A DNA stretch of 64,000 bases from Thermotoga maritima MSB8 (GTDB lineage: Bacteria > Thermotogota > Thermotogae > Thermotogales > Thermotogaceae), in the NCBI RefSeq assembly GCF_000008545.1, contig NC_000853.1:1130465-1194464 (forward strand), written 5' to 3'. Positions 1 through 64,000 of this stretch are shown here, one piece after another (the first letter of the stretch is position 1; every line of letters starts with the position of its first letter). Under the pieces are notes generated by a model that saw nothing but the letters and a program-made list of their open reading frames with translations, did no database searches and was not told where the DNA came from. Both the position numbers and the translations under genes were made by a program.

Positions 1-8
1 GAGTGATT

Positions 9-1115
9 ATGAAATGGTCGTTGATGATCTTTCTGATTCTCGCTGTTGCAACGGTGTTCTCAGAGTCCATGATCATGTATCAGTTCGTGATGGCAGAGGT
101 GAAAGAAAGCACTGGAACTGGAGTTTCTCTGGAGGAGCTCTATCTCAGTACCGATGAGTCCAGCGAGGGTTCGATACACTACTCGAGTGATACAGTAGAA
201 TTGAAGCTTTTTCCACTCTCTATAAAGGTGAAATTTCCCGTGATACGCGATTCCTACAGAATTCTTTCAAAACCCTGGATCCTCACTGTCCTCGGAAAAC
301 CTGCCGTTGTACGTGTAGGAAGGGAGGAGATCCTCACAGTAACACAGGGGATGACAACGGTCCAGGAAATGTACCTTTCGATAACACCACAGCAACTGGA
401 TAAAAAAAGCGTTCTATCTGAGATCGAAATGAAACTGGATGGTGCGCATCTTCGAACGAAACTCTGGATTTCCCAGGAAGATTTCCAGCCGATAGCCTAC
501 TCCAAATTCAAAACGGATGAGAAAGAACACAGGATGATCGTTTTCTGCAGGTCTCTCGTTGTAGAAAAACCTCCTGAAGAAAAAGTCTTCGTTGCGGGGA
601 ATGTTTCTGGACTTGAGGAGTTCATGGGTAAAGAAGAAGAAGAAAGATCTGAAGAGAGTTTCATACTGCTTTCCTCTCATCCAGAAGCCAGAGTAAGTCT
701 CTGGTTGAACAAAAACATCCACTTTTCCGCTTCTTTTCCCGATGGACTTCTCATAGAAACGAAACTGTTTGGAGAAGAATTGAAACTCGGGGCCATCTAC
801 TGGCGGTTCAGATATTTGGGAGTAGGATTTTCAGATCGTACCAGTGTGGGAAACCTTTCACTTTCAGCTGGTGTGTACGCACTCTTCGATTTCACAAAAT
901 TCTCTGGAATACTCTGGTGGGGTAGGGGGGATCTGAAACTCAACAGATTTTCCGCAAGCCTTTCTTTCAGAAGTCACTGGACACTCGAGGAAACGCCGTG
1001 GGAAGTGTCATTAAGTGCAGGGTACGATCTTAGCAAGAATATAACTGTTCTTTTAGGAGTAACATATGACTCTACAAACTACAAGATTTTCGTTGGGGTG
1101 AGGTACTCATTTTGA
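9..1115 (+). CDS. exported hypothetical protein, C-terminal beta-barrel-like
   Basis: I do not recognise this family. An ATG at 9 opens a typical signal peptide (Lys then about 15 hydrophobic residues, cleavage near Ser-Glu around residue 18). An in-frame GTG at 3 is the alternative start, and its ribosome site lies outside the window. The first 200 residues include alternating polar/hydrophobic stretches that suggest beta structure. The last 130 residues have short amphipathic strands ending in ...VGVRYSF, and a terminal Phe is typical of outer-membrane beta-barrels. A role in the toga or outer envelope is an inference. The gene stands alone and is followed by a strong terminator. Confidence 0.75.
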   Translation: MKWSLMIFLILAVATVFSESMIMYQFVMAEVKESTGTGVSLEELYLSTDESSEGSIHYSSDTVELKLFPLSIKVKFPVIRDSYRILSKPWILTVLGKPAVVRVGREEILTVTQGMTTVQEMYLSITPQQLDKKSVLSEIEMKLDGAHLRTKLWISQEDFQPIAYSKFKTDEKEHRMIVFCRSLVVEKPPEEKVFVAGNVSGLEEFMGKEEEERSEESFILLSSHPEARVSLWLNKNIHFSASFPDGLLIETKLFGEELKLGAIYWRFRYLGVGFSDRTSVGNLSLSAGVYALFDFTKFSGILWWGRGDLKLNRFSASLSFRSHWTLEETPWEVSLSAGYDLSKNITVLLGVTYDSTNYKIFVGVRYSF

Positions 1116-1166
1116 TCCTTCTCTATCCCCATTTCTCCCGATACATTCATTAACCACATTTCTTTG

Positions 1167-1207
1167 AGCGTCGCTGCTTCAAATGCGAGGCAGCGGCGCT
1201 ATTTTTT
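1167..1207 (+). terminator. rho-independent terminator after the exported protein
   Basis: An 11-bp stem (AGCGTCGCTGC with GCAGCGGCGCT, one G-T pair, 12-nt loop) is followed by ATTTTTT. The T-run lies on the plus-strand side only, so it serves the upstream plus-strand gene. Confidence 0.9.
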
Positions 1208-1218
1208 GATCTGTGTTT

Positions 1219-2268
1219 TCAGGAAATTTCGTACTGACCTTTCTTCACTCCAACTTTCTCAAGAGCGTCTACCACACGTTTTTCCATTGTTGGACGACGC
1301 TGTTCGGGACAGTGGAAGAGAATTCGGATAGTTTCACCTGAGAAGGTAATCACGTCTCCCTTTCGAAGCTGAGATGCTACCCTTTGGGAAACATCTTCAG
1401 TGCTGATACTCTTATCTGTCAGTTTCACCTCGACGAGGACAAAGGATTTTTCTCTTCTTCGACTCTCCAGAAAGAGGAATCTTTCAAAGAGCTTTTCATC
1501 GACCACCACTGCTTTGTTACCGTTCAGCATGAATTCTGAATCTCTTTTGGAGAGAAAGTCATCGAATTTCAATCGAGGCTTGATCCCTATCTCCATAAGA
1601 TGACTCGAGAGCTTGTCGTATACACGTTTTGCCCTTGTGATATCACCCTTTTTCAAAAGAACTTCAATGGCTCTGTAGTACATATCCTCGTCGTAAGGCT
1701 CTCTCTGAAAATAAGCGTTTACCATCTCGAGAGCGGCGTCGTAATCTTTTTTCGATAGATACAACTTGAAGAGCTCTTTTAGAACATCTGAGTACCACGA
1801 TTCGTAGATTTCTCTGATTTCCTGCACCCATTCTGCGAAAATGTCTTCGACTAGAAATGGCCCTGTGTAAATCTCGAACATCCTCTTAAGGAGTTTTTCA
1901 CGTTCAGCATCTGATGTGGCTTTCATCAGATTTCTGTGACACTCTTCGAAAATATCTGCGTCTATGGTGATTTCACCTCCCGGGAAGAAACAGCAGAGGT
2001 CTCCCTTCACAAAGAGTTCTTCGCTCGTTATTCCGGTAGTTTTCCTTATGATATGGAGTGTGGTGTTCAGATTGGATTTCGCGAATGTGTCGTCCATGTC
2101 TTCCCAAAAGAGGTTGTAGATCTCTTCGACGGACACTTCTTCGTTCCTTCTGAAAATGAGATACCTGAACAGGGCAAACGCTTTTTGTGATGGCCAGTCT
2201 CTTGCGCTCACGATATCATTGTCTTTGATAACCCTTGTCCCGCCAAAGGTTTTCACAAAAATGCTCAT
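1219..2268 (-). CDS. SARP/BTAD-type transcriptional regulator with cyclase-like C-terminus
   Basis: This is a 349-residue regulator. Residues about 1-95 form an OmpR-like winged helix of the SARP type (PSQKAFALFRYLIF, then SVEEIYNLFW). Residues about 100-235 match the helical bacterial transcriptional activator domain that pairs with it. The last 110 residues contain RREKSFVLVEVK and LRKGDVITFSGETIRILF, which resemble a degenerate GGDEF/nucleotide-cyclase fold with no GGDEF signature; this reading is an inference. The ATG at 2268 follows a GGAGGGGGG ribosome site; an in-frame ATG at 2283 would sit on that site. The gene is divergent from the UgpB-A-E-like transporter, so control of that operon is likely but unproven. 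Confidence 0.85.
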   Translation of the reverse strand: MSIFVKTFGGTRVIKDNDIVSARDWPSQKAFALFRYLIFRRNEEVSVEEIYNLFWEDMDDTFAKSNLNTTLHIIRKTTGITSEELFVKGDLCCFFPGGEITIDADIFEECHRNLMKATSDAEREKLLKRMFEIYTGPFLVEDIFAEWVQEIREIYESWYSDVLKELFKLYLSKKDYDAALEMVNAYFQREPYDEDMYYRAIEVLLKKGDITRAKRVYDKLSSHLMEIGIKPRLKFDDFLSKRDSEFMLNGNKAVVVDEKLFERFLFLESRRREKSFVLVEVKLTDKSISTEDVSQRVASQLRKGDVITFSGETIRILFHCPEQRRPTMEKRVVDALEKVGVKKGQYEIS

Positions 2269-2326
2269 AATCCCCCCTCCCATCTATTTAAAATAATTTG
2301 AAATTTTTTAGAGTTATTTTACTATC

Positions 2327-2335
2327 ATTATATCA
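2327..2335 (-). promoter_or_regulatory. extended -10 promoter for the SARP-type regulator
   Basis: On the minus strand this reads TGATATAAT, a TGnTATAAT extended -10 element. No good -35 hexamer is seen 17 bp upstream. It lies about 60 bp before the regulator start. Confidence 0.5.
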
Positions 2336-2378
2336 CAGATAGAGTATTTTTTGTGTTTCTCTACGAAGAAACATATTA

Positions 2379-2407
2379 TTGACATGGCAATCTCTGTGTT
2401 GTAAAAT
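2379..2407 (+). promoter_or_regulatory. sigma-A promoter for the ugp-like transporter operon
   Basis: TTGACA (2379-2384), a 17-bp spacer and TAAAAT (2402-2407) make a near-consensus vegetative promoter. The predicted transcript starts near 2413-2414, leaving a leader of about 87 nt that contains an internal terminator. Confidence 0.85.
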
Positions 2408-2434
2408 ACTAAGGCACGGGGGGAGAACTAGAGA

Positions 2435-2467
2435 AGCAACCCTGGATGGGTTGCTTTTTGTTTTTTT
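2435..2467 (+). terminator. leader terminator/attenuator ahead of the ugp-like operon
   Basis: A perfect 8-bp stem (AGCAACCC with GGGTTGCT, loop TGGAT) is followed by TTTTTG and seven more T. It sits between the promoter at 2379-2407 and the first gene at 2501, so it should end transcripts of only about 50 nt unless read through. Confidence 0.85.
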
Positions 2468-2500
2468 CAAAATCAATCCTATTCAAAGGGGGGATATGTT

Positions 2501-3811
2501 ATGAAGAAGTTTTTTGTTCTTCTGATGATTCTTCTCGTAGTTACCAGTTTAGCAAAGGTCAAGATTCAGTTCTGGCACGCCATGGGAGGATGGAGGATCG
2601 AACTTCTTCAAAACATGGCAGAGGACTTTATGAAGACCCATCCAGACATTGAAGTAGAAGTTCAGTACACCGGAAGCTACAGAGATACTCTGAACAAACT
2701 CGTAGCAGCTGTACAGGGAGGAACCCCTCCACACGTTGTTCAGATATACGAAATTGGCACCCAGTTCATGATCGACAGTGGTATAGCCGTCCCAATTGGT
2801 GATTTGATCGAGAAAGATCCTTCCTTCGATGTTGGAAAATTCCTTCCACAGGTTCTGGACTACTACAGAGTGAAGGGGAAACTCTACTCGATGCCGTTCA
2901 ACTCTTCAAATCCGATTCTCTACTACAATAAAACCCTCTTCAAAGAAGTGGGTCTCGATCCAAACAAACCTCCCAGGACATTCAATGAGTTAATAGAATA
3001 CTGCAAAAAACTCACGGTTAAAGATGAAAAAGGAAATATCGTTCGTGCTGGCATCACTTGGCCACTCCACAGCTGGTTCTTCGAACAGTTCGTAGCTCTT
3101 CAGAATGCTCCTTTAGTTGACAACGAAAATGGAAGAGCGGGAAGAGCAACAAAGGCGGTTTTCAACCACGAAGGGGCACTCAGGTTTCTCAAACTCTGGG
3201 ATACACTTACAAAAGAAGGTCTTATGATCAACACAACAAAAGAAGACTGGACAGGAGCAAGACAGCTCTTTATTTCTCAAAAAGTTGCCATGCTCATCAG
3301 TTCTACCTCTGACGTGAAACTGATGATGGACGCTGCCAAGGAAAACGGATTCGAGCTCGGAACAGCGTTCCTTCCAAAACCAGAGGGAGTTGAGCTTGGA
3401 GGAACACCAATAGGTGGTGGAAGCTTGTGGATCATAGGAGGCCATCCAGAAGAGGAGATAAAAGCAGCCTGGGAGTTCGTGAAATGGATGGCGGAGCCAG
3501 AACAACAGATACGCTGGCATCTTGGAACAGGTTACTTCCCGGTAAGAAAAGACGCAGTAGAGACACTTCTTTACCAGGGTTACTATTCTGAATATCCTCA
3601 TCATCTCACGGCGCTTTTGCAGCTTCTGTTGTCGGTTCAAACACCGAACACCAGAGGAGCTGTCATAGGACCATTCCCAGAGGTGAGAGACATAATAGAA
3701 ACCGCTATTGAAAAAATGATTAATGGAGAAATGACGCCCGAAGAAGCTCTCGCTTGGGCTGAAAAAGAAGCTACAAGAGCCATTAGAGAATACAACGAGC
3801 TCTACGAGTGA
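2501..3811 (+). CDS. ugpB: UgpB-like ABC transporter substrate-binding protein
   Basis: This is a 436-residue family 1 extracellular solute-binding protein with an 18-residue signal peptide. It captures a sugar or glycerol-phosphate type ligand outside the membrane and delivers it to the two permeases downstream. Residues about 131-144 read MPFNSSNPILYYNK, very close to the conserved segment of E. coli UgpB, which binds sn-glycerol-3-phosphate. The true ligand cannot be told from sequence. The ATG follows a GGGGGG ribosome site. No ATPase gene accompanies the operon, so a shared MsmK/MalK-like ATPase is probably used. A 10-bp hairpin overlaps the stop codon. Confidence 0.9.
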   Translation: MKKFFVLLMILLVVTSLAKVKIQFWHAMGGWRIELLQNMAEDFMKTHPDIEVEVQYTGSYRDTLNKLVAAVQGGTPPHVVQIYEIGTQFMIDSGIAVPIGDLIEKDPSFDVGKFLPQVLDYYRVKGKLYSMPFNSSNPILYYNKTLFKEVGLDPNKPPRTFNELIEYCKKLTVKDEKGNIVRAGITWPLHSWFFEQFVALQNAPLVDNENGRAGRATKAVFNHEGALRFLKLWDTLTKEGLMINTTKEDWTGARQLFISQKVAMLISSTSDVKLMMDAAKENGFELGTAFLPKPEGVELGGTPIGGGSLWIIGGHPEEEIKAAWEFVKWMAEPEQQIRWHLGTGYFPVRKDAVETLLYQGYYSEYPHHLTALLQLLLSVQTPNTRGAVIGPFPEVRDIIETAIEKMINGEMTPEEALAWAEKEATRAIREYNELYE

Positions 3812-3830
3812 GGGGTGTTCCCCCTCACTC
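3806..3830 (+). terminator. hairpin directly after the ugpB-like gene
   Basis: A perfect 10-bp stem (GAGTGAGGGG with CCCCTCACTC, 5-nt loop) spans the stop codon of the binding-protein gene. The T-poor tail (CTTATCATTTTT) suggests partial termination or 3-prime-end protection, which would favour the binding protein over the permeases. Confidence 0.65.
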
Positions 3831-3856
3831 CTTATCATTTTTCTGGGGGGATTAAA

Positions 3857-4723
3857 TTGAAAAGAGTTCTCCCGTACTTACTCCTTCTTCCGACTTTTGT
3901 GATCATTACTCTTTTTATCTACTGGCCTGCTGTTTATTCTTTGAGGTTGAGTTTCTACAGAATTACCCCATTTGGAAACAGAATGGTGTTTGTGGGGCTT
4001 AGAAACTTCCAGAGGTTGTTTCAAAGTCCAGAGTACTTAAACGCCATAAAAGTGACGGTTGTTTACGTTCTTGCATCCCTCTTTCTGACCATATTTCTTG
4101 CATTCTTTATAGCACTGCTTCTGAATATGAACCTCCCTGGAAACAGAATTTTCAGGGCACTGATTTTCACTCCTTATGCTATTTCTCCAGCAATAGCAGG
4201 TGTTCTCTGGTCTTTTCTGCTTAATCCTGTTGTAGGGCATGTCAACTACATTCTTTCCAAACTTTTTGGACTACAGGTGGAGTGGCTTACCACAAAGCCG
4301 TACGCACTCATAGCAGTTATAATAGCTACTGTCTGGAAAACTCTTCCTTTCGATATTATCTTTTATCTTGCAGGTCTTCAAGATATTCCTCAGGAATTGA
4401 TAGAGGCCTCTCTTGTGGAAGGAGCCAATTCCTGGGCCAGAACCTGGAAAATCGTTTTTCCGCTTCTTTCACCGATTACTTTCTATCTTGTTATCATGAA
4501 TCTTGTAAGTTTTATGTTCTCCTCCTTTGCTATCATTGATGTCACCACAAAAGGTGGACCGGGAAATTACACGACCACATTGATATACAGATTGTATCTC
4601 GACGCCTTCGCCTTCCAGAAAATAGGCCCGGCCGCAGCACAGAGTGTTATTCTTTTTCTGATAATGGCGATCGTTACGATCTTCTATTTCAAATTCGGTG
4701 AAAGAAGGGTCCACTATCAATGA
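3857..4723 (+). CDS. ugpA: ABC transporter permease, UgpA-like
   Basis: This is a 288-residue inner-membrane permease of the MalF/UgpA type with about six transmembrane helices. The ATPase-contact (EAA) loop reads EASLVEGANSWARTW followed by KIVFPLL. It forms the heteromeric channel with the next gene. I chose TTG at 3857, which follows a GGGGGG ribosome site and gives MKRVLPYLLLLP; the ATG at 3815 would place translation through the intergenic hairpin. It lies 45 bp after the binding-protein gene and 13 bp before the second permease. Confidence 0.9.
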   Translation: MKRVLPYLLLLPTFVIITLFIYWPAVYSLRLSFYRITPFGNRMVFVGLRNFQRLFQSPEYLNAIKVTVVYVLASLFLTIFLAFFIALLLNMNLPGNRIFRALIFTPYAISPAIAGVLWSFLLNPVVGHVNYILSKLFGLQVEWLTTKPYALIAVIIATVWKTLPFDIIFYLAGLQDIPQELIEASLVEGANSWARTWKIVFPLLSPITFYLVIMNLVSFMFSSFAIIDVTTKGGPGNYTTTLIYRLYLDAFAFQKIGPAAAQSVILFLIMAIVTIFYFKFGERRVHYQ

Positions 4724-4736
4724 TGGGGGAGAGAAC

Positions 4737-5567
4737 ATGAGGAGGAAGAGATCAATCACAATCCTCTACGAAATAATTCTTGTAATGGTGACTTTCATAA
4801 TGGCTCTGCCATTGTTTCTTGCGATAACTATAAGTTTTCAAAAACCTGAGGCTGTATTTTCATACCCCCCGAAGTTTTTTCCAACGAGTTTTTACTGGAA
4901 AAATTATGTAGAAGCTTTCAAATATGTTCCGCTGGCAAGGCTTTTTTTGAACAGCTTGATCGTTGCATCACTTATAACGCTTGGAAAACTTACCACTGGA
5001 GCGCTCGCGGGTTTTGCTTTTTCTCATTTCAATTTCAAGAGTAAAAAAATTATGTTCGCTACTTTGTTTGCCACTCTATTCCTTCCCGCAGAAACTGTTA
5101 TGATTCTCCCCCTATTTCTGATCATGAAAACCTTTGGCTGGGTCAATACTTACTGGGCTCTGACAATTCCTTTCATGGCAAGCGCAACAAATACCTTTCT
5201 CATGAGACAGCATTTTCTTACGATTCCAAGAGAACTCCAGGACGCTGCACTTATAGACGGAGCAAGTTACATGCAATTTTTCTGGAAAGTGCTGATCCCC
5301 CTCTCAAAACACATGTTAGCAGGTGCTTCCATAATAAACTTCGTTTATGCCTGGAACATGTATCTCTGGCCTTTGATAGTGAGCATGGAAGACAAAATGA
5401 AAACGGTCCAGGTAGGAGTGAAGATGCTCATGCAGGCTGAATCAGCCAACAACTGGGGTGTAATAATGGCGGGTACCGTGGTTGCTCTAGCGCCAACCGT
5501 TGTGATGTTTCTCGCTCTTCAGAACCTGTTTGTGAAAAGTCTTGTGAGGAGTGGTATGAAAGGGTGA
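4737..5567 (+). CDS. ugpE: ABC transporter permease, UgpE-like
   Basis: This is a 276-residue permease of the MalG/UgpE type with six predicted membrane helices. The cytoplasmic EAA loop reads DAALIDGASYMQFFWKVLIP. It pairs with the permease at 3857-4723. The ATG at 4737 follows GGGGGAGAG; an upstream in-frame ATG at 4698 lies inside the previous gene and has no ribosome site. Its stop codon directly abuts the stop codon of the convergent fliD at 5568, with no terminator between them. Confidence 0.9.
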   Translation: MRRKRSITILYEIILVMVTFIMALPLFLAITISFQKPEAVFSYPPKFFPTSFYWKNYVEAFKYVPLARLFLNSLIVASLITLGKLTTGALAGFAFSHFNFKSKKIMFATLFATLFLPAETVMILPLFLIMKTFGWVNTYWALTIPFMASATNTFLMRQHFLTIPRELQDAALIDGASYMQFFWKVLIPLSKHMLAGASIINFVYAWNMYLWPLIVSMEDKMKTVQVGVKMLMQAESANNWGVIMAGTVVALAPTVVMFLALQNLFVKSLVRSGMKG

Positions 5568-7394
5568 TCACTTGTTGCTACTGCCCTGCAACGCCTGAGA
5601 GATCCAGCTTCCCTGGGACTGAAGCTGAGAGATCACTTCCTCCATGACCGAAAACTTCCTCCAGAGTTCCTGTTCTCTCTTGGAGAGCCTTTCAATCCAG
5701 CTCGCTATCTGTGTGGCGAGGAATCTCTGTTCTCTTTCTATTCGACCGCTTATTCCCGCGACCTGGTCGATTCTACCGTTGAATTTCACCAGTTCCCATA
5801 GATAATCGTCGAGCTGTGTGGCAAAACCGTTCTCCCCACCAAAGAATTCCCACACCTTGTTCGGATCCTCTTCCACTATCTGCTTCAGTTTCTCCTCATC
5901 CACTTCGAGATGACCCTTCATCATGTTCTCGTATCCGGTTCCTATGTCTCCTGTACTGATCCCAAGTTCCCAGAGATAGTTTATGTCTCCTTCGGCTTTA
6001 TACGTGATGAATCCTCTGAGACGAGAGAAGATCTCTTCTAACAGATCATCTCCTTTCAGAACCCCTTTCATCTTCTCTTCTTCTGTCATCTCTTCTTCGT
6101 CTTTGTCAGTTATCGACTCTTCTGTGAGCTTTTCGTTCAGATAATCCATCGTTTCGTTCCATTTATCCACGAATTCTTTTATCTTTTCAACTATCGCATC
6201 CGTGTCGACTCTCACATCAACGGTGATCGTCTCGGATGTCATTCCAGAGATGTGGAAAGTGACACCGTTGTACTCCACGTCATTCGTGTCTGAATACACA
6301 TCCGCCCAGTTCGTGCCGTCCATACTGATCTGAAGATGAGCCTTCTGACCCACGTAGAGACTGTGATTTTCTATTCCAAGAAGCGAGAACAAACCCGTCC
6401 CGTATGTGTCTTCCAGGGTGATGGCCTCGGGACCAGAGGTCTTTGAAATGATCACAACTCTGTTCGCATGGTAATCATAACTGGCGGTAACCCCGGCTTC
6501 GCTGTCGTTTATCTTCTCTATAAGAGAAGACAACGTGTCGTTCTGATCCACATCTATCTCCACACCGTTTATCTTCACCTTTCCGCTTATTATGGTCTTT
6601 GAAGTGTACGTAGCAATCTGCTGAAGAGTTTTCGCTGTGGAAAGCCCGCTCACAGAGGCGGTGCTGGTGAAAGAATAATTTCCTCCACTGTAGTTCAGAC
6701 TGGCTTCATCCAGATGAAATACCTTCGTGAAGTTTCCTGTGATGTCAACGAGCGAGAAATTCTTATCGGAAGTGATGCTGATTTTGCCGGTGCTGGTATC
6801 GTAGCTGACGCTTCCCGTTATTCCAGCAGAGGAAAGAGCGCTGTTTAACTTGCTGACAATATCGTCTATGGTATCTGTGGAGAGAACCTGGACTTCCACG
6901 TAGTTTCCCGTTTCGTTGTTGTACAGTCTTACAGTTCCTTCCTGAGGTGTGTACATGTAATCGAGTTCCCCAAACGTCTTCGTTGAATCGGGAGGTGGAA
7001 CAACTTCACTCGCTCCAGCCAACGTGGTGTAAGTTGCGGTCTGAACGATCTTCACATGGTATACACCCGTGACGGCCACAGAGGAAGCCTCAGCTGAAAG
7101 AAGAGAGCTGGAAGAAACGGCTGTTTTCTGGACAACGGTACTCTGGAGTTTGAAACTGTAGACCAGATCTCTGAACTCTCTGAGTTTGGTCTTCACTTCT
7201 GTGTAGGCTTCTTGCATGAGCTCGTACTTTTCGTACTTTTCTGTGAGATTCTGAAGCGGCTGGCTTTCTGCTTCGAGAATAGCGTTTATGATGGACTGGG
7301 TGTCGAGTCCGCTGACAGCTCCCCCCACCTGGAAACCACCCAGCTGTGAGTAATATCTCATATTTATGGTGCTCGCTATTTTACTCAGGTCCAT
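5568..7394 (-). CDS. fliD: flagellar filament cap protein FliD (HAP2)
   Basis: This is a 608-residue filament cap protein, which sits at the flagellum tip and guides flagellin folding. The N-terminal FliD_N region contains VGGAVSGLDTQSIINAILEA (residues about 23-42) and a predicted coiled coil (TEKYEKYELMQEAYTEVKTK). The central part is Thr/Ser-rich beta structure. A FliD_C region of about residues 390-600 ends in a second helical stretch. The length is usual for the family. The gene starts 4 bp after flaG and shares its sigma-28 promoter. The ATG at 7394 has an AAGGGTG ribosome site. Confidence 0.93.
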   Translation of the reverse strand: MDLSKIASTINMRYYSQLGGFQVGGAVSGLDTQSIINAILEAESQPLQNLTEKYEKYELMQEAYTEVKTKLREFRDLVYSFKLQSTVVQKTAVSSSSLLSAEASSVAVTGVYHVKIVQTATYTTLAGASEVVPPPDSTKTFGELDYMYTPQEGTVRLYNNETGNYVEVQVLSTDTIDDIVSKLNSALSSAGITGSVSYDTSTGKISITSDKNFSLVDITGNFTKVFHLDEASLNYSGGNYSFTSTASVSGLSTAKTLQQIATYTSKTIISGKVKINGVEIDVDQNDTLSSLIEKINDSEAGVTASYDYHANRVVIISKTSGPEAITLEDTYGTGLFSLLGIENHSLYVGQKAHLQISMDGTNWADVYSDTNDVEYNGVTFHISGMTSETITVDVRVDTDAIVEKIKEFVDKWNETMDYLNEKLTEESITDKDEEEMTEEEKMKGVLKGDDLLEEIFSRLRGFITYKAEGDINYLWELGISTGDIGTGYENMMKGHLEVDEEKLKQIVEEDPNKVWEFFGGENGFATQLDDYLWELVKFNGRIDQVAGISGRIEREQRFLATQIASWIERLSKREQELWRKFSVMEEVISQLQSQGSWISQALQGSSNK

Positions 7395-7398
7395 ACGA

Positions 7399-7752
7399 TC
7401 ACACCCTTTCGTCTACGAGGATCCCAAGCAGCTCGTTTATGCTCTTTGCGATCTTCACCATCACCTCTGGAGGGATCTGTCTTATGATCTCTCCTGTTTC
7501 GGTGTCTTTTATCTTCACAATCACCATGTTCAATTCGCTGTCGTATTTGAATTCAGCCTCTCCTCTGAAGATCTTTCTTAGTTTCTCCAGCTTCTTCGAG
7601 AATTCTTCTATAGCTCTCTGAACGTCCTCTTCCTGCTGTTTTTTCATCTCAGCAACAGGTGTCGACTCGTTCTCTTTCACATGTAGCTCCCTTCTCGTTA
7701 TTTCTCTACGAAGCACCTCGTTTCCTTTCCCATCCGTGGGATCGATCCTCAT
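7399..7752 (-). CDS. flaG: FlaG family flagellar protein
   Basis: This is a 117-residue FlaG-type protein. The conserved region is the last 70 residues (DSELNMVIVKIKDTETGEII then RQIPPEVMVKI). FlaG proteins are tied to filament length and usually sit beside fliD, as here. I chose the ATG at 7752 with a GGAGGG ribosome site. An in-frame ATG at 7785 would lie before the transcription start predicted from the sigma-28 promoter at 7788-7814. The N-terminal half is charged and probably disordered. Confidence 0.88.
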   Translation of the reverse strand: MRIDPTDGKGNEVLRREITRRELHVKENESTPVAEMKKQQEEDVQRAIEEFSKKLEKLRKIFRGEAEFKYDSELNMVIVKIKDTETGEIIRQIPPEVMVKIAKSINELLGILVDERV

Positions 7753-7787
7753 CGTGGATCCCTCCGAATCTAATCTTCCATTCATAT

Positions 7788-7814
7788 ATATCGGTCAGTT
7801 GGCAGGAAAATTTA
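7788..7814 (-). promoter_or_regulatory. sigma-28 (FliA) type promoter for flaG-fliD
   Basis: On the minus strand TAAA (7814-7811), a 15-bp spacer and ACCGATAT (7795-7788) closely match the bacterial FliA consensus TAAA-N15-GCCGATAA. It overlaps the last codons of the upstream pilin-like gene and lies about 35 bp before the flaG start. Confidence 0.75.
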
Positions 7815-8216
7815 ATCCCCTATTATAACAATTCTCTCTATTGAAGCTCCTTCGTTGATTTTTATCTTCAACGTGATCTTTTTGTATTTCACGTCACTGC
7901 TGCTGGGCAAAGCAACATCCTCAACGGTTGAAACTGAAGGATCAATATGAGGAAAAGGAGGATTTTGATCGTTCCATTTGTCTTTCCAGAATTCTCTGTT
8001 TATCTCTTCGTACACACCTTGTTCTATCTCATGTCCAACCTCGTACTTGGAAAGAAAATCGTACGCAAAATTGGTAAAAAGAAAGGTTTCAATGGATTCT
8101 TCGGTGAATGTCACATTTTTTGCCACTCCCACAATGATCGTTGTGAATATAACGACGGTGAGAAGAATGAGAAACAAACTTATCAATGTTTCAACTATAA
8201 GACTCCCATTTCTCAT
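7812..8216 (-). CDS. prepilin-like protein (minor pilin)
   Basis: This is a 134-residue protein with a type IV prepilin signal: MRNG followed by SLIVETLISLF, so cleavage would fall after Gly4 with Glu at mature position +5, then a hydrophobic helix to about residue 28. The rest is a small globular region with many charged residues. It is probably a minor pilin or pseudopilin in a pilus or secretion apparatus. It is the third gene of a minus-strand set whose members all begin MRNG. One base separates it from the upstream gene at 8218. Confidence 0.8.
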   Translation of the reverse strand: MRNGSLIVETLISLFLILLTVVIFTTIIVGVAKNVTFTEESIETFLFTNFAYDFLSKYEVGHEIEQGVYEEINREFWKDKWNDQNPPFPHIDPSVSTVEDVALPSSSDVKYKKITLKIKINEGASIERIVIIGD

Positions 8217-8217
8217 G

Positions 8218-10056
8218 TCAATACACCTCTCTCACATTGAGTATGTTCGATTCCTTCGGCACAGTGGGGGTACCAAACACAGAAAACCCCTTGAGGATTC
8301 TCCAGTCGTAGATGTAGTTTTTACGGTAACCAGTTTTGATGGTAGGTTTGCCATCTCTTGACCAATAGAAAGTTCCAACGGCTCCTCTCACGTACTGTGC
8401 AAGAGAACCAAAAATAGTAAGCTCACGCTCAGTAAGCTCACGCTCATTGTTCTTGAGGAAATCCTTTTCGTTGTAACCTTTTACATAAAAACTTCCGGTG
8501 AAAGCGTATATACTTGCAAAAATCTTCATATTAGGCTTTTTGTCAGTTATCACCACATTTTTGTACGCTACCAGATTGAGGAAATCGTCTGATTCGTGAT
8601 TTTTCAAAAGCTCTGAGTAATCTTCTTCGATGTTTCCGTCCACACCGAGCTTTCTGATCACAGCCTGTGCGATCTTCTGATCAGAGTTCCCGCTTATTTT
8701 TTCCTTATCGGCGATCTCTTCCAGAACTTCTCTGTAATCGTTGTAGATGATGTGGTCTTCTATATATATGTTGTTTGCAACGATGGTGTACCTTCCATCA
8801 ACGAACATGGGTTTTATGTTCCCTTCGCTCATATTTTTCAGATAAACATCGTTGTCTGTTTTGATAACACCGTTGAAGTATATATCGTACTCGTTTCTGT
8901 CAAGGCCAAGAAATTCTCTTGCTTCATTCCCCTGGAGAACAAGATGATATTGATCGCTGTTTGGTTTGGATTTGATGTGGAAAAGTTCTCCCTCACCTAA
9001 CACCTCTTCTCTAACAAAATTCCATTTTTCCTGGTCTTCACTCTTGTAGATTCTGTAAACTTCCTTGTATGATACTTTTATCAAGTAATCATTCCCACTA
9101 CTTCCTTTCGGAGTATTGAACTCTAGCGTGTAAACAATTTCTCGTTGTTTTTTGTAATATATGGTCTTGTCATTCTCTTTTTCTTCCCAACTTTCAACGA
9201 ATTCATTAATCGACGGAAGTTCTATCCCAACTGGTTCACTCGAAAGAACAACTTCAGACGCTGGCTTTACTATTCTCTCGATCTGTTGTGAGTAATAGTC
9301 TTTTATCTTTTCTATGTTGTATTTCTTTATGTCCTCTTCCGTCAGATACTTCGGAGGCGGATTTTCGTATCTTGGACCTTCTCCTGCTTCCAAATCGATA
9401 TCCTTGAACTCCACGCTTCCTTTGAAAAGAGGCTCTCCTTTCACGTGTATCACATCGTTGGATCTGAAAGGCCCATCGATAATATCTTGGGTGATGAAGT
9501 ATATCTTATCTCCATCCGGTCTTGTTTCTTTTTCTGTGAAATACGCGTACTTGTTCAGAAAGTCTGAAGAAAGAACAGCGTATTTATAAACCACAGCCTT
9601 TCCGACTTGTGCTCTTACAACAAGCAGAGCAAAGAACGGGTTGTTCTTGAACGGAATGGCTACTGCTTCAAAGTTAGAAAATCCCAATTTTGATGCTTCA
9701 GTAGAGAAATCGATGTCTGAAGAAAGATTGTAGTATTTTTCTGTGTCCAGCAATGAGAACACATTCTCCCAGGCATCTCCATCTGACTGAAGCAGAACTC
9801 TTTTTCTGAAATCATCAAACCATGTCACACTTCCAGTGGACCAGTTGATTTCCATCCCCAAAAAACCGAAGTGTTTTTTTAGACAGGCAACACCAAGGTT
9901 CAAAATGTTCGAAGCTCTGTAAGTAGCCTCCAGTCTCTGAGCGGTCAATTCCACATTTTCACGGTATTGATTGAACGCGAAGAACACAGAGATTCCCAGA
10001 ACGGAAACGATGACCAGAATTATCACAGTGGTCACAAGAATGGAACCATTCCTCAT
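8218..10056 (-). CDS. large prepilin-like protein, PilX-type
   Basis: This is a 612-residue protein with an N-terminal pilin-like helix (MRNGSILVTTVIILVIV). Position +5 of the predicted mature protein is Thr rather than Glu, so it may be processed but not assembled like a standard pilin, as in PilX/GspK-like tip proteins. The long C-terminal domain is rich in Tyr, Asn and charged residues and has no known motif I recognise. A 15-bp tandem duplication at 8416-8445 encodes ERELTERELT. I chose ATG 10056 with an AAGGGGTGA ribosome site over GTG 10065. Confidence 0.78.
   Translation of the reverse strand: MRNGSILVTTVIILVIVSVLGISVFFAFNQYRENVELTAQRLEATYRASNILNLGVACLKKHFGFLGMEINWSTGSVTWFDDFRKRVLLQSDGDAWENVFSLLDTEKYYNLSSDIDFSTEASKLGFSNFEAVAIPFKNNPFFALLVVRAQVGKAVVYKYAVLSSDFLNKYAYFTEKETRPDGDKIYFITQDIIDGPFRSNDVIHVKGEPLFKGSVEFKDIDLEAGEGPRYENPPPKYLTEEDIKKYNIEKIKDYYSQQIERIVKPASEVVLSSEPVGIELPSINEFVESWEEKENDKTIYYKKQREIVYTLEFNTPKGSSGNDYLIKVSYKEVYRIYKSEDQEKWNFVREEVLGEGELFHIKSKPNSDQYHLVLQGNEAREFLGLDRNEYDIYFNGVIKTDNDVYLKNMSEGNIKPMFVDGRYTIVANNIYIEDHIIYNDYREVLEEIADKEKISGNSDQKIAQAVIRKLGVDGNIEEDYSELLKNHESDDFLNLVAYKNVVITDKKPNMKIFASIYAFTGSFYVKGYNEKDFLKNNERELTERELTIFGSLAQYVRGAVGTFYWSRDGKPTIKTGYRKNYIYDWRILKGFSVFGTPTVPKESNILNVREVY
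8416..8445. repeat. perfect 15-bp tandem duplication in the large pilin-like gene
   Basis: The unit AGTAAGCTCACGCTC occurs twice in direct succession. It keeps the reading frame and duplicates a five-residue unit (ERELT). It looks like a recent slippage event. Confidence 0.9.
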
Positions 10057-10069
10057 AAAGATCACCCCT

Positions 10070-10564
10070 TCACTTCAGATTGGGAAGTGCTACGCTCATA
10101 AAATAGGTTCTTTCGATGTTGTGTTTTTCTTTTCCTATAACAAAAGAGACAGTACCGGTACCCGCCAAAAATGTGCAGGTTGAAATATCTGTCACGAGTA
10201 TCCTCGTATCTGTGCTGTTCGAATCTTCCTGGAAGATGTACAATTTGATGTCCGGTTTTTCAAATGCAATGGTGTATGTGTAGTTCCTGGAATAGTACTT
10301 TTCTCCACCGAAAGGAACGTTCACAAGGAAAGAAATTTTTTCAGGATTTTCCGGATAAATCTGATCCGCTCTGGGACCTGCTTTCAAAATCTCCTTTCTT
10401 ATTTCCATCGCTGCTTTCAAAAGATCGTCCGCTAACTCGATCGTGGTAAACGACTGAACAGTGGCAACAATTGTTCTCGCTGTGAATCCCAGAACCAAGA
10501 GTATTCCGATGAGAAGAACAGCTATAGTTATCAAAAGCTCTACGATCGTGAAACCATTCCTCAT
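10070..10564 (-). CDS. type IV prepilin-like protein
   Basis: This is a 164-residue protein with a classic class III signal: MRNG followed by FTIVELLITIAVLLIGILLV, Phe at +1 and Glu at +5 after the Gly cleavage site. It needs a prepilin peptidase (PilD type) encoded elsewhere. The C-terminal part is a small beta-rich domain. It heads the three-gene prepilin set (10564 down to 7812). The ATG at 10564 follows GGGGGTGAT. The longer frame from 10606 would add 14 residues before the MRNG signal and is rejected. Confidence 0.87.
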   Translation of the reverse strand: MRNGFTIVELLITIAVLLIGILLVLGFTARTIVATVQSFTTIELADDLLKAAMEIRKEILKAGPRADQIYPENPEKISFLVNVPFGGEKYYSRNYTYTIAFEKPDIKLYIFQEDSNSTDTRILVTDISTCTFLAGTGTVSFVIGKEKHNIERTYFMSVALPNLK

Positions 10565-10598
10565 CGTATCACCCCCATTTTGATTATTAACAGAAAAA

Positions 10599-10627
10599 TG
10601 TGGCAAAACTGTGGCAAGTGGTAGAAT
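10599..10627 (+). promoter_or_regulatory. ferritin promoter region with direct repeats
   Basis: TGTGGCAA occurs at 10599-10606 and again at 10610-10617, 11 bp apart (one helical turn). The repeats lie just upstream of TAGAAT (10622-10627), a likely -10 for ferritin. No good -35 is seen, so the repeats may be a regulator site. Confidence 0.5.
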
Positions 10628-10645
10628 TGTACAGTAGGAGGTGAG

Positions 10646-11140
10646 ATGATGGTTATCTCAGAAAAAGTGAGAAAAGCGCTCAACGATCAGTTGAACAGGG
10701 AGATCTACTCTTCCTATCTCTATCTTTCGATGGCAACTTACTTCGACGCTGAAGGATTCAAGGGTTTTGCCCACTGGATGAAAAAGCAAGCGCAGGAAGA
10801 GCTCACTCACGCGATGAAGTTCTACGAATACATCTACGAAAGAGGAGGAAGGGTCGAACTCGAAGCCATAGAGAAGCCACCTTCGAATTGGAATGGAATA
10901 AAAGACGCCTTTGAAGCGGCTCTGAAACACGAAGAATTCGTCACCCAGTCGATTTACAACATCCTGGAACTCGCTTCGGAAGAGAAAGATCACGCCACCG
11001 TGAGTTTCCTCAAATGGTTCGTTGACGAGCAGGTGGAAGAAGAAGATCAAGTGAGAGAAATCCTCGATCTTTTAGAAAAGGCAAATGGTCAGATGTCTGT
11101 GATCTTCCAGCTAGACAGGTATCTTGGACAGAGAGAGTGA
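10646..11140 (+). CDS. ftn: non-heme ferritin
   Basis: This is a 164-residue bacterial ferritin that oxidises Fe(II) and stores the iron in a 24-subunit cage. Ferroxidase-centre segments are all visible: NREIYSSYLY (Glu near 18), QEELTHAMKFYEYI (Glu and His of the ExxH motif near 51-54), KHEEFV (Glu near 95) and VDEQVEEE (Gln near 128). The length is standard. The first ATG at 10646 follows AGGAGGTGAG. A compact terminator ends the unit, so it is probably monocistronic. Confidence 0.96.
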   Translation: MMVISEKVRKALNDQLNREIYSSYLYLSMATYFDAEGFKGFAHWMKKQAQEELTHAMKFYEYIYERGGRVELEAIEKPPSNWNGIKDAFEAALKHEEFVTQSIYNILELASEEKDHATVSFLKWFVDEQVEEEDQVREILDLLEKANGQMSVIFQLDRYLGQRE

Positions 11141-11162
11141 AGGGGCACTGCGCCCCTTTTTC
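11140..11162 (+). terminator. terminator after ferritin
   Basis: A 7-bp stem (AAGGGGC with GCCCCTT, loop ACTGC) runs into a T-tract at 11157-11161. Confidence 0.85.
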
Positions 11163-11180
11163 TCATCTGGAGGTGGGAAC

Positions 11181-11834
11181 GTGATCCTGGTTCTCGGTGT
11201 GTTCAAAATAGAAGTGGAACCCATGCTCAAAGAGATGGAAGTCCTGGAAAAAGGACGTCTCTTGAAAAGATACTACCAGCGGGGAGTTGTAGGAAGAAAC
11301 GAGGTGGTCGTGAGCTACGGTTTCATTGGGAAGGTCGAAGCCGCGCTCGTTACTCAGGCTTTTCTGGATAGGTTCAACATAGATGCTGTTTTTCTAACGG
11401 GAAACGCCGGTGGTCTGGAAGGTGTTGAAGTTGGGGATGTCGTGATAGGAGATTCCTACGTTGAGTATGATTTCGAAACGGCCCTTGGTGATGAAGGAAT
11501 CATCGTCTCGGGCAGTGAGGATCTTGAAGACAAGGTGATCGCTTATTCAAACAGAGAGATCAAAACGGGATTGATAGCAAGCGGGGACGCCTTTGTGACA
11601 GTGAAGGAGAAAGCCGAGGAGATAAAAAGAAGAACGGGAGCCCTCTGTGTCGATATGGATTCCGCCGCCGTGGCAAAGGTGTGCTATGAAAACGAGAAAA
11701 AGTTCCTCGCCATAAAGACGATCGTTGACATATGCGGCAGAGAAACGGAAGAAGAGTTCAGAAAAAACTACGAGAGATACGGCTTTCTCTCCAACCTGAT
11801 CCTCCTCGATGTTCTGAAAAAGTGTGTCTTCTAA
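11181..11834 (+). CDS. mtnN: 5'-methylthioadenosine/S-adenosylhomocysteine nucleosidase
   Basis: This is a 217-residue PNP/UDP-family nucleosidase. It would split the glycosidic bond of MTA or SAH to release adenine in methyl-cycle salvage. Visible family features are FKIEVEPM near the start (catalytic Glu region), VFLTGNAGGLE and VGDVVIGDSYVEYDF, and KTIVDICG with the catalytic Asp. The usual VEME ribose-binding motif reads VDMD here, an Asp-for-Glu change at both positions, so substrate range may differ. The GTG at 11181 follows GGAGGT; the longer frame from 11124 overlaps ferritin. It ends tail to tail with ptb, overlapping by 4 bp. Confidence 0.88.
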   Translation: MILVLGVFKIEVEPMLKEMEVLEKGRLLKRYYQRGVVGRNEVVVSYGFIGKVEAALVTQAFLDRFNIDAVFLTGNAGGLEGVEVGDVVIGDSYVEYDFETALGDEGIIVSGSEDLEDKVIAYSNREIKTGLIASGDAFVTVKEKAEEIKRRTGALCVDMDSAAVAKVCYENEKKFLAIKTIVDICGRETEEEFRKNYERYGFLSNLILLDVLKKCVF

Positions 11835-12715
11835 GCGAAGACCGCCGAGAGGGCTATGGAATAAAACTTCGTTTCTTCCGAGTCTGCACGTGATGTGAGA
11901 ACTACAGGGACTTTCCCACCAAGAATGGTAGACGCGGATTTCGCTTTAGCAAGAAAAACCAGAGCTTTGTACAGAATGTTCGCCGCCTCTATATCTGGCA
12001 GTATCAGGATGTCGGCTTTTCCCGCCACAGGGCTTTGTATCCCTTTCTTTTTCGCCGCTTCTTCCGACACAACGTTGTCCAGCGCGAAGGGACCATCGAC
12101 GATACATCCCTTTATCTGCCCTCTCTGGTTCATCTTCGAGAGGATGGCCGCTTCCATCGTGATGGGCATCTTTGGATTCACAACTTCTATGGCACCGACA
12201 ACGGCAACTTTCGGTGTTTCTAAACCCATGACGTTTGCCACTCGAACACAGTGTTCTATCATGTCCACCTTCTGTTCCAGAGTGGGGCTTATCAGCATAC
12301 CGGGATCGGAGATGATGAGAGGCCTCGGAAAATCGGGTATCTCCATCACGCTCACCATCGCCATCGTCTTTCCCGTTCGAAGACCGTACCTTTCGTCCAG
12401 ATAGATCTTCATCAAATCTCCTGTCTTTATCTTTCCCTTCATGAGAAAATCGCATTCTCCCTTTGAAACGGCCTCCACAGCGAGTCTTCCCGCTTCTTCT
12501 GGGGGACAATCTATGATTTGAGGGTTCTTCCATTCAGGGACGAGTTCCTCGATGATCCTGGTGATCTCTTCCTCTGGACCGAACAGAACGGGCTCGCACA
12601 CTCTCTCCCTCCAAGCCCTGTATACGGCTTCTATCACGTGATCATCGTTCGCAGCCGCAACCGCGAGCTTTTTTCCTTTTCCCCGAGCCATCTCAACCAG
12701 TTTTTCCAGAAACAT
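11831..12715 (-). CDS. ptb: phosphate butyryltransferase-type phosphotransacylase
   Basis: This is a 294-residue phosphate acyltransferase of the Ptb/Pta superfamily. It exchanges the acyl group between CoA and phosphate (butyryl-CoA or a branched acyl-CoA), a step leading to ATP through an acyl kinase. Family segments include DFLMKGKIKTGDLMK, LLISDPGM-like (PLIISDPGML) and IVDGPFALDNVVS. The ATG at 12715 follows GAGGAGTGAGAGA; the alternative GTG at 12730 overlaps the aminotransferase stop. Pairing with an aminotransferase suggests amino-acid-derived acyl-CoA handling, which is an inference. Confidence 0.9.
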   Translation of the reverse strand: MFLEKLVEMARGKGKKLAVAAANDDHVIEAVYRAWRERVCEPVLFGPEEEITRIIEELVPEWKNPQIIDCPPEEAGRLAVEAVSKGECDFLMKGKIKTGDLMKIYLDERYGLRTGKTMAMVSVMEIPDFPRPLIISDPGMLISPTLEQKVDMIEHCVRVANVMGLETPKVAVVGAIEVVNPKMPITMEAAILSKMNQRGQIKGCIVDGPFALDNVVSEEAAKKKGIQSPVAGKADILILPDIEAANILYKALVFLAKAKSASTILGGKVPVVLTSRADSEETKFYSIALSAVFA

Positions 12716-12726
12716 TCTCTCACTCC

Positions 12727-13962
12727 TCACAGAAGGTGTTTTTCCTTGCCGTACTCGAGGACAACTTCCCTGAGCCTTTTGATCCCTTCAACGATCTTTT
12801 CATCCGGCGGCAGACAGAAGGAAAGCCTCATAGAGGGACTCGGCTCGTCGTACACTTTGAAAACCCTTCCAGGAACGTAAAACACCTTCTTTCTCTTTGC
12901 GTACTCGAACATCTCCCAGGTGTCGAAACCCTCAGGAAGGGTGAGCCAGATGAAGAGACCGCCTTCCGATTTCACCCATTTCACGCCTGGTATGTCGGAG
13001 AAGTACTCTTCGAGAGCGTTGAGCATCACCGTTCTCTTTCTTCTGTAGAGTTCGATGGTGGGTTTCAACTGCTCGAGAAGATCGTACCTCTCCAAATAAC
13101 GGGCAGCGAGACGATGAGTGATAGCGGGACTGCACAGATCCGCTGACTGCTTCGCCTGAACGATCTTTCTGATGAACTCCTTGCTTCCCGCCACCATTCC
13201 TATTCTGAGACCCGGAGCGAGGACTTTGCTGAACGTGTTGAGAAGAACCACTCTTTCTGGTCCACCTATCTTGAAGATGGGATCCACAGTTTCTCCTTCG
13301 TACCTCAAAGCACCGTAGGGATCGTCTTCCACTATGAAGAGGTCGTACTTCTCTGCGATCTCGACGAGCGCTTTTCTCTTTTCCAGAGAAGTTGTGACTC
13401 CCGCTGGGTTGTGGAAATTTGAAACAACGTAGATGAACTTCACCTGTTTTATCTTTCCGTTTTTGTCGAATTCAGAAAGCTTTCTTTCCAGAACGTTGAG
13501 ATCCATTCCGTCGTCTTCGAGCGGGACCACAACGAAGTTCGCAAGATACTGCCTGAACGCGTTTATGGCTCCGAGGTACGCGGGATCATCGAGAACGCAG
13601 TAACTCTCATCGTCGAGGAAGAGCTTTCCAATGAGATCCAGCGCCTGCTGGGATCCAACGGTGAATATCAGATTGTCTTCGTCGAGTCCTGTGATGCCGT
13701 ACATCCTCTCCAGAAGCTTCAAAATTTGCTGTTTAAGAACGGGATCTCCTTCTGTTGTGGAGTACTGAAGAGTGTAATGGTACTCTTTTTCTATGATTTC
13801 CTTTGCGATTTCTGCGAGTTCTTTTCTCGGGAAAGTCTCAGGATCGGGTACTCCCCCTCCGAAAGAAATGGCGTCTTTGTCCGCGGCAAATTTGAGAATT
13901 TCCCTGATGATGGAGGATTTCATGTTTTGGCCTATCTTTGAGATCTTGCCTTCTAGATTCAC
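12727..13962 (-). CDS. PLP-dependent class I/II aminotransferase (LysN-like)
   Basis: This is a 411-residue fold-type I aminotransferase close to the 2-aminoadipate/branched-chain group. Visible features are SFGGGVPDPETFP, YSTTEGDP, the substrate-loop VSNFHNPAGVT, Asp in VEDDPYGALRY for the PLP pyridine nitrogen, and the PLP lysine in NTFSKVLAPGLRIG. It transfers amino groups to 2-oxoglutarate, but the donor is not decided by sequence. GTG at 13962 has GGAGGT at good spacing; GTG 13968 abuts that site. It is transcribed with ptb, the stop lying just before the ptb start. Confidence 0.9.
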   Translation of the reverse strand: MNLEGKISKIGQNMKSSIIREILKFAADKDAISFGGGVPDPETFPRKELAEIAKEIIEKEYHYTLQYSTTEGDPVLKQQILKLLERMYGITGLDEDNLIFTVGSQQALDLIGKLFLDDESYCVLDDPAYLGAINAFRQYLANFVVVPLEDDGMDLNVLERKLSEFDKNGKIKQVKFIYVVSNFHNPAGVTTSLEKRKALVEIAEKYDLFIVEDDPYGALRYEGETVDPIFKIGGPERVVLLNTFSKVLAPGLRIGMVAGSKEFIRKIVQAKQSADLCSPAITHRLAARYLERYDLLEQLKPTIELYRRKRTVMLNALEEYFSDIPGVKWVKSEGGLFIWLTLPEGFDTWEMFEYAKRKKVFYVPGRVFKVYDEPSPSMRLSFCLPPDEKIVEGIKRLREVVLEYGKEKHLL

Positions 13963-13997
13963 GACCACACCTCCTGGAATATCTTTTCTTCTGAAAA

Positions 13998-14015
13998 ATT
14001 ATACACCAGTACTGG
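13998..14015 (-). promoter_or_regulatory. aminotransferase-ptb promoter with palindrome
   Basis: On the minus strand TATAAT (14003-13998) is preceded by the 10-bp perfect palindrome CCAGTACTGG (14006-14015), placed between the expected -10 and -35. The -35 itself is weak. The palindrome is a candidate operator. Confidence 0.5.
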
Positions 14016-14054
14016 CGAAATTTCTGCATTAAAATTCAACGTGTATTCGAAAAA

Positions 14055-14084
14055 TTGAGAATTTGATAGAAAAACTGGTATACT
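14055..14084 (+). promoter_or_regulatory. promoter of the moxR operon
   Basis: TTGAGA (14055-14060), an 18-bp spacer and TATACT (14079-14084). Transcription would begin near 14091, which rules out the in-frame TTG at 14085 as the moxR start. Confidence 0.75.
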
Positions 14085-14123
14085 TTGAAGTATGCAAATA
14101 CTTCTATCTGGAGGGATCCTCGG

Positions 14124-15041
14124 TTGATAGAGCGGGTGATAAACAACATCGAAAAGGTGATAAAAGGAAAGAGAGAAGCTATCGAAGTTGTTGTCGCAGC
14201 GCTTCTCGCAAAAGGACACGTTCTCATGGAAGATGTGCCGGGAGTAGGAAAGACGATGCTTGCAAGAGCCCTTGCGCTATCCCTTGGAGTGGACTTCAGA
14301 CGAGTTCAGTTCACACCGGACCTCCTTCCAACGGATCTCACAGGTCTGTACATATACGATAGAAAGAAGGAAGACTTTGTCTTTAAAAAGGGGCCCGTGT
14401 TCACCGATGTTCTCCTCGCGGACGAGATAAACAGGGCAACACCGAGAACACAATCTGCGCTCCTTGAGGCAATGGCAGAAGGTCAAGTGACCGTGGATGG
14501 AGTCACACATAGGCTTTCTGAGAGATTCTTCGTGATCGCCACACAAAACCCAATCGAGTACGAAGGGACCTTCCCTCTCCCGGAAGCTCAGCTCGACCGT
14601 TTCATGATCTGTGTGAAGATGGGGTATCCCGATGAGGAAGCAGAGATTCAGATGCTCACATCCCAAGAAAAAGAGCATCCCATAAGCCAGCTGGAACCGG
14701 TCATGAACCCTGATGAGCTTTCAGAACTTCAAAAAAAGGTGAGGAATGTTTTTGTGAGCGACGAAGTGAAGAAATACATCGTCGATATAGCCAGTGCCAC
14801 AAGAAATCACCCATCGCTTCTTTTGGGCATGAGCCCCCGTGGAAGTATAGCCCTCATGCACTTTTCCATGGCTCTCGCTTTCATGGATGGGAGAGATTTT
14901 ACCCTTCCAGACGACGTGAAAAGAGCCGCTGTGTACGTGATACCCCACAGAGTGATCCAGTCTGCGGAGTCCAAACTCAAAAGGGAGAAAAAGGAGGATA
15001 TAGTGAGAGAAATTCTCGACCGTGTGAAGGTGGTCAAATGA
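14124..15041 (+). CDS. MoxR family AAA+ ATPase
   Basis: This is a 305-residue AAA+ ATPase of the MoxR group, thought to act as a chaperone that activates partner protein complexes. Walker A reads GVGKTM (about residues 41-46), Walker B is LLADEINRA, and sensor 1 lies in FFVIATQNPIEYEGTFPLPE, a MoxR hallmark. The TTG at 14124 follows GGAGGG. It overlaps the DUF58 gene by 4 bp (ATGA), as in many bacterial moxR-DUF58 operons. Confidence 0.93.
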   Translation: MIERVINNIEKVIKGKREAIEVVVAALLAKGHVLMEDVPGVGKTMLARALALSLGVDFRRVQFTPDLLPTDLTGLYIYDRKKEDFVFKKGPVFTDVLLADEINRATPRTQSALLEAMAEGQVTVDGVTHRLSERFFVIATQNPIEYEGTFPLPEAQLDRFMICVKMGYPDEEAEIQMLTSQEKEHPISQLEPVMNPDELSELQKKVRNVFVSDEVKKYIVDIASATRNHPSLLLGMSPRGSIALMHFSMALAFMDGRDFTLPDDVKRAAVYVIPHRVIQSAESKLKREKKEDIVREILDRVKVVK

Positions 15042-16276
15042 GGGTAAGAAAGAAACCACTTGTGATTCTCACAATCTTTTCCGTTGCAGTATGGATCCTC
15101 ACACAGAACAACATTTTTCTTCTGATGGTTTTCTTTACCGCAACGAGGTGGCTGGATCTTCTCTTGACTCTGAAGGCCATTCCAAAAATAAAGATAGAAA
15201 GGCACATCACAAAAACCAGACTCTTCGTGGATGAAAAGGCAGAGATGATCTACAAGATCAGATATTCTGGTCATTTGCGGATTTCGATGAAACTCAACCC
15301 GAGTTTTTCTCCCGTCAGATTTTTCAAAAAAGACACCGAAGAAGTTTCTCTGACACCATCTTCTTCAGAAAAGCTGGTGTTCATTTTCTCGTTTGGAACA
15401 CGTGGAAGAAAGATCCTGAAGGGATTTTCTATAAAAATCGAGGACACGTTCGCAACTTTTTCTGTGGAAAAGGAGTTCAACGCAGAGGACGAGGTGATCG
15501 TTTTTCCCGAGTACGTGCCGATCGAATTCTACAAAGAGGCCCTGAAAGAGCTCCTGCCGGGTAGAAAAAGCCCCCAGAGACTTCTCGAGGACAACACGAT
15601 GCTGAAGGGACTCAGAGATTACAACGGAGAACCGATGAACAGAATACACTGGAAAGCCTCCGCGAGATATGGAAGGTTGCTCGTGAAAGAGCACGACCAC
15701 ACCGCGCTGGGAAGGGTGAAGATTTTTCTCGATCTGAACCTTCCAAGAGATGTCCAGCTGGGAGAGGTCTGGAAAGAACTGAGGAGGTACTACGAAGAGG
15801 AAGCGGTGCGGTTCGTGGCGAGCGTGGTGAAAGACCTGAAAGAACGTCACACACCAGTGGAATTAACGGTCATAGGTGAAGAAATCTGGAAGAATCACGA
15901 TCGAGACTGGGTGATGGATTTTGAACTGCTCGCCACCGTGAGAGGAACGGACAATTCTCGTTTCGATACGAAGAGTGTCCTGGAGACGGTCGTATTTGAT
16001 CCTTCAGATACTGTTCTCCTTTTCTGCGTACACCTGACGGAGCAGGAGCTTCCCTTACTTCTCAGAGTGAGGTCTCAGGTTTCAAAATTGATCGTATTTG
16101 TCATACCATACGGTTTACGCGATCCAAACACGAAGCCTTTCAGGAGCTATCTCCTCATGAGGAAGGATCTCCTCGATCTTCTGGAAAAGGTGAAGCTGCT
16201 CGAAGAGAACCACGTGATCGTGAGGGGAGTGCGGGAGAACATGACCGTTCAGGAGGTTGTAGAAAGTGTTCCATGA
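15038..16276 (+). CDS. DUF58 domain protein
   Basis: This is a 412-residue protein with two N-terminal membrane helices (about residues 8-45) and the DUF58 core around LLEDNTMLKGLRDYNGEPMNRIHWKASARYG in two parts (LLEDNTMLKGLRDY; NRIHWKASARYG). DUF58 proteins resemble von Willebrand A domains and work with MoxR ATPases, but their exact role is unknown. The start overlaps moxR by 4 bp. The tail overlaps the next gene by 11 bp, so all three genes are translationally coupled. Confidence 0.9.
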   Translation: MRVRKKPLVILTIFSVAVWILTQNNIFLLMVFFTATRWLDLLLTLKAIPKIKIERHITKTRLFVDEKAEMIYKIRYSGHLRISMKLNPSFSPVRFFKKDTEEVSLTPSSSEKLVFIFSFGTRGRKILKGFSIKIEDTFATFSVEKEFNAEDEVIVFPEYVPIEFYKEALKELLPGRKSPQRLLEDNTMLKGLRDYNGEPMNRIHWKASARYGRLLVKEHDHTALGRVKIFLDLNLPRDVQLGEVWKELRRYYEEEAVRFVASVVKDLKERHTPVELTVIGEEIWKNHDRDWVMDFELLATVRGTDNSRFDTKSVLETVVFDPSDTVLLFCVHLTEQELPLLLRVRSQVSKLIVFVIPYGLRDPNTKPFRSYLLMRKDLLDLLEKVKLLEENHVIVRGVRENMTVQEVVESVP

Positions 16277-17522
16277 TGTGTTGTTTGGTAGCGCTTTACT
16301 TCTGGTTCTGATGAAAGATATCAACCTCTACTCTCTGTTGCTCCTTTCAGGCTCAGCGGTAACGGCGATACTAAAGAGAATCTCCAGAGCCTACCTGATC
16401 GTTCTTCCGGTCTCAGGGATCCTCCTCTGGATACTTTCGAAAGAAAAAGACCTGGTTTTCGCATCTCTCATAGTTACTTTCTTCCTTGTGTTTTCAGATT
16501 TCGAAAATGAAAGGTCAAAAGTGTATTCGCTGGCCTTCTTTTTCGTGCTTTCGTTGATATTTGAGAAAAATCCATCTTCATTCCTTTTTGTCTCCGGAGC
16601 TATGGCCCTCTTTTTCCTTCATGAGAAGAAGTTCCTCTACGCTTCTGTGATTCCACTTCTGGCTTTTGTTCCAGAATTCAGACTTCCATTCCTTCTTCCA
16701 GAAACGCATCAGCCAGAAAGTGGTGAATCGGTCCAACAGATGGTGAAAAACGTTGTGGTCGTGATAGAAAAATTCACCCAGAGTGGTAGTCTTGCTATGA
16801 AACTTCTCTGGGAAGTCATTTTCTGGGTCGCTGTGGCAGGTGTGGTGCTACTCGTTGTTGTTTTCTTCAAAGAGTTTCGAATGAATTTAAAGGTGTCACA
16901 TTACGTCTTTGCCGCTCTCGGTGTTTTTGTGGTTAGCTTTTATCTGTTCGTGTTGTTCGTGAACATGGTGGTTCAGAACGTGAACCTCGACGTAGGAATT
17001 CCAGAGCTCACACCAGTAGGTCAGATGCTTTCGTCCACCTCTTCCGCATCTGTGACCGTCGTTGAAATCGAAAGAAATCCTTCGTGGAATTCGGTAAGAT
17101 GGGTTTTAACCGCTGTTTCTCTTTTCGTGGTGGTATTGTTCTTCCACACCACTTTGAAGCTCTTCCTTAGAACGTTGAAAACGTCGAGCGAAGAAATTGA
17201 AACGGAAGAATCGAGAGAGGAAGAAAAAGAAGATATTGAAGAAAAGGAACATCACACTGAACGAAGAGTAATACACACGTTAGAAGACGCGTACCTCTTC
17301 CTGAGGTGGAAATATTTTCCAGGAAAGGAACATCTCACTCCGTACGAGTTGATATCCGGGAAAAAGTTTCGACACTTTAGAGATTTGACCGAGCTGTACG
17401 TCGAAAGTAAATATGCAGGAAAAGGAATAAAACTGCCTGAGAAAGAAATAGCAAAGATTTTCTCGGAATCAGAGAAAGAACTGAAAAAGACAAACATTAA
17501 CCTCCAGAAAAATCTGCATTAA
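16266..17522 (+). CDS. multi-pass membrane protein with DUF4129-like tail
   Basis: This is a 418-residue membrane protein with about eight hydrophobic segments, the last near residues 278-300. A charged cytoplasmic tail follows. The tail has an acidic run (ETEESREEEKEDIEEKEHH), then a helical region beginning DAYLFLRWKYFPGKEHLTPYE that resembles the DUF4129 domain found with MoxR/DUF58/transglutaminase clusters. That match is tentative. GTG at 16266 has AGGAGG nine bases upstream and lies inside the end of the DUF58 gene. Here no transglutaminase or VWA gene follows. Confidence 0.8.
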   Translation: MFHDVLFGSALLLVLMKDINLYSLLLLSGSAVTAILKRISRAYLIVLPVSGILLWILSKEKDLVFASLIVTFFLVFSDFENERSKVYSLAFFFVLSLIFEKNPSSFLFVSGAMALFFLHEKKFLYASVIPLLAFVPEFRLPFLLPETHQPESGESVQQMVKNVVVVIEKFTQSGSLAMKLLWEVIFWVAVAGVVLLVVVFFKEFRMNLKVSHYVFAALGVFVVSFYLFVLFVNMVVQNVNLDVGIPELTPVGQMLSSTSSASVTVVEIERNPSWNSVRWVLTAVSLFVVVLFFHTTLKLFLRTLKTSSEEIETEESREEEKEDIEEKEHHTERRVIHTLEDAYLFLRWKYFPGKEHLTPYELISGKKFRHFRDLTELYVESKYAGKGIKLPEKEIAKIFSESEKELKKTNINLQKNLH

Positions 17523-17538
17523 GATTCAAAAGGATTTC

Positions 17539-17567
17539 TTGACCGTTTCGTGGTGAGCCTGTAAAAT
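17539..17567 (+). promoter_or_regulatory. promoter of the liv operon
   Basis: TTGACC (17539-17544), a 17-bp spacer and TAAAAT (17562-17567), followed by a GAGGGGAGGG ribosome site and the livJ start at 17606. Confidence 0.85.
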
Positions 17568-17605
17568 ACTTATAAAAATCATTCTCATGAGGGGAGGGAA
17601 GAGAT

Positions 17606-18718
17606 ATGAGGAAGGTACTGGTAACCGTTCTTCTTGTATTGACAGTTTTGAGTCTTTTCTCCGCTGTTAAGATCGCTGTGATTCTTCCAATGACGGGTGG
17701 CATTTCCGCTTTTGGAAGGATGGTGTGGGAAGGGATTCAGATCGCTCACGAAGAGAAACCTACGGTTCTGGGAGAAGAGGTAGAACTCGTTCTCCTTGAC
17801 ACCAGAAGTGAGAAAACAGAAGCAGCGAACGCAGCAGCAAGAGCCATTGACAAAGAAAAGGTCCTCGCAATAATCGGTGAAGTGGCCAGTGCACATTCTC
17901 TCGCCATAGCACCTATTGCAGAAGAGAACAAAGTTCCTATGGTGACTCCTGCCTCCACGAATCCACTCGTAACACAGGGAAGAAAGTTCGTCTCCAGGGT
18001 TTGTTTCATCGACCCGTTCCAGGGAGCAGCCATGGCAGTATTCGCTTACAAAAATCTGGGTGCAAAAAGAGTGGTTGTGTTCACAGATGTCGAGCAGGAC
18101 TACAGTGTCGGACTCTCTAATTTCTTCATAAACAAGTTCACTGAACTCGGAGGACAGGTGAAGAGGGTGTTCTTCAGAAGTGGTGATCAGGACTTTTCCG
18201 CACAGCTTTCCGTTGCGATGTCGTTCAACCCGGATGCAATCTACATAACAGGGTACTACCCGGAGATCGCCCTCATTTCCAGACAAGCAAGACAGCTTGG
18301 ATTCACCGGTTACATTCTGGCAGGTGACGGTGCAGACGCACCGGAACTCATAGAGATCGGTGGAGAAGCAGTGGAAGGCCTCCTCTTCACCACACACTAC
18401 CATCCGAAGGCAGCCAGCAACCCTGTTGCAAAGAAATTCGTTGAAGTGTACAAGGAGAAATACGGAAAAGAACCAGCTGCGCTCAACGCTCTCGGATACG
18501 ACGCTTACATGGTGCTTCTCGACGCGATCGAAAGGGCAGGAAGCTTTGACAGGGAAAAGATCGCTGAAGAGATCAGAAAAACGAGAAACTTCAACGGTGC
18601 CAGCGGTATCATAAACATCGACGAGAACGGAGACGCTATCAAATCTGTTGTTGTAAACATAGTGAAGAACGGTTCCGTTGACTTTGAGGCTGTCATCAAT
18701 CCTGATGACCTCAAGTAA
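17606..18718 (+). CDS. livJ: branched-chain amino acid ABC transporter binding protein LivJ
   Basis: This is a 370-residue leucine/isoleucine/valine-type periplasmic binding protein (peripla_BP_6) with a signal peptide of about 20 residues ending LFSA. The mature start VKIAVILPMTGGISAFGRM and the lobe sequences IIGEVASAHSLAIAPIAEE and PMVTPASTNP are typical of LivJ proteins. It binds branched-chain or related amino acids for LivHMGF. It is the first gene of the operon. A strong hairpin after it should lower downstream expression relative to the binding protein. Confidence 0.93.
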   Translation: MRKVLVTVLLVLTVLSLFSAVKIAVILPMTGGISAFGRMVWEGIQIAHEEKPTVLGEEVELVLLDTRSEKTEAANAAARAIDKEKVLAIIGEVASAHSLAIAPIAEENKVPMVTPASTNPLVTQGRKFVSRVCFIDPFQGAAMAVFAYKNLGAKRVVVFTDVEQDYSVGLSNFFINKFTELGGQVKRVFFRSGDQDFSAQLSVAMSFNPDAIYITGYYPEIALISRQARQLGFTGYILAGDGADAPELIEIGGEAVEGLLFTTHYHPKAASNPVAKKFVEVYKEKYGKEPAALNALGYDAYMVLLDAIERAGSFDREKIAEEIRKTRNFNGASGIINIDENGDAIKSVVVNIVKNGSVDFEAVINPDDLK

Positions 18719-18739
18719 AAACTTCCATTGAAACAAGCA

Positions 18740-18768
18740 AAAGCGAGGCCCCTCAGGGGCTTCGCTTT
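18740..18768 (+). terminator. hairpin between livJ and livH
   Basis: The stem AAAGCGA-GCCCC pairs with GGGGC-TTCGCTTT around loop TCA, with one bulged G. The tail TCTTTG is T-poor, so it is probably a partial terminator inside the operon. Confidence 0.75.
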
Positions 18769-18796
18769 CTTTGATTGAAGAAAGGAAGGTGAAAGA

Positions 18797-19696
18797 GTGG
18801 TATTCTTTCTCCAGAATCTCTTCAACGGAATCATGCTCGGAGGTTTGTACGCGCTCATAGCGATTGGTTACACCATGGTTTATGGTATTCTGAGGCTCAT
18901 CAATTTCGCCCATGGCGATGTTATGATGATGGGTGTCTACTTCGCCTTCTACGCTGCTACTCTTCTTTCTCTGAATCCACTTTTTTCTGCCATCGTAGCG
19001 ATCCTCGGAGCAGCGCTATTGGGTTTTCTCATAGACAGAGTTGCTTACAAACCTCTGAGAAACGCTCCCAGGATTTCCGCTCTTATCACCGCTATCGGAG
19101 TTTCTTTCTTCCTTGAGAGTCTCGCTGTGGTCGTTTTTGGAGCCATTCCCAAGTCTTTTCTGAAGGTCTTCAAGGACAGGACCATACTGAACAAAGTGCT
19201 GACTGTAGCGGGAGCCAGAATACCACTCCTCACGTTCCTCGTGATCTTCATCACCGCCGTCATTCTGATAGTCCTGTTCTTCATCGTTTATAGAACGAAG
19301 ATCGGTATGGCTATGAGAGCGATTTCCATGGATATTCCAACGACTGCCCTCATGGGTGTCAACGTGGACGCCGTCATCGGTTTCACGTTTGCCCTCGGTT
19401 CGGCACTCGCTGCTGCGAGTGGGATCATGTGGGCAATGAGATTTCCGAACGTACATCCTTACATGGGTTTCATGCCAGGTCTCAAGGCTTTCATTGCGGC
19501 GGTGTTTGGAGGAATAGGTTCGATCCCCGGAGCTGTTCTCGGTGGCGTTCTTCTCGGTCTCATTGAGATATTCCTCGCAGCTTATTTCCCAGCTGTTATG
19601 GGTTACCGGGATGCGTTCGCTTTCATCATCCTGATCATCATACTGCTCGTGAAACCTTCTGGACTTCTCGGTAAAAAAATCGTGGAAAAGGTGTGA
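18797..19696 (+). CDS. livH: branched-chain amino acid ABC permease LivH
   Basis: This is a 299-residue inner-membrane permease with about eight helices. Typical LivH segments are GGLYALIAIGYTMVYGILRL near residue 17, INFAHGDVMMMG, and FGGIGSIPGAVLGGVLLGLIE near the C-terminus. It forms the membrane channel with LivM. The start is GTG at 18797 after GGAAGGTGAAAGA. The stop overlaps the livM start by one base. Confidence 0.95.
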   Translation: MVFFLQNLFNGIMLGGLYALIAIGYTMVYGILRLINFAHGDVMMMGVYFAFYAATLLSLNPLFSAIVAILGAALLGFLIDRVAYKPLRNAPRISALITAIGVSFFLESLAVVVFGAIPKSFLKVFKDRTILNKVLTVAGARIPLLTFLVIFITAVILIVLFFIVYRTKIGMAMRAISMDIPTTALMGVNVDAVIGFTFALGSALAAASGIMWAMRFPNVHPYMGFMPGLKAFIAAVFGGIGSIPGAVLGGVLLGLIEIFLAAYFPAVMGYRDAFAFIILIIILLVKPSGLLGKKIVEKV

Positions 19697-20772
19697 TGAA
19701 GATGGAGAAGAAACTATCTGCACGAACGAACTTCATTCTCACGGTTGTTTTCCTGATCTTCATGGCCCTTCTTCTCTATCTGGCTGATAGATACATGGAC
19801 AGCTACAAGCTGAGAGTAGTGAGGCTCATCGCCATATACGGTATCATGGCGGTGAGTTTGAACCTGATAAACGGTATCACGGGTATCTTTTCTCTTGGAC
19901 ACGCCGGTTTCATCTTGATAGGTGCTTATACGGCGTCTCTTCTCACACTTTCACCAGAGCAGAAAGCGATGTCTTTTATAATAGAGCCGATCGTTCCCTG
20001 GCTTGCGAACGCGCACACCGACTTCTTCACCGCCACAGTGGCAGGCGGTGTTCTGGCAGCCGTCTTCGCTTTTCTCATAGGGTGGCCGGTTTTGAGGCTT
20101 TCCGGTGATTACCTCGCGATAGCGTCCCTTGGGTTCGCAGAGGTGATAAGGATCATCGCTCTCAACGCCATCAGCATCACAAACGGCCCTCTCGGTCTCA
20201 AGGGAATTCCGGAATACTCAAACATCTGGTGGTGTTACGGCTGGCTATTCGTAACGGTTCTGTTCATGGCAAGCCTTGTGAACAGTAGCTACGGAAGAGC
20301 TTTGAAGGCCATCAGAGAAGACCGCATAGCAGCCGAAGCCATGGGAATAAATGTTTTCAAACATCAGCTTCTTTCTTTCGTCATAGGAGCCTTCTTTGCG
20401 GGTGTTTCTGGTTCGCTCTACGCGCACTGGCTCACCACGATAGATCCCAGAACGACCACACTCGGTCCCATGCTCACTTTCTACGTTCTCATCATGATAG
20501 TTCTGGGTGGACTCGGCAGTATTTCCGGTTCGCTCATAGGAGCCGCTCTCTTCGCTATACTCTTCGAGTGGCTCAGGGATCTGGAAGAGCCTTTCACGTT
20601 CTTCGGCATACACGTTCCCGGTATAAAGGGAATGAGGATCCTCGTGATATCCGCCATTTTCATCCTTGTGATGATCTTCTGGCAGAGGGGTATCATGGGA
20701 AGAGAAGAACTCACCTGGAACAACCTTTACAGATGGCTCTTTGCTCGTCGCAGGGGTGGTGAAGAGAAATGA
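19696..20772 (+). CDS. livM: branched-chain amino acid ABC permease LivM
   Basis: This is a 358-residue permease with about nine helices. LivM marks include SLNLINGITGIFSLGHAGFI in part (GIFSLGHAGF), DYLAIASLGFAEVIR and VLGGLGSISGSLIGAALF. ATG at 19696 overlaps the livH stop. ATG at 19702 has better spacing from AAGGTG and is equally possible, and GTG 19693 is a third option. The last four bases overlap livG (ATGA). Confidence 0.94.
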   Translation: MKMEKKLSARTNFILTVVFLIFMALLLYLADRYMDSYKLRVVRLIAIYGIMAVSLNLINGITGIFSLGHAGFILIGAYTASLLTLSPEQKAMSFIIEPIVPWLANAHTDFFTATVAGGVLAAVFAFLIGWPVLRLSGDYLAIASLGFAEVIRIIALNAISITNGPLGLKGIPEYSNIWWCYGWLFVTVLFMASLVNSSYGRALKAIREDRIAAEAMGINVFKHQLLSFVIGAFFAGVSGSLYAHWLTTIDPRTTTLGPMLTFYVLIMIVLGGLGSISGSLIGAALFAILFEWLRDLEEPFTFFGIHVPGIKGMRILVISAIFILVMIFWQRGIMGREELTWNNLYRWLFARRRGGEEK

Positions 20773-21623
20773 CGGTCACGGATCTTTCCAAGAAACCTCT
20801 CCTCCTTCTGGATCATGTGACGATGCAGTTCGGTGGACTCGTAGCGGTGGACGATTTCACGAACGAAATCAGAGAGGGAGAACTCGTCGGTCTCATAGGA
20901 CCAAATGGTGCGGGAAAGACAACTGTATTCAACGTGATAACGGGTATATACACCCCTACGAAGGGAAGAATCGTGTTCAACGATATAGATATCACGGGGT
21001 TGAGACCGTACCAGATCACACACCTTGGAATCGCAAGGACTTTCCAGAACATCAGGCTCTTTTCTGACATGACCGTTCTCGAGAACGTTCTTGTGGCTCA
21101 GCACCACGTTCTCTCCAATCCCGATGCAGATAGAATTCTTGTGAAGCACGGAAAACCGAGAAAGGGCCACGGACGTTTCTGGTTCTGGAGGGCTGTCACG
21201 AAAATCGGATACTTGAAGAAAGAAAAAGAAATGGTGGAAAGAGCCAAAGACCTCATCAAGAGGGTAGGACTCGAAAAGGTGATGTACGAGAAGGCTTCCT
21301 CGCTTCCGTATGGAGAGCAGAGAAAGCTGGAGATAGCCAGAGCTCTCGCAACGGAACCGAAACTGATCTTGCTGGACGAACCCGCCGCAGGTATGAACCC
21401 GAAGGAAACAGAGGACCTCATGGAGTTCATAAAACAGATCAGAAAGGACTTCAACCTGACGGTGCTTCTCATAGAGCACGATATGAAAGTGGTCATGGGA
21501 ATTTGTGAGAGAATCATAGTGATGGACTACGGCAGAATCATAGCGGAAGGAACGCCGAAGGAAATTCAGAACGATCCGCGCGTGATAGAGGCGTACCTCG
21601 GAAGGGAGTGGGAGAGTGTCTGA
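20769..21623 (+). CDS. livG: branched-chain amino acid ABC ATPase LivG
   Basis: This is a 284-residue ABC ATPase. Walker A is GPNGAGKTT (about residues 44-52), the Q-loop is in ARTFQNIRLF, the signature is LPYGEQRKLEIARAL, and Walker B is LILLDEPAAGMNP. An insertion around FWFWRAVTK between Q-loop and signature is common in LivG. It energises LivHM uptake together with LivF, which it overlaps by 8 bp. Confidence 0.95.
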   Translation: MTVTDLSKKPLLLLDHVTMQFGGLVAVDDFTNEIREGELVGLIGPNGAGKTTVFNVITGIYTPTKGRIVFNDIDITGLRPYQITHLGIARTFQNIRLFSDMTVLENVLVAQHHVLSNPDADRILVKHGKPRKGHGRFWFWRAVTKIGYLKKEKEMVERAKDLIKRVGLEKVMYEKASSLPYGEQRKLEIARALATEPKLILLDEPAAGMNPKETEDLMEFIKQIRKDFNLTVLLIEHDMKVVMGICERIIVMDYGRIIAEGTPKEIQNDPRVIEAYLGREWESV

Positions 21624-22335
21624 CATCGTCCTTGAAGTCCAGTCTCTCCACGTTTACTACGGTGCGATCCACGCCATCAAGGGAATAGACCTGAAAGTCC
21701 CGAGAGGTCAGATCGTAACGCTGATCGGAGCAAACGGTGCGGGAAAAACCACAACGCTCTCCGCGATAGCAGGACTCGTAAGAGCGCAGAAGGGAAAGAT
21801 CATCTTCAACGGCCAGGACATAACAAACAAGCCAGCCCACGTGATAAACAGAATGGGAATAGCTCTGGTTCCCGAAGGAAGGAGAATCTTTCCAGAGCTC
21901 ACCGTCTATGAGAATCTCATGATGGGAGCGTACAACCGGAAGGACAAAGAAGGAATAAAACGTGACCTGGAATGGATCTTCTCGCTTTTCCCGAGGTTGA
22001 AAGAGAGACTAAAACAGCTGGGAGGAACTCTTTCCGGTGGAGAACAGCAGATGCTCGCAATCGGAAGAGCTCTGATGAGCAGACCAAAGCTTCTGATGAT
22101 GGACGAACCTTCTCTGGGTCTTGCTCCCATCCTGGTCTCCGAAGTTTTCGAGGTCATCCAGAAGATCAACCAGGAGGGAACCACCATTCTCCTGGTGGAA
22201 CAGAACGCCCTCGGTGCTTTGAAGGTTGCCCACTACGGTTACGTCCTCGAGACTGGACAGATCGTTCTCGAAGGAAAAGCCAGCGAACTTCTGGACAACG
22301 AAATGGTCAGAAAGGCCTATCTCGGTGTTGCATAA
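21616..22335 (+). CDS. livF: branched-chain amino acid ABC ATPase LivF
   Basis: This is a 239-residue ABC ATPase with Walker A GANGAGKTT (about residues 37-45), signature LSGGEQQMLAIGRALM, Walker B LLMMDEPSLGLAP and the switch His replaced by Gln-containing LLVEQNALGAL, as usual in LivF. Start GTG at 21616 lies inside the livG end with GGGAGTGGGAGA upstream. The CBS-ACT gene follows after 12 bp. Confidence 0.95.
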   Translation: MSDIVLEVQSLHVYYGAIHAIKGIDLKVPRGQIVTLIGANGAGKTTTLSAIAGLVRAQKGKIIFNGQDITNKPAHVINRMGIALVPEGRRIFPELTVYENLMMGAYNRKDKEGIKRDLEWIFSLFPRLKERLKQLGGTLSGGEQQMLAIGRALMSRPKLLMMDEPSLGLAPILVSEVFEVIQKINQEGTTILLVEQNALGALKVAHYGYVLETGQIVLEGKASELLDNEMVRKAYLGVA

Positions 22336-22347
22336 AGGGGGGAAAAC

Positions 22348-22995
22348 ATGCTTGTCAAGGATTTCATGACGAGAAATCCCATCACCATCGCTCCAGAGAC
22401 CTCTTTTTCTGAGGCCCTCAAACTCATGAAACAGAACAAAATCAAACGCCTCATAGTGATGAAGAATGAAAAGATCGTCGGTATCGTGACAGAAAAGGAC
22501 CTTCTCTACGCATCTCCCTCCAAAGCCACGACACTCAACATCTGGGAACTCCACTACCTTCTTTCCAAACTCAAAATCGAGGAGATCATGACAAAAGATG
22601 TCGTCACAGTGAACGAAAACACACCGATAGAAGATGCGGCAAGGATAATGGAGGAGAAGGATATAAGTGGGCTCCCTGTAGTTGACGACGCGGGACGTCT
22701 TGTTGGAATCATCACACAGACTGATATCTTCAAAGTCTTCGTGGAGATATTCGGAACCAAGAGGGAAGGAACCATAAGGTACACGATGGAAATGCCAGAC
22801 AAACCGGGTGAACTTCTCGAAGTGGCAAAGAGAATCTACGAAGCAGGCGGGAACATCATCTCCATCGCAACACTTTTCGAAGAAGGGAAGGATTCTTACC
22901 TTGCCACACTCAGGGTGGAAAACATCGACCATGAAAAGTTCGTGAAATCCCTCGATGAAATCGATGTGAAGCTTCTGTACTACCATTCAAACTGA
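22348..22995 (+). CDS. CBS-pair and ACT domain protein (AcuB-like)
   Basis: This is a 215-residue soluble protein with CBS domain 1 (LVKDFMTRNPITIAPETSFS onward, residues 2-60), CBS domain 2 (IMTKDVVTVNENTPIEDAAR, residues about 77-133) and a C-terminal ACT domain (MPDKPGELLEVAKRIYEAGG, about 145-215). CBS pairs bind adenosyl nucleotides and ACT domains often bind amino acids. It is transcribed with the Liv transporter, 12 bp after livF behind AAGGGGGGAAAAC. A sensor or regulator of amino acid status is an inference; acetoin breakdown genes are absent. Confidence 0.9.
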   Translation: MLVKDFMTRNPITIAPETSFSEALKLMKQNKIKRLIVMKNEKIVGIVTEKDLLYASPSKATTLNIWELHYLLSKLKIEEIMTKDVVTVNENTPIEDAARIMEEKDISGLPVVDDAGRLVGIITQTDIFKVFVEIFGTKREGTIRYTMEMPDKPGELLEVAKRIYEAGGNIISIATLFEEGKDSYLATLRVENIDHEKFVKSLDEIDVKLLYYHSN

Positions 22996-23003
22996 ATCGT
23001 TAG

Positions 23004-23027
23004 CCCCCTCGTTGTGAGGGGGTGTTT
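23004..23027 (+). terminator. terminator at the end of the liv operon
   Basis: A 7-bp GC-rich stem (CCCCCTC with GAGGGGG, loop GTTGT) is followed by TGTTTCTG, a weak T-tract. Confidence 0.7.
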
Positions 23028-23039
23028 CTGTGTTATAAT
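23012..23039 (+). promoter_or_regulatory. promoter of the ccdA-thioredoxin unit
   Basis: TTGTGA (23012-23017), a 16-bp spacer and TATAAT (23034-23039). The -35 overlaps the terminator hairpin of the preceding operon. Confidence 0.6.
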
Positions 23040-23083
23040 TATTTTGGACTTTTTCAGTAGAAAAAATGAAGAGGAGAGAGAAC

Positions 23084-23734
23084 ATGAGTTTCGCCGTTGC
23101 AGAAGTGAGTTACTGGATGGCTCTTGGATACGGCCTCCTCGCATTTTTCAGCCCATGTGTTCTGCCCCTGATCCCCGCTTTTCTTGGCGTGCTCTTTGCC
23201 TCGAAAGGAGATTTCCTGAAGGTCATAGGTTTTTTCGTGGGAATATCTTCTCTCTTTTCAGTCATAGGAGTCCTTTTTGGACTGTTTGGAAATTTCATTC
23301 CTACTTACATACTCACGTGGATTTCCGGGCTTGCTCTCGTAGTCTTTGGGCTGTTTTACCTGTTCGATGTTGAACTTGTGAAGATGAAAAAGAATCCCAA
23401 CGTGTGGCGCTACAAAGGGGAAGGATTCCTGAACGGTTTCTTACTCGGTGGTAGTGTGGGGCTCGTGTGGATTCCCTGCTCGAGTCCCATACTGGGAAGT
23501 ATCCTCGCGATAGTGGCGAGTGGAAGAGAACCGGTGAAGGGGGGAGTACTTCTTTTCCTCTACTCTCTGGGTATTTCGATTCCGTTCATCCTGATGGGAG
23601 GATTCGTCAACAAGCTTTTGAACCGCGTCAGCTTCAAAAAGCCTGTGTGGATGAACGTTCTCAAAATAGTGGGTTCTCTCTCACTCATTCTCGTTGGAGT
23701 GCTCATTCTCACGGGAAGATTCATCACATACTGA
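23084..23734 (+). CDS. ccdA: cytochrome c biogenesis/thiol transport protein CcdA
   Basis: This is a 216-residue membrane protein with six predicted helices. The two transport cysteines lie in FFSPCVLPLIP (Cys25) and VWIPCSSPILG (near residue 130). It carries reducing equivalents from cytoplasmic thioredoxin across the membrane. The next gene is its likely acceptor, an exported thioredoxin-like protein. ATG at 23084 follows GAGGAGAGAG; the frame from 23066 would translate that site. Confidence 0.93.
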   Translation: MSFAVAEVSYWMALGYGLLAFFSPCVLPLIPAFLGVLFASKGDFLKVIGFFVGISSLFSVIGVLFGLFGNFIPTYILTWISGLALVVFGLFYLFDVELVKMKKNPNVWRYKGEGFLNGFLLGGSVGLVWIPCSSPILGSILAIVASGREPVKGGVLLFLYSLGISIPFILMGGFVNKLLNRVSFKKPVWMNVLKIVGSLSLILVGVLILTGRFITY

Positions 23735-23749
23735 TGGGAGGATGGTACT

Positions 23750-24409
23750 GTGAAAAGGTTCTTAATCATCACAATTTTGGCTTTGAGTGTGTTCTCATTG
23801 GCCCTCACTTTAGATGACGCCTACAGACTCGCGAACATCACCCAGAGAAAGCTGATCATGATGTTCTCGAGTCCAACCTGTTACTACTGTAATCTGTTCA
23901 AAAAAGAAGTATTCCCGAAAGAAGATTTCCAGGAAATTCTGATTCCAAACTTCGTCTTCGTTGAGCTGTACGCCACAGATGAAAAAACCACACTCTTTGC
24001 GAAGGAAGTTCTGGGAGAGGAATCGGTTAGCTACAGAGATCTCTTCGCTGGATTCGGTGTGAGAGGAACGCCTACGTTTTTCTTTTTTAAGGGAAAAGAA
24101 GGTCTGGGATACCTTCCTGGCTATGTGGACAAAGACAACTTCATAAAGATTCTGAAATACGTTGCTCAGGAGTTGAAAGAAGACTTCCAGACCTACCTGA
24201 AGAAAGACGATCCGTTCGTGGGCGAACCGTTGATCATCGAAATTTTCAAAGAAGACGCAGATTTTGTTCTGGAAAAAGACGAAAACGCCGTGAAAGTGGA
24301 TACCGTACCGAACGAAGTGAGAAGAGACAGGATATACGTGACGGATTCACCAGATGTTGCAAAGACCCTTCAGGAAAAAGGCGCTCTCCGGGTTCTGCTC
24401 GCTAAATGA
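23750..24409 (+). CDS. exported thioredoxin-fold protein
   Basis: This is a 219-residue protein with a signal peptide (residues 1-18), a thioredoxin-like domain (about 22-140) with active site CYYC (Cys44, Cys47) and a cis-Pro segment GVRGTPTFFFF. About 70 further residues follow with no motif I recognise. It probably receives electrons from CcdA (15 bp upstream in the same unit) and reduces extracytoplasmic disulfides. The start is GTG at 23750 after GGGAGGATGG. Confidence 0.88.
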   Translation: MKRFLIITILALSVFSLALTLDDAYRLANITQRKLIMMFSSPTCYYCNLFKKEVFPKEDFQEILIPNFVFVELYATDEKTTLFAKEVLGEESVSYRDLFAGFGVRGTPTFFFFKGKEGLGYLPGYVDKDNFIKILKYVAQELKEDFQTYLKKDDPFVGEPLIIEIFKEDADFVLEKDENAVKVDTVPNEVRRDRIYVTDSPDVAKTLQEKGALRVLLAK

Positions 24410-24411
24410 AA

Positions 24412-24435
24412 GAGGGTGCGGAAGCACCCTCATAT
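24412..24435. terminator. terminator between the thioredoxin gene and mcp (convergent)
   Basis: A perfect 8-bp stem (GAGGGTGC with GCACCCTC, loop GGAA) is followed on the plus strand by ATATTTTG. It overlaps the stop codon of the minus-strand chemoreceptor gene. Confidence 0.75.
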
Positions 24436-26022
24436 TTTGTATCTTGCGACGATTTCTTTGAGCATCTGTACATTTTCCCTGATGGTCTGTACTCTGCTCG
24501 TAACTTCTTCTGTCGAGGCACTGATTTCCTGAAGCCTTGCGTTCACTTCCTTGACACTGTTTGTAATTTCTTCTGCGTTTTTCGCGTTTTCTGTCATAGC
24601 GGTTGTGATCTCGTCCACAGCTGCTGTCTGTTCTTCTATCGCCGCTGCTATATTCTGAAGCATCTCGTTTATTCTCTCCACAGCTCCTACAATGGAGTTC
24701 AGTTTTTCATCAGCTTCGTCAGCCAGTTTTGTACCCTCTTCGACACGCGCTGTGATTTCAGAAGACACCTTTCCTGCATCTTCGGCTATGCTTCTGATCT
24801 CGTTGACAACTCTTCTGACGTTCTCTGAAGCCTGCTGACTTTCTTCAGCGAGTTTTCTTATTTCATCTGCGACGACCGCAAAGCCCCTTCCCGCTTCTCC
24901 CGCTCTTGCCGCTTCTATCGCCGCGTTCAACGCGAGCAAGTTCGTCTGCTCTGCTATTGCATTGATGGTTTCAACAAAGCTTGTGATCTCTTCGGCTCCC
25001 TTCTGGAAACTCTCCACAACCCTTTCCACGTCTTTGGCACTGTTCGATATCATTCGAGTGACTTCTATGACTTTCTTCAAAGCATCTCCAGCTTCTTTCG
25101 CTAGTTGTGTACTTTGGTCGGCGAAACTTGCTGCCTGCTGGGCGCTGTCTGCTATGTTTTTAGTGGCACTGCTGATCTCTTCGGATCCCGCTGTGGTTTC
25201 CTGAACCGAGGCAGAAATGGACTCTATCCTCGTGGAAATGTTGTCCATTTCCTTTGAAATTCCAAGAAGCTGGTTTGTGATCTCTTCGTTTGCCTTGGAG
25301 ATCTCCTCGATACTCTCGGCAACTGAGAATGTCTCTGTCTGTACATCTTTGAGATTGTTTCTCAGATATTCTATGGAAGCTTTGAATTCATTTAAGAGAG
25401 TGCTTATCTCGTCTTTTCCTTTCGCTTCCTGTATGTTAATTGTGAGATCGTTGTTCCTCAAAGATCTTGACGCTTCCATAACAGGTTTCAAGAGTCTCAG
25501 ACTACGAGATATCATGACGAACAGAAATACTCCACTTGCCACCGCTACGATTGGAAGAACAATGAAAAGAACGTTTCTGATGAGCTCAGAACTGTACGAA
25601 ATCTCTTTGTCAAGGTTTTCTCTGGTTCTGTCCAGATTCGCCATGATATCTTCCTTCACCTGATCCACAGAACTTTGAATGCGAGAAACCACTTCCGTTT
25701 TTCCGGAAATTATCTCTGAAATGTTTCGCTCCAGAGCGTCCATATGCTCCTTCAAAGAAGGTATCTTATCGGCTACTTTCTTCAATTCATTGAAGAGCGA
25801 TGATACCTCCTCTATTTTCGCCGCGTTGTTTACAAACAGAGCAACTTTGGTTTCAAGTTCACCCAGTTTATCCAGGGCTTCCACTGCGAGTTCGTACTCT
25901 TCAAACGCTTTTCTCACGTTCTGACCAGCTTTCAAGAAGACACTACCCCCCAGGAGGGCTACAAGAACTACTGCAGCTAATGTTATAGTCGATACTAGAA
26001 GTGTTTTTCCTTTTAAACTCAT
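24430..26022 (-). CDS. mcp: methyl-accepting chemotaxis protein
   Basis: This is a 530-residue chemoreceptor with TM1 about residues 8-28, an extracytoplasmic helical sensor region to about 163, TM2 about 164-186, a HAMP domain, and the cytoplasmic signalling helix. The hairpin tip ([20 protein letters not shown]) is nearly invariant across receptors and docks CheA/CheW. The ligand is unknown. ATG at 26022 follows AGGAGGGATAGATAGT. It is the last gene of an Xre, HD-GYP, unknown, mcp set. A 68-bp stretch is identical to the opposite-strand receptor at 28025. Confidence 0.94.
24842..24909 (-). repeat. 68-bp sequence identical to part of the second mcp
   Basis: This segment, encoding the signalling tip of the receptor, is base-for-base the reverse complement of 29165-29232 in the plus-strand receptor gene, including third codon positions. 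Confidence 0.9.
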
Positions 26023-26023
26023 A

Positions 26024-26464
26024 CTATCTATCCCTCCTTTCTTCGATTTTGAAGACAAAATGTGGGACGCCCGCTATCCTGATTTTACCAGTGATGAATC
26101 CTTCGTACGAACCTTCGGGGGTCTCTATTCTGGAGATTTCTCTTCTATCTACTTCCATGTCCCTAACTCCCGAGAGAATAAAGACAATTTCTTCGTTCGA
26201 TGTATTCGATATGATGATATTTCTTTTCCTTCCCTTTAATTCGAGAATTCCTATGGTAGGATTCCACCACTTCTGCTGTGTTGTGATTGGTACTTCTACG
26301 ATTTCCAACCTTGCTTTGTCATGATCCAGTGGAAATAACTTCACATCGAGTTTGTGCAAAGAATTGTATCTGGACACAAAAAGTGTCCCTCTTTCCTCGT
26401 TAAATTCAAACGTAATCAGAAATAAAAACATGATATCCATCGTTTTTTCGCAGAATACCTTCAT
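26024..26464 (-). CDS. hypothetical protein between HD-GYP and mcp
   Basis: I do not recognise this protein. It has 146 residues, an N-terminal hydrophobic patch ([13 protein letters not shown]) and mixed alpha/beta character with regions such as [21 protein letters not shown]. It starts inside the end of the HD-GYP gene (59-bp overlap) at ATG 26464 with GGTGAAGGG upstream; ATG 26440 is possible. It stops one base before the mcp start. The strict packing says it is a real gene working in the same signalling unit. Confidence 0.7.
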
Positions 26465-27545
26465 GTATCCCTTCACCTGCGATCAGTGTAGCAGGAAGTA
26501 TCCTTCCTTCGAAAAGACCTAAACTCTCTTTTTTCTCCCTCAATAGATCAACAGTTAGATCCGCGAGCAAGGGGTCGAAATCTTTTCCTCTAAGTCTCTC
26601 GATTTCTTTGATCACATCATCCAAAGGAAACGGATTTCTATACGATCTGGGAGAGAGCATCGCATCCAGAGTATCCGCTATCTTGAGTATCCTTCCTTCG
26701 GGCGTTATCTCTTCTTCCTTCAATCCGAACGGATACCCGCTCCCGTCGAATTTCTCGTGGTGTTGAACCACCCAGAGAGCCACATCGTCCTCAATATCCC
26801 AGATCATCAGGTCTTTTACCATGTTATAGCTGTAATCCACGTGTTTTTTCATCTCCTGGTACTCCTGGAGTGTTAATCTTCCTTCTTTGTTCAAGATGCG
26901 CTCATCTATATACACTTTACCTATGTCATGAAGAAGACCCGCCAGATACAGCTTCGCAAGTCTTTTTTCATCCAGACCCACTATCTTTCCGATTTCTTCC
27001 GCCCAGAAAGCCACGTTGTATATGTGGTTCAGCGTGTAGCGGCTGACTCTGGAAAACAGTCTGTCTATCAGTATCGCCACGGTGGTTAAAAGCTGATCCA
27101 GGACGACAGAGTACTCCAGGAAGTAGTATTCGAGTCCGTGTGCTTTCAAAAAATCTTGAAGATCCCTAATTATTCCCTCTGTTTTCTCTGCATCCCTCTT
27201 TTTCTTCGAGGCAACGTACACAAACCCTGTGGGAAATTCTTTGAAAACAACGGGAATGTAGAGCTCCCATTGAACATTCTCCACAAGAGCGAAACGAGTT
27301 TTCTGTGGATGATTCTCGAAAGTTTTCACATTGAACAGAAATTCCTCAACCAGGGGAGTTAAAGTAAGATTGAAAATTGTTCCTGCGCTGAAAGAAACGG
27401 GATTGTCGGCCGAGTTGATCACATGAATCGCCAAGCTCTGCCTGATCGCAAACAGGGCAATGATATCTACTCCGTGCTTTTTTCTGATCTTCTCCAGTGT
27501 TTTCACGAAATTATCTTTGACACTGGCTACTTGGATTGCTTCCAT
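26406..27545 (-). CDS. HD-GYP domain protein (cyclic-di-GMP phosphodiesterase family)
   Basis: This is a 379-residue protein. Residues about 1-150 form a GAF-like or related sensor region. Residues about 180-345 are an HD-GYP domain with [18 protein letters not shown], the HH of VVQHHEKFDGSGYP, and IADTLDAMLSPRSYR. HD-GYP enzymes break c-di-GMP to pGpG or GMP, and the main metal-binding residues are present. ATG at 27545 follows GGGAGGTG. It lies in one minus-strand unit with an Xre regulator upstream and a chemoreceptor downstream. Confidence 0.9.
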   Translation of the reverse strand: MEAIQVASVKDNFVKTLEKIRKKHGVDIIALFAIRQSLAIHVINSADNPVSFSAGTIFNLTLTPLVEEFLFNVKTFENHPQKTRFALVENVQWELYIPVVFKEFPTGFVYVASKKKRDAEKTEGIIRDLQDFLKAHGLEYYFLEYSVVLDQLLTTVAILIDRLFSRVSRYTLNHIYNVAFWAEEIGKIVGLDEKRLAKLYLAGLLHDIGKVYIDERILNKEGRLTLQEYQEMKKHVDYSYNMVKDLMIWDIEDDVALWVVQHHEKFDGSGYPFGLKEEEITPEGRILKIADTLDAMLSPRSYRNPFPLDDVIKEIERLRGKDFDPLLADLTVDLLREKKESLGLFEGRILPATLIAGEGIHEGILRKNDGYHVFISDYV

Positions 27546-27582
27546 GTTTTCACCTCCCATGCTGGTAAGATAAAACCCTAGT

Positions 27583-27801
27583 TTACTTTTTCATACTTAA
27601 GAAGAGTCTCGACAGTTCCAAGGGATCAACGTTCAATACCTTGGCGAGTTTCACCAGATTCTCCGGAGAAGGAACGCTTTTCCCCTGAAACCACAGATTC
27701 ACGGTTCTTGGAGTTACCTTAAGAATTTTAGCCAGTTTTCTCTGACTGTAACCTGAAGCGTACAGAACCCGCACTAGATCCTCTAAAGATTCTAATTTCA
27801 T
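27583..27801 (-). CDS. small Xre-family helix-turn-helix regulator
   Basis: This is a 72-residue protein made almost entirely of one Xre/Cro-type helix-turn-helix: SQRKLAKILKVTPRTVNLWF followed by GKSVPSPENLVKLAKVLNV. It binds DNA, probably as a dimer. ATG at 27801 follows GAGGTGAGAAT; the longer frame from 27876 has no ribosome site. It heads the HD-GYP-unknown-mcp unit and faces the second mcp. A CACAT-TTCCC-ATGTG inverted repeat just upstream may be its operator. Confidence 0.87.
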   Translation of the reverse strand: MKLESLEDLVRVLYASGYSQRKLAKILKVTPRTVNLWFQGKSVPSPENLVKLAKVLNVDPLELSRLFLSMKK

Positions 27802-27846
27802 ATTCTCACCTCTCTGGCGACGTAGTAATAAACAAAGTAAAACAAG

Positions 27847-27890
27847 CACATTTCCCATGTGTAATTGTACCATCACGATCTCAAGGTCAA
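27847..27890 (-). promoter_or_regulatory. candidate promoter and inverted repeat for the Xre unit
   Basis: On the minus strand TTGACC (27890-27885), 15 bp, then TACAAT (27869-27864). The inverted repeat CACAT-TTCCC-ATGTG (27847-27861) falls at the expected transcription start. The spacer is short, so the call is tentative. Confidence 0.4.
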
Positions 27891-27900
27891 TAAATTGTAA

Positions 27901-28024
27901 ATTATTGTAAACTATATAATAACGATGATGTTACGGATATTATAACGACGATGTATAATGATGTATGAATTATAATAGAATTATAATACTAATAAGATCA
28001 TAGTGTGGTGGGGGTGTTGAAACT
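27901..28024 (+). promoter_or_regulatory. AT-rich promoter region of the second mcp
   Basis: Four TATAAT hexamers occur at 27915, 27954, 27971 and 27982. The best pair is TTACGG (27931-27936) with TATAAT (27954-27959), 17 bp apart. AACGATGATGT (27921) and AACGACGATGT (27944) form a near-perfect direct repeat 23 bp apart and could bind a regulator. Confidence 0.45.
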
Positions 28025-29644
28025 ATGAAATCGGTTGCATCGAAACTACTCCTAGGTTTTGGACTCGTATGCGCAGGACTCGTGCTGTTCGGCCTACTGA
28101 CGTTCTACAACATTCTTTCTCTTGAGAAGATAGTCGCCGACACTGCAAACATCAACAGAGCCATCGTGGAACTGGCGATAAACCAGGCAGGAGTACTCGT
28201 AGCGGTTCAGAACAAGGATAAATCGCTTCTTTCATCTTCTGTGGAGGGACTTCGAACAAGCCTTGATGATATTAAAGCGTATCAGAGTGATTTCTCTGGA
28301 GAGAACCTGAAACTTCTCCAGGAGTCGATAGCTCATCTTGAAGAGATGATACGGATAACAGATTCACTGATAGTAGACGGTGTGGATCAGTCCATCTATG
28401 ACCGTTTCGTGGAGTTGCAAGCAGAGATCAGGAATCCTTTGAGGAAACTAGTTCAGAATCTCGGTGTTGAAAACGTTTCCATGACGAAGAACATCAAAAG
28501 GAACATAATCTTCTTCCTCGTTGTGGTATGTGCCGCAGCCATGTTCATCGCCATCTTCACTACACGGAATCTCACGACTCCTCTGAAAAAGCTCGCCGTC
28601 CTCGTCGAAAACCTCAGCCACGGTGTACTGAATGTGGAGATAGAAAAAATCCGTAGCAAGGACGAGATAGGAAAAGCAGCTATGGCCGTTGAAAAGCTGA
28701 GAGAAATCCTTCTTGACATCATCACAGGAATAAACAAAGCTTCGAGCGAGGTGAGTTCGTCCAGCGAAGAGCTCTCTGCGACTTCTGAAGAACTCTCTGC
28801 CAACGTGAACAGCATATCAGAAGCGTTGGTGTCATTGAACAAAGAAGCAGACGAGAACTCTGCAACACTCGAAGAGTTCACTGCGAGTATAGAAGAACTC
28901 TCTTCCACAGCAGACAGCAATTCCAAATCTGCCCAGGCCATGCTTGAGTCTACTCAGAGGGTGCATGAACAGGTAGAAAAAAGCACGGAGAGAATAAGAG
29001 AAATCACAGAAAAGGCTCACAGCACAAGAGAGATGAGCGAGAACACAAAACAAGCCCTCAACAGGCTCCTGTCTATGGCAGAGAACATAAACAGCATCGT
29101 GGACACGATCAATTCCATAGCAGAGCAGACAAATCTGCTCGCGCTGAACGCGGCGATAGAAGCAGCAAGAGCGGGAGAAGCGGGAAGGGGCTTTGCGGTC
29201 GTCGCAGATGAAATAAGAAAACTCGCTGAAGAGAGTAAAGCGGCAACCCAGCAGATAGGAGAAATACTTGGAAAACTCAGAGATGAAATTAACAATTCTT
29301 CCAAGATTGTAGAAAGCACAGCCAGCGCTATTGAAGAAACAGCATCGCTTGTAGAAAGTATAAAAGACGTGTTCGAGAGCATCAGAATCGCCATGGAAGA
29401 TGTTCAGAGTAGGGTGGAAAGTGTCGCTGCGAGCACCCAGGAACAGAGTGCAAGCCTTGAAGAACTTTCCGCAGGAGTTACTAGACTCACCGAACTTCTC
29501 AACAAAACAAGAGAGAACACAAGCAGTGCCAACAGTGCTCTCCAGGAAGCCAACGCTGCCCTTGAAGAACTCTCTGCTTCTGCCCAGAGCCTTGCTGAAC
29601 TTGCACAGGAACTTCAGAGGAGGATCGAATTCTTCAAGATATAA
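28025..29644 (+). CDS. mcp: methyl-accepting chemotaxis protein
   Basis: This is a 539-residue chemoreceptor with TM1 about residues 7-30, an all-helical sensor region (about 31-160), TM2 about 160-183, HAMP (about 184-236) and a long signalling domain with tip [20 protein letters not shown]. Many Ser/Thr/Glu-Glu pairs before the tip are likely methylation sites. ATG at 28025 has GGGGGTG upstream. The receiver-like/HD-GYP gene follows after 12 bp, so receptor and signalling enzyme are co-expressed. Confidence 0.95.
29165..29232 (+). repeat. 68-bp sequence identical to part of the first mcp
   Basis: Reverse complement of 24842-24909. Together they form a long inverted repeat about 4.3 kb apart. 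Confidence 0.9.
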
Positions 29645-29656
29645 AGAGGTGGTTCT

Positions 29657-31983
<2,327 letters not shown>

Positions 31984-31985
<2 letters not shown>

Positions 31986-32007
31986 GCGGGCGTGTCCCGC
32001 TCTTTTC
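31984..32007. terminator. terminator after icd (convergent with oppB)
   Basis: A perfect 7-bp stem (GAGCGGG with CCCGCTC, loop CGTGT) is followed by TTTTC on the plus strand and sits between two converging genes. Confidence 0.8.
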
Positions 32008-33013
32008 AATATCTCACCCTGGGATCTATCAGAGCGTTGATCACGTCGACGAGAATGCTTATCACCACCACGATCAAAGCGAAGAAAACGACCGTGCCCT
32101 GTATGGCAGGAAAGTCCCTGTACCTGATCTTCATCACAAGATAACTTCCAAGACCGGGCCATGAGAAAGTGGTTTCTGTGAGGACCGCACCTCCCAGAAG
32201 GAGTGCGAACTGCAATCCCATCATCGTGAAGATGGGTACCAGAGCGTTTTTCAGGGCGTACCTGAACAGAACCACCCTCTCCTTCAAACCGCGAGCACGA
32301 GCCGCCTTCACGAAATCCTGGGCCAGTGTTAAAACGGTGTTGTTTCTCACCATACGGACAAAGACGCTGGAGATCACAAGGCCGAGCGTGAGTCCCGGAA
32401 GTAAGAGATGTTCGAAAACGTCTTTCAGCGCTTCCCAGTTTCCTGTGAAAAGCGCATCTATCGAATAGATACCCGTTATCACTTTCAAATTCATAGTGGG
32501 TGACAATCGTCCGCCAACGGGAAGCCATCTCAAGATAACTCCGAAGATGTACTGCATCATCAAACCGAACCAGAAAACCGGAACCGCGTACATCACCATT
32601 GAAAACATCCTGGCACCTATATCAACTCCACTGTCCCTTTTGTACGCAGCGAAGCTTCCCCAGAAGATGCCTATGAGAACGGCTACGATGAAAGCGAAGA
32701 GTGTCAGCTCCAAAGTCGCGGGAAATCTCTCCTTTATTTCTTCCCAAACGGGTCTTCCCGTCAGTGTAGATTTTCCCAGGTCACCTTTGAGAAGATCTCC
32801 GATGTAATCGAAAAACTGGACGATGATAGGTTTATCGAGACCGAGTTCGTGTCTCTTTTGTTCGATGACCTCCTTCGGTGCTTTCCCTCCGAGAATAGCG
32901 AGCACCGGATCCCCGGGTATGATCCTGAGCACCAGGAATATGAGTGCCAGAAGGATGAATATCATGGGGGCAGCGAGGAGAATTCTTGTTATCACGTAGT
33001 TTTTAAGAGACAT
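32006..33013 (-). CDS. oppB: ABC transporter permease OppB-like
   Basis: This is a 335-residue permease of the peptide/nickel/oligosaccharide (DppB/OppB) group with six helices. It has RIIPGDPVLAILGGKAPKE near residue 33 and the EAA loop around FVKAARARGLKERVVLFRYA, then LVPIFTMMGLQFALLLGGAV. ATG at 33013 follows GGAGGT at six bases. It is the last gene of the opp unit, which is unusual since OppB normally comes before OppC. A GC-rich hairpin lies between oppA and this gene. Confidence 0.93.
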   Translation of the reverse strand: MSLKNYVITRILLAAPMIFILLALIFLVLRIIPGDPVLAILGGKAPKEVIEQKRHELGLDKPIIVQFFDYIGDLLKGDLGKSTLTGRPVWEEIKERFPATLELTLFAFIVAVLIGIFWGSFAAYKRDSGVDIGARMFSMVMYAVPVFWFGLMMQYIFGVILRWLPVGGRLSPTMNLKVITGIYSIDALFTGNWEALKDVFEHLLLPGLTLGLVISSVFVRMVRNNTVLTLAQDFVKAARARGLKERVVLFRYALKNALVPIFTMMGLQFALLLGGAVLTETTFSWPGLGSYLVMKIRYRDFPAIQGTVVFFALIVVVISILVDVINALIDPRVRY

Positions 33014-33029
33014 CACGGCACCTCCGAAA

Positions 33030-33050
33030 GCCGCCCCGGGAAGGGGCGGC
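33030..33050 (-). terminator. hairpin between oppA-like gene and oppB
   Basis: A perfect 8-bp GC-only stem (GCCGCCCC with GGGGCGGC, 5-nt loop) with a short TTT tail on the minus strand. It is probably a partial terminator or mRNA 3-prime-end stabiliser. Confidence 0.7.
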
Positions 33051-33056
33051 GGGAGT

Positions 33057-34562
33057 TCACTCTTCCCAGTAGAGTATGTAGTATCTGAATATCTGTGTGG
33101 GTTCAAGCAGAATTCCTTTCACCTGTTTTTTCGCTGCACAGGTTGCAACTCCCTGCCAGAGCGGTATGTAAGGAACATCCCTTGCAAGAATCTCCTGGAC
33201 TTTGTAGTAGATCTCTGTTCTCTTTTCCAGATCGGTGAGTTTTCTCGCTTCTATCATCAGGTTTTCTACCTCAGGATTCGAGTAGAAGCTACCGAGGGAT
33301 TTCGCACCACTCTCACTGAGGAACGGCCAGACGTAGTCATCCGGATCAAGGTAATCGGGGTACCATCCAAGGAGGAAGAGACCCATCGTTCCGTTCAGGA
33401 AGTACTCCACGTAGGTGGACCACTCCGCATACTTCAGGTTCACTTTTATGACACCGGTTTCTTCGAACGACTCTTTCAGCACCTGAGCGACATCCGCTTC
33501 TGTCGTTCCGTAGTGTGAAGGTGTGTACCACAGGTCTATCACGAGGGGATTGTTCTCATCGTAGCCAGCTTCCTTGAGGAGCGCTCTTGCCTTTTCTAGG
33601 TCTCTTTCAGGGAAAACATCCTTGTGTCCCCACATGCCTTCCGGGATCATCGAGTACAGTGGTTTTGCAAGTCCCACGAACACATCTTCAACTATGACAT
33701 CTCTGTTCACCGAATAGGCGAGTGCCTGTCTCACCTTCACGTTGTCGAACGGGGGTTGTGTGACGTTGATCACCAGATATCTGATCTGTGGACTGTTACC
33801 TTTGTAAACGACGATGTCTTCTCTTCCCTCGAGATCGATAACATCTCTGGGGTCGAGATGTCTGTAAGCGACATCGATTTCTCCCGTCTCGAGTGCCAAT
33901 CTGAGTGTGGAAGCGTTCTCATAGAAATTGATCACGATGGTCTTTGTCTTTGGTTTTTCACCGAAGTAGTTCGGATTCGCTTCGAGAACGATTCTCACAT
34001 CTCTGATCCATTCCTTGACCCTGTATGGACCAGAAGCTGACGGGATACCTTCGTAGAAGGAATCAGCTGGATAAACCTTCGGATTCACCGGATACGCAAC
34101 GGTGTAACCGAGGACGGAAACGAACGCAGAGAATGGATACTTCAGAGTTACACGGAAGGTGTAGTCGTCCACCACTTCTGTTTTTTCGACGACATCAGAG
34201 AGTAAGAATGCCGGATCTCCATTCAGTTTCATCACCCTGTCGAAAGAGTACTTGAAGACGTGTGCATCGATGGGTGTTCCATCCTCGAACTTTGCATCCT
34301 TTCTCAGATAGAACGTGTAAACCGTTCCTGTTTCATCGACTTCCCATCTCTCTGCCAGAACGGGCTTGAGAACGCTGGTTCCTATTTCGTAATCAACCAG
34401 TCCAACCATGACGTTTTGAAGGATGTTTGAAGAAAAGTAATCGTAACAGTTGGCAGGATCGAGAGTTCTGATTTTGTCCGTTGTACCCACCACGATGATG
34501 TCTTTTGCCGCGAAGGAGAGCGTTACTGTTAAGATCAGAAACAACCAGACTAACTTTTTCAT
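33057..34562 (-). CDS. oppA: family 5 solute-binding protein of the opp unit
   Basis: This is a 501-residue extracellular binding protein (SBP_bac_5) with signal peptide (MKKLVWLFLILTVTLSFA). Family segments are YTFYLRKDAKFEDGTPIDAH, VRQALAYSVNRDVIV and DLWYTPSHYGTTEA. The family binds peptides, but several Thermotoga members are known to bind oligosaccharides, so the ligand is open. ATG at 34562 follows GGGAGGT at workable spacing. The gene lies after the two ATPases rather than first in the operon. Confidence 0.92.
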   Translation of the reverse strand: MKKLVWLFLILTVTLSFAAKDIIVVGTTDKIRTLDPANCYDYFSSNILQNVMVGLVDYEIGTSVLKPVLAERWEVDETGTVYTFYLRKDAKFEDGTPIDAHVFKYSFDRVMKLNGDPAFLLSDVVEKTEVVDDYTFRVTLKYPFSAFVSVLGYTVAYPVNPKVYPADSFYEGIPSASGPYRVKEWIRDVRIVLEANPNYFGEKPKTKTIVINFYENASTLRLALETGEIDVAYRHLDPRDVIDLEGREDIVVYKGNSPQIRYLVINVTQPPFDNVKVRQALAYSVNRDVIVEDVFVGLAKPLYSMIPEGMWGHKDVFPERDLEKARALLKEAGYDENNPLVIDLWYTPSHYGTTEADVAQVLKESFEETGVIKVNLKYAEWSTYVEYFLNGTMGLFLLGWYPDYLDPDDYVWPFLSESGAKSLGSFYSNPEVENLMIEARKLTDLEKRTEIYYKVQEILARDVPYIPLWQGVATCAAKKQVKGILLEPTQIFRYYILYWEE

Positions 34563-34577
34563 ACCCACTACCTCCCT

Positions 34578-35555
34578 TCAGTTGTAAAGATGACATGCCA
34601 CCTTATGATTTTCCTCCACAGCCTTGAGTTGAGGTTCTTCTTTCATACAGATATCCATTCTGTAAGGGCAGCGCGGGTGGAATCTACAACCAGATGGCAC
34701 GTCTATCGGGTTTGGTGTTTCTCCCTCAGGGATGAACTTCTTTTTCTTCTTGAGAGAAGGTTCCGGTACGGCGGATATAAGAGCCTGTGTGTAAGGATGC
34801 TTTGGATTGAGGTATATGTCCTCAAAATCACCGATCTCCACAATCTTTCCGAGGTACATCACCGCGATTTCGTCGCAGACGTATTTGGTCGTAGCGAGGT
34901 CGTGTGTGATGAAGAGCATGGTGAGGTTGAATTCCTTTCTGAGTTCCTGAAGGAGCCTCAACAACTGCGATCTCACGGAAACATCGAGCATAGCCACCGC
35001 TTCATCTGCCACCACCAGACGGGGTTTCAAAATCAAAGCACGGGCAATGACAACTCTTTGCCTCTGGCCACCGGAAAGCTCCCTCGGATACCTTCTGTAG
35101 ATATCCTCCGCGGGCTCCAGATTCACTCTCCTCAACATCTCAAGCACCATCTCTTTTCTCGACGATCTGTCTCCGATTCCGTGAATTTCAAGGGCGTGTT
35201 CTATGGCTTTTCCCACCCTCATATATGGATTCAGAGAGGCCATTGGATCTTGAAAGATGATCTGCATTTCTTTTCTCAGCTTCCTCATTTCTTCTTTTGA
35301 GAGTTTTGTGATATCTCTACCATCAAAAATGATTTTGCCATCGGTGGGTTCTTCAAGTCTCAGAATGACTCTTCCCGTTGTGGTTTTTCCGGATCCCGAC
35401 TCCCCCACCAGCCCCAGACTCTTTCCTTCATCAATCTGAAAATTCACACCATCCACCGCTTTCACAAACTTCCTGGGTTTTCTCAAAAGCACATCTATCG
35501 GTCCCTGTTTCACAGGGAAATACTTTTTAAGGTTCTGCACTTCAATCAGTGCCAT
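34578..35555 (-). CDS. oppF: ABC transporter ATPase OppF-like
   Basis: This is a 325-residue ATPase with Walker A GESGSGKTTTG (about residues 52-62), signature LSGGQRQRVVIARAL, Walker B LVVADEAVAMLDVS and a C-terminal oligopeptide-type domain with cysteines in SGCRFHPRCPYRMDICM. Walker B has Asp-Glu-Ala in place of the common Asp-Glu-Pro. It pairs with OppD, overlapping its end by 14 bp, behind GGAGGAGATCAAA. Confidence 0.94.
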   Translation of the reverse strand: MALIEVQNLKKYFPVKQGPIDVLLRKPRKFVKAVDGVNFQIDEGKSLGLVGESGSGKTTTGRVILRLEEPTDGKIIFDGRDITKLSKEEMRKLRKEMQIIFQDPMASLNPYMRVGKAIEHALEIHGIGDRSSRKEMVLEMLRRVNLEPAEDIYRRYPRELSGGQRQRVVIARALILKPRLVVADEAVAMLDVSVRSQLLRLLQELRKEFNLTMLFITHDLATTKYVCDEIAVMYLGKIVEIGDFEDIYLNPKHPYTQALISAVPEPSLKKKKKFIPEGETPNPIDVPSGCRFHPRCPYRMDICMKEEPQLKAVEENHKVACHLYN

Positions 35556-36513
35556 TTTGATCTCCTCCGTAAAGCCAACATTTCACGCGCGTTCCATCTA
35601 TTTCGAACTCCGGTGGTTCTTTCTCCCAGCAAATTTTCATTGCCTTCTCACATCTTGGAGCGAACCTGCAACCTTCAGGGGGATTCGAAAGATCAGGAGG
35701 AGAGCCTGGAATGTATCTCAGTTCTTTATCGTTCACGTCCGTGTTCGGAATAGACCTCAGAAGACCAACGGTGTATGGATGAAGAGGATTGGTGAATATC
35801 CTCTCTTTCGATGCGAGTTCCACGAGGTGCCCTGCGTACATCACCCCTATTCTGTCTGCGGCTTCCGCGACCAGTCCCATATCGTGGGTGATCAGAATCA
35901 TGGCGGTTCTGTGCTCTTTCGTCAACTTCTCAAGCAGTTCCATTATCTGAGCCTGAACTATCACATCCAGAGATGTAGTGGGTTCATCGGCGATCAAAAC
36001 AGCGGGATTGAGAACTATGGAGAGGGCGATCATCACCCTCTGTCTCATTCCACCGCTGAACTGAAACGGGTAATCCTTCAGTCTGTTCCTGTTTATCCCG
36101 ACATCTTCTAAGGCCTTCGCTGCAAGTTCTCTGGCGTCCTCCTTACTCAGTTCGGGTCTGTGGGTGAGGATCATCTCTACAAAATGATCCTCTATCCTGA
36201 GAATCGGATTGAGCGACGTCATCGGATCCTGGAAAATCATCGCAACTTTTGAACCTCTTATCTGTCTCATTTCCTCGTCCGAAAGAGATGAAATATCTAT
36301 TCCTTCAATTTTTATACTCCCATCAATCTTTGTTCCTTTTGGAAGAAGCCGCATTATGGAAAAACCGAGGGTAGACTTTCCACAGCCGGATTCACCGACG
36401 AGACCCAGGGTTTCTCCTTTCTCCAGGTGAAAGGAGACGTTTTCGACGGCGTTCACAGTTTTTTCTCCAGTTTTGTATCTCACGCTCACGTTTTTCAGTT
36501 CGAGCACCTTCAT
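35542..36513 (-). CDS. oppD: ABC transporter ATPase OppD-like
   Basis: This is a 323-residue ATPase with Walker A GESGCGKSTLG (about residues 37-47), signature FSGGMRQRVMIALSI, Walker B VLIADEPTTSLDV and the C-terminal four-Cys segment EGCRFAPRCEKAMKICW. It drives import through OppBC with OppF. The start overlaps the oppC stop by 4 bp. Confidence 0.95.
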   Translation of the reverse strand: MKVLELKNVSVRYKTGEKTVNAVENVSFHLEKGETLGLVGESGCGKSTLGFSIMRLLPKGTKIDGSIKIEGIDISSLSDEEMRQIRGSKVAMIFQDPMTSLNPILRIEDHFVEMILTHRPELSKEDARELAAKALEDVGINRNRLKDYPFQFSGGMRQRVMIALSIVLNPAVLIADEPTTSLDVIVQAQIMELLEKLTKEHRTAMILITHDMGLVAEAADRIGVMYAGHLVELASKERIFTNPLHPYTVGLLRSIPNTDVNDKELRYIPGSPPDLSNPPEGCRFAPRCEKAMKICWEKEPPEFEIDGTRVKCWLYGGDQNGTD

Positions 36514-37373
36514 TTGCTTCTCTCCCCGATATTCGGATTGAGAATTTCGCTCAATCCTTCACTGAACATGGAAAAACCAAGAACGGAAGTGATGATTGCA
36601 AGGCCGGGGAACAACACTCCCCACCAGGCTCTACTCAGGATGAACCTCTGGCCGTTGCTGAGGTCGAATCCCCAGTCCGGAGTGGGAGGAGCTATTCCAA
36701 GTCCAAGAAAACTGAGTCCCGCTTCCGTCATGATCGCATCAGCGAGGTTCATTGAGAGAACCACCACTATCGATGGGAAAACGTTGGGAAGCACGTATTT
36801 GACCAAGATTTCCCAATCTTTCGCACCGAGCGCCCTTGCCGCTTCCACGTAGAGTTCGTTTTTCACACTCGTGACCTGGTTTCTCACCACTCTGAAATAT
36901 GTGGGCGCATAAACGACGGCGATTGAAACGGCTATGTTCATCATTCCGGGTCCCAAAACTGCCGCAACTGCTATGGCAAGAATCAAACCCGGGAAAGAGT
37001 AAACGGCGTCCATCACAAGAGTTAAAACGCGATCGAAGATACCTCCAACGTAACCAGAGATCAAACCGAGGGGAATACCTATCGCAGACGCTATAACAAC
37101 AGCGAGAAACGCCACCATCAGGGCAATTCTCGAACCATAGATCACCCTGCTGAAGATATCCCTTCCAAGGTTGTCGGTGCCGAATAAATGCTTTTCCGAA
37201 GGAGGTTGCAAAGATCTTCCCACCCGTACGGTGGGATCGTAGGGAGCAAGAACTGGGGCGAAAATGGCCAAAAAGATGTAAAACAAAAGAATGATCATTC
37301 CGACGAAAGCCAAAACACCTGTTCTTCGTCTGAATAGTTTGAAGACCGGTCTGAAGATTCTCTCAGAGACCAC
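36510..37373 (-). CDS. oppC: ABC transporter permease OppC-like
   Basis: This is a 287-residue permease with about six helices and the OppC marks HLFGTDNLGRDIFSRVIYGS and YVEAARALGAKDWEILVKYV (EAA loop). I chose GTG at 37373. The open frame continues up to 37454, but a good promoter at 37404-37432 lies inside it, so longer starts would fall upstream of the transcript start. It is the first gene of the opp unit, which therefore can be expressed apart from zwf-pgl. Confidence 0.88.
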   Translation of the reverse strand: MVSERIFRPVFKLFRRRTGVLAFVGMIILLFYIFLAIFAPVLAPYDPTVRVGRSLQPPSEKHLFGTDNLGRDIFSRVIYGSRIALMVAFLAVVIASAIGIPLGLISGYVGGIFDRVLTLVMDAVYSFPGLILAIAVAAVLGPGMMNIAVSIAVVYAPTYFRVVRNQVTSVKNELYVEAARALGAKDWEILVKYVLPNVFPSIVVVLSMNLADAIMTEAGLSFLGLGIAPPTPDWGFDLSNGQRFILSRAWWGVLFPGLAIITSVLGFSMFSEGLSEILNPNIGERSK

Positions 37374-37403
37374 AACCTTCGACCTCGCTTCTCTTTTTTC
37401 ATA

Positions 37404-37432
37404 ATAATACCACATACAGGAATAAGTTTCAA
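37404..37432 (-). promoter_or_regulatory. promoter of the opp unit
   Basis: On the minus strand TTGAAA (37432-37427), a 17-bp spacer and TATTAT (37409-37404), just after the pgl stop codon. Confidence 0.75.
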
Positions 37433-37440
37433 TTTCCGAA

Positions 37441-38103
37441 TTATTTTCCCACAAACCAGACGGTTTTCTCTTTGCCTCTCACGAAGTAAGCGGGAAGTGG
37501 TGTATCTTTTAAGATCTCCGTTAGTCTGTTTATCTTTTCTTTTCCCCTGATGAGAAAGAGCACGTACAGTGATGTGTTCAGTGCACGAAACGTCAGGGTG
37601 ACTCTGGGAACCTTAGGGTCACCGGAAGGATCTGTGAAAGTCACAAGGTTGTCTTTATTTCCCGTTTCCAAGTCGAATATGGACGCGACATGGCCATCGG
37701 GACCCATTCCAAGAATAGCGAGGTCGAACTGGTCAGTAGCTGATCTTATTTCCCTCTCATATTTCTCGCAGGCTTTTTCAATAGGAAGAGAAGTGTCAAC
37801 GTAGTGAACATTACCGGAAGGGATCTTTGCTCTGCTGAAAAGAACCTCGTTTATGTTCCTGAAATTGCTTTGATCTGAGTCGAGGGGCACGTACCGCTCG
37901 TCGCTCAAAAAGAAGTGGATGCGATTCCATGGGAACTTCTGTTCTGCCAGTTTCTCATAAACGGGAAGTGGGGTTCTCCCGCCGGCGAGAACGACGAAGA
38001 TCTTATCCTTTTCCTCGAGAAGTTTTTCCATCTTTGTGCGAATTTTCTCGACTACAAAATCAACGTACCCATCTTCGAGCAGGTATATCACAGTTTTCTC
38101 CAT
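37441..38103 (-). CDS. pgl: 6-phosphogluconolactonase
   Basis: This is a 220-residue enzyme of the SOL/DevB (NagB-like) family. It hydrolyses 6-phosphogluconolactone to 6-phosphogluconate, the second step of the oxidative pentose phosphate path. Family motifs are [37 protein letters not shown] in part ([18 protein letters not shown]) and [16 protein letters not shown] with the catalytic His region. Its start overlaps the zwf end by 16 bp, so the two are made together. Confidence 0.95.
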
Positions 38104-39578
38104 TTTCTACCGTCCCTTTCTATGAGTAGATCGGCTTCTCTCGGTCCCCACGTTCCCGCCGGATACACATAAGGTGAAAAGCGAACGGGATCGTTTTCCC
38201 AGGCTTTGAGAACGGGATCGAGAAGTTCCCAGGAAACTTCGAGGTCGTCTCTTCTCATGAAAAGTGTAGGATCTCCAAGTATCACGTCCAGAAGGAGTCT
38301 TTCGTAAGCGTCGGGCAGTTTCACTCCAAAGTAATCCTCGTATCTGAAGTCCATACTGAGAAGCTGTGGAAACATGCCGGGACAGGGCCTTTTCACCTGA
38401 AACTCAAGAGAGATTCCCTCGTTTGGCTGCAAGGTGAAAACTATCGTGTTCGGCTCCAGTTCATCAGAAGGTACACCGGCAAAGATCGAATGAGGAATCT
38501 TCTTGAAAACAACAGCAACCTCGGTTATTTTCTTGGGGAGTCTCTTCCCGGACCTCAGATAGAAGGGTACACCGCTCCATCTCCAGTTGTCTATGAAGAG
38601 TTTCATGGCAACGAAGGTTTCCACGTTGGAGTCTTTGGCCACACCCGGTTCCTCTCTGTAAGCCGGCACTTCTTTTCCGTTCACAACCCCTCTTCCATAC
38701 TGGCCTCTGACGATCCAGCTTTCCAGTTCCTCCACAGGGAACGGTCTGATCGATCTGAGAAGCTTCACCCGCTCGTTTCTGAAATTCTCTCCATTGAAAG
38801 AAGAAGGAGGTTCCATGGCGATCAGTGCGAGGATCTGAAGCATGTGGTTCTGGAAGATATCCCTGAGGAGTCCCACGTTTTCGAAGTATCCTGCCCTGTG
38901 TTCAACACCTATGTCTTCGGCCATCGTGATCTGAACGTGATCCACGAACTTGTTGTTCCAGATTTCCTCGAATATGAAGTTGGCAAACCTGAACACCAGT
39001 ATGTTCTGAACGGTTTCTTTTCCAAGGTAATGATCGATTCTGAAAATCTGATCTTCCTGGAAGTATTTCTGAAGAGTGTCTTCCAGTCTTCTGGCCGATT
39101 CCAGGTCTTTCCCGAACGGTTTTTCGATCACAACGCGCGCAGGTTTTTCGTTCAATCCAGTTTTCGAGAGGTTTTCCAGAATAGGGATGTAAAGATCCGG
39201 AGGAACAGCGAGATAGAAGACCAGATTGCTGGAATCGATCCTTTTTATGAGAGTCTCGATGGTGTTTTTCAACTGTTTGAAGCTCTCAGGATCCTGATAA
39301 TCCACGCTGATGTAACTGCAATGTTCCAAAAAATCAGGGTTGGCATCGAATCTGGATCTGAATTTCTTATCGTCCATTTTCGTTCGTGCCGCACCGAGAA
39401 CGAAAAAGCGTTCGGGCAGAATACCTGCCTCGAACAACCTGTTCAAAGCGGGAATGAGCTTTCTTTTTGTGAGGTCACCAGAAGCACCGAAGATCACAAT
39501 TCCGAAAGGTTGTTCGATCTTTGGAAAACACCGGAGGGTATCATCCGGACATTTCTCCAATCCCAGACTGCACTTCAT
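38088..39578 (-). CDS. zwf: glucose-6-phosphate 1-dehydrogenase
   Basis: This is a 496-residue enzyme that oxidises glucose-6-phosphate with NADP+ (or NAD+) to the lactone. The N-terminal nucleotide-binding motif is [16 protein letters not shown] and the active-site segment is [14 protein letters not shown]. The length is standard, with a Cys-containing N-terminal extension of about 24 residues ([16 protein letters not shown]) before the Rossmann fold. ATG at 39578 follows AGGTGAGATC. It is coupled to pgl. The NADPH made here serves biosynthesis. Confidence 0.96.
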
Positions 39579-39636
39579 GATCTCACCTGCCTTTCTGGAT
39601 TTTTACCACGAAATGAGGAATAACTAATTTCCTTTG

Positions 39637-39645
39637 TGTTAAAAT
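39637..39645 (+). promoter_or_regulatory. extended -10 promoter for pspC unit
   Basis: TGTTAAAAT matches an extended -10 (TGnTAAAAT) about 20 bp before the GGGGGG ribosome site of the pspC-like gene. No clear -35 is seen. Confidence 0.45.
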
Positions 39646-39666
39646 TCCTTAAAAGGGGGGATGTTC

Positions 39667-40050
39667 ATGAAACAGCTCAGACGATCAAGAAAGAACAGGA
39701 TCATAGCGGGTGTTTGCGGCGGCTTTGCAGAGTACTTCGGGGTCGATCCGACCCTTGTAAGACTGATCTGGGTTCTCATCACACTCGCGTGGGGAGCGGG
39801 TCTTCTGCTATACATCATCGCCTGGTTGATCATGCCTGAAGAAGAGGGAGAAACAGAGAGCGAAAAAAAACCACTTCAGAACACAGAAGGATTGAAAGTA
39901 TTGGTCGGTGGCCTTCTCATCTTCCTGGGAATCGTCTTTCTCGTGTCCGCTTTCTTTCCAATCTTCTTTGGAGTGGCATGGAAGGTGGTTCTTGCCCTTC
40001 TGTTAGTGATTTTTGGTGTGCTCCTTCTTTTGAGGAGAGATGAAAAATGA
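39667..40050 (+). CDS. pspC: PspC domain membrane protein
   Basis: This is a 127-residue protein with an N-terminal PspC domain (RSRKNRIIAGVCGGFAEYFG then DPTLVRLIWVLITLAWGAG), a first helix (about 32-55), an acidic linker, and two further hydrophobic segments (about 78-120). PspC proteins sense or respond to envelope stress. ATG at 39667 has GGGGGG six bases away; ATG 39661 abuts that site. It overlaps the next gene by 4 bp. Confidence 0.9.
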   Translation: MKQLRRSRKNRIIAGVCGGFAEYFGVDPTLVRLIWVLITLAWGAGLLLYIIAWLIMPEEEGETESEKKPLQNTEGLKVLVGGLLIFLGIVFLVSAFFPIFFGVAWKVVLALLLVIFGVLLLLRRDEK

Positions 40051-40844
40051 AGATAATATTCGGTATCTTTCTCATTTTCATTGGAACTCTGCTCCTTACA
40101 ACGATTTTTCTGGATGTCTTTTCTCTTTCATTCCTCACAAGGATATTCCACAATCTCGGCCTCTTCTGGCCTCTGATACTGATAACTTTCGGTGTTTATT
40201 TCATCTATCTCAGCGTGAGGAAAAGATGGTTGTACTTTTTGAGTGTGGGTGTGTTTTCTGCTTTTCTTATATTACTTCTTGTGTGGCCATACGAATCTGT
40301 TTCAACACCCGGGAAATATCAAGTTTTCACTGGTGTGAAGAGGATCTCGCTCAAGAGCGGAGGGTTCACCGTCAGGTTCATTGAAGGTGAAGAACTCAGA
40401 GTGTACGCGTCCAGCGGAATAGAAGTATCAAAACTCGGTTCAGATCTGATCGTGAAGGGTTCTCTCTGGAGAAAACTCGGTCCAAAGATAGTGGAGATCG
40501 AACTACCGAGGGATACCTTCGAACTTTCTTTCGAAAACGGTGCTTTCACGGTGAAGGGTGAATTCGAAGAAAACAGATTCACGCGAATTGAAACAAAAGA
40601 CAGCGTTTTGAATATAAGATTCAATTTCCAAAAGATGAACGTTCCGCTTTATTTCGAGGCAGAAGATTGCGTTCTGGAGGTCCTGTTCAGACTACCCACT
40701 GGGGTCTCTTACTTCATCGATAAAAAAGACGGACTTCTTTTGAAGACCATCGAAGGGAATATAGTTGAATCGGATTTCAATCCTGATCTCTTCTTCAAAC
40801 TGAAAGACGGTGTCTTTCGAGTTCATCTTGAAGGAGGAATATAG
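40047..40844 (+). CDS. LiaF-like/DUF5668-type membrane protein
   Basis: This is a 265-residue protein. The first 90 residues hold three or four hydrophobic segments, including LGLFWPLILITFGVYFIYLS, a pattern typical of LiaI/LiaF and DUF5668 membrane domains. Residues about 95-265 form a beta-rich region that may be an extracytoplasmic beta-helix-like domain. Coupling to pspC by ATGA overlap points to an envelope-stress pair. The exact family is an inference. Confidence 0.78.
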   Translation: MKIIFGIFLIFIGTLLLTTIFLDVFSLSFLTRIFHNLGLFWPLILITFGVYFIYLSVRKRWLYFLSVGVFSAFLILLLVWPYESVSTPGKYQVFTGVKRISLKSGGFTVRFIEGEELRVYASSGIEVSKLGSDLIVKGSLWRKLGPKIVEIELPRDTFELSFENGAFTVKGEFEENRFTRIETKDSVLNIRFNFQKMNVPLYFEAEDCVLEVLFRLPTGVSYFIDKKDGLLLKTIEGNIVESDFNPDLFFKLKDGVFRVHLEGGI

Positions 40845-40845
40845 T

Positions 40846-41529
40846 GTGAGAGTGCTCGCTATTAGACACGTCGAGATAGAGGACCTTGGAATGATGGAAG
40901 ATATCTTCAGGGAGAAGAACTGGAGTTTCGATTATCTGGACACTCCAAAAGGGGAAAAACTCGAAAGGCCTCTCGAAGAGTATTCTCTCGTGGTGCTTCT
41001 TGGAGGGTATATGGGAGCCTACGAGGAAGAGAAATACCCTTTTTTGAAGTACGAATTTCAGTTGATAGAAGAGATCCTGAAAAAAGAAATCCCGTTCCTT
41101 GGAATATGTCTGGGTTCTCAGATGCTCGCTAAAGTCCTTGGGGCGAGTGTCTACAGAGGAAAAAACGGAGAAGAAATAGGCTGGTATTTTGTTGAAAAGG
41201 TCTCCGACAATAAGTTTTTCAGAGAATTTCCAGACAGACTGCGGGTGTTTCAGTGGCATGGAGATACTTTCGATCTTCCACGCAGAGCAACCAGGGTCTT
41301 TACTTCTGAAAAGTATGAAAACCAGGGATTCGTCTATGGCAAGGCTGTGGGGCTCCAGTTCCATATAGAAGTGGGAGCCAGAACCATGAAACGCTGGATA
41401 GAGGCATACAAAGATGAACTTGAAAAAAAGAAGATAGATCCCAGGCTTCTCCTTGAAACGGCGGAGAGGGAGGAAAAAGTCCTGAAAGGCCTCTTGAGGT
41501 CTCTTTTGGAAAGGATGGTGGAAAGCTGA
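40846..41529 (+). CDS. class I glutamine amidotransferase-like protein
   Basis: This is a 227-residue stand-alone class I glutamine amidotransferase (GMP-synthase-like). The nucleophile elbow is FLGICLGSQMLAKVLG (Cys), and the His of the triad is in AVGLQFHIEVGA. The family normally frees ammonia from glutamine or cleaves gamma-glutamyl compounds; no acceptor enzyme is adjacent. GTG at 40846 follows GGAGGAATATA and starts one base after the previous stop codon. The ureohydrolase-fold gene follows after 12 bp. Confidence 0.87.
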   Translation: MRVLAIRHVEIEDLGMMEDIFREKNWSFDYLDTPKGEKLERPLEEYSLVVLLGGYMGAYEEEKYPFLKYEFQLIEEILKKEIPFLGICLGSQMLAKVLGASVYRGKNGEEIGWYFVEKVSDNKFFREFPDRLRVFQWHGDTFDLPRRATRVFTSEKYENQGFVYGKAVGLQFHIEVGARTMKRWIEAYKDELEKKKIDPRLLLETAEREEKVLKGLLRSLLERMVES

Positions 41530-41541
41530 GGAGGTGTTATT

Positions 41542-42264
41542 GTGATACCTCCTCACATCCACATCCTCGATTTCAACGGAATTTACGAAGAACAGCGGAT
41601 CCTAAAATCTCTCGCTGAGTTTGTGTTTTCCAAAAAAATCGAAGGCATCAGGTACATGGTCCTTCCCGAAAAGATTCCTGAAATTGAAAACATCCTTCCT
41701 TCACATCTGGGAGTGACGTTTCTGGGCGATGGAGAGTTCCACCACCTCACCTACTTCATCATCAAGAAAATAAAGAGACCTTTCGTACTGGTTGTTTTCG
41801 ACAATCACCTCGATGCCAGAGAGGAAGAGTTCCTCACCTGCGACAGCTGGATCAGAAAAGCTCTGAAGCTGAAACATCTGGTGAAAGTGGTGGTTGTTGG
41901 CACTCAGGAACAGGAAAAGATCCACAGAGTGTTTTACTCTGAAACGGATCCGCAGAAGATCCTGAAACTCCTCGGAAGACATCCGGTGTATCTGAGTATT
42001 GACAAAGATGTTCTGGATATCGGGATAACGGGATGGGAGAGCGGGAGAGTTTCGCTGGAAGATCTTCTCAACGTGCTCCGTCACATCCCCTTGAGAAAGA
42101 TCCTGGGAGCGGACATCTGCGGTGAACCGGATCCTTTGGAATTCTGGAAGATGCAAGAAAGTGAGAAGGTGAATCTTTCAATTCTAAGCGCTTTGTTCTT
42201 TGAGAAGCTTCATTATGTACCTGGCAGCGAGCACCTGGAAGGGAAGCCAGCTCACGTGACTTGA
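41542..42264 (+). CDS. ureohydrolase (arginase/agmatinase) fold protein
   Basis: This is a 240-residue protein. Segments align with the arginase metal site: FLGDGEFHHLTYF (His region), VVFDNHLDAREEE (Asp-x-His-x-Asp) and VYLSIDKDVLDIG (Asp-x-Asp), so most Mn ligands appear kept although the motifs are divergent and the protein is shorter than classical arginase (about 300). It probably hydrolyses an amidino or related C-N bond, substrate unknown. GTG at 41542 follows GGAGGTG. The last 81 bp overlap, tail to tail, the alpha/beta hydrolase gene on the other strand. Confidence 0.8.
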   Translation: MIPPHIHILDFNGIYEEQRILKSLAEFVFSKKIEGIRYMVLPEKIPEIENILPSHLGVTFLGDGEFHHLTYFIIKKIKRPFVLVVFDNHLDAREEEFLTCDSWIRKALKLKHLVKVVVVGTQEQEKIHRVFYSETDPQKILKLLGRHPVYLSIDKDVLDIGITGWESGRVSLEDLLNVLRHIPLRKILGADICGEPDPLEFWKMQESEKVNLSILSALFFEKLHYVPGSEHLEGKPAHVT

Positions 42265-43128
42265 TGGAACCTTTATCCTTTTGGGCTTTCCAAGATGCTC
42301 CCATAGAATGTCTCTTGTGCTCTTTGGGAGCGCTTTATCGAACATCGCTTCCAGCATCACGATCCGTGAGGTATCCACGAACTTCGCGTAAGCGAGCGGA
42401 TCGAGTTTCAAAAGGGGATGTATGTTTGAACTCAACATCTCCTGCACCGAGGAAAATTCCTTCAGCCTCTCCAGATCGCTCCTGTAGACATCGTAGAAAT
42501 TCTCCTCGTTCGTCATTCCGTGTTCTTCTCCCTTTCCGCTTTTCAATTCACGTCTCACAAAGGACAGAGTGGGTGACTTCCAGAACAGAGTGGCAAAGTC
42601 ACCACCCGCCATCATGATGATCGTCTTTTTGAAATCACTGCTCAGTGCGTTGAGTAAAACAGCGATCATGCCTCCAAGGCAGTATCCAAAGAGGCAGTTT
42701 CTCTCGTGCCACATCTTCTTAACTTTCAAAAGTTCCAAAAGACTGAGGAGATCTGTGAGAGCGTGTTCCCAGAACCTGCTCATCCTGTCCAGGTCGGAGG
42801 AGAAGTAATCCTTTCCACTCACAGAACCTTCAGCAACACGCGTGAAATTTCCTGGAAGGACCGGTAGAATCGCCTCTATTCCTTTTCTGGAAAGATAGTG
42901 GGCCATCCAGATGAGATAGAGCACGTTCTGACTGCCAAGGCCCTGAAGTATCATCACCGAGCCCTGCTTTTTCCTCTTTGGGGAGAAGATGTAGACCTCA
43001 ACGGGATCTGTACCTTTTTCTGCTCTGGAGTAGGTTGAATCGAACTTTAAGATAGAAACACGTATCTTCTTTCCCCTGTGAAGGTACCCCAGTGAGTATT
43101 CGGAAGGTATTCTCACGTCGTCAAACAC
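42184..43128 (-). CDS. alpha/beta hydrolase with Cys nucleophile motif
   Basis: This is a 314-residue alpha/beta-hydrolase fold protein. The nucleophile elbow reads LFGYCLGGMIAVLL, with Cys in place of Ser, as in PHA synthases and dienelactone hydrolases. A likely acid is in MLEAMFDKALP and the likely His in VPSSHVSWLPF (near residue 290). No signal peptide is seen. GTG at 43128 follows GAGGTGAAAAAGA. It lies 6 bp downstream of a second hydrolase gene. The codon for the putative catalytic His (42256-42258) lies inside the antisense overlap with 41542-42264. Confidence 0.83.
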   Translation of the reverse strand: MFDDVRIPSEYSLGYLHRGKKIRVSILKFDSTYSRAEKGTDPVEVYIFSPKRKKQGSVMILQGLGSQNVLYLIWMAHYLSRKGIEAILPVLPGNFTRVAEGSVSGKDYFSSDLDRMSRFWEHALTDLLSLLELLKVKKMWHERNCLFGYCLGGMIAVLLNALSSDFKKTIIMMAGGDFATLFWKSPTLSFVRRELKSGKGEEHGMTNEENFYDVYRSDLERLKEFSSVQEMLSSNIHPLLKLDPLAYAKFVDTSRIVMLEAMFDKALPKSTRDILWEHLGKPKRIKVPSSHVSWLPFQVLAARYIMKLLKEQSA

Positions 43129-43134
43129 TCTTTT

Positions 43135-44055
43135 TCACCTCTTCAAAAAGGAAACCGTTTCATAAAGGAACTTCACGGTCAGGGAATCCTTCAGGACGAA
43201 TTCGAAGCCGTGTTTCCCTTCCGGATGAAGTCTCAGTTTTGCTTCCACTCCGTTTTCTCTGAGCTTTTTGTACATTTTAACAGATGAGATGTAGGGTACA
43301 ACGTCGTCTTTCATGCCGTGAACCAGCATGGTGGAAGGTGCCTTCGGGTTCACCCAGGCTACAGGAGAGTAGAACACATAATCTTCTTTTTTTCGTACAG
43401 GAAACCCTTTCAATGTTGTGGCAACGGAGAACCTCGCAAAGAGAGAGGATGTCTCCATGCTCCACAGGTCGAGAAGATCGCAGGGGGCGTACCAGGCTAC
43501 CACGTTACCATCGAAATCTTTTTCCCCTTCCTTAGAAGATCTCATCGCGTGGTACAAAACGAGATGTCCTCCCGCTGAAAGTCCCATGAGATTCAGATTT
43601 TTAATCAACAGATGCTCCCTGTTTTCGTTCAAAAACGATATCGCACTTTTCAGATCTTCCAGAATATCTTCGATGTAATGAAAGTAGCCGTATCTGTAAT
43701 CAAACGTCGCTACAGCGAAACCGTTTGCATTGAGGAATCTGTACCAGGAAACGTTGTTGGGTTGTCTCCTGTATCCGGAGATCCATCCCCCACCGTGTGC
43801 AAAAAGCACGAACGGGTAACTCTCTCTCTTCACAGATGGATAATACACGTCCATTTTCAGGCTGTTTTTGTATTCGTAGGTGTAGACGTTGCCCGTTACC
43901 GATTTTTTTAGCTTTATCGGAAGTCTTCCCAGAACGGCGTTTCTCACCACAGGAAGGGAAAGCAGGAAAAAGAAAAGAAGCCCCAGAAGGGCATTTGAAA
44001 ACAGCACAACGAAGGAGATTATTATCAAGCCAAACTTGATTATCAGCTTAACCAT
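43135..44055 (-). CDS. membrane-anchored esterase/lipase (HGGG type)
   Basis: This is a 306-residue alpha/beta hydrolase with an N-terminal membrane anchor (about residues 4-38). The oxyanion-hole motif is LFAHGGGWISGY, the nucleophile Ser is in LMGLSAGGHLVLY, the acid is in LVHGMKDDVVPYIS and the His in EGKHGFEFV, so the triad is complete. This is the carboxylesterase/hormone-sensitive-lipase group. It lies between mgtE and the Cys-type hydrolase on the same strand with 6-12 bp gaps, probably in one transcript. Confidence 0.9.
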   Translation of the reverse strand: MVKLIIKFGLIIISFVVLFSNALLGLLFFFLLSLPVVRNAVLGRLPIKLKKSVTGNVYTYEYKNSLKMDVYYPSVKRESYPFVLFAHGGGWISGYRRQPNNVSWYRFLNANGFAVATFDYRYGYFHYIEDILEDLKSAISFLNENREHLLIKNLNLMGLSAGGHLVLYHAMRSSKEGEKDFDGNVVAWYAPCDLLDLWSMETSSLFARFSVATTLKGFPVRKKEDYVFYSPVAWVNPKAPSTMLVHGMKDDVVPYISSVKMYKKLRENGVEAKLRLHPEGKHGFEFVLKDSLTVKFLYETVSFLKR

Positions 44056-44067
44056 GGTCTCCCCTCT

Positions 44068-45408
44068 TCAACTCAAGAAGCTGTGCACCACGTAGAAATA
44101 TATCATGATGCCTGTCACGTCGACGATCGTGGTGAGAAGAGGCCCTGCCATGAAGGCCGGGTCGATTTTGAAAATACGGGCGATGAACGGAAGCAGCGCT
44201 CCCATGATGTTCGCGTAAAGAATCAACACGAGCAAGGCCGTTGCTACGGCGAAATTCAGTGTGGGATCAGAAGAGATCAGAAAAGCCCTCAGGTAGAGAA
44301 CACCCGCAAGAATCAAACCCAAGGTGGAACCTATCAGAGATTCCCTCAACAGAACCTTCCACCAGTCTTTCAAACTTATCTCGTTCAGTGTGAATCCTCT
44401 TATCATGAGTGCAGATATCTGCGCTCCTGTGTTACCCGCAGAACCTATCATTGTCGGTATGAAAGCTGCTATGATCGGTATTGAGGCGAGAAATTTCTCG
44501 TAGCTTGATATGATGTTCCCGTTGACGCTCTCGAGGAGAAGGAGTACCACAAGCCATGGAGATCTTTTGAGGATGAGTTTCCACGCGGGAGTGTGAAAAT
44601 AAGACGTGTACGTAGCACTCATTGAGGCCATCTTCTGTATGTCTTCCGTTGCCTCTTCTTCGATGACGTCAACGAGATCGTCGAAAGTGATCACACCTAT
44701 CAATCTCTCTTCGCTGTCAACCACCGGTAGTATGATCAGGTCGTACTTCTTCATGAGTTCTGCCGCGAGTTCCTGGTCATCGATGGCGTGAACAAAAACA
44801 GGATCTTTGTTCATGATTTCTGATACCTTCTGATCGGGATCGGCAACTATCAGGTCTCTGAGTTCAACGGTTCCCTTGAGCTTTCTCGTTCTATCTATCA
44901 CCATGAGAGAGTAGATATTCTCTTTTTTCTTTCCTTCTTTTCTCACCTTTTCCAGCGCTTCTCTGACGGTCATATCCTCGAAAAGCTCTACGTATTCCGT
45001 AGTGGCGAGTCTTGCCGCAGAATCTTCAGGATAATTCAGGATGTAAAGAAGTTCCTCCCTTTCCTGTGGAGGAAGGTACGAAAGGAGTTTTTTCACCACG
45101 TTTGCGGGCATCTCTTCGAGTAGTTCCACTCTGTCGTCCGGATCCATCGATTCGAAGATCTCTTTCAGGCGTTCCTCTCTGAAAAGCTTTATGAGTTCCA
45201 GCTGATCGTCGGGTTCGAGTTCACTGAACACTTCAGCAGCTTTATCTTTGGGAAGGAGCCTGAAAACAACCACTTTCAGGTCGGGCGGGAGCTTTTCGAT
45301 CATCTCTTTCACATCGGCGGGATCCTGCTGTTCGAGAACCCTTTTGAGCGTCTTGAAGTCTCCTTTTTCGATCAATTCCTGAAGATCGATCTCTACCTTG
45401 ATCTTCAT
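44068..45408 (-). CDS. mgtE: magnesium transporter MgtE
   Basis: This is a 446-residue Mg2+ channel/transporter with an N-terminal superhelical domain of repeats such as LEPDDQLELIKLFREE and MDPDDRVELLEEMPAN (about 1-130), a CBS pair (about 135-260) that senses cytoplasmic Mg2+, and five membrane helices (about 275-446) with the pore region MIGSAGNTGAQISALM. ATG at 45408 follows AGGAGGTGTGAAA. The frame stays open to 45486, but no ribosome site fits and a separate small reading frame occupies that leader. Confidence 0.95.
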   Translation of the reverse strand: MKIKVEIDLQELIEKGDFKTLKRVLEQQDPADVKEMIEKLPPDLKVVVFRLLPKDKAAEVFSELEPDDQLELIKLFREERLKEIFESMDPDDRVELLEEMPANVVKKLLSYLPPQEREELLYILNYPEDSAARLATTEYVELFEDMTVREALEKVRKEGKKKENIYSLMVIDRTRKLKGTVELRDLIVADPDQKVSEIMNKDPVFVHAIDDQELAAELMKKYDLIILPVVDSEERLIGVITFDDLVDVIEEEATEDIQKMASMSATYTSYFHTPAWKLILKRSPWLVVLLLLESVNGNIISSYEKFLASIPIIAAFIPTMIGSAGNTGAQISALMIRGFTLNEISLKDWWKVLLRESLIGSTLGLILAGVLYLRAFLISSDPTLNFAVATALLVLILYANIMGALLPFIARIFKIDPAFMAGPLLTTIVDVTGIMIYFYVVHSFLS

Positions 45409-45433
45409 TTTCACACCTCCTCGGACCGCTTTT

Positions 45434-45460
45434 TTACGGAGGAAGACTGGTGCTTTCCAC
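45434..45460 (-). CDS. candidate leader peptide upstream of mgtE (MESTSLPP)
   Basis: An eight-codon frame, GTG start at 45460 and TAA stop at 45434-45436, has a strong ribosome site (GGGAGGTGA, nine-base spacing). It encodes MESTSLPP, ending Pro-Pro-stop, and sits 25 bp before mgtE. The CCTCC of its Leu-Pro-Pro codons (45442-45438) can pair with the GGAGG of the mgtE ribosome site (45420-45416). Whether it is translated is not shown; the sequence layout resembles leader-peptide control as known for enterobacterial Mg2+ transporter genes. Confidence 0.45.
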   Translation of the reverse strand: MESTSLPP

Positions 45461-45498
45461 TTAGAAATCACCTCCCGAAAAAGCATCTGCGTAGAACT

Positions 45499-45507
45499 AT
45501 TCTAACA
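45499..45507 (-). promoter_or_regulatory. extended -10 promoter for mgtE
   Basis: On the minus strand this reads TGTTAGAAT, an extended -10 (TGnTAGAAT). The predicted transcript would start near 45492, giving a leader of about 84 nt containing the small reading frame. Confidence 0.5.
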
Positions 45508-45565
45508 TCACACCGGAAGAAACACCAGTACAGAAAGAAAAATTTTTCAACGAACACATTCCTTC

Positions 45566-45595
45566 TTCAACGTTAATTTCCGAAAAGAGTATAAT
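45566..45595 (+). promoter_or_regulatory. promoter of the UPF0173 hydrolase unit
   Basis: TTCAAC (45566-45571), an 18-bp spacer and TATAAT (45590-45595). The predicted start near 45602 excludes the ATG at 45601 and supports the ATG at 45616. Confidence 0.65.
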
Positions 45596-45615
45596 CTAAA
45601 ATGGGAGGTGGTAAC

Positions 45616-46296
45616 ATGAAAGTCACATTCTTAGGACACGCCGTGGTGCTGATAGAGGGAAAGAAAAACATCATCATCGATCCTTTCATTTCAGGGAATC
45701 CCGTCTGTCCCGTAAAGCTGGAGGGACTTCCAAAGATCGATTACATACTCGTGACACACGGACACGGTGATCATCTCGGTGATGCCGTGGAAATAGCGAA
45801 GAAAAACGATGCCACGGTGATATCCAACTACGAAATCTGCCATTATCTCGGAAAAAAGGGTGTGAAGACCCATGCCATGCACATCGGTGGAAGCTATCTC
45901 TTCGACTTCGGAAGGGTGAAGATGACACCTGCCGTTCATGGCTCCGGAATTCTCGATGGTGACAGTATGATCTACGGAGGGAATCCCAGTGGTTTTCTCA
46001 TCACAATTGAGGGAAAGAAGATATACCACGCAGGAGACACCGGTTTAACCAGGGAGATGGAACTTCTCGCTGAGGAGAACGTGGATGTTGCGTTTCTTCC
46101 GATCGGTGGAAATTTCGTCATGGACGTGGAGGACGCCGTGAGGGCGGCAGTGATGATAAAACCGAAGAAGGTTGTTCCCATGCACTACGGAACCTGGGAA
46201 CTCATCTTTGCGGATGTAGAGCTGTTCAAGAAAAAGGTCGAGGAAAAGGGTGTTGAATGTGTGATTCTTGAGCCGGGAGAATCATTAGAATTGTGA
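45616..46296 (+). CDS. UPF0173 metal-dependent hydrolase (metallo-beta-lactamase fold)
   Basis: This is a 226-residue metallo-beta-lactamase-fold protein. It has the metal motif [12 protein letters not shown] (about residues 51-62), [10 protein letters not shown] for the bridging Asp, and [10 protein letters not shown] near the end for the last His. The UPF0173 family is widespread and its substrate is unknown to me. ATG at 45616 follows GGGAGGTGG. The GGDEF gene follows after 12 bp. Confidence 0.92.
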
Positions 46297-46308
46297 GGGG
46301 GAAATAGT

Positions 46309-47781
46309 TTGCAAGTTTTTTTCTACGTTGTCTCGTTCGGATTTCTTGTGTTTGCGCTTTATCTTTTCTGTCATGTGAGAAAGAAGATCGAGTATTACAG
46401 ACGGCTGGAAAAGAGCTTCGATACCATAGTTGATGGACTTTCAAAACTCGATCCGAATTCACCCGAAGAAGAGTTCTTTCAGAAAATTCTGAATATCGCG
46501 ATGGAAGTTGTTCCGGAAGCAGTAAAAGGGAGCGTCTCCAGGATCACACCATCGGGGGACTGGATCTTTGTTGCCTCGAGGGGACACATCGTAGATTTGC
46601 TTGGAAAGAGATTTCCATCCAGATACTTGTTCAGAGCTGGAAGAGATCCAGTAGAAGTGAATTTTCTCGATTATGACAGAGATCTTTTTCCAGACGACAT
46701 GTGGAAATTCTTTGAAAGGACTCTTCGGGGTACAAAAAAGAGCCTTGTTGTGGGTATTTTTTCTGGAGACGAATTCGTGGGAAACATCGCTCTCGACAGT
46801 CCGTACTCTGGTTTTTCAGAACTTTCAAAAAAGGTCTTGAAATCACTGGGAAACCTTGCGAGCACTTATCTTCTCATGAGGAAAACACTGGCAAACGAAC
46901 AGCAGCTTCAAAAGGTCATGAGCACTATATTCACTCTCTTGCTTCTCTTCAGAAAATCCATCTCCGTTGAAGAATTCCTCAAGGAAGCCCTGCAGAAGAT
47001 CGTTGAAGCGAGCAATGTCTTCACAGGCGGAATCGTATTCGAAGGGAACATTCCCGTGTTTCATACGGATCTGGAAGAGATACCGGAATTCGATTTTGAA
47101 GAATCAAAAGAAGAGGAAAAAATAGAAAAATTAGTAAAAGACGGTGTTCATTACATTGTCGTACATCTGGACTATAAAGATATGCCCTCTTACCATATGG
47201 TCTTTCTGTCAAACGAAGACATAGCACCCTCTTTCTTCAGTGTTCTCAATACGTTCGCGGAAGTAGTTTCTCTCTATCTGAGAGAGTACCATCTTCATCA
47301 AAAGTACCGTGAACTCGCACTGAAAGATCCTTTAACCGAAGCTTATTCAAGGCACTACTTCAACGAGTGGATATTCTCCCACATGGCGTGGCTCAGGCGA
47401 AATCAGAAGAAATCCGTTCTGGTGATCATGGATGTGGACGGTTTGAAAATGATAAACGACACTTACGGCCACCTCATGGGGGACAAAGCACTCGTCGAAT
47501 TCGTCAAAACCCTGAAGAGAACCGTTCGAGAGTCGGATCTTGTTTTCAGATACGGTGGTGACGAGTTCCTTCTGGTACTCGTCGATAGCACCAAAGATAA
47601 CGCTGCCAGTGTTTTGGAGAGGGTTGAAGAAAACCTTAAAGATGTAGACCTGCCCTTCAAAATCGAATTCTCCTTTGGTTATGAGGAGATAGATGGTTTC
47701 ATGCCGATAGAAAGAGCGCTCGCGAGAGCGGACGATCTTCTCTACAAAAACAAGTTCGAAAAGAGAGGTGGTTCAGAATGA
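46309..47781 (+). CDS. membrane-anchored diguanylate cyclase (GGDEF)
   Basis: This is a 490-residue protein with one N-terminal membrane helix (about 2-20), one or two GAF-like regions (about 35-320), and a GGDEF domain (about 335-490). The active site is RYGGDEFLLVL, and RESD five residues before it is the product-inhibition RxxD site, so it should make c-di-GMP and be feedback controlled. TTG start at 46309 follows GAGGGGG. Its stop overlaps the start of the oxidoreductase alpha gene by 4 bp, an odd pairing of signalling and metabolism. Confidence 0.92.
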   Translation: MQVFFYVVSFGFLVFALYLFCHVRKKIEYYRRLEKSFDTIVDGLSKLDPNSPEEEFFQKILNIAMEVVPEAVKGSVSRITPSGDWIFVASRGHIVDLLGKRFPSRYLFRAGRDPVEVNFLDYDRDLFPDDMWKFFERTLRGTKKSLVVGIFSGDEFVGNIALDSPYSGFSELSKKVLKSLGNLASTYLLMRKTLANEQQLQKVMSTIFTLLLLFRKSISVEEFLKEALQKIVEASNVFTGGIVFEGNIPVFHTDLEEIPEFDFEESKEEEKIEKLVKDGVHYIVVHLDYKDMPSYHMVFLSNEDIAPSFFSVLNTFAEVVSLYLREYHLHQKYRELALKDPLTEAYSRHYFNEWIFSHMAWLRRNQKKSVLVIMDVDGLKMINDTYGHLMGDKALVEFVKTLKRTVRESDLVFRYGGDEFLLVLVDSTKDNAASVLERVEENLKDVDLPFKIEFSFGYEEIDGFMPIERALARADDLLYKNKFEKRGGSE

Positions 47782-49454
47782 AAGACGTGAGCATCGTCCT
47801 GAGCGGAGAAGCGGGACAGGGAATACAAACGGTCGAGAACGTTCTGACACGGGTTTTAAAAGACTCCGGATTCCATGTGTTTGCCACCAAAGAGTACATG
47901 TCGAGAGTGAGAGGAGGAAACAACACCACGGAGATCCGGGTTTCATCGAGAAGGGTTCGTTCCTTCGTTGACAGAATAGACGTGCTCATACCCCTGGGAA
48001 AGGGGGCCACAGAAAGGCTGAAGAATCGTATCACGGAAAAAACACTGGTCATCGGAGAGGAAGAGTTCATCAAAGAATCACCCGGAGAAAAGATCGTGAT
48101 TCCATTCCTGAACATAGCAAAACAGATTGGAAAGAGCATATACGCGAATTCAGTTGCCATAGGTTTTCTCTCTGGACTGCTCGGCGCCGATGAATCCGCT
48201 CTGAAAGACCAGATCACCAGACAGTTCAGCAGTAAAGGTGAAGACATCGTGAACGACAACATCCGCGCTGCGCTGGAAGGATACAAGAAAGGTCAAGAAC
48301 TCTCTCAGAAAATCGAATTCGACGTTGAAAAGGATCCATCGATAAAGAATGAAGTTCTTCTGAATGGGGCGGAGGCTGTGGGACTTGGAGCGATCGCTGG
48401 AGGCTGTAATTTTGTCTCCTCCTATCCCATGTCTCCTTCCACCTCCGTGCTTGTTTTCCTTGCCCAGCACAAGAACGACTTCGGAATAGTGGTGGAGCAG
48501 GCAGAAGACGAAATCGCCGCCATGAACATGATCATCGGAGCGTGGTACGCCGGTGCGAGAGGTCTTGTCACCACATCGGGTGGAGGCTTTGCCCTCATGG
48601 AAGAGGCACTCAGTCTTGCAGGAATGATAGAATCGCCCGCTGTGATCCATCTGGCACAGAGACCTGGACCCGCTACCGGCCTTCCCACAAGAACGGAGCA
48701 GGGAGATCTGAACCTGGCTCTGTACGCCGGACACGGAGATTTTCCAAGGGTCATTTATGCTCCCGGAAACGTGGAAGAGGCTTTTTATCTGACGCAGAAA
48801 GCTTTCAACGTCGCCGACAAATATCAGGTGCCTGTCTTCGTCCTGACGGATCAGTACCTCGTTGACTCGTATTACAATCTTCCCGGTTTTGATCTGAACG
48901 AATTGAAAGTAGAAAAACACTTCATAAAAACAACCAGGGATTACATCAGATACGCCATCACCGAAGACGGTATCTCTCCAAGAGGAATTCCCGGATACGG
49001 TGAGGGTCTTGTGAGGGTCGACAGCGACGAGCACGACGAGTTCGGTCACATAACTGAAGACTTCAATACCCGTGTGAGGATGGTCAACAAGAGACTCAGA
49101 AAAGGGGAAACTCTGAAAAAAGAAATTGTGAAACCAAAACTGATCGGTGATGAAAACTACCGCGTTCTCCTGGTGGCATGGGGCTCCACTCTGGAGCCGA
49201 TAAAGGAAGCGATAGAAGGCCTTGACGGTGTGGCGCTCCTTCATTTCTCTCAGGTCTGGCCGATCGATGAGTCCGTCGCGACATACTTCGAAAAGGCCGA
49301 GAAAGTTGTGGCAGTGGAAGGAAACGCGACAGGGCAGTTCGCGAATCTGATCCGCCAGGTGACGGGTTTCCATATAAAGGACAGAATCCTAAAGTACAAC
49401 GGTCTTCAGTTCTCCGTCGAAGAGCTGAAAGAGAAAATAGCGGAGGTGTTGTGA
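47778..49454 (+). CDS. korA: 2-oxoacid:ferredoxin oxidoreductase, fused gamma-alpha subunit
   Basis: This is a 558-residue subunit. Residues about 1-180 form the gamma domain (LSGEAGQGIQTVENVLTRVL, SRVRGGNNTTEIRVS) and residues about 195-558 the alpha pyrimidine-binding domain (YPMSPSTSVLVFL, VEQAEDEIAAMNMIIGAWYA, TSGGGFALMEEALSLAG). Together with the beta subunit it converts a 2-oxoacid and CoA to acyl-CoA, CO2 and reduced ferredoxin. The 2-oxoglutarate versus other 2-oxoacid preference is not settled. It directly abuts the beta gene. Confidence 0.94.
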   Translation: MKDVSIVLSGEAGQGIQTVENVLTRVLKDSGFHVFATKEYMSRVRGGNNTTEIRVSSRRVRSFVDRIDVLIPLGKGATERLKNRITEKTLVIGEEEFIKESPGEKIVIPFLNIAKQIGKSIYANSVAIGFLSGLLGADESALKDQITRQFSSKGEDIVNDNIRAALEGYKKGQELSQKIEFDVEKDPSIKNEVLLNGAEAVGLGAIAGGCNFVSSYPMSPSTSVLVFLAQHKNDFGIVVEQAEDEIAAMNMIIGAWYAGARGLVTTSGGGFALMEEALSLAGMIESPAVIHLAQRPGPATGLPTRTEQGDLNLALYAGHGDFPRVIYAPGNVEEAFYLTQKAFNVADKYQVPVFVLTDQYLVDSYYNLPGFDLNELKVEKHFIKTTRDYIRYAITEDGISPRGIPGYGEGLVRVDSDEHDEFGHITEDFNTRVRMVNKRLRKGETLKKEIVKPKLIGDENYRVLLVAWGSTLEPIKEAIEGLDGVALLHFSQVWPIDESVATYFEKAEKVVAVEGNATGQFANLIRQVTGFHIKDRILKYNGLQFSVEELKEKIAEVL

Positions 49455-50303
49455 ATGAGGCTGGATGAATACATAAGCAGGGACATCGCCTGGTGTCCGG
49501 GGTGCGGAAACTTCGGAATAAGGACCGCTCTCATGAAGGCGCTGGAGGAACTGAACGTCGATCCACGACAGGTGGTCATAGTATCGGGTATAGGCCAGGC
49601 GGCGAAGATGCCCCAGTACGTTGGAGTTAACATGTTCAACGGACTTCACGGAAGGGCACTTCCCGTGGCAACGGCGATAAAGACGACGAATCCGAACCTT
49701 CTCGTGATCGCAGAGAGTGGAGATGGATGTATGTACGGTGAAGGTGGAAACCACTTCATACACACGATCAGAAGAAACCCGGATATCGTGAACATAGTCC
49801 ACGACAACCAGGTTTACGGTCTCACGAAGGGTCAGGCTTCTCCCACGAGTCTGAAAGGTTTCAAAACACCAGTGCAGGTGGACGGTGTGATTCTGGAACC
49901 GTTCAATCCTCTGGCTGTTGCCATAGCGCTCGATGCTTCCTTCGTTGCAAGAACTTTCATAGGAGACATAGAGTTCACAAAAGACATACTGAAGGAAGCG
50001 ATGAAACACAAGGGATACGCTTTGGTGGACATTCTTCAGCCCTGTGTCACCTTCAACAAGTTGAACACCTACGAATGGTACAGGGAAAACACGTACTATC
50101 TGAAAGACCACGACCCCACAGACAGAGAACTCGCCTTCAAAAGAGCCATTGAAACTGAAAAACTCCCGCTTGGAATATTCTACGTGAACAAGAACAAAGA
50201 GACCTTCGAGGAACTTGCAAGAAAAGGTGACAGGACACCTCTCTACGAGTACGAAGTGAATTTTGAAAAACTGAAGGAGCTGATCGAAAGCAAAAAGTCA
50301 TGA
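49455..50303 (+). CDS. korB: 2-oxoacid:ferredoxin oxidoreductase, beta subunit
   Basis: This is a 282-residue TPP-binding subunit. It has the cluster/TPP motif [17 protein letters not shown], the TPP-Mg motif [15 protein letters not shown] and [16 protein letters not shown] third Cys occurs near residue 197 (QPCVTF), as in enzymes with one 4Fe-4S cluster held by the beta subunit. No separate delta ferredoxin gene is adjacent, so this is a two-gene KorAB-type enzyme. ATG directly follows the alpha stop codon. Confidence 0.95.
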
Positions 50304-51424
50304 AACTCGCTGTTTACGTCCATGTTCCCTTTTGCAAGAGCAAGTGTGTGTACTGCGATTTTTACTCTGTTGTCTCTGAAAAATTTGACGAGTATTTCTC
50401 TCATCTCCTGAGAGAAATCGATCTCTACGAAGAAGTACTCAGCGAAAGCGAGATAAAAACCGTCTACTTCGGTGGAGGGACTCCTTCCGTTGTCCCTCCT
50501 TCTTTTTTGAAAATGGTTTTGGAAAAACTGGAGAGAGTCTCCAGAGGTTTCACACCAGATGAAATAACCATCGAGGTCAACCCGGAGTCTGTTGAAACAG
50601 AGAAACTGAAAATCTACAAACAAATCGGAATCAACAGAATCAGTCTCGGTGTTCAGGCCTGCGATGACACTGTGCTGAAGAACGCTGGAAGGCTCTACAA
50701 AGAAGAAACCCTCAAGAAAAAAGCGAAGATAGTTCTGGAACAGTTCGAAAACGTGAATTTCGATTTTATTCTTGGACTTCCTGGTGAGACCGACATCACA
50801 CTGAAGAAAGACTTCCGTTTCCTTGAAGAATTTCCCCCTCAGCACGTTTCGCTATATCTCCTCGAGGTAGACGAAAGAACAAGACTTTTCGATCTCATTC
50901 AGAAAGGTCTTGTAGAACTCCCCGAAGAAGACGATGTGGAAAGGAGGCACGACCTTTTCGTTGAATTTCTGAAAGAACGAGGATTTCTCAGATACGAGAT
51001 CTCGAACTTTGCCAAACCAGGGAAGAAATCTCTTCACAACCTCTTCTACTGGAGAAATGAAAACTATCTGGGACTCGGTGTTTCCGCAGGTGGGCACATC
51101 GGAAGGTTTCGATACGTGAACGCCTCTGATCTTAAAGAGTACGAGGAAAAAATCACCAAAGGAGAATTACCTTACGAATACGTGCACGAAAACACAGAAG
51201 AAGAGGAAGCGCTGGAGACAGTCTTCATGGGTTTGAGGATAAAGGAAGGAGTAGAGTTAAACCGGGTGAAAATTCTCCTTCCCCTGCTAGAAAAGTTACA
51301 GAAAAAGTACCCTTGTTATCTGAAGGTGAAAAATGGTAAAATTTTTTTAAGCGAGGATGGTATGAATTTCTCAAAGAAGATACTCTCTGATCTCATCGAA
51401 TGGTACAGGGAGGGCGGGAGATGA
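50300..51424 (+). CDS. hemW: radical SAM coproporphyrinogen-oxidase-like protein HemW
   Basis: This is a 374-residue radical SAM protein with the cluster motif [12 protein letters not shown] (Cys12, Cys16, Cys19), then [13 protein letters not shown], the HemW/HemN segments [13 protein letters not shown] and [11 protein letters not shown], and [18 protein letters not shown]. It is named for HemN similarity, but HemW proteins are heme chaperones and not proven oxidases. It overlaps korB by 4 bp and the next gene by 4 bp. Confidence 0.92.
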
Positions 51425-51993
51425 CACACATAGTTCACAAAGGACTCGATTTCTTTGTAAAACCACAGAAGGTTTCACTCAACCTGAACATGAAAATTGG
51501 AAGCTTGAAAGTTCATCCCGAAGATTTGAAACTCCTGATGAAAAAGGTGCCGGTTTTTATGATGAGTTACTACGACAACAAGGCTTTCATGGAAAGGGAA
51601 CTCGAGATCTCATCGGCGGATTTTCCAAACGGCGTGGTCTTTTTTTCTTATTATGAACCGGTACCCGCAGAGCTCAACTGGGACGTGGACAAAAAACTCA
51701 TCTCTCAGCTCACAAAGTACTTCCATCTCTACGATTTGGTTCACTCTATAAATTCTCTCATAGACGAAACAGAAGGTTCTTCACTGCACATCGGTGTTTA
51801 TGAGGAGTGGCTTGACAGAATAATGGTGAAAGTTCCAAGCGAAAACACGGAAGAGCTCAGAAACATGCTTTCCAGATTCTCTCTTCTCTACACGACAAAG
51901 ATCCTGTGGAAAATCTTCCGTGGAAACTTCGAGGAACTGAAGAAGAGAACACACGAGATAGCCTACAAACTCTACGAAGTGGCTGGGTTCTGA
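51421..51993 (+). CDS. hypothetical protein coupled to hemW
   Basis: I do not recognise this protein. It has 190 residues, with no signal peptide or membrane segment. It has segments such as LKLLMKKVPVFMMSYYDNKA and a charged helical C-terminus (FEELKKRTHEIAYKLYEVAG). The ATG at 51421 overlaps the hemW stop (ATGA) with GGGAGGGCGGGAG just upstream, so it is translated with hemW. A Thermotogales-restricted family is likely. Function cannot be given. Confidence 0.75.
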   Translation: MTHIVHKGLDFFVKPQKVSLNLNMKIGSLKVHPEDLKLLMKKVPVFMMSYYDNKAFMERELEISSADFPNGVVFFSYYEPVPAELNWDVDKKLISQLTKYFHLYDLVHSINSLIDETEGSSLHIGVYEEWLDRIMVKVPSENTEELRNMLSRFSLLYTTKILWKIFRGNFEELKKRTHEIAYKLYEVAGF

Positions 51994-52087
51994 ATTTTCT
52001 TCATCACCCTCCCCTGAGGAGTCTGTCCTTTTCAGATTTCCTTTCATTAATCATGTCTATATTCTGGTTTACAGAAATATTTTTTAA

Positions 52088-52116
52088 TTGACACCATCTT
52101 ATAATCAACGTAGAAT
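52088..52116 (+). promoter_or_regulatory. promoter of glgP
   Basis: TTGACA (52088-52093), a 17-bp spacer and TAGAAT (52111-52116). The transcript should start near 52123. A short CCTCT-CTG-AGAGG hairpin (52131-52143) reaches the edge of the ribosome site AGAGGAGGAG. Confidence 0.85.
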
Positions 52117-52153
52117 ACTTCTGAAAGAAACCTCTCTGAGAGGAGGAGAAATT

Positions 52154-54621
52154 GTGCTGGAGAAACTTCCCGAGAACCTGAAAGAGCTCGAGAGCCTTGC
52201 CTACAACCTCTGGTGGAGCTGGTCCAGACCTGCTCAGAGACTCTGGAGAATGATCGATTCAGAAAAGTGGGAGGAACACAGAAATCCCGTCAAAATACTG
52301 AGAGAAGTCTCAAAGGAAAGACTGGAAGAACTATCGAAAGACGAGGACTTCATCGCTCTCTACGAACTGACGCTCGAGAGATTCACAGACTACATGGAAA
52401 GGGAAGACACCTGGTTCAACGTGAACTATCCCGAATGGGACGAAAAGATAGTTTACATGTGTATGGAATACGGACTGACGAAAGCACTTCCGATCTACTC
52501 TGGAGGACTCGGTATCCTTGCCGGAGACCACCTCAAATCAGCCAGTGATCTTGGCCTTCCTCTCATAGCCGTAGGTCTTCTTTACAAACACGGGTATTTC
52601 ACTCAACAGATAGACAGTGACGGAAGACAGATCGAGATCTTTCCAGAATACGACATCGAAGAACTCCCGATGAAACCTCTCAGGGATGAAGACGGAAACC
52701 AGGTGATCGTAGAAGTACCCATAGACAACGATACTGTAAAAGCGCGTGTGTTCGAGGTACAGGTCGGAAGGGTGAAACTGTATCTTCTCGACACTGACTT
52801 CGAGGAAAACGAGGATAGATTCAGAAAGATCTGCGACTATCTCTACAATCCCGAGCCTGATGTGAGAGTTTCCCAGGAAATTCTGCTCGGCATTGGTGGA
52901 ATGAAACTCCTGAAGACTCTCAAGATAAAACCTGGAGTCATCCACCTGAACGAAGTCATCCCGCTTTTTCATCCCTCGAAAGGATAAAGAGCTACATGGA
53001 AGAAGGATATTCCTTCACCGAGGCCCTTGAGATCGTCAGACAGACCACAGTTTTCACGACACACACCCCCGTCCCCGCAGGTCACGACAGGTTCCCGTTC
53101 GATTTCGTGGAAAAGAAGCTGACAAAGTTCTTCGAAGGATTCGAATCCAAAGAACTGCTTATGAACCTTGGAAAAGACGAAGACGGAAATTTCAACATGA
53201 CGTATCTTGCTTTGAGAACCTCCTCCTTTATAAACGGAGTGAGCAAACTTCACGCTGACGTATCGAGAAGGATGTTCAAAAATGTCTGGAAGGGAGTTCC
53301 GGTGGAGGAGATCCCCATTGAAGGCATCACGAATGGTGTCCACATGGGAACCTGGATCAACCGCGAGATGAGAAAACTGTTCGACAGGTACCTCGGTAGA
53401 GTCTGGAGGGAACACACTGACCTCGAAGGAATATGGTACGGAGTTGACAGAATACCCGATGAAGAACTCTGGGAAGCGCATCTGAACGCAAAGAAACGAT
53501 TCATAGATTACATAAGAGAATCCATCAAAAGGAGAAACGAAAGGCTTGGAATCAACGAACCACTGCCGGAGATCAGTGAAAACGTGCTCATCATAGGTTT
53601 TGCCAGAAGGTTCGCAACTTACAAGAGAGCCGTCCTGCTCTTCAGCGATCTGGAAAGACTCAAGAGAATTGTCAATAATTCCGAGAGGCCGGTTTACATT
53701 GTGTACGCTGGAAAGGCCCACCCGAGAGACGAAGGTGGAAAGGAGTTTCTCAGAAGGATCTACGAAGTTTCACAGATGCCCGATTTCAAGAACAAAATCA
53801 TCGTACTCGAAAACTATGACATCGGAATGGCTCGACTCATGGTGTCGGGTGTTGACGTGTGGTTGAACAATCCAAGGAGGCCCATGGAGGCAAGCGGGAC
53901 AAGTGGTATGAAAGCTGCAGCGAACGGTGTTCTGAACGCGAGTGTATACGATGGCTGGTGGGTTGAGGGATACAACGGCAGAAACGGATGGGTGATAGGT
54001 GATGAAAGCGTGCTTCCAGAAACAGAAGCGGATGATCCAAAGGATGCCGAGGCTCTGTATGAGCTTCTCGAAAACGAAATAATCCCCACCTACTACGAAA
54101 ACAGAGAAAAGTGGATCTTCATGATGAAAGAAAGCATAAAGAGCGTGGCTCCAAAATTCAGCACCACCCGCATGCTCAAAGAGTACACGGAGAAATTCTA
54201 CATAAAGGGACTTGTGAACAGGGAATGGCTGGAGAGAAGAGAAAACGTCGAAAAAATCGGAGCCTGGAAAGAAAGAATCCTCAAGAACTGGGAGAATGTT
54301 TCCATAGAGCGCATTGTTCTTGAAGATTCGAAGAGCGTAGAAGTAACTGTAAAACTGGGCGATCTCACACCGAACGACGTGATAGTCGAACTTGTGGCTG
54401 GAAGAGGAGAGGGAATGGAAGATCTCGAAGTGTGGAAAGTGATACACATCAGAAGGTACAGGAAAGAGAACGATCTATTCGTTTACACTTACACCAATGG
54501 TGTTCTTGGTCATCTTGGATCTCCCGGATGGTTCTACGCGGTGAGAGTCATACCGTACCATCCCAGGCTTCCCATCAAGTTCCTGCCCGAAGTACCGGTT
54601 GTCTGGAAGAAGGTTCTCTGA
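52154..54621 (+). pseudogene. glgP: alpha-glucan (glycogen) phosphorylase, single-base frameshift
   Basis: The gene encodes about 822 residues of an archaeal/bacterial-type alpha-glucan phosphorylase, which releases glucose-1-phosphate from glycogen or maltodextrin. GTG at 52154 follows AGAGGAGGAG. The first frame ends HLNEVIPLFHPSKG at 52987. The second frame, read from before 52996, gives HPAFSSLERIKSYM and continues to 54621 with the PLP-lysine segment ASGTSGMKAAANG intact. Restoring one G after 52955 gives the family motif NEGHPAF, so a single deletion in a GG pair explains the break. It may be a real mutation or a sequencing error. Confidence 0.9.
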
Positions 54622-54622
54622 C

Positions 54623-54646
54623 GGGGGGCTCTGCCCCTCTTTTTTC
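54623..54646 (+). terminator. terminator after glgP
   Basis: The stem GGGGC with GCCCC (loop TCT) is preceded by two extra G and followed by TCTTTTTT. Confidence 0.85.
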
Positions 54647-54647
54647 T

Positions 54648-55361
54648 TTAGAGCGGAAATTTGGAAAGCCCACCATCCACAACAATGGTTTGTCCAGTTA
54701 GATAAGAGGCCTTTTCGGAACAGAGAAATGCCACAACACTGGCTATCTCTTCGGGTTTTGCCATCCTTCTCATGGGGATCTGAGATTCCACCTGTTTTTT
54801 CTTTTCTTCACTGAGAAGCTCTTTCACCCTCTCTGTCTCCGTCCAGCCCGGTGCCACACAGTTCACTGTGATACCGTACGGTGCCACCTCAAAAGAGAGT
54901 GTCTTTAGAAATCCGGTGAGGGCCATCCTCGCAGAATTGGATGTGTAGAGATTTTCTATCGGTGAGATCACGGAGAAAGAAGTGATGGCTACGATCCTTC
55001 CCCAGCCCTTTTCTTTCATCGCTGGAAGATAGTTTCTCACAATTTTGATCATGTTCAAAAAGAGGCTGTCGATCGCTTCTTTGAAATCTTCATTCGTAAG
55101 TTCATCGAAGAATCCCGCTTTTGGTCCTCCTGCGTTCAGAACGAGGATGTCCACCTCTTTCACCTTTTCGAACAGTAGATCCAGATCCTTCCTGAGATCG
55201 CAGACGACGTATCTGTGGCCGCTTCTCTTCAAAAGTTCTTCATTTCTCGCACAGATGGTAACTTCCGCTCCTTCCTGGCTCAAAACATCCGCTACAGCTC
55301 TTCCAATACCCCTGCTCGCCGCAAGAACGAGTACTCCCTTATCCCTGATGCCCAGTTCCAA
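54648..55361 (-). CDS. short-chain dehydrogenase/reductase family protein, atypical
   Basis: This is a 237-residue Rossmann-fold SDR related to 3-oxoacyl-ACP reductase-like proteins. The cofactor motif is AASRGIGRA instead of TGxxxGIG. NAG is present (LNAGGPKAG). The catalytic YxxxK is not met: the segment reads [15 protein letters not shown], where alignment places Arg for Lys and shifts the Tyr. The C-terminal [14 protein letters not shown] and [12 protein letters not shown] are normal. It is therefore probably not a standard reductase. TTG start at 55361 (GGGGGAGGAG upstream) overlaps the HD-GYP gene by 23 bp. Confidence 0.88.
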
Positions 55362-57195
55362 GGTCTCCTCCCCCTTCCAAAAACTCTATGAACTTCTCCA
55401 CGATGACGGGGTCGAACTGCCGTCCCGCATTTCTTCTCAGCTCTTGAATCGATTCTTCGACGCTCTTTCCTCTCTTGTAGGGCCTGTCGCTTCTCATCGC
55501 CTGATAGGAATCCGCCACACACAGAACACGGGCTTCGAAGGGTATTTCTTCACCTTTGAGACCGTCCGGGTAACCTTTTCCGTCCCATCTTTCGTGGTGA
55601 TGCCTTATCCAGATAGCAACATCTTCAAAACCCTCGATCTCCTTGACCAGCTCGTATCCCCTAACGGGATGTATCTTTATCAGCTCAAATTCTCGTTCGT
55701 CGAGTTTACTTGTTTTGTTCAAAACAACCTGGGGTACGTAGATCTTCCCGATATCGTGCAGAAGGCCTGCCCAGTAGAGTTTTTCCAGCTTTTCATCGCC
55801 CAAGTCAAACATCCTTCCGATCTCAACAGCGTAATAAGCTGCCTCTTCCGAATGCCCTTTCGTGTAATAGTCGTAATACTCGAGAGCTTTCACCCAGGTT
55901 TTCACGATGTCTCTGTAGAGTTTTCTTTCTCTGCTTATCAACTTTCTGTACGTGTATATGGCAGAGACAATGGTTAGAAGCGACTCGAGAACTCCTTTTT
56001 CATCTTCGCTGAGATCGCCTTCCAGCACAATGTAACCGTGTTTTTCATTTGAATGGGATATTTCAAATACCGTTCCTTCGACTTTTTCAGGTGCACGATC
56101 ATCGAGGATCACTTTCAAGTTTTTCACGTTCAGAAGGTATTTCACAATTTGTCCCACTTCGAAAGAGAATCTGGACTTATCTTTAATGAAAACCAGTTTG
56201 GCCATTCTCCTCACCGATTCTCTGAACCTCTCGTCGAGTTCTCTGATCTCACCGTAGAGCTTCTCGAGTTCTTCCTGGCTCGCGGAGACCTCCTGATAGA
56301 GGTCCTCTATCTCTTCGTTCTGGGCTTTCAATTCTTCGTTTGCTTCTTTCAGCTGGAGGGTTCTTTCCTCAACTTTTCTTCTCAACGAGTAGATGAACGT
56401 CAGGGCAATGCCAAAAGATATCACGAAAGCTGCGGTTCCATAAAAGACCACCCTCAAGAACCATGGAGGTGTCACGAGGACAAGTGGTACGTAGTTTCTG
56501 ATGATATCATTCTTTTCTCCCTCAGAAATACGGCTCAGTCCAGAATTTATGAGCGATAGAACGCTTTCATTACCCTTCAAAACGGCAACGTGGAGATAAT
56601 TCGTCTCAAGATGAAGAGTTCTGAACTCTGGAAGGAGATTCCCCTTCGAGAGGTAGTACCTTGTCGCTATATCATCACCAAGGAAAACCGATATTTTCTT
56701 CTCTTTCAACGCTTTCACGATGGAGGAATAATCGTCGAAGAACTCGAATTCCACATCCGGATTTTTCTCCAGAAGAGTTTTTACAGATCCTTCCCCTCTG
56801 AGAGCGCCAACAACGTAAGAAGACAGGTCCGAAAAATCTTTTATGGGAAGGTCTTTCCTGAAGAACACACAGGATCTCATTTCGAAGATGGGTCTGGAAA
56901 AAGAGAGGACTTTTTCTCTCTCGGGGGTTTTAAAGATCTGATCGATCGCGTCTATCTTTTTTTCAGTCAACAATTCCTGCGACCTGTACCACTTCACGGG
57001 CACGAGCTCGACTTCCACACCAGTTTTCTCTGAAAAAAGTTTCCAGAAATCGACGGAGATCCCGACAAGATTTCCGTTTTCATCGTAAAAAGAAAATGGT
57101 GCGTAGTCTTCATCGAGGGCTATCCGAAGGGGCTGAGAAAAGATCGAAATCGATAAAATCAGAAAGAGAAGAACAATCCCCCTGATCCCTATCAC
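55339..57195 (-). CDS. solute-binding sensor with HD-GYP output domain
   Basis: This is a 618-residue membrane signalling protein with a signal-anchor (1-20), an extracytoplasmic family 3 solute-binding domain (about 21-245, [20 protein letters not shown]), a membrane helix (about 250-275), a coiled coil (about 277-335), a GAF-like stretch, and an HD-GYP domain (about 435-600) with [15 protein letters not shown] and [16 protein letters not shown]. It probably links an outside ligand (amino-acid-like) to c-di-GMP breakdown. GTG at 57195 lies next to AGAGG with tight spacing. The SDR gene follows by overlap. Confidence 0.9.
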
Positions 57196-57206
57196 CCTCT
57201 TTCTGT

Positions 57207-57812
57207 TCAGATTCTATCATGTTCGAAAGGATTTTTGAGAACCTTTATCCTCCTTCCATGCTTCTCTATGTAACCTTCCCTCTCCAGTTCCTGAAAGACC
57301 CTCGAAAGCGCCGGCCTGGCACAGCCAAAGAGTCTGGAGAGCTCCTCTAAGGTGACAGGGAGTGTCAATTCTCTCTTTTCGTTCATGTGACGCACCAGAA
57401 AGTTCATCAACTTTTCTCTGAGCGTCTTTGTGGTGAGGAAAAAGAGCTTCTCAGAAACTACCCTGAAGTGTTCCGATACGTCCTTCAAAAAGAAAAGAAG
57501 AAGCTCTCTGTCTTTCATCAGAAGATCGAGAAAAACCTCTTTCGGTATCGAGAGGATCTTTGAGTTCTCTCCTGCCACCACGTTCACCGGAAATCTGGGT
57601 TCACTGGAGAAGATGAAACCGGATGCAATGATCTGAACGGGCTTTATCTCGTCGATCTCGAGTGTTTTTCCGTTTTCAGAGACGTGTTCTGTTTTCAGAG
57701 TTCCTTCCAGGAGAATGAGTACATCTTCTATCGGATCATCCTGGTGTTTCACGATTTCACCTTTTCTGAACACGATCACTTTTCCACATGGAAGCAGTTT
57801 TTTCAGATCCAC
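57207..57812 (-). CDS. Crp/Fnr family transcriptional regulator (HcpR-like)
   Basis: This is a 201-residue regulator with an N-terminal cyclic-nucleotide-like effector domain (about 1-115), a dimer helix, and a C-terminal helix-turn-helix (TLEELSRLFGCARPALSRVF). A lone Cys near the start (LLPCGK) and another in the recognition helix region are seen; there is no FNR-type cluster of four Cys. It is divergent from hcp with a shared palindrome, so control of hcp is likely, in line with HcpR-type regulators. GTG at 57812 follows GGGGTGAGAGA. Confidence 0.9.
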   Translation of the reverse strand: MDLKKLLPCGKVIVFRKGEIVKHQDDPIEDVLILLEGTLKTEHVSENGKTLEIDEIKPVQIIASGFIFSSEPRFPVNVVAGENSKILSIPKEVFLDLLMKDRELLLFFLKDVSEHFRVVSEKLFFLTTKTLREKLMNFLVRHMNEKRELTLPVTLEELSRLFGCARPALSRVFQELEREGYIEKHGRRIKVLKNPFEHDRI

Positions 57813-57823
57813 TCTCTCACCCC

Positions 57824-57837
57824 GTAACAATTGTTAC
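57824..57837. promoter_or_regulatory. palindromic operator between crp-type gene and hcp
   Basis: GTAACAATTGTTAC is a perfect 14-bp palindrome. Its centre (57830.5) is about 42 bp upstream of the predicted hcp transcript start, the class II activator position for Crp/Fnr proteins, and lies downstream of the predicted start of the regulator gene, which suits autorepression. Confidence 0.75.
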
Positions 57838-57858
57838 AGACAGGATTATTCCAACCTA

Positions 57859-57866
57859 ATTATACT
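57859..57866. promoter_or_regulatory. overlapping divergent -10 elements (hcp and regulator)
   Basis: TATACT (57861-57866, plus) for hcp and TATAAT (57864-57859, minus) for the regulator share four bases, so only one polymerase can bind at a time. Neither has a good -35, as expected for activator-dependent promoters. Confidence 0.6.
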
Positions 57867-57901
57867 TCATAGTGGAAAGCCCAGAAAAAGGAGGGAAAAG
57901 T

Positions 57902-59197
57902 ATGCAGATGTTCTGTTACCAGTGTTCACAGACCGCGAATGGTACCGGTTGTACAGAGTACGGTGTTTGTGGGAAGAGCCCAACAGTTGCAAGACTACAG
58001 GACAACCTCGTCTTCGCAATAAAAGGAATCTCTGCTTACTACTACCACGCGAGAGAACTCGGCTACGACGATCCAGAGATCGCCGGTTTCCTCGATGAAG
58101 CACTCTACAGCACTCTCACCAACGTAAACTTCGATGCACAGTCCTTCGTGGAGTACGCACTCGAAGCAGGCCGAATGAATCTGAAAGCGATGCAGCTTCT
58201 GAAAAAGGCACACATCGAAACCTACGGAGAACCCACTCCCGTCGAGGTGGAAACCGGAACGAAGAAAGGAAAGGGAATCATCGTGACGGGGCACAACCTG
58301 AAAGCCCTCGAAGAACTCCTGAAACAGGTCGAAGGAACGAACGTCTACGTTTACACCCACTCCGAGATGCTCCCAGCGCACGGATACCCCGGTCTGAGAA
58401 AGTACAAGAATCTCATCGGGAACCTTGGAAAAGCCTGGTACGATCAGAGAAAGCTGTTCGCAGAGTACCCCGTCGCCATCCTGGGAACTTCGAACTGTGT
58501 CTTGATTCCCTCTGAATCCTACAGAGACAGGATGTTCACAACGAGCATCGCAAGACTCCCCGGTGTAAAGCACATAGACGGATACGACTACACCGAGGTG
58601 ATAGAGAAGGCAAAGAGCCTGCCAGATCTTGAAGAAAAACCGGGAAGTTACAAACTCAGAACAGGATTTTCCACGTCCGTTGTGGTTTCTCTTGCAGACA
58701 AAATAAAAGAACTCGTGGAGGCCGGGAAGATAAAGCACTTCCTCGTTGTAGGAGGATGTGATGTGCCGTTCAAGAGGAACGAGTACTACAGAGAATTCGT
58801 TCAGAAACTCCCGAAAGAAACCGTTGTGATCACGCTCGCGTGCGGAAAGTTCAGAATAAACGACCTCGATCTCGGAGACATCGATGGCATCCCAAGGCTC
58901 ATCGATGTGGGACAGTGTAACGACACGATCGTCGCGATAGAAATCGCTCAGGCACTCGCGAAAGTTTTCGGTGTGGAAGTCACAGAACTTCCTCTCACAC
59001 TCGTTCTCACCTGGATGGAGCAAAAGGCAGTTGCGATCCTGTGGACACTTCTCGCACTTGGCCTGAAAAACATATACGTTGGTCCTGTTCTTCCCGCGTG
59101 GGTGAACGAGGACATTCTGAAAGTGCTCACCGCGGAGTTCGGATTGAAAACGATCTCGGAACCGGAAAAGGACATAAAAGAAATACTGAAGGTGTGA
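57902..59197 (+). CDS. hcp: hybrid cluster protein (prismane protein) Hcp
   Basis: This is a 431-residue Hcp of the short, thermophile type. The N-terminal Cys set is FCYQCSQT...GC...VC (Cys5, Cys8, Cys17, Cys23), binding a 4Fe-4S cluster. Hybrid-cluster ligand segments include [34 protein letters not shown] and [12 protein letters not shown]. Hcp is tied to nitric oxide and hydroxylamine reduction. No hcr reductase gene is adjacent. ATG at 57902 follows AGGAGGG. It is read alone and ends at a strong terminator. Confidence 0.95.
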
Positions 59198-59201
59198 TTT
59201 T

Positions 59202-59224
59202 CCCCGCCGCCCGGCGGGGTTTTT
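59202..59224. terminator. terminator after hcp (convergent)
   Basis: A perfect 8-bp GC stem (CCCCGCCG with CGGCGGGG, 2-nt loop) is followed by TTTTT on the plus strand. Confidence 0.9.
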
Positions 59225-60197
59225 AACTCTTAGACCACCACTTCTGTATTCTCTCACTGAGATGCAGGTAACTCATGAGGAATATTATCTGAAACAGCGA
59301 CACAATGGCTGGATACATGGCCAGCTGTCCACTTGCAAAAGACGTAGCCAGCAATCCTATGGTCAGAGCAACGTTCTTGCTCACCGTTGTGAAGACGACC
59401 GCCTGATGGTCTTCATAGCTGAGTCTGACTGCGTAACGATTCAGCAGAATCGCTGATGAGATGGCTGTTAAATAGTAAAGAGCAGAGACGGGAGCAACCA
59501 GCAGAGAATTTTTCCAATGTTGTACTATCATTTTTCCTTTAGTCAAGAATATTATCGATATTAGTAGATAGAGCGCCAGGATGTTCAAGAGTGAGAGGAG
59601 TGGTTTGATCCTCCGGTGTTCTATCTTGAATTTTCGCTCTAAGAATTCCCTTGTGAGCACACCGAGGGTTAGAGGCAGTATCAGCACCAGCAGCAGATCT
59701 TTCAGTATCTCTGTGAAGGGATAAGACTCAGATACGACTCCCAAAAAATGAAAAGTGACGGGATAAACCACCATAGACAGGAGAAAGGTGAAAGCAACTA
59801 TGACACTGGCAGAAACGATGTTTCCCTTAGAAAGACCAACGTAACCAAGTCCCATACTCGAGGACGGAGCCACCGCCAGCAGAATCAGGGAGATTCTGAT
59901 GGTTGTGGGCACTCTGAAAACAAGACAGAAAAGGTAAAAAAGAAGAGGAGAAACCACAAAGTTCAAAGCCAGGGCAACTAAAAGAGGATTCACAGCATAC
60001 TTTACGTTTTTCAAAGATTCGAAGGACACGTTGATCATCATAGGGTAGATCATGAGAAAAACCACCGGAAGAACGAGTTTCGACAGTCCCCTGAAATCAC
60101 CGAGCAGACTCACTGTAGTTCCCACAAGGACGATGCCCAGAGTGTAGAAGAGCATGTTTTTGGAAAAGTGACTCGCCATTTTCTGGATGAAGTTCAT
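59223..60197 (-). CDS. BASS/ACR3-like transporter
   Basis: This is a 324-residue membrane protein with about nine or ten helices, related to the bile acid:sodium symporter and ACR3 arsenite families. The central segment LLAVAPSSSMGLGYVGLSKGN corresponds to the ACR3 APCTAMV region but has no Cys, which is required for arsenite export in ACR3, so arsenite export is not a safe call. It is the last gene of the ArsR-headed operon. ATG at 60197 follows AGGTGAAAGT. Confidence 0.82.
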   Translation of the reverse strand: MNFIQKMASHFSKNMLFYTLGIVLVGTTVSLLGDFRGLSKLVLPVVFLMIYPMMINVSFESLKNVKYAVNPLLVALALNFVVSPLLFYLFCLVFRVPTTIRISLILLAVAPSSSMGLGYVGLSKGNIVSASVIVAFTFLLSMVVYPVTFHFLGVVSESYPFTEILKDLLLVLILPLTLGVLTREFLERKFKIEHRRIKPLLSLLNILALYLLISIIFLTKGKMIVQHWKNSLLVAPVSALYYLTAISSAILLNRYAVRLSYEDHQAVVFTTVSKNVALTIGLLATSFASGQLAMYPAIVSLFQIIFLMSYLHLSERIQKWWSKS

Positions 60198-60221
60198 ACT
60201 TTCACCTCTTAAAAGCAGTAT

Positions 60222-60241
60222 GGGAAGCTCTTTCGCTCCCC
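60222..60241 (-). terminator. hairpin between HdrA-like gene and transporter gene
   Basis: A 7-bp stem on the minus strand (GGGGAGC with GCTTCCC, one G-T pair, 6-nt loop) lies in the 45-bp gap with only a weak T-tract. It is probably a partial terminator or processing site. Confidence 0.5.
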
Positions 60242-60242
60242 T

Positions 60243-60596
60243 TTATTTTTCCAGAACTTCCTTTATGGCTTTCACAGCTTCGTCCGTTGTCATGTTCCTT
60301 ATGTCAACTCCCACGTGTTTTTCTTTGTCGAATCCAGCTGCCTCGAAAGCGTCTCTGAACATCTTTCTCTGCATCGTGGGATCGCATCCTGCCACGTACA
60401 ACTTTTCTACGTCCGCTCCCTTGAGAAGTTCCTGAAGGAAAACGTCCCCATCGTCCGAACAGAGCTGTGGATGTATCGCTACAAAATCAACTACCTTTTC
60501 TCTTCTGAGGGTGTTCAGCACCTCGAATATGTTCATCTTCTGAAACGAAGGGCATGTTCCCTGACAGACGCACAGAAGGAGTCCTTTTTTACCCAT
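60243..60596 (-). CDS. HdrA-like Fe-S/flavin-less fragment protein
   Basis: This is a 117-residue protein similar to a segment of heterodisulfide reductase subunit A and related electron-transfer proteins. It has Cys9, Cys11 and Cys15 (LLCVCQGTCPSF), IHPQLCSDDGDVFL and VAGCDPTMQRKMFRDAFEAA, which parallels the HdrA motif VVAGCSPRxHE. It probably holds or passes electrons with the ferredoxin encoded just upstream, which it overlaps by 8 bp behind GGAGGTGAG. The partner reductase is unknown. Confidence 0.8.
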   Translation of the reverse strand: MGKKGLLLCVCQGTCPSFQKMNIFEVLNTLRREKVVDFVAIHPQLCSDDGDVFLQELLKGADVEKLYVAGCDPTMQRKMFRDAFEAAGFDKEKHVGVDIRNMTTDEAVKAIKEVLEK

Positions 60597-60801
60597 CGGC
60601 GCTCACCTCCGCGGAGTAGTTTATCGCCCCGGCTGGGCAGATCTTCTGACAGCCCTTGCAGAACTCCACACATGCATCCGGATTAGAAACCTTTGGCTTT
60701 CCGTTCTCAGCGGTGTAAACACCGTGTGGGCAGAAGTTCACACAGGTCAGACACCCGGTGCACTTGCCGTAATCGATCACGGGGTACCAGTTCTTTGCCA
60801 T
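60589..60801 (-). CDS. 2[4Fe-4S] ferredoxin
   Basis: This is a 70-residue ferredoxin. The first cluster motif is CTGCLTCVNFCP (Cys14, 17, 20, 24), and the second is CVEFCKGCQKICP (Cys44, 48, 51, 55) with a three-residue gap in place of two at the first pair. It donates or accepts low-potential electrons. It lies in the ArsR-headed operon between the regulator (3-bp gap) and the HdrA-like gene (overlap), which ties it to that function. Confidence 0.92.
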   Translation of the reverse strand: MAKNWYPVIDYGKCTGCLTCVNFCPHGVYTAENGKPKVSNPDACVEFCKGCQKICPAGAINYSAEVSADG

Positions 60802-60804
60802 TCT

Positions 60805-61074
60805 TCATTCCCTCCCTTCGGCTATTCTTTCTGCGAGTTCTATCAGTTCCAAAATTCGCGGATCCTTCAAAATCAACCTTTTCCTTTTTCCTTCACGGAT
60901 CACGTCCACTAGCCCTGCCTTTTTCAAAACGGAGATATGCCTTGAAAGCGTTGATGGGTCGAGATGTTTCATTGCCTCTAGTTCACACATGCAGAGATCT
61001 TTCTGTGCGATCTCTTTGAGTATCTCCACCCTCCACCTGCACGCCAGCGCTTTGAAGATCTCTTCAATACCCAT
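60805..61074 (-). CDS. arsR: ArsR-family metal/redox-sensing repressor
   Basis: This is an 89-residue winged helix-turn-helix repressor with the ArsR layout: FKALACRWRVEILKEIAQKD, then DLCMCELEAM (Cys28-x-Cys30, the alpha-3 site of arsenite/metal sensors), recognition helix LDPSTLSRHISVLKKAGLVD, and wing VIREGKRKRL. An extra Cys12 may complete a three-Cys site. ATG at 61074 follows GGAGGTGG. It probably represses its own operon through the inverted repeat at 61094-61113. Confidence 0.93.
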   Translation of the reverse strand: MGIEEIFKALACRWRVEILKEIAQKDLCMCELEAMKHLDPSTLSRHISVLKKAGLVDVIREGKRKRLILKDPRILELIELAERIAEGRE

Positions 61075-61093
61075 TTTTCCACCTTCCTTGTAT

Positions 61094-61113
61094 ATTTGTA
61101 CAATAATACAAAT
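61094..61113. promoter_or_regulatory. ArsR operator
   Basis: The inverted repeat ATTTGTA-CAATAA-TACAAAT (7-bp arms, 6-bp gap) covers the -10 element of the arsR promoter, so bound repressor would block polymerase. Confidence 0.7.
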
Positions 61114-61130
61114 AAAATTTCAACTGTCAA
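61103..61130 (-). promoter_or_regulatory. promoter of the arsR operon
   Basis: On the minus strand TTGACA (61130-61125), a 16-bp spacer and TATTAT (61108-61103), about 30 bp before the arsR start. Confidence 0.75.
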
Positions 61131-61152
61131 TTGTATTAATTCTCTGTGACTC

Positions 61153-61830
61153 TCACAGGAACTCTTCTACGATCTTCTCCAGTTCTTTGAAATTCCTTGC
61201 GACTGGGAAATCTCCAGAGGAGTCACCGTCAGATGAGAAGAGCACGAAATCTATCCCGGCGTTTCTGGCACCCTCGAGATCACTGCTGAAATCGTCTCCC
61301 ACGTAGAGGACTTCTTCTTTTTTCAATTTCATTCTTTCGAGTGCCAACCAGAAGATGCGTGGATCTGGTTTTTCGACTCCCGCTTCTTCAGAGGTGAGGA
61401 CGAACTCGAAGAATCTGTCGAGTTTTAGCTTCCTGCTTCTTTTTTCCTGAACGAACCTGACTCCGTTCGTCACAACAGCCATTCGAAGATCTTTCTTTTT
61501 CAGTCTTTCGAGGAATTCTTCTGCACCTGGAAGGAAATGGGCTTCTTCAGAGAGAAACTCCAGATAATCTTTTGCAACCTTCCTTGGATCCAGTGGGATG
61601 TTCAGTGTTTTCAGAAATTCTTCGAATCTGGCAACAACAACGACATCCTTCGACACCTTGCCTTCTGCAAGCAATTTCCACCATTTCCTGTTTATCTCTC
61701 TGTACAAAAACACCTGATCCTCGGTGAGAGGAATTCCGTACTTCAGGAAGGTTCTTTTCAGAGCCTGATCTTCGCTCTTTTCGAAATCCAGAATCGTTCC
61801 GTCTAAATCGAACAGAACTCCCTTTTTCAA
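61153..61830 (-). CDS. HAD superfamily hydrolase (phosphatase)
   Basis: This is a 225-residue haloacid dehalogenase-fold phosphatase with motif I VLFDLDGTILDF (Asp nucleophile), motif II AVVTNG, motif III Lys in GVEKPDPRIF, and motif IV LYVGDDFSSDLEGA. The helical cap (about 20-95) is of the YjjG/PGP type; the substrate is unknown (possibly a nucleotide or small sugar phosphate). TTG at 61830 overlaps the GNAT stop (TTGA). The longer frame from 61974 lies inside the GNAT gene. Confidence 0.9.
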   Translation of the reverse strand: MKKGVLFDLDGTILDFEKSEDQALKRTFLKYGIPLTEDQVFLYREINRKWWKLLAEGKVSKDVVVVARFEEFLKTLNIPLDPRKVAKDYLEFLSEEAHFLPGAEEFLERLKKKDLRMAVVTNGVRFVQEKRSRKLKLDRFFEFVLTSEEAGVEKPDPRIFWLALERMKLKKEEVLYVGDDFSSDLEGARNAGIDFVLFSSDGDSSGDFPVARNFKELEKIVEEFL

Positions 61831-62666
61831 CTCAATTTCAACTCCATTTCGTACTGTACGAGAACTCTCTGAAAGCCGTTCACCTCGAGTGAACGAGAAA
61901 GAGGATCGTCTTCGGGCACCGCGGTGCACGTCACAGCTGTTTTTCCGCTCTCTTTCTGGATGTGATCCACGCACTCTCTTATGAACTCGTCCATGCTTCC
62001 ACGCAGGGCAAAAGCGTCCACTATGAAAACACTCTGGGGAGTCTCACCCCAGACCAGATAACCTTCTCCGTCTCTCCAGCTTGCCCTTTCCATTCGATAC
62101 CGTCCATCTGCGAGAAGGAGAGTGGTACACTCCCTCTGCCAGTTCGGGTTTCTTTTAAAATCCGTTCTCGCCTTGAGGGCGTACATGTGGATCCTCTTTT
62201 CGTCCGTTTCGAAGAACTTCACCGAACCCGTTCCATCTATTCTTCTGTCGAAGAAATAACTGTAGAGCTCTCTTCTCTTTTTGAAACCGTTCTTCTCGTA
62301 AAATCGAACCGCCCTTTGATCATCCGCTACAACCTCAAGAACAACGCTTTTTACACCTTTCCACATGAGATGTTCCAGAGCATGTTTCAAAATCATATCC
62401 GCAAGTCCCGTTCCTCTCTTCGGTTTGATCACTCCCATGGAGTCTATTCTACCCCTGTCTTTCCTTATGCACAGTAGGATGAATCCCACCGGAACATCAT
62501 TTTCAAAAAACACGAAAGAATCGTCAAGAGAGATCGAATTTTCTCTCACATCGAGGTTGAAGTTGTAAACATCCCAGTTCACAGGCACCGCATAATCCTT
62601 GAAAATCTCATTCACGAGGTTCACAAGATCTATCACAGAAACTTCGCTCGCTTTCTTTATTGTCAC
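61827..62666 (-). CDS. tandem GNAT acetyltransferase protein
   Basis: This is a 279-residue protein. The first GNAT domain (about 1-145) has the acetyl-CoA loop GVIKPKRGTGLADMILKHAL, which fits the Q/RxxGxG/A pattern (KRGTGLA), and VLEVVADDQRAVRFYEKNGF. The second half (about 165-279) looks like a second, degenerate GNAT fold ending in LEVNGFQRVLVQYEMELKL. The acceptor is unknown. GTG at 62666 overlaps the fliS stop by 4 bp. Confidence 0.85.
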   Translation of the reverse strand: MTIKKASEVSVIDLVNLVNEIFKDYAVPVNWDVYNFNLDVRENSISLDDSFVFFENDVPVGFILLCIRKDRGRIDSMGVIKPKRGTGLADMILKHALEHLMWKGVKSVVLEVVADDQRAVRFYEKNGFKKRRELYSYFFDRRIDGTGSVKFFETDEKRIHMYALKARTDFKRNPNWQRECTTLLLADGRYRMERASWRDGEGYLVWGETPQSVFIVDAFALRGSMDEFIRECVDHIQKESGKTAVTCTAVPEDDPLSRSLEVNGFQRVLVQYEMELKLS

Positions 62667-63076
62667 CCCATGAGATTCAACCCCCCTTGCTTCTTTTCGG
62701 GAGGAGTAACGTTCCCTGCTTTCTTCATAGCTTCTTTCCAGACTTCGAGCAGTTCTTCGAGCATCCCGCGAACTTCCCTGATTTTCTCCACATCCTTTTT
62801 CACGTTCCCCTCTACGAGCCTCTGGAACATGTAGTTGTAGAGAGCTCTCAGATTCTGCGCGATCGTTCCTCCCTTTTCCATGTCGAGAGAGAGGTTGAGC
62901 TCGGTGATGATGTCCTGCGCCCTCGTCACCTTCTCGTTGAATTCAACGAATTTTTTATCGGCCAGCAAATTCTCGGCCTCTTTCAGAACCTCTACCGCCT
63001 TCTCGTAGAGCATCTGAACGAGTTTGGCAGGACTTGCGGTCATCACCATCTTTTCAAGATAAGTGTTTTCTTTCAT
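62663..63076 (-). CDS. fliS: flagellin export chaperone FliS
   Basis: This is a 137-residue all-helical chaperone that holds flagellin in the cytoplasm before export. It has the FliS start NTYLEKMVMTASPAKLVQML and the helix segment LSLDMEKGGTIAQNLRALYN, then YMFQRLVEGN. The length is typical, with a Lys/Pro-rich tail. It lies away from fliD in this window, between a small unknown gene and the GNAT gene, with 4-11 bp spacing. Confidence 0.93.
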   Translation of the reverse strand: MKENTYLEKMVMTASPAKLVQMLYEKAVEVLKEAENLLADKKFVEFNEKVTRAQDIITELNLSLDMEKGGTIAQNLRALYNYMFQRLVEGNVKKDVEKIREVRGMLEELLEVWKEAMKKAGNVTPPEKKQGGLNLMG

Positions 63077-63087
63077 CTTTTCACCTC

Positions 63088-63681
63088 TCAGGATGGTTCT
63101 TTCTGAAGCAGCTCTTCAACCCTCTTGAAAAACTCTTCGTAATATTCAAAAACGTCTTTGAGCTCTCCATCTATGAGATCCGCTATTTTCACCAGATCTT
63201 TGCTTTGAAGAGCGTTCACAAAGTCCGTGAGGATACGAACCAGATTCTCCTCTTCGACTTTCAGCCCGAGTTCTTTCGAATTGATTCCAGTGATCCTCAC
63301 AGTGTTCATACGGACGTTCTCCATTGCGTTCAGTCCTTCGGCAAGATCGTTTATACTCCTGTATCCCTCTGTGGTTCCAGCAACAACCGCGTCCGCCACT
63401 TTGCCGAGGAGAGGTTTCACCCGTTCTATATACCTGAGCACCTCTTCAATCGTTTCGAGGAGAAAATCCTTCAGCGGAGAGAGTTCCAGTTCGATCTCCA
63501 TTTCCTCGTTTATTTCCATCTGTTTCAGGTCTTCCAGTCTGGACAGAGGTTGTTCTTCGTGGTCTATAACTATTCTCTTCACAACGAGATTCCCTTTGTT
63601 TTCTCTCACTCGATTCAGAAGCTCTCCCAGTGTCTGGACCCCTTCAACAACTATCTCCTCGCCGTTCACGATCACCTTCAT
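63088..63681 (-). CDS. hypothetical protein upstream of fliS
   Basis: I do not recognise this protein by name. It has 197 residues. The first 70 look like a ubiquitin-like/ThiS-type beta-grasp (MKVIVNGEEIVVEGVQTLGE then LLNRVRENKG). The rest is helical, with an acidic C-terminal helix (DVFEYYEEFFKRVEELLQ). It overlaps the NUDIX gene by 4 bp and precedes fliS by 11 bp, so a flagellar export or chaperone role is possible but is only context. Confidence 0.78.
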   Translation of the reverse strand: MKVIVNGEEIVVEGVQTLGELLNRVRENKGNLVVKRIVIDHEEQPLSRLEDLKQMEINEEMEIELELSPLKDFLLETIEEVLRYIERVKPLLGKVADAVVAGTTEGYRSINDLAEGLNAMENVRMNTVRITGINSKELGLKVEEENLVRILTDFVNALQSKDLVKIADLIDGELKDVFEYYEEFFKRVEELLQKEPS

Positions 63682-64000
63682 CGAATCACTCCCTTCGCAA
63701 AGAAAAACCGTGTTAGCGCACAGATGGTTTTGGAATCTTCTATCTCCGCGTTCTTGAGCAGAGAAAGTGCTTCTTCAATGGGAACTTCTTTAACCTCGAT
63801 GAATTCATCCGGGTCTGTGTTCTGAGAGGTTTTCTCCAGGTCTTCGGCAGCGAATATGTGTATCACTTCCGTGGTGAAACCCGGTGTGGTGAAGATCTTT
63901 CCAAGATAAGAGAGCTTCTTCGCCCTGTAGCCCGTTTCCTCCTCGAGCTCTCTTTTTGCACATTCTTCCGGTGACTCTCCGGGATCCAGTTTTCCCGCGG
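63678..64000 (-). CDS. NUDIX hydrolase (ADP-ribose pyrophosphatase type), partial
   Basis: The C-terminal 107 codons are present and the gene runs off the window end. The NUDIX box is visible: GKLDPGESPEECAKR followed by ELEEETGY (GX5EX7REUXEEXGU). Downstream is a GFTTEVIHIFAAEDL segment, the Pro-Gly-Phe loop typical of ADP-ribose pyrophosphatases. It would hydrolyse ADP-ribose or a similar nucleoside diphosphate. Its stop overlaps the next gene (ATGA). Confidence 0.88.
   Translation of the reverse strand, partial: AGKLDPGESPEECAKRELEEETGYRAKKLSYLGKIFTTPGFTTEVIHIFAAEDLEKTSQNTDPDEFIEVKEVPIEEALSLLKNAEIEDSKTICALTRFFFAKGVIR

Follow-up and report, generated by a model that had tools for sequence, protein, structure and literature searches.

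A conserved Pro-Pro-stop leader peptide ahead of mgtE or corA in Thermotogota, a possible ribosome-based Mg2+ sensor

We observed that a very short open reading frame ending in Pro-Pro-stop precedes the Mg2+ channel gene mgtE in Thermotoga maritima and in most of its relatives with a close MgtE, and that leaders of the same type stand ahead of corA in other members of the phylum. We regard it as nearly certain that the conserved peptide exists and that it is linked to Mg2+ transport. The comparison of loci shows, at the level of predicted peptides, that Mg2+ transporter genes across the phylum (mgtE or corA) share a kind of leader that is short, rich in Ser, acidic in its first residues and closed by Pro-Pro-stop. 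From these sequence features, pausing of the ribosome at Pro-Pro is probably the working principle of the leader, and the paused ribosome may occlude the start of the transporter gene, which would then be off during the pause.

The leader frame at mgtE and its conservation

The window analyzed here is a stretch of 64,000 nucleotides (bases 1130465-1194464) of the complete 1,860,725-bp genome of T. maritima. Read along the minus strand, the order at mgtE is GGGAGGTGA (45476-45468), TTTCTAA, the leader ORF (45460-45434, with its stop codon TAA at 45436-45434), AGGAGGTG (45421-45414) and the mgtE ATG at 45408, with 25 nt from the leader stop to the mgtE start. The divergent neighbor of mgtE is a metal-dependent hydrolase-like gene starting at about 45601. 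The features are the following:

45499 to 45507, minus strand: TGTTAGAAT, resembling an extended -10 box, in the putative promoter of mgtE, from sequence reading
45468 to 45476, minus strand: leader ribosome-binding site GGGAGGTGA; such a site also lies ahead of all 40 mgtE leaders
45434 to 45460, minus strand: leader ORF GTG GAA AGC ACC AGT CTT CCT CCG TAA (MESTSLPP-stop, 8 codons), conserved at 40 of the 46 loci with a close MgtE
45434 to 45442, minus strand: Pro-Pro-stop (CCT CCG TAA), the proposed parking site of the ribosome; Pro-Pro invariant in 40 of 40 mgtE leaders, codons varying
45414 to 45421, minus strand: mgtE ribosome-binding site AGGAGGTG, 12 nt past the leader stop, right against the edge of a ribosome that would park on Pro-Pro-stop
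44068 to 45408, minus strand: mgtE, the presumed target, encoding a 446-aa Mg2+ channel with MgtE_N, CBS and MgtE domains

The small frame MESTSLPP with its ribosome site had been proposed by an earlier sequence-only reading and is confirmed here, with GTG and not ATG as its start codon. The position of TGTTAGAAT would place the start of the transcript near 45492 and give an mgtE leader of about 84 nt. Comparison of upstream regions revealed GTTAGAAT at the same place in loci of the genus Thermotoga. A simple sigma-70 consensus scan did not call the -10-like box (45507-45499) as a promoter, and for this reason we treat the start site as presumptive.

We then examined the upstream regions of 46 Thermotogota loci whose MgtE is close (identity of about 48-100%). 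The leader was found at 40 of them and was absent at six. The two prolines are invariant as amino acids in the 40 leaders and are encoded by all four codons (CCA, CCG, CCT and CCC); start codons (18 GTG, 12 ATG and 10 TTG) and stop codons (27 TAA, 9 TAG and 4 TGA) vary as well. The leaders measure 8-18 aa and differ in length by whole codons only. In-frame pN/pS ranges from 0.08 to 0.35, against 0.56 or more in the other two frames, and in the three largest mgtE groups the leader DNA is 85-90% identical, against 37-55% for the spacer between the leader and the SD. The low in-frame pN/pS, the whole-codon steps in length and the conservation of the leader relative to its divergent spacer all indicate, at the sequence level, that the leader is a peptide under selection and not a conserved RNA sequence. 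Frame-disrupting indels or the loss of the start, the prolines or the stop in relatives would have spoken against the frame; it survived this check. Selection and conservation thus support the earlier claim that mgtE loci share a leader, predicted to be translated, with Pro-Pro-stop as its invariant feature.

The leaders fall into recognizable families. Those of the Thermotoga type (MESTSLPP, MEGTSLPP and MESNNLPP) are accompanied by a second, TTG-started family (MESTSSSFSLPP, MEGTSNSLSLPP), a third family (MEYPSYSSNKPP, MDYPSCCNPLNKPP, MEYPSYSCNSSNSTTKPP) and more distant members (MEDYPGSRPP, MGEDYPSSRPP, MEDPLSSYSNKPP, MDNCDSSKQKPP, MDSTGSFFEFSDLPP). The residue preceding Pro-Pro is Leu, Lys, Gln or Arg. 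We did not find a Pro-Pro leader led by an SD at the mgtE relatives sampled from Bacteroidota, Bosea and Gemmatimonadota, and the feature so far appears limited to Thermotogota.

Where one genome carries two close mgtE copies, only one of them bears the leader (L074 and L075 against L072 and L076). A second type of mgtE, found in two Petrotogales-like genomes (L089 and L091), is preceded by different leaders, MEEDLPDSYKIIMNKEDKNHFYKWFFIF and MSNEDSVPDSSCIYKGVLIISFKGFDFYL, which are acidic with an early Pro, like MgtL; at these two loci, long inverted repeats pair the leader's own ribosome site (GGAGGTGATTA/TAATCATCTCC).

It is highly improbable that the leader frame is accidental, with the segment being either an in-frame N-terminal extension of mgtE starting at ATG 45486 or a conserved non-coding RNA. 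Such an extension is indeed open in T. maritima, but within the genus the long form is open only in two genomes (G000 and G037), and the extension was rejected on these grounds. The purifying selection is moreover specific to the leader frame, the length changes by steps of 3 nt, and Rfam scans of the 64-kb window and of sixteen loci returned no match, the M-box riboswitch included. We searched the whole 1.86-Mb genome of T. maritima for the pattern GGAGG-N4-12-NTG-N9-39-CCNCCN-TRR and obtained nine matches, among which only the mgtE leader is in frame with a true stop. Being the sole in-frame SD-led Pro-Pro-stop mini-ORF of the genome and recurring at 40 of the 46 close mgtE loci, the leader is not a product of chance. 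The phage records compared yielded no match.

The same type of leader ahead of corA

CorA and MgtE are non-homologous Mg2+ transporters. We sought the leader pattern in Thermotogota genomes without a close mgtE and then traced CorA homologues across the phylum. In a Thermosipho-like genome without a close mgtE, GGAGGTG...ATG MESYGSYSDEPLPRPP-stop lies directly ahead of corA. At this locus (L107), the leader occupies positions 555-605 and the downstream gene (631-1557) is a corA by Pfam (E 1.7e-51). An intact Pro-Pro-stop leader was identified at 24 corA loci of the phylum (MSSESYTSSYSDEPLPRPP, MDYFSCSEDPLSRPP, MDSSSSSKDVVSLPP, MELYSSEGDLPP and others), with pN/pS of 0.21 and 0.07 in two groups; eight corA loci have none. 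The presence of the same leader type ahead of a non-homologous gene indicates that the leader goes with Mg2+ uptake and not with MgtE as such. Its assignment to Mg2+ transport, first made from the mgtE locus, holds and is strengthened by corA.

None of the genomes examined carries the leader on both mgtE and corA. Close MgtE and a 308-aa subtype of CorA are nearly mutually exclusive between Thermotogota genomes; one genome (G034) has both the close MgtE and the CorA types, with the leader on neither.

The signature of the peptide was computed on 42 distinct peptides, mgtE and corA leaders together, with 31 proteins of the window as reference. Across both genes, the leaders span 8-19 residues. 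An acidic residue occurs within positions 2-4 in 96-100% of the distinct leaders, against 35% of the window proteins, and Ser makes up 28-31% of the leaders, against 8% of the window proteins. The leaders are nearly devoid of basic residues until just before the end, where Pro-Pro-stop follows. An early Pro is present in some leaders only (MEYPS, MEDYP).

The layout differs in Kosmotogaceae-like genomes, where at least 80 nt separate the end of the corA leader from corA. At the Mesotoga-type loci (L137-L147), the leader (MELYSSESEPPL or ending in EPPP-stop) often closes with PPL-stop and not PP-stop. Behind it comes a 16-pair stem in which the ribosome site and the start codon of corA are hidden. 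This stem is kept in nearly all of nine sequences, with few two-sided changes, and its base starts a few bases past the leader stop. At L144, the leader (MDIYSSESAMPN) has lost Pro-Pro.

Ribosome geometry and competing mechanisms

The front edge of a paused ribosome is taken at +15. At the 58 compact loci that we measured, the leader stop lies 11-33 nt ahead of the transporter start, and footprint arithmetic indicates that a ribosome whose P site holds the last Pro would cover part of the transporter GGAGG in 22 loci and would end at most 5 nt from it in 27 others. The remaining nine loci present a clearance of up to 12 nt, where a second ribosome may fit beside the parked one. In the tightest arrangements, the stop codon directly abuts the SD (TGA and GGAGGG at L083; TAA and AGGAGG at L082). 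With the leader stop this close to the transporter SD, parked and initiating ribosomes would usually exclude each other.

We propose that the strong ribosome site of the leader would keep it loaded with ribosomes, which would pause at Pro-Pro-stop, peptidyl-Pro-Pro being a poor substrate for release. Lying on or against the transporter ribosome site, the paused ribosome would block initiation and hold the transporter off. At low Mg2+, ribosomes carrying a short acidic/Pro nascent chain would lose stability and fall off, as with enteric MgtL, or clear faster, and their loss would free the transporter site and allow the transporter to be made. The pauses would be tempered by EF-P, which 97 of the 103 Thermotogota genomes encode. 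In enteric bacteria, translation of the leader represses mgtA and corA, and acidic and Pro residues make this translation Mg2+-dependent, low Mg2+ impairing it (PMC11552253, PMC11282234); the polarity proposed here is the same. We place occlusion of the transporter start, as well as the whole chain of steps, at a probability of roughly 45%. The broader picture is put forward more tentatively: a phylum-wide Mg2+ sensor in thermophiles that would consist only of a mini-peptide and the geometry of the ribosome, would involve almost no RNA structure and would be carried by either mgtE or corA.

The sequence-only reading had proposed the opposite polarity, in which a ribosome stalled at Pro-Pro-stop would hold CCTCC away from the ribosome site of mgtE, and low Mg2+ or low EF-P activity would switch mgtE on. 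In Thermotoga, CCTCC (45442-45438) is physically able to pair with the mgtE GGAGG, as had been claimed, and one matched change (CCCCC/GGGAGG) is found at L005 and L006. However, the proline codons vary freely, all four being used, and CCTCC is not conserved among mgtE leaders. When we randomized each locus 100 times (synonymous and spacer changes) and evaluated SD sequestration at 37 and 70 C, the leader paired with the ribosome site of mgtE no more strongly than the randomized controls did (mean z of 0.09 and -0.11, respectively), and folding of the leader region is weak at 80 C. The proposed RNA switch is not supported by these comparisons. The claim that stalling opens mgtE is also ill-suited to 19 of the 40 mgtE loci, where the stalled ribosome would sit on part of the very SD that it is meant to expose. 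This part of the claim keeps some ground at Mesotoga-type corA: the stem base lies just past the leader stop, a paused ribosome could loosen the stem, and pausing could there open the start instead of blocking it. Overall, we consider an opening role of stalling unlikely. The stop-to-SD geometry, together with an SD pairing that is neither conserved nor above controls, leads us to favor occlusion.

Termination-reinitiation is another unlikely explanation, in which ribosomes that finish the leader would restart at mgtE and the slow release at Pro-Pro would set the flow into mgtE. The distance from stop to start (11-33 nt) and the strong ribosome site in between would suit it, but simple coupling needs neither a conserved Pro-Pro nor an acidic, Ser-rich peptide, and the ribosome site of mgtE seems strong enough to initiate on its own. 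Less probable still is transcription attenuation of the kind known from enteric mgtA and corA, in which translation of the leader would control termination, either Rho-dependent or intrinsic, ahead of mgtE or in its early part. This is how enteric leader peptides on Mg2+ transporter genes operate, but a search of 45380-45620 revealed no terminator-like site, and the 25 nt between leader and mgtE leave little room for a rut site.

Relation to known leader peptides and riboswitches

If occlusion of this kind is confirmed, ribosome-based Mg2+ sensing would reach beyond enteric bacteria into a deep-branching phylum of thermophiles and would be used for MgtE, in an unusually small and structure-poor case of nascent-chain pausing at termination. 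Because the same peptide signature is found on mgtE and corA, we argue that the ribosome, and not the transporter, would be the sensor. It would then become possible to test whether the stability of the ribosome or termination at Pro-Pro is what Mg2+ acts on.

The closest known systems are the enteric leaders MgtL and CorL (PMC11282234, PMC11552253), which likewise place a short leader peptide ahead of a Mg2+ transporter gene and are two leaders on unrelated transporters. In Thermotogota, a short ORF, presumably translated, lies 5' of such a gene at 40 mgtE and 24 corA loci. The early acidic and Pro residues of MgtL are matched, the early Pro in some leaders only; MESTSLPP of Thermotoga has none, unlike the EPDP of MgtL. 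The non-ATG start of corL (UUG) also has its counterpart. In contrast, no conserved Pro-Pro-stop is reported for MgtL or CorL in the two papers cited, whereas the Thermotogota leaders keep a diproline by the stop, as amino acids and not as codons, with the Mesotoga-type PPL-stop as the exception. The enteric leaders act on mgtA and corA within long 5' regions that form alternative stems and involve Rho termination, whereas in Thermotogota the 5' region is short, the leader ORF takes up almost all of it, and the targets are mgtE or corA. The M-box (ykoK) riboswitch, as on B. subtilis mgtE (PMC12288461), resembles our proposal in controlling mgtE by Mg2+ from the 5' side, but it is an aptamer RNA acting by transcription attenuation without a peptide, and no Rfam family matches the window or the sixteen loci scanned.

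A Pro-rich C terminus encoded ahead of a regulated gene is also a feature of CutF, which responds to copper by opening a stem over cutO (PMC9973294), and of the RAPP-type arrest peptides (PMC10951233), the RPP of some Thermotogota leaders being reminiscent of RAPP. These known examples are longer proteins connected with export or localization, whereas the Thermotogota leaders are 8-19 aa long, are not exported and stand beside a metal importer. In UL4 uORF2, a terminal diproline stalls termination whatever its codons and represses the downstream ORF (PMC9648851). Its indifference to codons is shared by the leaders described here, but it involves eukaryotic scanning ribosomes and a 22-codon peptide with no link to Mg2+, and we use it as a working analogy and not as a sign of kinship. 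In the open-access literature, we found no publication describing a Pro-Pro-stop leader of mgtE or corA. The leader kind is already known as MgtL/CorL-like, and its Pro-Pro-stop form on mgtE and corA appears to be new.
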